Below, piece by piece: positions 1 through 26,178 of a stretch of 26,178 bases of DNA (the first letter of the stretch is position 1; each line of letters begins with the position of its first letter). Source of the stretch: a virus; IMG/VR virus record IMGVR_UViG_3300030101_003435, positions 1 through 26,178 of that record; one strand, given 5' to 3'. The notes beneath the pieces were generated by a model. The model did not search any database. It saw nothing but the letters and a program-made list of their open reading frames with translations, and had not been told where the DNA came from. The position numbers and the translations under genes are program-made.

Positions 1-1285
1 ACATCTCAATAGGATTAGTACCTGCAGGTGGTTTAATATCCTCTTTAGTGGCCCATAGAGCGTCCAGGATAGGCTGATATTCATTATTCTTAATGATGGG
101 AGGAAATATTGATGTTTGATCTGCTATAAGCGCTCTCATCTCTTTCATTTCTGCTATCTTTTTTATATGTTTTGCATGTATCTGAACCACTTTACTGTCA
201 GATAATTCTACATTAAAGAAATATTCTGGGTCAGGTTTATAATCTATTTTAATTAAACCAGATATTTGAGGCCAACTACTTTCTCTATGACTTCCAATAC
301 CAAACTTTCTGCGTAAACAATTTCCCTTTGCACAATAAGATGAAATAGGTAAGTCATGACAAGTATGTCCAGCTGTATCCTTATCCCAACTTTTTATCTT
401 TTGATTTACTTTATCATCACCCCACGTGTCATCATACTTTATAAAATCTCTAGCTGCTTGTAATAATTTTTTCTTCCAATCATCTTTGTGTTTCTTTTTA
501 ACAAACACCATGTAGTTAAATAAAAATCTATCTCTTTCGTCACTTAGTTTGTTTCCTGATTCCTGGACCTGTTTACATATCATCTGTAAACATGGAGGAC
601 CATCTAATAAATCTTCTGGGCCACCAGTTAATATTTCTTTTATCTTTTTATTTGATACTTCTTTTAATGTTTCTTTTGTTTGTAAATTATCTTTTACTAC
701 GTTTATAAAATCTTCAAACTCTAGTTCTGTTCCGTCTGGTAATAATGCTTTACGCTCTGTCTTTTTAAAATAAGGTAAGTTAATAAATGATCCAGAAGTT
801 CTAACATTATCTTGGTTCATTCCTAACTGTGTTTGTTTAGGAAATATTTCTGTCTTTGATGATAGTCCAAATAAAAATAATAAATTTTGTAAAAATTCTC
901 TAATTAAAGTTGCAGGTACTTTTTCTGCTGTAAATACATAAATGTGAAGACCATTACTTTTTGATTTAATTGGTATGACAGGTAAGTCTTTATCTTGAAT
1001 AACTTTTAAATAATGATGAATATCAAAACTAGAATAATCAGATGGATCAATATCGATTGCACCAAAGCTAGCCATACCATTATCATCACATGCTTGTATA
1101 CCTATTGCACGTTTACCATCTAAATGATCTTGATAATCTTGGTCAGATATGTTTCTTTTAGACCAGCCATAATCTCCTGGATCAAATTTTAATTTGTTTG
1201 TTTGTGGATCATGATAACCATTGTTAACATTACAGAAACCAAAGTCTCTTTCTAACCCACTAAAATATTTTCTAAAATCTTTCAT
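1..1285 (-). CDS. Archaeo-eukaryotic-type (AEP) DNA primase, 3' end cut by window edge
   Basis: My own translation of the minus strand from ATG at 1283-1285 stays open for 428 codons and runs off the left edge, so the C-terminus is missing. The N-terminal part carries AEP primase landmarks: an acidic DxD motif in GAIDIDPSD (residues 76-83), the SKSNGLHIYVF motif (108-118, SxGxHxxxF type) and the RTSGSFINLPYF segment (about 162-173). A helical region like primase C-terminal domains follows, starting PCLQMIC near 231, with ERDRFLF near 250-256. A cysteine cluster (C309, C318, C323) could bind zinc. Known AEP primases make RNA or DNA primers and some also polymerise. I infer it primes phage replication. 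It is the last visible gene of the minus-strand DNA-metabolism group. A GC-rich hairpin lies just upstream of its start. An attached helicase domain beyond the edge is possible but unseen. Confidence 0.8.
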   Translation of the reverse strand, partial: MKDFRKYFSGLERDFGFCNVNNGYHDPQTNKLKFDPGDYGWSKRNISDQDYQDHLDGKRAIGIQACDDNGMASFGAIDIDPSDYSSFDIHHYLKVIQDKDLPVIPIKSKSNGLHIYVFTAEKVPATLIREFLQNLLFLFGLSSKTEIFPKQTQLGMNQDNVRTSGSFINLPYFKKTERKALLPDGTELEFEDFINVVKDNLQTKETLKEVSNKKIKEILTGGPEDLLDGPPCLQMICKQVQESGNKLSDERDRFLFNYMVFVKKKHKDDWKKKLLQAARDFIKYDDTWGDDKVNQKIKSWDKDTAGHTCHDLPISSYCAKGNCLRRKFGIGSHRESSWPQISGLIKIDYKPDPEYFFNVELSDSKVVQIHAKHIKKIAEMKEMRALIADQTSIFPPIIKNNEYQPILDALWATKEDIKPPAGTNPIEM

Positions 1286-1291
1286 AATTAG

Positions 1292-1321
1292 ACGGCGCCT
1301 CCAGTCTCCCTTCAGCGCCGT
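1292..1321 (-). promoter_or_regulatory. GC-rich RNA hairpin ahead of the primase start
   Basis: On the minus strand a perfect 7-bp stem (ACGGCGC with GCGCCGT) encloses a 16-nt purine-rich loop holding AAGGGAG and TGGAG, both Shine-Dalgarno-like. The stem ends 6 nt before the primase ATG and starts 15 nt after the stop of the 256-aa gene. There is no U-tract, so a simple intrinsic terminator is unlikely. A translational control element or RNA processing site is equally possible. Confidence 0.5.
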
Positions 1322-1336
1322 TGTTATAACACTTTA

Positions 1337-2107
1337 TTATACTATGTCTTGCTTATTTTGACTAGCGTCGTATTTTGGTTTAGCTGCACCTTTAGAAACA
1401 GATTTCTGAAGTTGTGCTGCTATCTCATACATAGACGCATCATCTTTGTTAGCGATATCAAGATTTCTTACTCTTGATGGTTTGTAGACATGCCAGCTTT
1501 TACTTCCCGCTGTTCTTCCAAATGTGTTTAACTTATACACAGCTGAATAACTTGCAGGATTAAATGAACCTTGATCATCTGTGAATCTTAGATTCTTGAT
1601 AAGGTTATTTAACTCCCTCGCTGGAGATAAATTAGAAGATCTCATTGGGACCACTGCAGGTTTTAACTCGCCATCTACCATTGCTAGTACATAGAAGTAT
1701 GCAGTCTTCTCAACATAATTACCATTTGGTAATCTGTATCTTCCATTTTTTTCTTCCACAGCATCGGCTGGAATCTCTAAGTGAGTTCCTACTGGAGCTG
1801 AAGCACTATCGCCTCTCTCCTGCCATTCAGGATACCTAGTTTGTGCGTGAGCGATTATTACATCTAATCCCTCTTCACCACTTATAAGTTTACCAAACCC
1901 TGATGCATAAATCATACCAGGTTTAGCCCCTTCTACATGCTTGGCGTCTCTCTCATTACACTCAGGTGATAGCTGATGTAAGATTTTCAGAATCGGTGTT
2001 GACACGTCATCTGACTTAATCTCTTCAGCTCCTTTACCAGAATCTGCTCTGAGATTTATTGTTGCTAATGCACCTGCATTAGCCTTCTTTGCTACTTGAC
2101 TTTCCAT
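1337..2107 (-). CDS. Putative ssDNA-binding-like DNA-metabolism protein (256 aa)
   Basis: This soluble 256-aa protein has no signal peptide or membrane segment. It has a disordered N-terminus, then segments PILKILHQLSPE (residues about 38-49), KPGMIYASGFGKL (62-74) and RYPEWQERGDS (about 91-101), and a Lys/Gln-rich disordered tail. I recall similar proteins in marine podophages, sometimes annotated as ssDNA-binding, but no diagnostic OB-fold motif can be proved by eye. The start has an AGGAG box 7 nt upstream. It lies between a coiled-coil gene and the primase, which supports a replication or recombination role. Residues 16-22 (TINLRAD) are repeated at the extreme N-terminus of the upstream 186-aa protein. 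Function is inferred and of low certainty. Confidence 0.65.
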   Translation of the reverse strand: MESQVAKKANAGALATINLRADSGKGAEEIKSDDVSTPILKILHQLSPECNERDAKHVEGAKPGMIYASGFGKLISGEEGLDVIIAHAQTRYPEWQERGDSASAPVGTHLEIPADAVEEKNGRYRLPNGNYVEKTAYFYVLAMVDGELKPAVVPMRSSNLSPARELNNLIKNLRFTDDQGSFNPASYSAVYKLNTFGRTAGSKSWHVYKPSRVRNLDIANKDDASMYEIAAQLQKSVSKGAAKPKYDASQNKQDIV

Positions 2108-2128
2108 AGATTCTCCTTTGTTAGTCTA

Positions 2129-2689
2129 TTAGTCTGTTGATTTAGATTTGTTAGTTATCTTAGTTTGATAACCAGCAAATGTACTGAAATACTCTGAAGG
2201 AATCTGACCACCACGTGTATGGAGATCCTCCAGAGCAACTCTAAGAGTTCCAGCATGAACAGAAACTTTTTGTTCCGGTTCATAACCTTGTCCTCTTGCA
2301 AGGGTAGCATATTGCGTCGCCTTGTGATCTTCGTCCTTTCCAAACCTTACTGTGATTTCATTTTTCACAATATTGCCTAGTCCGTTTTCTCGAAGCCATT
2401 GATATGCCTCTGCTCTTTTAGCTGCTAGAGCGTTGGCAAAAAACTTATTAGATATTTCTATTTCAGAACCATCTTTTAATTTCATAGTTTTAAGATTCAT
2501 AGCATTCATCATATCTGGAATTACTACTTGAGAAAAATATTTTTCACTCTCCTCTAAATCTTTAATCCTATCTTTATAGTTCTGTATCTCTTGTTGGATG
2601 TCTTGAAGTTTTTTTATTTCGTCTGTTAGTTTTTGAGGTTCTGTTTGCGTCACCTGACTGGGCGCATCAGCTCTTAGATTGATCGTCAT
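2129..2689 (-). CDS. Coiled-coil phage protein of unknown function (186 aa)
   Basis: Residues about 19-55 form a charged, Lys/Glu-rich heptad region that should be a coiled coil. It is followed by a compact domain including MKLKDGSEIEI (about 69-79) and WLRENGLGNIVKNEI (about 98-112), and a Lys/Ser-rich C-terminus. I recognise the general look of small coiled-coil phage DNA-metabolism proteins but cannot name a family. The start is well supported by AAGGAG 5 nt before ATG. A sigma70-like promoter lies just upstream (2737-2764). The gene precedes the 256-aa gene by 21 nt and shares its TINLRAD peptide (residues 2-8), so the two products may act on one partner. Confidence 0.7.
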   Translation of the reverse strand: MTINLRADAPSQVTQTEPQKLTDEIKKLQDIQQEIQNYKDRIKDLEESEKYFSQVVIPDMMNAMNLKTMKLKDGSEIEISNKFFANALAAKRAEAYQWLRENGLGNIVKNEITVRFGKDEDHKATQYATLARGQGYEPEQKVSVHAGTLRVALEDLHTRGGQIPSEYFSTFAGYQTKITNKSKSTD

Positions 2690-2736
2690 GTTACTCCTTA
2701 ATAGTTTAATAGTTTAAATTTATATTTGCACTATCG

Positions 2737-2764
2737 TATATATAGGAGAATTTATATATGTCAA
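2737..2764 (-). promoter_or_regulatory. Sigma70-like promoter upstream of the 186-aa gene
   Basis: Read on the minus strand, a perfect TTGACA (2759-2764) is followed after 16 bp by TATATA (2737-2742). The site lies in the 77-nt gap after the 112-aa gene and points at the 186-aa gene, about 45 nt from its ATG. It would drive the 186-aa, 256-aa and primase genes. The spacer is AT-rich, so exact -10 placement could shift by 1-2 bases. Confidence 0.5.
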
Positions 2765-2766
2765 TA

Positions 2767-3105
2767 CTAGTTCTGAAAAATATTTAATTCAATTGGATAA
2801 TAAGAAAATTGTCTTCTATCGTATTTTAATAATTTAAATTTACCATTTGTAAGATCAGAAGCTACTGCACATACAACACCAATTATGGCAGGATCGCCAT
2901 AAAGTAATAAATAATCATCAACAGTAAAATCTTTTAATGAATTTTTTATTTCCATTACCATTGGACCTGGTGTGAATTGCATCTGTTTTAAACGAGGAAA
3001 TAAGATCTTAATTTCGCCATACTTTAATGCAGGGGTAATATCAATCTTAGGTTGTCCTGTTTCTCTATCTGTAGGAATTTCCTGTACTAAATAAACTTTG
3101 CTCAT
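2767..3105 (-). CDS. Conserved-type phage hypothetical protein (112 aa)
   Basis: A 112-aa soluble protein of unknown function. It opens MSKVYLVQEIP, has a Pro-rich middle (FTPGPMVMEI, about 45-54), and then predicted beta strands ending in a hydrophobic, aromatic C-terminus. There is no signal peptide and no recognisable catalytic motif. The start codon is the first ATG after the divergent promoter region. The upstream ribosome site is only a weak purine run (AGAAAGAAAAAAG). It is the first gene of the minus-strand DNA-metabolism group and is transcribed divergently from the SNF2 helicase, a position where phages often place small early or regulatory proteins. I make no functional call. Confidence 0.7.
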   Translation of the reverse strand: MSKVYLVQEIPTDRETGQPKIDITPALKYGEIKILFPRLKQMQFTPGPMVMEIKNSLKDFTVDDYLLLYGDPAIIGVVCAVASDLTNGKFKLLKYDRRQFSYYPIELNIFQN

Positions 3106-3133
3106 TGACTTTTTTCTTTCTATACACTATATA
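3105..3133 (+). promoter_or_regulatory. Sigma70-like promoter for the SNF2 helicase gene
   Basis: On the plus strand TTGACT (3105-3110, one mismatch to consensus) is separated by 17 bp from TATATA (3128-3133). This puts the expected transcript start around 3140, about 20 nt before the ATG at 3161. The -10 overlaps that of an oppositely directed candidate, so the two promoters probably compete. Confidence 0.5.
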
Positions 3134-3150
3134 ACTTTTTAGAAAGAAAA
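3112..3150. repeat. 11-bp inverted repeat spanning the divergent promoter
   Basis: The arms TTTTCTTTCTA (3112-3122) and TAGAAAGAAAA (3140-3150) are exact reverse complements separated by 17 bp. The spacer contains both candidate -10 boxes. Because transcription of the helicase gene should begin near the right arm, a DNA operator fits better than an RNA hairpin. Confidence 0.5.
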
Positions 3151-3155
3151 GTAAA
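3126..3155 (-). promoter_or_regulatory. Weaker divergent promoter for the 112-aa gene
   Basis: On the minus strand TTTACT (3150-3155) and TATAGT (3126-3131, five of six matches) are 18 bp apart and point at the 112-aa gene. The -10 overlaps the plus-strand -10 at 3128-3133. Moderate to low support, because AT-rich intergenic DNA gives such matches easily. Confidence 0.35.
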
Positions 3156-3160
3156 CAACT

Positions 3161-4624
3161 ATGACTAATGTATTAGACAGTAAAATTAATTGGTATAAAT
3201 TTAAAACAGTTCCTTATAAACATCAACTTGATGCTTTAGAAAGGTCGTGGGATAAAGAATACTTTGCGTACTTTATGGAAATGGGTACAGGTAAATCTAA
3301 AGTATTATTAGATAATGCAGCTATGCTTTATAACCAAGGTAAAATAAATGGCTTACTTCTTATTGCACCAAAAGGTGTATATAAAAATTGGTATGAAGAT
3401 CAAATACCGGCACACTTACCTGACTACATAAATAAAAAAGTAGTCTTATGGAAAAGTTCAGATAAAACTCATGAACAAACAAAAAAATTAAATACTTTAT
3501 TTCAACCTGGTACAGACTTTCATATTTTAATTATGAATGTAGAAGCTTTTTCTTATGACTTTGGTAAAGAATTTGCTCGTAGATTTTTAAACTCACATAA
3601 TGCAATGATGGCAATCGATGAATCTACTAGTATAAAAACACCTACTACTAATAGAACTAAAAATATTTTAAAACTAAGATCTCTTGCTAAGTATAGAAGA
3701 ATACTTACAGGTTCTCCTGTAACTAATTCACCATTAGATTTATTTAGTCAGTGTCAGTTCCTTGGTTCTTGGCTCTTAAAGACAGATTCTTATTATGACT
3801 TTAGATCTAGATATGCAGAGATGAGAACAATTAATCTTGGTAGTCATAGCACTAACATTGTTGTTGGTTATAGAAATCTTGGAGAGTTATCTAAATTAAT
3901 AGAACCCTTTTCAATGCGTGTGTTAAAAGATGATTGTTTAGACCTGCCAGAAAAAACATTTATGAAGCGTCAGATAACAATGACACCTCAACAAGAAAAA
4001 GTTTACAAAGCTATGAAGAAATATGCTATGGCACAATTAGAAGGAAAAGCATTAACTACTAATAATGTAATGGTTCAGTTAATGAGACTTCATCAAATTC
4101 TTTGTGGTCACTTCACTGCTGATGATGGCACTATACAAGATATACCTAATCATAGAGTAACAGAACTTATGGAAATTTTATCTGAAGTAGAAGGTAAGGT
4201 TGTTATTTGGTCTCATTATCAAAGAGATATTGAAACTATTTTAAAAGCTATTAGAAAAAAATATGATCGTGATGATATTGTTGTAGACTATTATGGTAAA
4301 ACCACGATGGAAGATCGACAGAATAATATAAAGAAGTTTCAAGAAGATGACAACTGTAGATTTTTTGTAGGTACTACTCAAACCGGCGGCTATGGTATCA
4401 CACTGACCGCTGCTAGTACAATGGTTTATTATTCTAATGGTTATGATCTTGAAAAAAGATTACAATCAGAAGCTCGTATTGATCGTATTGGACAAAAATA
4501 TCCAATGACTTATATTGATATAGTAACAGAAGATACTATTGATATTAAAGTTGTAAAAGCTTTACGAAAAAAATTAAACATCGCTACAGATATTATGGGC
4601 GAAGATTTAAAAGCTTGGATTTAA
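3161..4624 (+). CDS. SNF2-family DNA helicase/ATPase (superfamily 2)
   Basis: The 487-aa protein has the full SF2/SNF2 core. Visible motifs are a Q-like motif around KHQ (20-22), the Walker A motif MGTGKSK (41-47), a DEST box (153-156), motif III LTGSPVTN (182-189), motif V around GGYGITLTAAS (409-419) and motif VI QSEARIDRIGQ (435-445). Both RecA-like lobes are complete and the length is that of a minimal phage SNF2 enzyme with no extra domains. Such enzymes translocate on double-stranded DNA using ATP. The phage role (replication, recombination or protein removal) is inferred. It is the only DNA-metabolism gene on the plus strand, divergent from the 112-aa gene and convergent with the 73-aa gene, with overlapping stops. 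The ribosome site is weak (AGAAAGAAAAG, about 10 nt upstream). Confidence 0.92.
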   Translation: MTNVLDSKINWYKFKTVPYKHQLDALERSWDKEYFAYFMEMGTGKSKVLLDNAAMLYNQGKINGLLLIAPKGVYKNWYEDQIPAHLPDYINKKVVLWKSSDKTHEQTKKLNTLFQPGTDFHILIMNVEAFSYDFGKEFARRFLNSHNAMMAIDESTSIKTPTTNRTKNILKLRSLAKYRRILTGSPVTNSPLDLFSQCQFLGSWLLKTDSYYDFRSRYAEMRTINLGSHSTNIVVGYRNLGELSKLIEPFSMRVLKDDCLDLPEKTFMKRQITMTPQQEKVYKAMKKYAMAQLEGKALTTNNVMVQLMRLHQILCGHFTADDGTIQDIPNHRVTELMEILSEVEGKVVIWSHYQRDIETILKAIRKKYDRDDIVVDYYGKTTMEDRQNNIKKFQEDDNCRFFVGTTQTGGYGITLTAASTMVYYSNGYDLEKRLQSEARIDRIGQKYPMTYIDIVTEDTIDIKVVKALRKKLNIATDIMGEDLKAWI

Positions 4625-4842
4625 AAAAAGAGACCTTTATCTAAAACTTTCTCTAGCAACAGAAGTGATACTGCCCCAACAGTACCCAATAACACCCAAT
4701 AGATCTTGTCTATCTTACCACCCAAATCGTGTATACCATCGTGCATATGTTTAACATCTTTTTTTAATCCAGTAATATATCCATAGATAGAAAGTAAATG
4801 CTCTCTAGTTGTTTTCGGGTTTAGTTTATTTCCGTTTGGCAT
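4621..4842 (-). CDS. Small tail-anchored membrane protein, XhlA/holin-accessory-like (73 aa)
   Basis: The protein has a charged helical N-terminal part with heptad-like spacing (ITGLKKDVKHMHDGIHDLGG, about 23-42), one hydrophobic segment YWVLLGTVGAVSLLLL (about 48-63) and a short tail. This is the plan of XhlA-type hemolysin/holin-accessory proteins, but similarity at this length is weak. Its start overlaps the stop of the 1330-aa gene (TAATG, sharing base 4842), so it is probably translated by coupling. It is the last gene of the minus-strand virion block and its stop overlaps that of the convergent helicase gene. No endolysin is in the window, so a lysis role is only a suggestion. A virion membrane or ejection role is an alternative. 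Confidence 0.65.
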   Translation of the reverse strand: MPNGNKLNPKTTREHLLSIYGYITGLKKDVKHMHDGIHDLGGKIDKIYWVLLGTVGAVSLLLLEKVLDKGLFF

Positions 4843-7800
4843 TATGTTGTAATTCCTCTTTGTCTTAATCTTATTAGTTTTTCTTCATCTGATAGTAATG
4901 CTTCTTCTAACGCAGTCAATCCTCCAGCGTTACCAGCGGCCATTTGCGTTTGACTTAAAATGTTTTGTGCTTGTGTAATTGTTTTATCGTTAGGCATTGC
5001 AGAAGTAACTGATGTCGGCAATGGTGGTGTTGGTGGTGCAGGTGGTATTAAAAATTCTAATGGATCAATATTAAAAGGTTGACCCAACTGCAGTTGTCTT
5101 AGCTCTCTTCTTATTTCATTTAATGCAGGTAAAGCTTCTCTAAACGGATTGTCTTCACCAAGATTATTTGCAATGTCTCTAAATTTTTTTGCAATCTCAC
5201 CTGATGGAACATAAGGATCAAATCTACCTCTTCTTAAATTATTGTAATCTTCACTACTAATTTGTCTTTCATCAAATTGTCTTCTTAAATCATTATTTCC
5301 TACACCCAAAGTTTCTGCTGCGTTTAAGTCATTAAACATATTTTGTTGTACATCAAACTTAGCTTTGTTTGATTTTATATATCTTAAAATAATATCATTA
5401 GGATCAACTGGTCCACCTTTTAACAAACCAAAATAACCACCAGTAAATTCTCTTCTCGCATTCCTAATACCTCTTTGATAACCAGAAATTTTAAAGCCCA
5501 TTGATTTTAACGGATCAACTTTAATAGGTCTAAGTCCCATGAAGCCTGCTATCTCAGGTCCAACATCTAAAGTTTCTCCACGTGCTGTTGGTGTTTCTGT
5601 TGCAGCTTGAGCAAGTCTTACAAATTGTTTGTATGATGGTGCTAATGCATTTCCTAAATGCAAAAATCTAATTGCAGCTTTATCACCAGCAGAAGTTTGA
5701 TCTGTATATAATCTTCTACCATCTTTAGTTACTCCACCTCTAACAGTTAAATCCCCTGCAGCTTCTGTCCAAATAGATTCTGAAATAAATGGATTCATAA
5801 TTTCAGCACCTGCTTCGTTAACTCCATTAACAAAACTAGCTAGTATTTGTTGATCATTCATTTGACCATCTTGAATATTATTTAAAACAGTTCTTAGAGG
5901 TCTAGCTATAACGTCATAAGCATTACTGTGACTAAAGTCTATATATCTTAGATCACCATCTTCTGTTCTAATTGGAATTAATGTAGAGTTTTTAGACCAC
6001 TCAGGTACAAATCTTCTTAATGCATCTAGTTCGTCTTGAGATATATCGTACAAAGCTTTTGCACCTTCTGTTAATGCAATTGGAGCTGCTGTTGTAAATG
6101 TAGCAAGACCTAATAATCTTTTTATTCCGTCACCATATGCTCCACTATCAAGAGCATTGTTTTTAACAACTTGTTCAGTTCCATCTTGTAATATTTCTGT
6201 AACTGTTAAACCTAAATTACTTCCCTTAACTCTTACACCTGCTGCTGGTATGTGTCTCATTTCATTTAAACCTAATTCAGCAATATTAGTTGTAGTTCTA
6301 ATCATCTCTGATGGAAACGACATGAAGTTACCTATAGGTAATAATCTTGCAGTTCTAACTGCAGATCCAACAAAAGCATAATTAGGCACTGTATTTTTTA
6401 CAACGTTAGCTGCTTCTCTATTAAGAACAGATTCAGTTACATCTATACCTCGTCTAGCATAACGACTTTTTAATTTAGCTTTTTCCATTACATAACTAGC
6501 TATTTTAAAAGTGTCATCCTCAGCTACATACTTACCTTGAAAAAATTGTCCTACCTTTTTTAACTTAGCCATCATAGGATTTAATACTGTATCTACGTTT
6601 GCAGCTTGTTGACCAAATCTAATATCTTGTAGTAAAGCTTTTAAATCTCCTATTTGAACTTGTGAGTTTACAACACCAAGTTCTACTAACTCTCTATAAG
6701 CTGCTTGCGCTGCTTCACTTGGAGGACCAGCTTTTAAAAGACCGGTAGTTTCTATACCTTCTGCAAATGCTCTAGAAAATTCCACTGGGTTAAATAAATT
6801 ACCATTAGCTCCAGCAAAACCAAAGGCACTAATTACGTTTCTTATGTGTGTAGGTATAGAGAATACTGTCTTTGCTAATTGTGAAACTCCTTTTGGAAAC
6901 AATAATAAATTTCTATACATCCAACTAGCAGCAGCTTCTGCACCTTCTTTACCTTCACCTCTTACAAAACCTTGAAGACCACCTGCTATGTTGTTTGCAT
7001 TTTTTATAGCTTCAGCTATCTCAGGTGTAGTAATTTTACCTGCTAAAGGATTAGGTATATTAGCTGCTTCAGGTATTTTACTTATAACATCATCCATTTT
7101 AACAGATGTTATTCCTGTGTTTTTTTGATTTACACCTAGTCTAAAAGCATTTTCATCATTCCAAAAAAATCCTCTACCACCAGCTGCTTGTACTTCATCG
7201 TTCTTCAGCGCTACTCTTTTTAAATATTCAGATGTTCTAGCTACAGAAGATAAATTAGTTATACCATTGAATATGGAGTATCTTGGATCCTGAACCTCTC
7301 CAAATAATTCTCTAAGTTCTTTTGGTGGTAACTTAGTTTCTTTTATTTCTGCTCTTATAAAATCAGCGCCTGGTTTTCCCTCCATCGTTTTATTAATATA
7401 TTCATTAAATTTTAAACCTTTAGGCTTACCTCTAAGAGCAGCCTCTCTAAGAATATCGTCTACTATAATGCTAGCTTCTTTTTGATAAGCATTACTTGCT
7501 ATGTCAAAAGCTGCATCACCATTTTCTTTTGCAATTTCTCTTCTAAAAAAATTGGTAGCATTATTAATTACTTCATCAGTTGGTTCGTATCTTTTAAAAA
7601 ATTTAAATATACCTTTACCTTGATCTTCAAATATTCTGTAAGTACCACCTATCCAACCATTAACTCTACCTTTTAATAAAGATTGAAGTTCTTTTACACC
7701 TTTGTTTAGTTTAGCACCGGAAGTATTATTATCTAAAATATTAATTAAATTAGTAAACTCATCTCTAGCATTATTAACTCCATTAACGATTAGTTGTCTA

Positions 7801-8834
7801 GACTCTTCACTTACATTACTTTTTCTCATAAGGTCTAAAAGACTATCTAGTTTTTTAGGATCAACTCTATCTCTGATATTACCTTCAAATAAAACATCAT
7901 TAAGACCTTTTAAAAATTTTTCTTTTTCTACTTGTACTGATTTGTTAAACATTACTTCTGATTGAGGGTATATATTATCTACTTCTCTTGTAATGTTATC
8001 TACAATTTCTTTAGCTCTTAATGTATCTCTAGATTTTAATGCTTCTTTAAATGTTTCTTCTCCAAACAATTCTTTTGTCATACCACCTTGAGGAGTAAAA
8101 GGTGCTCTTACATATTTATCTAACCATCTCGCAAATCTAGAATTACTATAAGCAAGATCTTTACCTCTGTTAGCTAATAACTTAGCTGACTTACCTGCAC
8201 CGTACACAAATGGAGTAACCAATAAAGATTCAGAACCAAACTTTAATCTGTTTAATAATTTTCTTGTAGCATCTTCTCTACCAAAACTTTCTTCTCTATC
8301 TAATTTAGTAGGTCCTCCACCAAACATATCTCCAAATGTTCCAATGTTTTCTACATCAGCTACTAGTGTTTCACCCGCTGCACCACCAGCAATTGCTGCG
8401 GCATATCTAAACTTTTTAGATTTTTTATTTAAATCTCTAGCTTTGTTTATTGCTGACAAAACAGGAGCTCCTCTTAAATTAGCATAAGCGTTAGCTTTCT
8501 TTGCTCTAATTGCTTTTGCTGTAAGATTTCTAGCTACCTTGTTTGCTGCTTTGAATCCAATAGCACCTGGTATACCAACCTGTACTAATGTTTCTGTAAG
8601 TTTACCTATGGCTCTTTCTTCTGCTATCTCTTCAAATGGATTTAGTTTATCAAAAAATTCTTCTACACTTGCCGCTGTGTTTGTATCAGCTCCAAGATCA
8701 ATTAATTCTGCTGCAAGAGAGACTACACCTTCAGGTATCTTTAATAGACCTGATGCAATACCAGAGGCGGCAGCTGTGTACCACGCTGTATCATTGTTTT
8801 GTTCGGCGTTATTGAGAGGTAAAAACTCTGCCAT
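4842..8834 (-). CDS. Giant internal virion / DNA-ejection-type protein (1330 aa)
   Basis: This is the longest gene of the window. It is rich in Ala, Asn, Lys and Arg and mostly helical, with scattered amphipathic or weakly hydrophobic stretches near the N-terminus (SGIASGLLKIPEGVVSLAAE, about 24-43) and around residue 900. It ends with a Pro-rich linker (about 1264-1273) and a short acidic-to-basic tail. There is no signal peptide and no recognised lysozyme motif. Proteins of this size at the end of podovirus virion operons are usually inner-core proteins ejected with DNA (T7 gp16 analogues). I recall similar sequences in marine phages, but this assignment rests on size, composition and position. 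A GGAG box lies 5 nt before the ATG. It follows the 401-aa hendecad-repeat gene by 8 nt and is coupled to the 73-aa gene by TAATG. Confidence 0.75.
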   Translation of the reverse strand: MAEFLPLNNAEQNNDTAWYTAAASGIASGLLKIPEGVVSLAAELIDLGADTNTAASVEEFFDKLNPFEEIAEERAIGKLTETLVQVGIPGAIGFKAANKVARNLTAKAIRAKKANAYANLRGAPVLSAINKARDLNKKSKKFRYAAAIAGGAAGETLVADVENIGTFGDMFGGGPTKLDREESFGREDATRKLLNRLKFGSESLLVTPFVYGAGKSAKLLANRGKDLAYSNSRFARWLDKYVRAPFTPQGGMTKELFGEETFKEALKSRDTLRAKEIVDNITREVDNIYPQSEVMFNKSVQVEKEKFLKGLNDVLFEGNIRDRVDPKKLDSLLDLMRKSNVSEESRQLIVNGVNNARDEFTNLINILDNNTSGAKLNKGVKELQSLLKGRVNGWIGGTYRIFEDQGKGIFKFFKRYEPTDEVINNATNFFRREIAKENGDAAFDIASNAYQKEASIIVDDILREAALRGKPKGLKFNEYINKTMEGKPGADFIRAEIKETKLPPKELRELFGEVQDPRYSIFNGITNLSSVARTSEYLKRVALKNDEVQAAGGRGFFWNDENAFRLGVNQKNTGITSVKMDDVISKIPEAANIPNPLAGKITTPEIAEAIKNANNIAGGLQGFVRGEGKEGAEAAASWMYRNLLLFPKGVSQLAKTVFSIPTHIRNVISAFGFAGANGNLFNPVEFSRAFAEGIETTGLLKAGPPSEAAQAAYRELVELGVVNSQVQIGDLKALLQDIRFGQQAANVDTVLNPMMAKLKKVGQFFQGKYVAEDDTFKIASYVMEKAKLKSRYARRGIDVTESVLNREAANVVKNTVPNYAFVGSAVRTARLLPIGNFMSFPSEMIRTTTNIAELGLNEMRHIPAAGVRVKGSNLGLTVTEILQDGTEQVVKNNALDSGAYGDGIKRLLGLATFTTAAPIALTEGAKALYDISQDELDALRRFVPEWSKNSTLIPIRTEDGDLRYIDFSHSNAYDVIARPLRTVLNNIQDGQMNDQQILASFVNGVNEAGAEIMNPFISESIWTEAAGDLTVRGGVTKDGRRLYTDQTSAGDKAAIRFLHLGNALAPSYKQFVRLAQAATETPTARGETLDVGPEIAGFMGLRPIKVDPLKSMGFKISGYQRGIRNARREFTGGYFGLLKGGPVDPNDIILRYIKSNKAKFDVQQNMFNDLNAAETLGVGNNDLRRQFDERQISSEDYNNLRRGRFDPYVPSGEIAKKFRDIANNLGEDNPFREALPALNEIRRELRQLQLGQPFNIDPLEFLIPPAPPTPPLPTSVTSAMPNDKTITQAQNILSQTQMAAGNAGGLTALEEALLSDEEKLIRLRQRGITT

Positions 8835-8842
8835 TTAGACTC

Positions 8843-10048
8843 CTAGATTCCGTAACCAAAATCTTCAGGCTTGTTTTCTCTTATATCTTCTAAAATTCTT
8901 CTTTGATCATCACTTAAATAATCAAATCTTTCATCTATCTTAGCATCTTTTTCTGCCTTTGTACTACCTTTTGGTGCTTCTGGTTTTGTATAGGTGTCAA
9001 TATCAATTATTTGGAAACCATAAGTGCCATCAGTTTTTTTATTGTATATTTTAGCTTCACCAGTATTTACATCGTAGTAAACTTTACCAAGTTTTTTATT
9101 ATTTTTGTTTTTAATCAATGTAGATTCTTGAGGATCATTAGGGCCATTTAAGAAACCTTCAAAGTTAGATCCAAATTTTTCTATAAACTTAGTTTTTAAT
9201 TTATTGTTTTCAAACTTAGCTCTATTGTTAGCTTGTAAAGTATCACCTTCATAAACTTCTATAAAATCTTTTTCTGTATATCGTTTTTCTAATTCTCGTT
9301 CATCTGCAAGAATTTCTTTTTGGAAATCTTCTGCTCTTATAATTTTATCTAATTCAAAAGCTCTGCCTTCTTTAATTAATTTTTCTTCATATTTTCTTTG
9401 CTCTTCTTTTTCCATTTTGGCATATGCTCTAGCGTCCTCTAATATTTTAGCATCATAAGTTCGTTGATCTTCTTTTTCTAATTTATTATAAGCTCTTTGA
9501 TCTTGTATTAAATCTAAGTTAAATTTTCTTTCATCTTGAATTAATTCTTTGTTATAAATCCTGTCATCAGCTTTTACCCCTGCAAGATAATCTCTTTCGT
9601 CTTCTCTTAAAAAATCTTGATAAGATCTATCATCAGCTTTTAATGCTAGATCAAATGCTCTGTCGTCAAATTTTTGTTGATCAGCTAATGCAAGTTTAGT
9701 TCCAGCCATTCTTACATCTCTGTCAAACTTAGCTTTTGCGTCAGCACCTTTTATTAATTGCTGAGTAGCTGGTTTTAATTTTTCAATAGCATCAGCAAAA
9801 CTTGTAGCTCCTGCAACGCTTGGTCCAGCAGTTAATAAGAAACTTGTTAGAGGATCGTATCCACCATAATCACCAGCACCGGCTCTAATTTCTTCTATAA
9901 ATTGTTCTTGAGTTTTGGGAGTACCTATATCTAAATTTTCTAATCCTGTATATCCATCTTGAGCTTCTGTTCTATCTACAATACCAGTCATAATGCCAAC
10001 TCCGACATTACCACCTTTTCTAAACATAGGTCTTTTAAAAGTTCTCAT
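8843..10048 (-). CDS. Virion protein with a 12-copy hendecad coiled-coil repeat (401 aa)
   Basis: The N-terminus (RPMFRKGGNVGVGIMTG, about 6-22) carries an FRKGG motif that I recall from other marine phage virion proteins. Residues 128-259 are twelve consecutive 11-residue units without a single insertion, with consensus D-[DEQ]-R-x-[YF]-x-x-x-[LI]-x-x, for example DDRAFDLALKA, DERKFNLDLIQ and EQRKYEEKLIK. An 11-residue period points to a long, straight or slightly right-handed coiled coil, roughly 20 nm if continuous. A small beta-rich domain follows (KVYYDVNTGEAKIYNKKTDG, about 329-348). The gene lies between the Q-rich 275-aa gene and the giant 1330-aa gene, so an internal-core or ejection-conduit component is likely by position. 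The exact role is unknown. Confidence 0.75.
   Translation of the reverse strand: MRTFKRPMFRKGGNVGVGIMTGIVDRTEAQDGYTGLENLDIGTPKTQEQFIEEIRAGAGDYGGYDPLTSFLLTAGPSVAGATSFADAIEKLKPATQQLIKGADAKAKFDRDVRMAGTKLALADQQKFDDRAFDLALKADDRSYQDFLREDERDYLAGVKADDRIYNKELIQDERKFNLDLIQDQRAYNKLEKEDQRTYDAKILEDARAYAKMEKEEQRKYEEKLIKEGRAFELDKIIRAEDFQKEILADERELEKRYTEKDFIEVYEGDTLQANNRAKFENNKLKTKFIEKFGSNFEGFLNGPNDPQESTLIKNKNNKKLGKVYYDVNTGEAKIYNKKTDGTYGFQIIDIDTYTKPEAPKGSTKAEKDAKIDERFDYLSDDQRRILEDIRENKPEDFGYGI
9272..9667 (-). repeat. Twelve in-frame 33-nt (11-aa) repeats
   Basis: These encode residues 128-259 of the 401-aa protein. The register holds through all twelve units although nucleotide sequence has diverged strongly. 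The last two units (RAEDFQKEILA and DERELEKRYTE) are the most degenerate. Confidence 0.85.
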
Positions 10049-10049
10049 A

Positions 10050-10877
10050 TTAACTATTCAATACGCCTGGTTGATTAAATGCTCTGTATATACCAGCTAA
10101 TGTTCCACCAGCTCCTATTGCTGTCATTAAAGGACTAGGACTAGGTGAAGTAACTTGAGTTTGTTGACCTGGATATCCAGCGATTAAACCTGTAACACCT
10201 TGACCATAAGTCTGAGCCGCAGTTAATGGTTGCTGTAATTGTTGTTGAGCTAACTGTTGTTGTGCTTGTAATTGTGATTGTTGTAATGCTTGGTTCTGTG
10301 CACCAAGAGTTGTTAATGCTCCAACATCTTGACCTAAGAAAGCTTGTTGCTGACCAGCTAAATTTAATTGATTACTTAAAGCTCGTTGTGCAGCTTGTTG
10401 AGCTTGACCAAATCCTTGTTGTAATAATTGTGCTTGTAATGCTGCTCGATTCCTGTCGCTTGTTGTTTGATACTCTGATCTCATAACACCTTCACGTCCT
10501 CCACCAAGAACACCTTTACTTACAGCTTGAGCTGCAATACTTGGAATTCCTTTTTGTGCTTGTACATCAAATTCTCTTAACGTCTCACTAATAACATCTT
10601 GTTGGTAAGGAGACATAAATTGTTGATATGAAGTAGGACTAGCTAAAGCAGACGCAGATTGCAAGAAAGGTTTATATGCACCAATACCTTGAGTAGCTAA
10701 TTGTTGAGCTTGTGCTTGTAATGGATCCTGACCAGCTACAAATTGTGGACCAAATGCTTTTGATAGATCAGCTGTTTTATATCCCCCTGTAGCATCTGCA
10801 AGATTTGCTAAATAAGTTTTACCTGCTGCTTCTACAAATTCTGGTGGTAATACTCTTGTTGTTGTTACTTCAGCCAT
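10050..10877 (-). CDS. Gln/Ala-rich virion structural protein (275 aa)
   Basis: The N-terminal half has an ordered region with FMSPYQQDVISETLREF (about 87-103) and SKGVLGGGREGVMRSEY (about 119-135). Residues roughly 145-220 are dominated by Gln and Ala in a long amphipathic helix with runs such as QAQQQLAQQQLQQ. The C-terminus has a Pro/Ser stretch followed by a small hydrophobic segment (LMTAIGAGGTLAGIYRAF). I recall the GGGREGVM-type region from marine podophage virion proteins but know no assigned function. Gene order (318-275-401-1330) is that of an ejection or core set. Its start overlaps the stop of the 318-aa gene (TAATG at 10875-10879) and its stop ends 1 nt before the 401-aa start. 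Confidence 0.72.
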   Translation of the reverse strand: MAEVTTTRVLPPEFVEAAGKTYLANLADATGGYKTADLSKAFGPQFVAGQDPLQAQAQQLATQGIGAYKPFLQSASALASPTSYQQFMSPYQQDVISETLREFDVQAQKGIPSIAAQAVSKGVLGGGREGVMRSEYQTTSDRNRAALQAQLLQQGFGQAQQAAQRALSNQLNLAGQQQAFLGQDVGALTTLGAQNQALQQSQLQAQQQLAQQQLQQPLTAAQTYGQGVTGLIAGYPGQQTQVTSPSPSPLMTAIGAGGTLAGIYRAFNQPGVLNS

Positions 10878-11833
10878 TATACTACTCTCTTTTCTGCTTG
10901 TTTCATTTGATCATACAACCTTTGAGCACCTTTTTCAATGTTGCCGTCACCTATTCCTCTAACAGCATCTGCTGTCATTACAAATTCGTTTTTACTTAAC
11001 ATAGCAGGTACATCGTCTGCTTTTTCTTTTATACCAACTGGTACAAATCCACCAGTCTCTCTATAGTCTCGTTCTATAGTACCAGCTTTATTCATTCTCA
11101 TTTGACCCATAGGCATTCCTGGAATACCACCTAAAGCTACTTCATATCTTTTAGGAGGATTACCGGTATTAAATGTTCCTTTAGGTCCTAGAGGTTTATC
11201 AAATTCTACTCCATCTCTCTTATATATTTCTTTTCTTTTTTTAAAAGGCATTTGCATTATAAGTTTATCCATCTCTTCTTTTGATAAGGATCTTAATCCT
11301 TTTTTAGGTGTTCCAGATTCTAAACCAACTCTACCACCTATAGCACTGTTGATTCTTACAAACTCTTCTATCTCTGCACCTGATGCATCTGGATTTGTTT
11401 TGCTATAATAATCTTTTAAATACATTTTTAATTTTTCTGGATCGTTTTCAATCTCTGCTATTTCTTCTTGGTCCATGCCGCTAGAAGCAAGTGCGCTTAA
11501 AGCTGCACCAACGCCTACTTGACCTGCAGTGCTTCCCATAAATTTTTTAGCTAGATTAAAAATACCACCACTTCTTGCTACAGAATCCCCTGCTGTTTTA
11601 AATCCTAAAGGTGAACCCATTAATAAATTTTTAGCCCCCGTAAATCCAGGTATATTTTTAAAAGCAAAACCTCCAGGGCCAAAACCTCCTCCTAATGCAT
11701 AACCACCAAGACCTAGTAAAGCAGCTTTACCAACAGGTGACTTAACAACTTTTTTAATCGTCTTACCTATTTTTTTAACTAAACTTCCTAGTCCGTATAA
11801 TTGTCTGGGTTCTTGCATTCTTGATATTGCCAT
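10877..11833 (-). CDS. Virion-associated protein with KADDVPAML C-terminal domain (318 aa)
   Basis: The N-terminus is basic (LVKKIGKTIKKVVKSPVGK, about 18-36), followed by Gly-rich hydrophobic stretches (ALLGLGGYALGGGFGPGG, about 38-55) that could contact membrane. The middle is charged, with SAIGGRVGLESGT near 167. The C-terminal 60 residues (GFVPVGIKEKADDVPAML and EFVMTADAVRGIGDG) match a module I have seen repeatedly in marine phage structural proteins, with no known activity. No Shine-Dalgarno sequence precedes the ATG. Instead a 9-codon mini-ORF with AGGA upstream ends 3 nt before it, so coupled translation is plausible. A second in-frame ATG at codon 6 also lacks a clear ribosome site. 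Confidence 0.72.
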   Translation of the reverse strand: MAISRMQEPRQLYGLGSLVKKIGKTIKKVVKSPVGKAALLGLGGYALGGGFGPGGFAFKNIPGFTGAKNLLMGSPLGFKTAGDSVARSGGIFNLAKKFMGSTAGQVGVGAALSALASSGMDQEEIAEIENDPEKLKMYLKDYYSKTNPDASGAEIEEFVRINSAIGGRVGLESGTPKKGLRSLSKEEMDKLIMQMPFKKRKEIYKRDGVEFDKPLGPKGTFNTGNPPKRYEVALGGIPGMPMGQMRMNKAGTIERDYRETGGFVPVGIKEKADDVPAMLSKNEFVMTADAVRGIGDGNIEKGAQRLYDQMKQAEKRVV

Positions 11834-11836
11834 AAT

Positions 11837-11866
11837 TTAAATACACTTATATTGTTGAGCAGGCAT
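11837..11866 (-). promoter_or_regulatory. Possible 9-codon leader ORF coupled to the 318-aa gene
   Basis: On the minus strand CAGGATATCT precedes an ATG that opens a nine-codon frame (MPAQQYKCI) stopping with TAA three bases before the ATG of the 318-aa gene. The downstream gene has no ribosome-binding site of its own. The mini-ORF might deliver ribosomes by termination-reinitiation, or be a chance frame. Confidence 0.35.
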
Positions 11867-11889
11867 AGATATCCTGAAAATACTACACT

Positions 11890-12849
11890 TTATTTGATTT
11901 TTGTATCTTCGTCAAGTGGTTTGGCATGCTTTGCAGGACGTGTACCTTGATATAAATCATCAAAGAAACGACCACGATATAAGAACTCTCCAACGTGCGT
12001 AATAGTATCCATTACATATATATGAACTTTACCACCCATATCTGTCCATTTTTGACAGAAACCAAAGTCTTCTCCAAAGTATCTTTTAGTTTTAAGATCG
12101 TGCCATGTGTCAAACAAATTATAAAAATTATCTTTTTTTTCTTCTTTACCATTAATATAGGTAGGTTGATATATCTCTAATTCAGGATGATTTTTAATCA
12201 TGTCTTCAATAACATGTCTTTTAATTAACATACATCCAGTAGGCGCATGAGTTACTTCTATAATACCTTTATCAGCTATAATGTTATATTGATCTTCTAC
12301 TTTAATTGGATAAGTAAAACCTGCTCTTGACATGTCTTCTGCAGAATTAATAGCGTCTTCTTTATTATTGACTCTTCTCCATACTTTATTCCAATCCATC
12401 ATCTTCATTGGATAAGGGCATGCAATAACATCTTTGTCAGCCTTTAACATTTTTTCAATAGTAGAAAAACTAAAGTCAATATCAGAGTCTATGAATAATA
12501 AATGCGTATACTTATCTTTATGATTTATAAACTCTGCTACACTTAAATTTCTACCTTGTGTAACTAATGACGATTTAAGTAATGTAAAACTACATAATAT
12601 ATTTCTTTGTAAACATTCTTGTTGAAATTTTAAGACAGCTTGACAATAATGCATAGATACATCACTATGACAAGGAGTACAGACCATTATTTTATAAGGA
12701 GATCTACCTCCTTCACCACCTACATTTATTTCAATCACATTACTATCACCTTCAACTTTATTAGTTTTTACAGTTTGATAAGTATCATTACTAGCTTCTG
12801 TTTTTTTATCTTCTTCAAACCAGATAGGTGTATTACTTAGTCTTGGCAC
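11890..12849 (-). CDS. GT-A-fold glycosyltransferase (family 2-like)
   Basis: The 319-aa protein has about 50 low-complexity N-terminal residues, then a nucleotide-sugar transferase core. This core contains MVCTPCHSD (55-63), a GRNLSVAEF segment (99-107), the metal-binding DSD motif in HLLFIDSDIDF (117-126), PTGCMLIK (203-210) and YFGEDFGFCQKW (257-268), followed by a conserved His in THVGEF. DxD plus a downstream ED and His is the usual GT-A set. The acceptor and donor are unknown. The start is GTG (12847-12849) with AGGAG 6 nt upstream, located inside the 3' end of the GT4 gene (17-nt overlap). Its place inside virion genes suggests modification of a virion or surface component, which is inference. 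Confidence 0.85.
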   Translation of the reverse strand: MPRLSNTPIWFEEDKKTEASNDTYQTVKTNKVEGDSNVIEINVGGEGGRSPYKIMVCTPCHSDVSMHYCQAVLKFQQECLQRNILCSFTLLKSSLVTQGRNLSVAEFINHKDKYTHLLFIDSDIDFSFSTIEKMLKADKDVIACPYPMKMMDWNKVWRRVNNKEDAINSAEDMSRAGFTYPIKVEDQYNIIADKGIIEVTHAPTGCMLIKRHVIEDMIKNHPELEIYQPTYINGKEEKKDNFYNLFDTWHDLKTKRYFGEDFGFCQKWTDMGGKVHIYVMDTITHVGEFLYRGRFFDDLYQGTRPAKHAKPLDEDTKIK

Positions 12850-13780
12850 TAATTGCTCCTGCTAGAAATCTTGTCCATGACGTGCCTATTTTATTCCAAT
12901 TGTAATAAGCATTAACGTAATCAGATTGAGTTTCTAAATGTTTATGTATAGTTTCTTCATGTAGTATATTTGCTGAAGCTTCTATTGCAGAAGCAAATTT
13001 CATTGATAACCTTCTTAAATTATTATCAAAAGGTATGTACATTGGAAACTCAGCACCTGTTTCAAACAAAGCACCAAGATTAGTTGTAACACAGTATAAT
13101 CCACCAGCCATACATTCTAATAAAGATATACAAGATGTTTCTTCAAAAATACTTGGATATGCATACATATTATATTTATGTACATTACTTTTTATAAAAC
13201 TATTTGGTTTATAACCTATGTAGTTTACATTAGGTAGTTGCCTTGCTTGTTCATATAGTTCTGTATATTCATGATCATTTTGATCAAAGAATTGTTTTCC
13301 ATATACCTCAGTTGATGAATACACATCTAAAGTAATCAATGGATTCTTAACTAATTGCATTGCACCTAATAAAACAGATAATCCTCTCCAAGGTGTGTTT
13401 TGATGAATTATTCTAATAGGATCACCTTGTTTATAAGGTTTTGCTTTTTGTATTTTATCTACACCGTTTTTAATTACCAAACATTTTTCTGCAGGTAAAC
13501 CAAACATCATTCTAAATTTTTCAAAAGTCCAATGAGAATTAAATACATACCAATCATACTTATGATGATTAGATTTTTCTTGAAACCAAGGAGCTAAGTT
13601 AGGCTGATCATATGAATTTTTTTGCCAAAGTATATTTACTTTGTTTGGATGTAACGGAATTTTTTCTGGCACAGAAGTTGTAATCTGTACTTGATCTAAT
13701 AATTTTTTATCAACATATTCTTCTAAATAGTTGAGTTGTAATTCTGTTCCGCCCTTAGGGTTTTGGTTTCTTATTATCAT
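12833..13780 (-). CDS. GT4-family (GT-B fold) glycosyltransferase
   Basis: The 315-aa protein starts near a Gly-Gly motif (NPKGGTELQ, 7-15). It contains WYVFNSHWTFEKF (77-89), VIKNGVD (102-108) and RIIHQNTPWRGLSVLL (123-138). The C-terminal donor-binding signature is YPSIFEETSCISLLECMAGG (208-227), with the E-x7-E pair E214/E222. This is the retaining GT4 arrangement. It is somewhat shorter than typical family members (about 350-400 aa), mainly in the N-terminal domain. It overlaps the 64-aa gene by 26 nt upstream and the GT-A gene by 17 nt downstream, so the two transferases are co-expressed. Sugar and acceptor are unknown. Confidence 0.87.
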   Translation of the reverse strand: MIIRNQNPKGGTELQLNYLEEYVDKKLLDQVQITTSVPEKIPLHPNKVNILWQKNSYDQPNLAPWFQEKSNHHKYDWYVFNSHWTFEKFRMMFGLPAEKCLVIKNGVDKIQKAKPYKQGDPIRIIHQNTPWRGLSVLLGAMQLVKNPLITLDVYSSTEVYGKQFFDQNDHEYTELYEQARQLPNVNYIGYKPNSFIKSNVHKYNMYAYPSIFEETSCISLLECMAGGLYCVTTNLGALFETGAEFPMYIPFDNNLRRLSMKFASAIEASANILHEETIHKHLETQSDYVNAYYNWNKIGTSWTRFLAGAISAKTK

Positions 13781-13949
13781 TGTTCATTACTTTCTGGAAT
13801 ACATCTAAACCCTTTGGTGATACCTGTACTGTTACATCAGTAACAATATCTGGTCCTTCTATTTTTTCTTTAGAAGTTTCACCTGTCTTTGTATTTCTAT
13901 AAATTGTTATAGTTGTACAATCGATCTTATGTATATTATCCGTTTTCAT
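13755..13949 (-). CDS. Small hypothetical protein (64 aa)
   Basis: A short soluble protein, Thr/Lys-rich, with predicted beta strands (CTTITIYRNTKTG, about 11-23, and IVTDVTVQVS, about 35-44) and a very basic tail ending KKPKP. It overlaps the 113-aa gene by 14 nt (start inside that gene's 3' end, with AGAGAG upstream) and the GT4 gene by 26 nt. Nested overlaps on both sides plus coding-like composition support a real gene, but no family is recognised. Confidence 0.55.
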   Translation of the reverse strand: MKTDNIHKIDCTTITIYRNTKTGETSKEKIEGPDIVTDVTVQVSPKGLDVFQKVMNNDNKKPKP

Positions 13950-14277
13950 TCTCTCTGTTTATAAGCGCATAACTAACTACTACTTCAAGTTTGTCAGCTG
14001 TTTCCGCTTGAACTTTTATAGCATCTCCTGCTTCTAAATTCAACCCCTGTTCCGCAGCATTAACTGTACTTGAAGCAGGTATATCCTTTCTAAAAAATTC
14101 TACATTTGTACTAGCAGATGAATCTTTTACATCGCAATTAACTAATACAGCTCCTGTGCTATTGTTAGACACATATACAGATTTTATAATAGCCACAGCT
14201 GATGTTGCTATAGTCAAAACAGTTGTCATAGCTGTGCCGTCTAATATCTTAGATGCGTTTTTATATTGTATGCTCAT
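13936..14277 (-). CDS. Small beta-rich virion protein (113 aa)
   Basis: The protein is mostly short beta strands: residues 17-45 are hydrophobic and Thr/Ser-rich, with VYVSNNSTGAVLVNCDV at about 34-50, followed by DIPASSTVNAAEQGL (about 65-79). The pattern resembles small jelly-roll or Ig-like accessory proteins of marine phages, but no precise family can be named. Its ATG overlaps the stop of the 54-aa gene as ATGA (14274-14277). It is co-transcribed with the tail stabilisation gene and the glycosyltransferases. It could equally be a decoration, tail or assembly protein. Confidence 0.65.
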   Translation of the reverse strand: MSIQYKNASKILDGTAMTTVLTIATSAVAIIKSVYVSNNSTGAVLVNCDVKDSSASTNVEFFRKDIPASSTVNAAEQGLNLEAGDAIKVQAETADKLEVVVSYALINRENENG

Positions 14278-14438
14278 GATAAAAAGTAATTAAAAGCGTC
14301 TTGTTCGTTTTTTAAATCTTGTTGAAAAGAAAAGTTAAGCTGTTGTTTCATTGTATTTAAAGATTCCATAATCTGTCTTTGATTATCTACATCGTATTCT
14401 TCTTTTGGTTCAGGTATGTAATTAGTTATTTTGGCCAT
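14274..14438 (-). CDS. Hidden small gene, charged helical protein (54 aa)
   Basis: My translation from ATG at 14436-14438 gives 54 codons before TGA at 14274-14276. The product starts MAKITNYIPEPKEEYDVDNQ and continues with a helical stretch including RQIMESLNTMKQQL. It fills exactly the space between its neighbours: its start overlaps the stop of the 279-aa gene as TAATG, and its stop overlaps the next ATG as ATGA. Such perfect couplings on both sides strongly suggest a real gene although it is short. No function is known. Position suggests a small tail assembly or virion component. Confidence 0.7.
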   Translation of the reverse strand: MAKITNYIPEPKEEYDVDNQRQIMESLNTMKQQLNFSFQQDLKNEQDAFNYFLS

Positions 14439-15277
14439 TAATATCTGCCTCTAAAACTATCTCTAGTTGAATCTGATTTAGTGTATCCTCCACCACCTAC
14501 ACCTTTTGATTTTGCTGCAGATGCTGTTGTAACTGAACCTCTATCTCGATCATCTATTTTAGATGTAGAGTCTCCTCTCATATCAACTTGTTTTTGAATA
14601 GCTCTAGCTTCTCTCATTGTTTTCGCTGATGCTCTATCTCTTGCGTCTCTACCACCATAACTTTTAGCATCAAAATAATCAGCTAAAGTTTTAGATTTAG
14701 CAAAATCTGTGTTACGTAGTCTTTGATTTAAACTTTTAATTCCGTCCAATGCACTTCTACCTTGATCTAAAAAGAAAGTAGAACCAGGTATTGCAAAACC
14801 TAATATAGTTTTAAACAAATCTGCTATACCACCAGATTTTTTTTGACCTGGTAAAAATTCTTGTTCTTCATCTTCTTCATTAGCTATACCTAAAGAACCT
14901 ACTCCTTTAAATCTATTTAAATCTAATCCTTGTAGTCTGTTCGCAGCAGCGAAAGGAAAAACGTCATCAGCAGTTCCAGGTGTACCAATTAAATTTGCAA
15001 TAGGGTCATCAGCAGTTCCAGGAGGCTGAAAAGGAAATACATCATCAGCAGTTCCAGGTGTACCAATTAAATACCCTGCATTAGATGTTTCAGGTACTCC
15101 TAAAAGATATCCCATATCTTGAGTTGCAGGTAGTCCAAGTAAATTTGCGGATGCATCATCTGGTGTGCCAGAAGAGGTAAATGGATTAGGTGGTAAGATA
15201 CCTGAGCCTTCATTACCAAAAGTAATTCTATCTTCTGTATCTATTAAATTTCCGTTTGCGTCAAAAACTATTGCCAT
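14438..15277 (-). CDS. Virion protein with GTPGTADD repeats (279 aa)
   Basis: Residues about 35-110 are low-complexity repeats built on GTPGTADDVFPF and LLG-P motifs. Two copies of NLIGTPGTADDVFPF-like text lie 26 residues apart, and a third partial copy lies between them. A hydrophobic region follows (IADLFKTILGFAIPGSTFFL, about 150-169), then a very basic, Arg/Ser/Asp-rich tail with GGGGYTKSDSTRDSFRGRY at the end. The basic, disordered C-terminus suggests nucleic-acid or protein contacts inside the virion. I do not recognise a family. It follows the 654-aa gene with a TAATG overlap and is coupled in the same way to the 54-aa gene. Confidence 0.65.
   Translation of the reverse strand: MAIVFDANGNLIDTEDRITFGNEGSGILPPNPFTSSGTPDDASANLLGLPATQDMGYLLGVPETSNAGYLIGTPGTADDVFPFQPPGTADDPIANLIGTPGTADDVFPFAAANRLQGLDLNRFKGVGSLGIANEEDEEQEFLPGQKKSGGIADLFKTILGFAIPGSTFFLDQGRSALDGIKSLNQRLRNTDFAKSKTLADYFDAKSYGGRDARDRASAKTMREARAIQKQVDMRGDSTSKIDDRDRGSVTTASAAKSKGVGGGGYTKSDSTRDSFRGRY
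14964..15072 (-). repeat. 31-nt exact direct repeat 78 nt apart within the 279-aa gene
   Basis: Bases 14964-14994 and 15042-15072 are identical. A 17-nt third copy of the first part sits at 15006-15022. The 78-nt offset is in frame (26 codons), so copy number can change without a frameshift. Confidence 0.85.
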
Positions 15278-17241
15278 TATCTTCTTCCGTCTGGTTGTGC
15301 GTCTAGTCTAAGTGTGCCATATCTCCATGACTCACCTACTGCTGTGTTGGCTATTTGTACAGAAACTAATCTGCCTCTAGCTCTTGTATCTACCTTATCA
15401 GTGGAAGATGTTATTGTAAAGGGTCCAAGAGGTGAGCTAACTGCTACATCATCTGGATAACTACTTACAAATAAAGTAACTTGAGCATTACCTGTTTGAT
15501 ATTTAAAATCAGGTATAAATCGTTTGACTGACATAAAAAATTCTCCATCACCTCTGTAATCAGCAATTCCTGTTGCCTGACCCAAGGCGCTTCGTCTAGA
15601 GGTAATGTCCCAATCTCCAGATCTAATAAAAGCGTCTATAGAAGTTGTGCCTGAGCTATTGACTTGATCAGTTCCTACTTCATGAGCATAGTAAATACTA
15701 GCTCCATATAAATTTGTAATACCTAATATATCTGGGAATACAGGTGTTCCGGTTTTACTATATTCTGTTGCATAAGGCTCATTAAATACTCCTTGGTCTT
15801 GATATGTAGTTCTAGCTAATGATGAAGTTGTCCAAACATTTTCTGAATAATTATAAGTCACACATCTATCAACTTGATCAGATCCATTTTTTGGATAAAA
15901 CCAATTTATTTCTGTGTATAAAGAATTAGGTGAAGAGTAGATAACATCTCTTGAATCTAAATTAATTCCTAAGTTATCTCCATCTGTACTAAATACAAAA
16001 TCTTCTACAAGTGATGGTAATGATTTAACTGTACCATCATAAGCAAAAAAACCACCTTCGGCTGACATCCACCATACAGCGCCATTTGCATAAGACATGG
16101 CGTGTTGACCAATACATCCACAGTTAGTACCCACTTGTCTAACAGAAAAAGTAAAAGGCGGACCAACAAATTGGATTACGTATGCAGCCGTATCAGTTGA
16201 TACAAAGATATAATCTTTACCTTGTATAGCTGCTCTAATCTCATTACCGGTATCTAACCTAAAAGTTCCCGCAGTGTTAGTTGCTGTTGGAGCATATGTG
16301 TTTAAATCCTCTTGATTAGAAAATCTTACAAACATAGGGTCTTGTGTAGTAGGATCACCAATAGTTGTTTCTGTTCCTAAATGAAATACATGTCTATCTC
16401 TATCTGATACGATAGATATTCTAGTAGCTGTTGGATTGTTTGTTGTTTGAAAATTACTTGTTGTTGTTGACGCTCTAATTGCTCTAGCTCCCGATGCTCC
16501 AGCATTCCATGTAAAAGTTTTACCATTAAATATTGTAGCAACCAATACTTCTCCAAAGTTATCAAGACTCCAGTTTCCTGGGTCAAGAATCACATCACTA
16601 GTTGCACTTTCAGTTCCCCATGTGCTAGATCCCCATAAATCCGTACCCCAACCATAACCTGCAGTTTGAAAAGTAGGACCTACTTCAACATAAGGATTAA
16701 CAGTTGCTGCACCCGCTGCAGTCATACCAGATCCTCCTTCAGCACGAGATGCTTGCACTGTAAATTTATCTACGTCAGGTACAGTTAATATTTCATAAAC
16801 TTTTTCTAATTCAGCTGCTGTAAAATCAGATGCACCTGTAACCGTTACACTAGATAAAGTTACGTATCTTCCTTTAGCTAAACCGTGAGATCCTTTATTT
16901 ATAGTTACAGTATTTGAACTATTAACAGTTGTTATAGTGCATCCTGTAATAGCTGTATCTAAGGGTGTAATATCAAAAAAATCATTGCCATAATATAAAA
17001 ATAAACCTTGTGATGTTCCTATAGCTGTATATTTTTCACCAGCGAAAGAAGTGAAAGCATGCTGTTTTCTAGCTGCACCTGGTAAAGTTAAAGACCCAGC
17101 TGTTAATTGACTCCAACCTCCTATTTTTTCAGGTAGTCCATATCTGAATCTAACAAAATCACCGTCTGTCCATTGCCCCTCGGCACCAGATTCTGTGTCT
17201 TGTTTATTGAAACCAGGCTTGAAATTTAATTTTTGTAGCAT
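15277..17241 (-). CDS. Tail hub / packaged-DNA stabilisation-type structural protein (654 aa)
   Basis: The opening (KPGFNKQDTESGAEGQW, 8-24, and DGDFVRFRYGLPEKIGGW, about 26-43) is a hallmark I know from many marine podophage genomes, where it is described as a phage stabilisation or tail tubular protein (P22 gp10 / T7 gp12 class). The rest is beta-rich, as expected for a beta-propeller-like tail component: repeated sheets, DRHVFHLG, WWMSAEGGFFAYDG. Residues about 100-182 look like an inserted beta-domain (SHGLAKGRYVTLS and AAELEKVYEI). No clear ribosome site precedes the ATG. The gene starts the minus-strand second virion block and is divergent from the oxygenase operon. The stop overlaps the 279-aa start (TAATG). 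Confidence 0.8.
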   Translation of the reverse strand: MLQKLNFKPGFNKQDTESGAEGQWTDGDFVRFRYGLPEKIGGWSQLTAGSLTLPGAARKQHAFTSFAGEKYTAIGTSQGLFLYYGNDFFDITPLDTAITGCTITTVNSSNTVTINKGSHGLAKGRYVTLSSVTVTGASDFTAAELEKVYEILTVPDVDKFTVQASRAEGGSGMTAAGAATVNPYVEVGPTFQTAGYGWGTDLWGSSTWGTESATSDVILDPGNWSLDNFGEVLVATIFNGKTFTWNAGASGARAIRASTTTSNFQTTNNPTATRISIVSDRDRHVFHLGTETTIGDPTTQDPMFVRFSNQEDLNTYAPTATNTAGTFRLDTGNEIRAAIQGKDYIFVSTDTAAYVIQFVGPPFTFSVRQVGTNCGCIGQHAMSYANGAVWWMSAEGGFFAYDGTVKSLPSLVEDFVFSTDGDNLGINLDSRDVIYSSPNSLYTEINWFYPKNGSDQVDRCVTYNYSENVWTTSSLARTTYQDQGVFNEPYATEYSKTGTPVFPDILGITNLYGASIYYAHEVGTDQVNSSGTTSIDAFIRSGDWDITSRRSALGQATGIADYRGDGEFFMSVKRFIPDFKYQTGNAQVTLFVSSYPDDVAVSSPLGPFTITSSTDKVDTRARGRLVSVQIANTAVGESWRYGTLRLDAQPDGRR

Positions 17242-17246
17242 ATAGT
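17219..17246 (+). promoter_or_regulatory. Sigma70-like promoter for the oxygenase operon
   Basis: On the plus strand TTGAAA (17219-17224) is followed after 16 bp by TATAGT (17241-17246, five of six matches). The expected transcript start is near 17253, about 36 nt before the first oxygenase ATG. The -35 lies inside the first codons of the divergent 654-aa gene. Confidence 0.45.
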
Positions 17247-17288
17247 AGCTTATATATTAGTTTTATAGAGAATGAAAGTATCATAATT

Positions 17289-17834
17289 ATGGACCATTTA
17301 GAAGCAATTGTTGAAATTAAAAACATAATTAACCCTGAATTTATTAAAAAAATAATACCCTTAATAAAATTAAAATCTAAAACTAATCTCAAAGTTAATT
17401 CAGGAATAAATAAAGACATTAGAAATGTAAAAGGATATTCATTAAATCTTGAAACTCCTACTAATATATTTTATTGGAATTATATAAAACAAGAGATAGA
17501 AAGATTGTATAGTTACTATAAAATAAAGTTTCCTCTCATGATGAGTTATAAAATAAATCAAATAGATTTATTAAAATATTCACCAGGTGGTAAATACGAA
17601 ATACATACCGATCATTACACAAACAGTCCTAGACATCTAAGTATTATTATGAATTTAAATAATGACTATGAGGGTGGTGATTTAATTTTTACAGATCAAA
17701 AAGAAAAAGAAGTGAAAAGATTAGAACTTAATAAAGGATCTATTGTGTTTTTTCCAAGTAATTTTCTATATCCACATAGTATTAAACCTATTACGAAAGG
17801 AACAAGGTATAGTATAGTTGCATGGCTGCAGTAG
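17289..17834 (+). CDS. 2OG-Fe(II) oxygenase no. 1, prolyl-4-hydroxylase-like (181 aa)
   Basis: The C-terminal half is a double-stranded beta-helix with the classic facial triad. The H-x-D is H106/D108 in KYSPGGKYEIHTDH, the distal His is H163 in FLYPHSIKPI, and the 2-oxoglutarate-binding Arg is R173 in GTRYSIVAWL. The segment YEGGDLIF (127-134) fits the P4H/PKHD group. Members hydroxylate peptide or small-molecule substrates using O2 and 2-oxoglutarate. The substrate here is unknown. The ribosome site is weak. It is the first gene of a four-gene plus-strand operon, and its last 13 nt overlap the next gene. A very AT-rich, Lys/Ile/Asn-heavy composition distinguishes it from the virion genes on both sides. 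Confidence 0.88.
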   Translation: MDHLEAIVEIKNIINPEFIKKIIPLIKLKSKTNLKVNSGINKDIRNVKGYSLNLETPTNIFYWNYIKQEIERLYSYYKIKFPLMMSYKINQIDLLKYSPGGKYEIHTDHYTNSPRHLSIIMNLNNDYEGGDLIFTDQKEKEVKRLELNKGSIVFFPSNFLYPHSIKPITKGTRYSIVAWLQ

Positions 17835-18343
17835 ATTATAAAGTAATAAAAAATTTTTTTAGTAAGGATGAATTAAAAGTTTATCAAAAATATTGTTATA
17901 ATGAGATAGATAAAAATCAAAACTGTAAGATTGATAATCAATCATTTTCTCCTGCTTGGTATAATGATCCTTTAATGAATGCCTTATTAAATACAAAATT
18001 ATCTATTGTTGAAAAAGAATCTAATTTAAAATTATTTCCTACATATGCTTATTGGAGATATTATGTATTTGGTGGAACATTAAAAAAACATTTAGACAGA
18101 CCAGCGTGTGAAATAAGTATAACTAGTTGTATAAAAAAATATGATAACTGGCCTTTAATTATAGAAGATAAATCTTTTGAATTAGAAGAAGGTGATGCAC
18201 TTTTATATGCAGGATGTGATCAAATACATGGAAGACCTGGAGTATATAAAGGAGAAGGTATGGCTCAAGTATTTTTACATTATGTAAATCAAAACGGACC
18301 TAATAAACAACATGCATATGATGCTATTGATAATTCAAGATAA
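17822..18343 (+). CDS. 2OG-Fe(II) oxygenase no. 2 (173 aa)
   Basis: A different subfamily from its upstream neighbour. The core is TYAYWRYYVFGGTLKKHLDRPACEISIT (74-101), with H-x-D at H90/D92 followed by an Arg. It continues with EEGDALLYAGCDQIHGRPG (about 122-140), with the distal His at H136, and AQVFLHYVNQNG (148-159). The WRYY...HxDRPACEIS and QVFLHY segments recall a small oxygenase group of marine phages and bacteria with no fixed substrate. The 2OG carboxylate ligand is not certain by eye: R138 lies two residues after the distal His, and the usual downstream Arg is replaced in AQVFLHY. It overlaps oxygenase 1 by 13 nt and joins oxygenase 3 by TAATG. Confidence 0.82.
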   Translation: MAAVDYKVIKNFFSKDELKVYQKYCYNEIDKNQNCKIDNQSFSPAWYNDPLMNALLNTKLSIVEKESNLKLFPTYAYWRYYVFGGTLKKHLDRPACEISITSCIKKYDNWPLIIEDKSFELEEGDALLYAGCDQIHGRPGVYKGEGMAQVFLHYVNQNGPNKQHAYDAIDNSR

Positions 18344-18936
18344 TGATAACTCTAATAGATAAAAACAATAAATTAAACGAAACTAGAAATAGTTTAAACA
18401 TTACTTATCCTAGACATGTAAATATAATATTTGGCCATTATTCTTATCCTGAAAAAATTCACAGCTTTATTTTAGATATAAAAAACAATTTAAATTCAGA
18501 AATGGATAATTACACTAATGTAAAGGGAGGGATGACTGATTGGAATTATTTTTTAGATAAACCTCAGTTTAATGAATTTATAACTTATGTAATAAATAAA
18601 CATCAAATAACTCATTCTAATTTATTTCAATATTTTTTAGAAAAAAACATTGTTATTAATGCTTGGGGTAATGAAATAAAATCTGGAGATAGTTTAAATT
18701 ATCATAGTCATCCTTGTTTTCATGGTATATTATATTTAACAAAAGGATGTGATTTAATATTACCTGAACTCAATTTAAAAATAACTCCGGAACCAGGAGA
18801 TTATTATATCTTTCCCCCTGAAATAGTACATGGTTTTGATACGTATGAGGGAGAAAAAAATAGATATAGTTTAGTATTTAACATAATACAAAATGATAAT
18901 ACATTTGGATTTCGCAAAAAAATAAAAAAACTATAA
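18343..18936 (+). CDS. 2OG-Fe(II) oxygenase no. 3, HxHP type (197 aa)
   Basis: The core reads NAWGNEIKSGDSLNYHSHPCFHGILYL (106-132), then EPGDYYIFPPEIVHGFD (150-166) and NRYSLVFNI (173-181). The first motif has H121-x-H123 where the standard triad has H-x-D/E. The distal His is H163, and R174 is placed to bind 2-oxoglutarate. The W-N...H-x-H-P...GD...FP...H...R-S-FN pattern matches the family I know as 2OG-FeII_Oxy_5, where H-x-H-P is normal. Substrates of that family are mostly unknown. The start shares one base with the preceding stop (TAATG). An N-terminal ~100 residues of unassigned helical sequence may set specificity. Confidence 0.8.
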   Translation: MITLIDKNNKLNETRNSLNITYPRHVNIIFGHYSYPEKIHSFILDIKNNLNSEMDNYTNVKGGMTDWNYFLDKPQFNEFITYVINKHQITHSNLFQYFLEKNIVINAWGNEIKSGDSLNYHSHPCFHGILYLTKGCDLILPELNLKITPEPGDYYIFPPEIVHGFDTYEGEKNRYSLVFNIIQNDNTFGFRKKIKKL

Positions 18937-18954
18937 TAGGAGGTATAAATTAAG

Positions 18955-19551
18955 ATGAAAGAAAGAACTGTAGATATCACTAACTTTATTGGTGTGTATG
19001 ATAACTATATTACTAAAGAAGAATGTAATAAGGCTATTAAATTATATGAAGATCAAAATAAATTTAACAATACAATTAATAGAATAGGTACAGAAGATTC
19101 TTCAATTTTACAAAAACAAGATAAACAATTTTTTGCAACTGAAGAAACTTTAGATTTTTGGTGGACACCATTAAAATCATTAATTTTTAATTTTGATGTA
19201 GCTTTTAAACACTATGAAAAAAATATAGGAGCTAAAGATACTTATAGTGTAGATAATTTTCACTATACACAGTTAAAAATTCAAAAAACTTTGCCTACTG
19301 AAGGATATCATGTTTGGCATATTGAACATGGAAAAGGTTGGGAACAAGAACCAAGAGCTTTTGTATATACCGTGTATTTAAATGATGTTGAAGAAGGTGG
19401 CGAAACAGAATTTTTACATTTTTCTAAAAGAGTAAAACCTAAAACAGGTAGAATTGTTATTTGGCCTGCAGGATTTCCTTATGTTCATAGAGGTAATCCA
19501 CCTTTATCAGGGGAAAAATATATTTTAACTTCTTGGATGTTGTTAAGATGA
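18955..19551 (+). CDS. 2OG-Fe(II) oxygenase no. 4, HxE type (198 aa)
   Basis: The core carries EGYHVWHIEHG (116-126) with H122-x-E124 as likely metal ligands, YLNDVEEGGETEF (141-153), RVKPKTGRIVIWPAGFPYVHRGN (159-181) with distal His H178, and GEKYILTSW (186-194), where K188 occupies the 2-oxoglutarate-binding position. The length and motifs are those of a compact phage prolyl-hydroxylase-like enzyme. It has the best ribosome site of the four (AGGAGGT about 11 nt upstream) after an 18-nt gap, so it may be made at a different level. Its last 9 nt overlap the convergent 124-aa tail gene. Substrate unknown. Confidence 0.85.
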   Translation: MKERTVDITNFIGVYDNYITKEECNKAIKLYEDQNKFNNTINRIGTEDSSILQKQDKQFFATEETLDFWWTPLKSLIFNFDVAFKHYEKNIGAKDTYSVDNFHYTQLKIQKTLPTEGYHVWHIEHGKGWEQEPRAFVYTVYLNDVEEGGETEFLHFSKRVKPKTGRIVIWPAGFPYVHRGNPPLSGEKYILTSWMLLR

Positions 19552-19917
19552 GTAAGATGTAGGTTTTTCACCTAATCTAGCAATTTTATCAGCTTCACTT
19601 TCACCATCAACGTTATCACCATCCCAATCAGATTGTAATTGTGTTAAGTGAGCTGTATCCCATTTAGTAATAAAATCTTGAAAATCACCTAAGTTAGCAT
19701 CTTCCCAGCTAGAGTGAGAAGTATCATCTTTGTATTCTACAGTATCACTTGGATTAGATGTTCCATATTGAATAGCCCAGATGTTTGAAAACTTACCTTG
19801 TGCCCAAAAAGAATCATCTGAGATAACATATCCAACACCTTCAGAAGCACCTTCAGCATGATTTTTAATTACTTTTTTGTCTTCAAATATTACTGTCCAT
19901 TGTGCGTTTGTTGCCAT
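19543..19917 (-). CDS. Small acidic tail-region protein (124 aa)
   Basis: An acidic, Trp/Ser/Asp-rich protein opening MATNAQWTVIFEDKKVI, then GYVISDDSFWAQ (about 29-40), IWAIQYGTSNPSDTVEY (about 46-62) and an acidic C-terminus (DWDGDNVDGESEADKIA). Proteins of this look follow the collar gene in several marine phages that I recall, but without an assigned role. TAGGAG lies 6 nt before the ATG. It is the last gene of the minus-strand tail block and its stop region overlaps oxygenase 4. A tail-fibre tip, chaperone or attachment protein are all possible. Confidence 0.68.
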   Translation of the reverse strand: MATNAQWTVIFEDKKVIKNHAEGASEGVGYVISDDSFWAQGKFSNIWAIQYGTSNPSDTVEYKDDTSHSSWEDANLGDFQDFITKWDTAHLTQLQSDWDGDNVDGESEADKIARLGEKPTSYSS

Positions 19918-19925
19918 AATTTCTC

Positions 19926-20501
19926 CTACGTCTTGATAATATAAATTACTGTTAAATAAGGTTGAATAACTGAAGTTGCATCTCCAGAAAAGTTTGCACT
20001 CATATTATGAGAGTGACCACCACCTGAACCAGCACTACCTGTATTACCAGGTCCTCCTCCAGCTAATTGAGGTGGATTTGATGCAGGGTTATTTTGTAGA
20101 CTACCAGGATTTCCTCTACCTTGAGGGTGAGAGTGAGATGCAAGTTGTGATGTTGATAAAGTTGCATTGGCTGTTGAACCTCCAACGTTCCCTGCTGAAG
20201 CTACTGTGTTTGCTCCACCAGTTGATGCTAAAGCTTTGTTATTTGATTTTCCGATTGCAACGTTGTCAGATAAATTAGGTACGTTAAAAGTAGATGCACC
20301 ATCTCCAGTTCCATAAGTTGTAGATATGATTGCAAATAATGCAGAGTAAGTTGATCTTGAAACTGCTTGACCATTACATTCTAAGAAACCTGTTGGCACT
20401 GATGAAGAAGACCACGGCACAATAGTCGCTGTAGGAATTCCTTCGATACCAGTAAGGTTTGCTCCTGAAAAATCGTATTTTGTTGCTTCGTAATTTGACA
20501 T
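19926..20501 (-). CDS. Phage tail collar-domain protein (191 aa)
   Basis: Residues about 22-85 match the tail collar fold: IVPWSSSSVPTGFLECNGQAV (27-47), STYSALFAIISTTYGTGDGASTFNVPNLSDN (50-80). A Gly/Asn/Ser-rich, low-complexity region follows, with SHSHPQG (122-128) and GGHSHN (161-166). The end is the typical QPYLTVIYIIKT. Collar-domain proteins form or cap receptor-binding fibres, and the two H-x-H motifs resemble the iron-binding H-x-H sites of T4 gp37 and related fibre tips. It is preceded 3 nt earlier by the stop of the 233-aa tail protein and has AAGGAG about 9 nt upstream. Likely part of the host-recognition apparatus. Confidence 0.85.
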   Translation of the reverse strand: MSNYEATKYDFSGANLTGIEGIPTATIVPWSSSSVPTGFLECNGQAVSRSTYSALFAIISTTYGTGDGASTFNVPNLSDNVAIGKSNNKALASTGGANTVASAGNVGGSTANATLSTSQLASHSHPQGRGNPGSLQNNPASNPPQLAGGGPGNTGSAGSGGGHSHNMSANFSGDATSVIQPYLTVIYIIKT

Positions 20502-20504
20502 ATT

Positions 20505-21206
20505 CTATTTCTCCTTGTACGTCCACCCTGTTGTAGCGTCTCCTGAAAATACTAAACAAAAACCAGCACCTTGAGTATTAACTACAAGATCTGAGGCTGC
20601 GTTAGCTATATTAGAAGAGTTTCTACCAACAGTCAATGCGTTAGTATTGAAATCATATCCTTGGTCGATAAAGGCAACTTCATCACCAGCAGATGGCGAC
20701 GCTGGTAGCGTTACTGTAACTGCTCCACCATTTGTATTTACTAAAAGTTGAGCGCCAGCTTGAACTGTTTCAGCTGCAGAGATTGCTCTCCATTTTTTAA
20801 GTTCACCTGCTTTTACAATATTAGTTCCATCTGAATATAAAGTGTAACTGTGACCTTCACATAAAAGAACACCTGTGCCTGATGCAGTTTTAAAAGTTAA
20901 AGTGTTTCCAGCATGATTACAGCCATCTTCAACGATGTATGTTTTTTCAACTGAATTTGGAACACTAACTGTTAAATTAGAAGCTAGTGTACCTGTTAAT
21001 TTTATAACTTCATTTTTACCATCTGATAAAGCACCATTAGTAAAAGTTAAAGATCTAGCAGCATTAGTAATATTAAAAGTAGTAAAACCACCAATAGCTT
21101 GTTCTAGAATTAAAAGGTTAGTATTTGTAATTTGTCCCCAAGTTCCTGAATTTTCTCCAGTTGCTTGTACTGTAAGTTTTAAATTTGCTGATGTTGAATT
21201 CGCCAT
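20505..21206 (-). CDS. Tail fibre / tail structural protein (233 aa)
   Basis: The start LKLTVQATGENSGTWGQITN (9-28) is a signature I know from marine phage tail-fibre proteins. The remainder is beta-rich and Thr/Ala/Asn-rich with two similar halves: a LEQAIGG-ITNAARSLTF...LTGTLASNLTVSVP part, and a later TVQAGAQLLVNTNGGAVTVTLPASPSAGD part. Both resemble trimeric beta-structured fibre segments. AGGA is about 8 nt before ATG. A near-consensus promoter lies in the 55-nt gap upstream. It is followed after 3 nt by the collar gene, so the pair probably assemble together. Confidence 0.8.
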   Translation of the reverse strand: MANSTSANLKLTVQATGENSGTWGQITNTNLLILEQAIGGFTTFNITNAARSLTFTNGALSDGKNEVIKLTGTLASNLTVSVPNSVEKTYIVEDGCNHAGNTLTFKTASGTGVLLCEGHSYTLYSDGTNIVKAGELKKWRAISAAETVQAGAQLLVNTNGGAVTVTLPASPSAGDEVAFIDQGYDFNTNALTVGRNSSNIANAASDLVVNTQGAGFCLVFSGDATTGWTYKEK

Positions 21207-21227
21207 ATTAAATTCCTTATATCGTTT

Positions 21228-21256
21228 ATTTTATTAAAATAAAGAGAAAGTGTCAA
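21228..21256 (-). promoter_or_regulatory. Near-consensus sigma70 promoter inside the tail block
   Basis: On the minus strand TTGACA (21251-21256) is followed by exactly 17 bp and TAAAAT (21228-21233, five of six matches). It would start transcription just before the 233-aa tail-fibre gene, independently of the upstream head-tail genes. A weak 6-bp dyad (21241-21246 with 21258-21263) overlapping the -35 starts at the stop codon of the 322-aa gene and may be a leaky terminator. Confidence 0.55.
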
Positions 21257-21261
21257 ACTCT

Positions 21262-22230
21262 TTATGCAACGACTTCCCTCCATCCAGGAGGATCTATTGG
21301 AGCAGAACCGGTATTTATTTCGTTCCAGATAAGAGCATTACCACTTCCTTCTGTTGTAGTCAACCCAAAACCATTGAAAGTTGCGGTAACATCTGTAAAA
21401 CCAGATACTGAAGCAACCCTTGCTAATAGAGGATTTCCAGTCACATTTACTTGTTGATTTAAGTCTATTGTTTCATTACCTAAAGCAGCGCTTAATCCAA
21501 AACCAGTTACAGTTGGTGCAACATCTCCTTGGAATCCTAAAGTACCTAAGGCACCTATCATGAAGTTTCCAGTTACTGCTGCATCAGGTGCAGGGTCAAC
21601 AACACCTAAAGTTAATTGCGCTACATTTAAAGTATTAGCAACAATAGTTGCATCACCAGTAATTTCTGTTGGAGTGCCTAAAGCTGCAGTCATTGCAATT
21701 CCAGAAACATCTGCTTGCACAGAACTTCCAGCATCACCCCAGTCATTTATTGACCAACCAAGTCTACCCCAACCTTCTAAGTTAAATGCTTCAACAGTTC
21801 CAAGTCCTACACTAGCTGCAACACCTGTAGGCATCGCATCAGGACTAGCGTCGACTGTTCCTAAATTAGTTGTAAGTGGTAATCCTGTTGCATCAACTTG
21901 AGCTAAACCAAAAGCTGTTACGGTTCCAAGACCGGTCGTTAATAATTGATTGTTATTTGTAGATGGACCTGTGTTTGCATCGGCTGTTGTAGTAACACTT
22001 CCAAGATTTGCGGTGACAGCATCACCAGGAGCTATAAGAGTACCTGCAATACCCCAAGCTTGTTTTCCCCATTCAACACGACCCCAACCTACATTAACTT
22101 CAGTTGAGCTTGATTCGTTTCCTAAAGATGCAGTGAGGGCTTGACCCGTGACTGTAAAAGTTGGGTCTGCTAAATCATTCCATTGGTTTTGACCCCAAGT
22201 GCCGACGCCCCAAGTTCCTGATCCACTCAT
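21262..22230 (-). CDS. Repetitive tail-fibre-like protein (322 aa)
   Basis: The protein is a chain of about eleven degenerate 20-24-residue units with core pattern [VT]TG-x(2)-L-[TS]-x-LG, for example VTGQALTASLGNE, LTTNLGTVDASPDA, MTAALGTPTE and LSAALGNETID. They are interrupted by Trp/Gly-rich segments (GTWGVGTWGQNQW, GWGRVEWGKQAWG, GWGRLGWSINDWG). It has almost no Lys and no Cys and ends PGWREVVA. This composition fits a beta-solenoid or stacked-sheet fibre shaft, but no named family is recognised. AGGAGG lies upstream but is part of a small hairpin. It lies between the 145-aa and 233-aa tail genes. Confidence 0.75.
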   Translation of the reverse strand: MSGSGTWGVGTWGQNQWNDLADPTFTVTGQALTASLGNESSSTEVNVGWGRVEWGKQAWGIAGTLIAPGDAVTANLGSVTTTADANTGPSTNNNQLLTTGLGTVTAFGLAQVDATGLPLTTNLGTVDASPDAMPTGVAASVGLGTVEAFNLEGWGRLGWSINDWGDAGSSVQADVSGIAMTAALGTPTEITGDATIVANTLNVAQLTLGVVDPAPDAAVTGNFMIGALGTLGFQGDVAPTVTGFGLSAALGNETIDLNQQVNVTGNPLLARVASVSGFTDVTATFNGFGLTTTEGSGNALIWNEINTGSAPIDPPGWREVVA

Positions 22231-22246
22231 AGGAGTTTACCTCCTA
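22230..22246 (-). promoter_or_regulatory. Hairpin over the ribosome site of the 322-aa gene
   Basis: On the minus strand TAGGAG pairs with CTCCTA across a 5-nt loop (GTAAA). The left arm is the Shine-Dalgarno sequence and the right arm ends on the A of the start codon's ATG. Six base pairs in an AT-rich mRNA could slow initiation. Translating ribosomes from the 145-aa gene would not reach it directly. Confidence 0.45.
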
Positions 22247-22249
22247 CGA

Positions 22250-22687
22250 TTAACCAGAGATCCTTAGAATCGCTGCTGTTGATGTTGGTGCTGGAAACTG
22301 AACTGTAAACGTACCTGAAGTAGCTGTTTTATCTGCTCCGAAATCTAAAACACAAACTGCAGAGTTAGTAGTTGCAGATGATGTGTTGTAAATTAAAGCT
22401 CCTCTTGCCGTCAACGTAACGTTTTGAAATGACAAGTCAGCAAAGTCTGCTCTTGCAACACCAGCTGTTAAAGAAGTTGGATTGTTTACAAGTGCTCCGC
22501 CACCAGATGAGTAGTTTGATGAAGTAACTTCATTGCCTGTTGTGAATGAAGTTGTTGCTGAGTTAAGAGTAGCTGAAGAAGTATAAAGAGCTAACTTAAA
22601 TTTATCACCACCAGTTTGCTTAAAACTAGCATCACCTTCGAGTAATAATTTTTTAAAGTTGTTTGCAATTGCTTGTGTTATAGCCAT
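22250..22687 (-). CDS. Small beta-sandwich virion protein (145 aa)
   Basis: The sequence opens MAITQAIANNFKKLLLEGD, followed by FKLALYTSSATLNSATTSFTTGNEV (about 30-54), SGGGALVNNPTSLTAG and a strand-rich C-terminal part ending FTVQFPAPTSTAAILRISG. This pattern is common in marine podophage and cyanophage tail modules and looks like a beta-sandwich. It has no catalytic motif. A TAGGAG box lies 7 nt before the ATG. Position between the adaptor gene (218 aa) and the repetitive fibre protein suggests a tail or decoration role. Confidence 0.7.
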   Translation of the reverse strand: MAITQAIANNFKKLLLEGDASFKQTGGDKFKLALYTSSATLNSATTSFTTGNEVTSSNYSSGGGALVNNPTSLTAGVARADFADLSFQNVTLTARGALIYNTSSATTNSAVCVLDFGADKTATSGTFTVQFPAPTSTAAILRISG

Positions 22688-22698
22688 AATTTATTCTC

Positions 22699-23355
22699 CT
22701 ATTTACCTATACGAGGAACACCACTTTGATATTCATCTCGTCTTCTTCTTCCCATTTGTTCAATAGAGAAGCCTTCTACCACTTGTTTATACTTTTGTTC
22801 GTATAATTGCAAGAGGTCTTGTGGCCCTTTTAAAAAACCATAAGCCTCGACAAGGCATGCATACAGAAGTCCATTGGGAAAGTTTGTACTTATATATGTT
22901 GTTGTATTTGTACTCGATAATCCGGGATCTTTCAAGATATAATTTAACTGAATTATATAAGTTTGATCAGGTGTAGGAGCTACAATAATTCTAGTTTCAT
23001 CCCACCAGCTATAATATTTTGGTACTCCAGTAACAGCAGTTGGGTTAAATTCAGACATAAAACTTGTGTCTCTCCACTGTAAAAATTCTCTGTCTTGATT
23101 AGTATTTCCATCAGCTAACTCAGAGTCTACAATTTGAGCAGATCTAATAATTAAAGCATCTGTAGGAGCGTCAATAAATCTTGTAGAAGCTATTAAATTT
23201 GCGGTTACATATTTTCTATTATTGTCAGAATCTACATCTCTAAATATTCTAAATTCAGCATCAAGAATAATACCATCTAAAATAGTGTCAGATAATACTG
23301 TTGATCCGACTTCTGTATAATTTCTAATTTTTGTTTTTAGTTCGTCGTATGTCAT
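22699..23355 (-). CDS. Head-tail adaptor-like protein (218 aa)
   Basis: The protein begins MTYDELKTKIRNYTEVGS and includes LDGIILDAEFRIFRDVDSDNNRK (26-48), an Arg/Trp-rich middle (REFLQWRDTSFMSEF, about 89-103), GVPKYYSWWDETRIIVAPTPD and a helical end with RRRRDEY. The two helices plus beta insertion resemble small connector/adaptor proteins of podo- and siphoviruses that sit below the portal. The precise family was not determinable by eye. Its ATG overlaps the 270-aa stop as ATGA (23352-23355). Neighbouring genes encode a gp4-like adaptor and other head-tail proteins, supporting the assignment. Confidence 0.72.
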   Translation of the reverse strand: MTYDELKTKIRNYTEVGSTVLSDTILDGIILDAEFRIFRDVDSDNNRKYVTANLIASTRFIDAPTDALIIRSAQIVDSELADGNTNQDREFLQWRDTSFMSEFNPTAVTGVPKYYSWWDETRIIVAPTPDQTYIIQLNYILKDPGLSSTNTTTYISTNFPNGLLYACLVEAYGFLKGPQDLLQLYEQKYKQVVEGFSIEQMGRRRRDEYQSGVPRIGK

Positions 23356-24164
23356 CCTTGTTTAGTATCCAGTGGTCCAGCTAAGACTTGAATACCTCCT
23401 CCTGTTTCTGTACTCGAAGCATTTGAAACCAAGTTAAACGTATAACTATTTTCTAAAGTTATTGTAGAAGGTTGGCCTGCTTGTTGTTGAGTTGTTTGTA
23501 TCATAGTTATTGAATAACCGCCAACAATAATTGCACCTGAATTATGAGCGCTGGCAGTTGTGTTTTTAGGTAAGACTCCCCTAAATTGTGAGTTAGTTCC
23601 CCTCACACATCCTGTTAAATCATTACTTGATTTACCAGTATATTGAATAACTTCATTATTAAAATAAGAATCTCCATCATCGGATACATCTACTTTTTCA
23701 ATCATAAAAAATCCTGCTGTAGGAAAAGCTGAAGCATCAGTTAAAGAAATAGTTGTGTCAGTTGCAGTTATGTTTGAAGCTAAAGTTGTAGTTAATTCTA
23801 ATGTAGATTTTGCTACACCACCAACAGTTTGAGATTTAACTGCTTGAAATCTTACAATGTCATTATTTACCCTTGCACTGTTTGGTTCTGATACAGTTAC
23901 TAAAGTTGAACTTGAAGCTGTTGTAAATGGATTCTCAGGTAAAAAATCTGTAGTTCCAAATTCTGTTCTTGCAGGTCTTGCTTTTTCTAAACCTTGTGGA
24001 TCAGCAACAAAAGGTGTTGGCTCTAATTGAGGTTGTTTACGTTCAAACTCTGAGTAATGCACAAACGCACCATTCCATTCTGTAACCATTTCTCTCCACG
24101 GAAAAGCTAATCCGCTTCGGTCAGAGATTGCTAAAGCGTGTTTCCCTTTTGCAAACTTTGCCAT
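23352..24164 (-). CDS. Marine-phage virion protein with cysteine-less zinc-ribbon-like N-terminus (270 aa)
   Basis: Residues 8-50 (ALAISDRSGLAFPWREM, EWNGAFVHYSEFERKQPQ) align by eye with a small phage module that normally reads CDRCG...EWNG...C..C. Here the paired Cys positions are Ser14/Ser17 and residues around 35-39, so the metal site is lost. Residues about 80-110 look like one short beta insert, and about 123-215 is a second beta-domain (TTLASNITATDTTISL, NEVIQYTG, RGTNSQ, AHNSG). That second domain has a clear relative in the 312-aa protein. A disordered tail follows. Start is ATG overlapping the 312-aa stop (TAATG). Likely a head-tail or tail structural protein. Confidence 0.72.
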   Translation of the reverse strand: MAKFAKGKHALAISDRSGLAFPWREMVTEWNGAFVHYSEFERKQPQLEPTPFVADPQGLEKARPARTEFGTTDFLPENPFTTASSSTLVTVSEPNSARVNNDIVRFQAVKSQTVGGVAKSTLELTTTLASNITATDTTISLTDASAFPTAGFFMIEKVDVSDDGDSYFNNEVIQYTGKSSNDLTGCVRGTNSQFRGVLPKNTTASAHNSGAIIVGGYSITMIQTTQQQAGQPSTITLENSYTFNLVSNASSTETGGGIQVLAGPLDTKQG

Positions 24165-25102
24165 TAGATCTCCGGATAATAAGTTTTAGGTGATATGTAA
24201 ACACTAGCAGATGAACCGTCTTCAGCTAATGCTCTTTGTAATTCATCTTCGTAAAGTAATTTCATTTCTTGTGTTCGTTGAGGAGCTTTCTTTTGTGATA
24301 CATAGTAAGCTAAACCTGCACACATACAAGGTACAAATCTATTAACTACATCTGCTTCATTAGTATATTTACCTGCATCTTGTAATCTTTGTAAGTAATA
24401 GAAAAACATAAAATCACCAACTTGATCTGAACCTGGAGTTAAATACAAAGTAACTGTTACTTTATCTATAAATCTTTGTACCCAATAATTAGAAGGTTGA
24501 CCTGTAGCTGTTTTATTTGAAAAAGCTGAATACTGTGATCTATTTACTTTAGCTAAAGGTGAATCTACATTTGTAGATCTTCTATAACTAGACTCTAAAA
24601 TATCTGAAGCCATATTTACAAAGTTATTTACAGAATCATTTTGTGCATGAGCAGCAGCTGTTGTATCATCGATTCCTCTATCAGCTGTTGATGCAACAAT
24701 TAAATTATTTCCTGAGATAGAACTGTATTGAATTATTTCGTTATTGATTTTTATTTTACCTGAAGCAGGCATCTGGGCCACAGAAGCAACGGGAATAGTT
24801 AAAGTAGTTGCAATGATAGCAGATGTTAAAGTAGTTGTGATTCCATCTGATGTACCATCGCTTGGTGATCTAAAAATTACATATTCGTTTTGACCATTTA
24901 CTAAACTAAATGCATGTTCTCTAACTTGCCAAAAATGAATACCCCTGTTGTCCCATTCTTGAAGCATTATGTTTAATGATCTTCTAGCTGAACGCAGGTC
25001 ATTACCTGAGTAATCAAAAAAACCTAATCTTTCAAAGGCTTCAGTTATAATATCGTCGATCGAGAATGTTTTCTCGAATGTAGTTGTGCCTGAAAAAGCC
25101 AA
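24164..25102 (-). CDS. P22 gp4-like head-tail adaptor with inserted beta-domain (312 aa)
   Basis: Residues 13-60 (FSIDDIITEAFERLGFFD, LRSARRSLNIMLQEWDNRGIHFWQ) carry the helical signature of the P22 gp4/tail accessory factor group, which binds below the portal and completes the head. The adaptor sequence is interrupted at about 86-158 by a beta-domain related to one in the 270-aa protein. It resumes at NMASDILESSYRR and continues to a helical C-terminus. Start is TTG (25100-25102) with AGGAGG close upstream. The upstream stop codon TAG forms the first bases of that Shine-Dalgarno box. No nearer ATG is suitable. It is adjacent to other head-tail genes. Confidence 0.8.
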   Translation of the reverse strand: MAFSGTTTFEKTFSIDDIITEAFERLGFFDYSGNDLRSARRSLNIMLQEWDNRGIHFWQVREHAFSLVNGQNEYVIFRSPSDGTSDGITTTLTSAIIATTLTIPVASVAQMPASGKIKINNEIIQYSSISGNNLIVASTADRGIDDTTAAAHAQNDSVNNFVNMASDILESSYRRSTNVDSPLAKVNRSQYSAFSNKTATGQPSNYWVQRFIDKVTVTLYLTPGSDQVGDFMFFYYLQRLQDAGKYTNEADVVNRFVPCMCAGLAYYVSQKKAPQRTQEMKLLYEDELQRALAEDGSSASVYISPKTYYPEI

Positions 25103-25110
25103 GTTGCCTC

Positions 25111-25422
25111 CTACGAGTTACTTCCGCCGCTATGAAAAACAGTTATGGCTGTAATCTGTTCAGTGGTAAATGCAGCGTAAACATCAGTTTTAAATAAAAT
25201 TGGTGTAGGGAAATTAATTGTCATGTCATGAACATGAGCAGCCTTATTTAATTTTACTTTTGATGTTCCAGTTGCTCCACCATCTTTAAACTCTAAAACT
25301 CCAGCTACGTTAGGGCCAGATACATGAACTCCATATACTCTAGTTCTTCCAGTTTGAACAGTTTTAGTTTCAGTAGTTACGTTAGTTGCAACTCCGTCGA
25401 TTGATGATCCAAATGTTGACAT
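25111..25422 (-). CDS. Small beta-rich head/decoration-type protein (103 aa)
   Basis: A short protein with alternating beta strands: VQTGRTRVYGVHVSGPNVAG (about 22-41), VLEFKDGGATG, MTINFPTPILF and TEQITAITVFHSGG at the end. Neither signal peptide nor enzyme motif is present. It resembles small, Ig-like or jelly-roll accessory proteins placed beside capsid genes in marine phages, but no specific family can be named. AGGAG lies about 10 nt upstream of ATG. A strong hairpin (25447-25466) separates it from the upstream 178-aa gene, so its expression may be reduced relative to that gene. Confidence 0.7.
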   Translation of the reverse strand: MSTFGSSIDGVATNVTTETKTVQTGRTRVYGVHVSGPNVAGVLEFKDGGATGTSKVKLNKAAHVHDMTINFPTPILFKTDVYAAFTTEQITAITVFHSGGSNS

Positions 25423-25446
25423 AATTTTTATCTCCTAAAATTTACA

Positions 25447-25466
25447 TGTGGGGCCGAAGCCCCACA
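25447..25466 (-). terminator. UUCG-capped GC hairpin after the 178-aa gene
   Basis: On the minus strand an 8-bp stem closes on the very stable C(UUCG)G tetraloop (GGGGC-TTCG-GCCCC core). It lies 11-30 nt after the stop of the 178-aa gene and 24 nt before the next start. The following bases are only moderately U-rich (TGTAAATTTT), so it could be a partial terminator or a 3'-end-protecting processing hairpin rather than a full stop. Confidence 0.6.
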
Positions 25467-25477
25467 CTAATTATTTA

Positions 25478-26014
25478 TTACGTATCGCTAAATGGTGTTT
25501 GAATACTTCCTGATCCTAATAGTAAAGTATTGTGCACCAAGTATTGAGCAGTTTCTAACGCTGTAACTTGAAGTACAGATCCAACGATTCCACCTTGTGT
25601 TGTTCCATTCAAAGAACAAACATCATTAGATGCGCCAGGGAAGAAAGCTTTTTTACTTCCATCGTCCACCGCGATCATAGCTGCACCAGTGAACTTGTCA
25701 GTTCCGTCAGTTATGATTTGAACATCAGTTGCTAATGTATCTATATAAAAATAGAAACTTGCACCAATGTTGTTTGGGTTGTTGTAATCAGTTGCTCCTG
25801 CAGTTGCTCCATTAGCGCTAGCGTTAATTGAAGGTAATGCATAGATACCATCTGCGTCTTGTGAAATTAAAATTCTTCCAGCATGGTCGTTAACAGTTAA
25901 AGCTAAACCGCCAGCACCTAAGCCAGTAGAATTAATTGTTTTTGTTGCTCCAGGGCCTGTAGTTATAAAGCCATTTTTAGAAATGACCGGTCCTGAAAAG
26001 GTTGTATTTGCCAT
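25478..26014 (-). CDS. Head-associated/decoration-type virion protein (178 aa)
   Basis: The sequence starts MANTTFSGPVISKNGFITTG, followed by a Gly/Ala/Thr-rich stretch and beta strands such as ISQDADGIYALPSINAS (about 50-66), NIGASFYFYID, VQIITDGTDKF and VLQVTALETAQYLVHNTLLLG (about 146-166). It has no Cys-rich or catalytic motif except one Cys. This opening and composition are frequent in marine phage genomes next to the capsid gene. I infer a head decoration or fibre protein. AGGAGG lies about 8 nt before ATG. It is the first gene of the minus-strand block seen here and is followed by a strong hairpin, the usual arrangement for abundantly made virion proteins. Confidence 0.72.
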   Translation of the reverse strand: MANTTFSGPVISKNGFITTGPGATKTINSTGLGAGGLALTVNDHAGRILISQDADGIYALPSINASANGATAGATDYNNPNNIGASFYFYIDTLATDVQIITDGTDKFTGAAMIAVDDGSKKAFFPGASNDVCSLNGTTQGGIVGSVLQVTALETAQYLVHNTLLLGSGSIQTPFSDT

Positions 26015-26178
26015 AATTATATCCTCCTAGTTTTCGTTCACATAGTCTCTAGGCCGTCGACTGTATGCGTCTATGTAAACTAATTAATTATACAGTGAGT
26101 TTTTTATATACTAGATTTTAGTAGAGTGCAAGAGAGCCTACGGTATTTATGCATTTCAGCAATGTAGCTTTTGATTAA
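26015..26178 (-). promoter_or_regulatory. 164-nt leader region of the structural block
   Basis: No convincing gene is seen here. On the minus strand a perfect TATAAT (26087-26092) could be a -10 box, but no good -35 precedes it at 16-18 bp. Two mutually exclusive RNA stems can be drawn downstream: ACATAG (26072-26077) with CTATGT (26040-26045), or 26059-26067 with 26039-26047 (8 of 9 pairs including one wobble). A strong AGGAGG ribosome site follows. The rightmost 75 nt are open in one minus-strand frame (24 codons to TAA at 26104-26106) and could be the tail of a gene beyond the edge. Confidence 0.4.

Follow-up and report, generated by a model that had tools for sequence, protein, structure and literature searches.

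Introduction

Multiple oxygenases and 'ferrochelatases' in SAR11 viruses are a recurring observation that has hitherto been read as metabolic. In HTVC023P-type pelagiphages a '2OG-Fe(II) oxygenase plus ferrochelatase' is described as a pair of partner auxiliary metabolic genes in PMC9599517, and seasonal enrichment of these genes is described in PMC11561400. Runs of 2OG oxygenase and 'ferrochelatase' genes also occur near fibre, short tail fibre or adhesin genes in S-PM2, S-SM1, HTVC008M and the host recognition cluster of PMC7029224. In T4-like cyanophages and pelagimyophages such clusters have been read in print as serving metabolism or DNA repair (PMC3037559); covariation with a fibre tip comes from the present analysis alone.

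Viral and bacterial prolyl 4-hydroxylases, among them PBCV-1 vCPH (5c5t and 5c5u), the B. anthracis enzyme (5hv0) and the P. putida enzyme with EF-Tu (4iw3), have protein substrates. They share the double-stranded beta-helix (DSBH) fold and the metal motif with ox2, ox3 and ox4 of the locus described here, and are their closest or near-closest structures, whereas they are single enzymes with no exchangeable set beside a fibre gene. Within the open-licence literature we found no report of hydroxylation of phage fibres or receptor-binding proteins, or of combinatorial fibre modification.

The DNA analysed here (the window; 26,178 nt of IMG/VR record IMGVR_UViG_3300030101_003435) is from an HTVC023P/HTVC027P-type pelagiphage. 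It resembles the system of PMC9599517 in phage group, in the PHROG families phrog_61 and phrog_2954 and in the co-location of several non-orthologous oxygenases. Unlike the present locus, that system is read as metabolic with a true ferrochelatase, and the passages of the paper considered here contain neither a locus-wide combinatorial survey nor a link to the collar tip.

Results

Four oxygenase genes facing the tail-collar gene

The locus and its flanks contain the following features:

15277..17241, minus strand, virion structural protein of the low-side flank, divergent from the island (phrog_3287, 9.7e-76)
17289..17834, plus strand, ox1, 2OG-Fe(II) oxygenase (PF13640, 8.6e-18; phrog_61; HxD...H...R)
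17822..18343, plus strand, ox2, 2OG-Fe(II) oxygenase with a predicted prolyl-hydroxylase fold (phrog_2954, labelled 'ferrochelatase'; AF2 model)
18343..18936, plus strand, ox3, 2OG-Fe(II) oxygenase, PF13759-like (Pfam 1.1e-6; phrog_81; HxH...H...R)
18938..18943, plus strand, AGGAGG ribosome-binding site of ox4 (read from the sequence)
18955..19551, plus strand, ox4, prolyl-4-hydroxylase-like 2OG-Fe(II) oxygenase (PF13640, 4.9e-11; WHxEH variant of the metal motif)
19543..19917, minus strand, small gp71-like protein whose gene converges with the island (orthologue of HTVC027P gp71)
19926..20501, minus strand, tail-collar (short fibre) protein (PF07484 Collar, E 4e-21; HTVC027P gp70, putative tail collar)
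20019..20126, minus strand, collar hypervariable loop, residues 126-161, between SHSH and GHSHNMSA (∼120 collars aligned)
20505..21206, minus strand, tail-fibre-like protein on the far side of the collar gene (used as a control when residue columns were scanned)

An earlier note on this DNA had described four plus-strand genes that overlap or nearly touch and run opposite to both neighbours, and the ORF coordinates bear this out: the four are consecutive (17289-17834, 17822-18343, 18343-18936 and 18955-19551), ox1 and ox2 overlap by 13 nt, ox2 and ox3 by 1 nt, ox3 and ox4 are separated by 18 nt containing AGGAGG, and both flanks lie on the other strand. HTVC027P carries orthologues of ox3 and ox4 in the same place (74 and 78% amino acid identity, respectively), dN/dS is 0.14-0.36 for ox1-ox3, and homologues recur across hundreds of contigs. 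We concluded from these three observations that the four ORFs are not chance. The promoter candidate proposed for the operon found no support, with 15 promoter-like matches vs. 23 ± 5 in shuffled sequence; scans of the sequence for sigma-70 promoters and for terminators were at or below chance. The low-side flank, previously called a tail stabilisation gene, matches PHROG 3287 'virion structural protein', a match that does not demonstrate a stabilisation role. One of two glycosyltransferases claimed elsewhere has a supporting match (12833-13780, phrog_2170); the other has none.

The DSBH fold was assigned by Pfam matches above cut-off for ox1, ox3 and ox4, and by AF2 models compared with Foldseek and VIA for ox2 and ox3; the Pfam search with ox2 gave no match. 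The H-x-D/E...H triad is conserved in the ox1, ox2 and ox4 families (HtD and H..I.PItKGtRY are the conserved motifs of ox1, and H90-x-D92...H136 the invariant residues of ox2), and the ox3 family has the pattern HxH...H...R. A basic 2OG-binding residue accompanies the metal motif; its position in ox2 was not pinpointed. The ox2 model has a DSBH fold at a mean pLDDT of only 71. In Foldseek its ranks 1-2 were vCPH, with many PHD2 entries among the matches, and against 2OG oxygenases it scored Z 12-14 in VIA (13.9 at rmsd 3.3 over 157 aligned residues). VIA ranked an epimerase equally, so the fold alone does not settle the function of ox2. The ox3 model (pLDDT 88) reached Z 16.2 to vCPH (rmsd 2.4, 147 aligned), and the ox4 sequence matched prolyl 4-hydroxylases in the PDB (5hv0/3itq/5c5t; E 1.6e-6). 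Prolyl hydroxylases are thus the nearest structures for ox2 by model and for ox4 by sequence. When the PDB was searched with sequence profiles of ox2, of ox3 and of the sulfotransferase, nothing useful came up; ferrochelatase was not among the matches listed, an absence that proves nothing. A role of ox2 as ferrochelatase or iron partner was rejected on the model, which lacks the chelatase alpha/beta fold and is instead a DSBH beta fold with HxD...H.

We concluded that, by sequence and model, ox1-ox4 are all DSBH 2OG-Fe(II) oxygenases, whose turnover would depend on 2OG and O2; each of the four has the fold by Pfam or by model. The only relation that BLASTP detected among them is between ox1 and ox4 (25% identity), and the description of four divergent oxygenases stands.

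The locus is a hypervariable island

Among 213 distinct complete islands, collected in part by using the low-side structural gene as sampling anchor (it served also as a control), we found 1-9 oxygenases each, drawn from ∼20 families and arranged in 117 distinct gene sets. The families share this one locus, and neither of the two outcomes that the earlier note set as refutations was seen. Carbamoyltransferases, sulfotransferases, methyltransferases and halogenases are present as well. The island genes face the tail-collar gene, 98% of them being on the same strand. The constant member is ox4 (213/213). The ox1 family, found in 116/213, usually accompanies ox2, and where the loop could be read no island had ox2 without ox1. 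The island is clearly moved by recombination: over the cassette, locus L020 and the window have an identity of 0.99-1.00, against 0.82-0.93 over most of the structural gene beside it. The multistep pathway suggested earlier for the four genes, taken as a fixed series of four steps, was ruled out because gene content differs among islands. A combinatorial island in which ox4 alone is constant and ox1 and ox2 are mostly paired is fitted better by independent, residue-specific targets than by one pathway.

Island content predicts residues in the collar loop

The new result is that residues in the collar protein's hypervariable loop can be predicted from the gene content of the island, and that the same does not hold for any other neighbour tested. 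The variable tip residue, X of GSGXGHSH, is collar residue 161 (20019-20021); it is Gly in the window, whose loop has 6 Pro and 3 Gln. Of the islands that carry ox3, 35/75 had Gln at this position (GSGQGHSH), as against 1/98 of those that lack it (p = 1.5e-14). HTVC027P, whose host is HTCC1062 and which has gp72 besides ox3 and ox4, ends its loop in GSGQGHSHN. The association was present in the discovery set (21/52 vs. 1/49) and was replicated in new islands (14/23 vs. 0/49, p = 2.7e-9), and the GQ dipeptide was likewise commoner with ox3 (50/75 vs. 9/98). The coupling is incomplete: 40 of the 75 ox3 islands, the window included, lack the tip Gln, yet 73 have some Gln in the loop. Loop Pro averaged 3.76 with ox2 and 2.27 without (p = 4e-9; p = 0.006 in new islands). 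The eight islands with ox1 alone have few loop Pro, and the Pro coupling was therefore assigned to ox2.

Both couplings survive family-wise permutation on non-redundant loops. In ∼4200 residue-column tests over eight proteins the best signal for ox3 was the collar tip (2e-13), the next best being 2e-4. The gp71-like protein was used as a linkage control because it sits between island and collar, and its residue columns gave nothing comparable for ox2 or ox3.

Other enzyme families of the island

Islands with a putative sulfotransferase had a loop Tyr in 13/13 distinct loops (2 new; ∼47% expected), and those with the family-20 oxygenase, in sister phages, had a loop Lys in 8/8 (4 new; ∼34% expected), both being small numbers. 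The sulfotransferase assignment (family 12) comes from weak PF03567 matches in 15/16 members (best 5.4e-5), the first member falling under the curated cut-off. In the max-statistic permutation with redundant loops, families 7, 9, 17, 19, 20 and 23 were significant; with non-redundant loops families 7, 9, 19 and 23 no longer were, and the loops of families 17 and 20 were too few for that test. Families 4, 5, 6, 8, 10, 11 and 13 gave no significant coupling by max-statistic permutation, families 4, 5 and 6 being also frequent. The coupling of the methyltransferase/ParB-like pair (families 13/14) was rejected as lineage-confounded, its columns associating in the structural flank too. Trp was found in two of three distinct loops of halogenase islands (L419 and L478), compared with ∼9% of loops overall, a sample too small to support a claim.

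Discussion

An artefact of linkage or sampling, with island and collar co-transferred as a block, is conceivable given the movement of the cassette by recombination seen in L020, and we consider it very improbable: gp71 lies between the two and lacks comparable ox2 or ox3 coupling. In addition, the ox3-tip Gln association persists if only the structural-gene-anchored sample is used (4/12 vs. 0/27, p = 0.006), and also when collar-selected loci are removed (24/62 vs. 1/80). The ox2-Pro association also persists after that removal (p = 2e-8), but it weakens to a trend where sampling was anchored on the structural gene (p = 0.10). Neither gene has a phylogenetic signal on the structural flank (nearest-neighbour concordance 0.53 for ox2 and 0.50 for ox3 vs. 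0.51 expected), and phylogenetic confounding was rejected for both. Enzymes and loop could instead each track the host strain or receptor, the enzymes acting elsewhere, e.g., on host surface glycans or the receptor, to control adsorption or exclude superinfection. Pelagiphages are known to have hypervariable islands for host recognition (PMC7029224; PMC10504331), their glycosyltransferases are thought to change the host surface, and such shared adaptation could produce a coupling indirectly. We nevertheless judge it unlikely, since the coupling is residue- and site-specific and not a shared loop type. It holds in loops <50% identical, those with ox3 being otherwise dissimilar, and is kept in close pairs matched on the neighbouring structural gene (17:0 and 31:5). 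The residues also agree with the enzyme chemistry, Pro going with the prolyl-hydroxylase-like model of ox2 and Tyr with the sulfotransferase.

The published reading (PMC9599517; PMC11561400; PMC3037559; PMC12753301) is that oxygenases and 'ferrochelatases' alter the iron, heme, 2-oxoglutarate or nitrogen metabolism of the host. Here it seems highly doubtful, as fold and metal motif make the 'ferrochelatase' a predicted DSBH oxygenase, and one would not expect metabolic genes to foretell the residues at a single site in an adjacent tail protein, or to show a turnover of ∼20 families in the same place. 2OG oxygenases and carbamoyltransferases take part in phage DNA hypermodification. A TET/JBP- or AlkB-like modification of DNA or RNA bases, including carbamoylation of hydroxymethyl bases, would be in keeping with a weak sub-threshold Tet_JBP score of one island protein and with the thymidine-hypermodification genes that some HTVC023P-type clades have elsewhere (PMC9599517). 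It is the most remote of the readings weighed here, for ox4 and ox2 are nearest to protein hydroxylases, and the island is surrounded by tail genes and varies together with residues of the collar. Hydroxylation of fibre proteins, one of several hypotheses in the earlier note, is favoured and its likely target narrowed to the collar tip loop; the DNA, lipid and metabolite alternatives listed with it gained no support.

We consider it probable that the island is a swappable kit of residue-specific enzymes that modify the phage's own collar tip. The constant ox4 would act on a constant site, and recombination would add and remove the other members. Acting probably together with ox1, its partner, ox2 would hydroxylate loop Pro between the SHSH and GHSH motifs, and ox3 would hydroxylate Gln, foremost that of the Gly-Gln at the tip GSGQGHSH. 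In sister phages the sulfotransferases may sulfate Tyr and another oxygenase may act on Lys, and carbamoyl- and methyltransferases may cap the hydroxyls. The loop would contact the SAR11 receptor with non-standard side chains, varied by loop mutation and by enzyme exchange. We also lean towards a combinatorial post-translational code on the receptor-binding tip, each of the ∼20 oxygenase families, like the sulfo-, carbamoyl- and methyltransferases and the halogenases, having its own residue preference; in that case each strain would have its own tip chemistry, and tropism would evolve by enzyme swap and tip mutation.

Receptor-binding tips diversify via diversity-generating retroelements (Mtd), gp38-type adhesins and fibre invertases. 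The collar loop is likewise a hypervariable loop in a conserved frame, but its diversification would involve chemistry in addition to genetics. In these abundant viruses of oceanic SAR11 bacteria an exchangeable enzyme set lies beside a fibre-tip gene, and the enzymes present predict the residues of the tip, which suggests a tip customised beyond the 20 standard amino acids. If the coupling is that of enzyme and substrate, island genes would be tropism genes, with receptor-binding chemistry diversified by swappable enzymes, and the islands would offer natural enzyme-substrate pairs for oxidation of peptide Gln and Pro, readable from sequence. The role of marine-phage 2OG oxygenases would then be testable by mass spectrometry on a cultured isolate. 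The stretches examined beside the HTVC008M and cyanophage clusters contained no collar-type tip with GHxH motifs. The SAR11 myophage HTVC008M, which belongs to a different group, instead has five head-on oxygenase-type genes that face a tail fibre and an adhesin-like protein rich in glycine, an arrangement that speaks for the proposed reading.

Identity of the four enzymes

The 26,178-base virus record is of the HTVC023P/HTVC027P type, and the gene order around the locus below is common to the window and the cultured Pelagibacter phage HTVC027P.

15277-17241, minus strand, virion structural protein gene (phrog_3287; structural flank)
17289-17834, plus strand, oxygenase gene ox1
17822-18343, plus strand, oxygenase gene ox2
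18343-18936, plus strand, oxygenase gene ox3
18955-19551, plus strand, oxygenase gene ox4
19543-19917, minus strand, gp71-like gene
19926-20501, minus strand, tail-collar protein gene

An ORF check confirmed the four plus-strand genes that the earlier note had placed at 17289-19551. The oxygenase fold proposed for them was upheld by Pfam for ox1 and ox4 (PF13640) and ox3 (PF13759), and by predicted double-stranded beta-helix (DSBH) structures for ox2 and ox3. The Pfam search gave no match for ox2, a member of PHROG 2954, which carries the family label "ferrochelatase". Among solved structures, the ox2 and ox3 models come nearest to 2OG oxygenases, notably viral and human prolyl hydroxylases. 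Foldseek matched the ox2 model, of moderate confidence (mean pLDDT 71), to PBCV-1 vCPH at 1.6e-5, and VIA gave it Z of 12-14 against 2OG oxygenases; the ox3 model had Z of 16.2 against vCPH. Because the ox2 model is a DSBH closest to 2OG oxygenases and its metal residues H90, D92, and H136 are invariant across 46 homologues, we consider the ferrochelatase label wrong by predicted fold. ox1-ox3 are under purifying selection (dN/dS 0.14-0.36). The PHROGs matching the 2OG oxygenases of 17289-19551 (phrog_2954, phrog_3531, phrog_274, and phrog_2297) carry among them the labels "ferrochelatase", "DNA endonuclease V", and "DNA endonuclease", and the first label has spread into viral ecology papers.

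A variable enzyme island

The locus, read as an operon in the earlier note, is an island of variable gene content and no fixed operon. We compared 213 islands bounded on both sides, taken from IMG/VR contigs with flanking and island genes as anchors and near-duplicates removed; the sample is centred on close relatives of the window, and the contigs are fragments. Among them are 117 distinct gene sets, or 143 when gene order is taken into account, and 894 of 910 island genes share one orientation, head-on to the structural genes. ox4 is present in 213/213, ox1 in 116, ox2 in 107, and ox3 in 96; ox2 never occurs without ox1 in islands with a readable loop. HTVC027P has three genes at this position (ox3, ox4, and gp72). 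Each island encodes 1-9 oxygenases, with a mean of 3.7. Most of the ∼20 further recurrent families have the oxygenase metal motif; others are carbamoyltransferase (PF02543), methyltransferases, a tryptophan-halogenase-like family (PF04820, 2.5e-90), and sulfotransferases (PF03567, the match being weak for the commoner family). In one relative, L020, identity to the window is 0.99-1.00 across the cassette but only 0.82-0.93 across most of the adjacent structural gene, showing that recombination moves the cassette. Families 13 and 14 (methyltransferase and ParB-like protein; 17/213 islands) are lineage-bound, unlike ox2 and ox3.

The carbamoyltransferase is often split into two ORFs (∼307-aa N-part and 177-aa C-part; L041, L097, L108, L116, L117, L153, and L225) and is one ORF in L187, L162, and L100. 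In islands with genes downstream of ox4 (18955-19551 in the window), the gene directly after it seems to begin within an ATGA that overlaps the stop codon of ox4, and translated ORFs of several unrelated families therefore share a leader, e.g., LDDVKM, read from the ox4 end.

Coupling of enzymes to collar loop residues

Beyond the small gp71-like gene lies the tail-collar protein (PF07484, 4e-21), conserved save for one hypervariable loop of ∼30 residues between ...SHSH and GSGxGHSHNMSA (x, the tip residue), rich in Gly, Asn, Ser, Thr, Ala, and Pro. In the window the loop reads PQGRGNPGSLQNNPASNPPQLAGGGPGNTGSAGSGG; it contains six Pro and three Gln, with no Gln at the tip. Two or three tandem collar genes follow the island in L019, L029, L061, L064, L174, and L181.

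The first island set linked the number of loop Pro with ox2 and loop Gln with ox3, and both couplings were retested on islands fetched afterwards. Tip Gln occurred in 14/23 later-fetched islands with ox3 vs. 0/49 without (p = 2.7e-9), and in 35/75 vs. 1/98 of all 173 loops (p = 1.5e-14), a single readable loop being absent in 40/213 islands. Gly-Gln was the most enriched Gln context (50/75 with ox3 vs. 9/98 without). Among the later-fetched islands, loops had 3.53 Pro with ox2 and 2.61 without (p = 0.006); across all loops the values were 3.76 and 2.27 (p = 4e-9). Loop length did not differ. Since the eight ox1-only islands average 1.5 Pro per loop, Pro goes with ox2, not ox1.

Physical linkage could produce such associations, and every residue of eight neighbouring proteins was scanned against enzyme presence. 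The best match for ox3 was the collar tip (2e-13; next best in the scan, 2e-4). For gp71, physically between island and collar, the strongest values were 2e-4 (ox3) and 3e-3 (ox2), so linkage does not explain the coupling. No phylogenetic signal of ox2/ox3 status was found in the structural flank, and among pairs within 10% divergence of its protein the discordant pairs stood at 17:0 (Gln) and 31:5 (Pro). With labels permuted across all tests on 145 loops of <50% identity, the values of the main ox3-Gln and ox2-Pro couplings were reached in 0/300 permutations. Both couplings hold after removal of collar-selected loci; in the structural-gene-anchored sample alone, ox3 coupling persisted (4/12 vs. 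0/27, p = 0.006), and ox2-Pro was a non-significant trend (p = 0.10).

Sister phages gave further pairs in small numbers, with the Tyr and Lys expectations fixed ahead of the outcome of the last two scans: Tyr in 13/13 distinct loops of sulfotransferase islands (11/11 at first plus two new; ∼47% expected) and Lys in 8/8 of oxygenase family 20 islands (four new; ∼34% expected). Trp, rare in collar loops, occurred in 2/3 distinct loops of halogenase islands, only a hint of a pairing. Halogenase (PF04820) islands L090, L092, L094, and L111 have near-identical collar loops (EVQGQ..G.Q.HA.L..YGGG); L419 and L478 combine a halogenase with a Trp-containing loop.

Proposed modification of the collar tip

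The simplest reading of the sequence covariation and predicted folds is that each enzyme would modify its own residue in the collar tip loop. ox2, with ox1, would hydroxylate loop Pro, ox3 would hydroxylate loop Gln, and ox4 may act on a constant site; relatives would add sulfation and perhaps halogenation, and hydroxyls might be capped by carbamoyl or methyl groups. As the window loop has no tip Gln, ox3 there would either act on a different Gln or stay inactive. That modification may tune receptor contact is suggested by how variable the loop is and by its place in a collar/short-fibre protein.

In the available parts of the literature searched, eight 2OG oxygenases, non-orthologous and sited alongside "ferrochelatases" in HTVC023P/HTVC027P-type phages, were interpreted with them as partner metabolic genes (PMC9599517), the same two PHROGs were enriched in seasonal viruses with metabolic influence suggested (PMC11561400), 2OG/nitrogen control and DNA repair were discussed for cyanophages (PMC3037559), and gp73 was tied to iron demand (PMC12753301). 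No connection of oxygenases or "ferrochelatases" to a fibre protein was found in those parts; the gene families themselves are known, and no description of an exchangeable set, or of its link with a fibre tip, turned up there.

In HTVC008M, a SAR11 myophage of another phage group (L233, KC465899, 3751-11733), five head-on oxygenase-type genes in a layout similar to that of the window point towards the genes for a glycine-rich adhesin-like protein of 297 aa (PF21722) and for an Mtd_N/S74 tail fibre. Cyanophages S-PM2 and S-SM1 have related oxygenases downstream of short tail fibre or fibre genes. Given these comparable layouts, oxygenase genes near fibre or adhesin genes may be a general arrangement.
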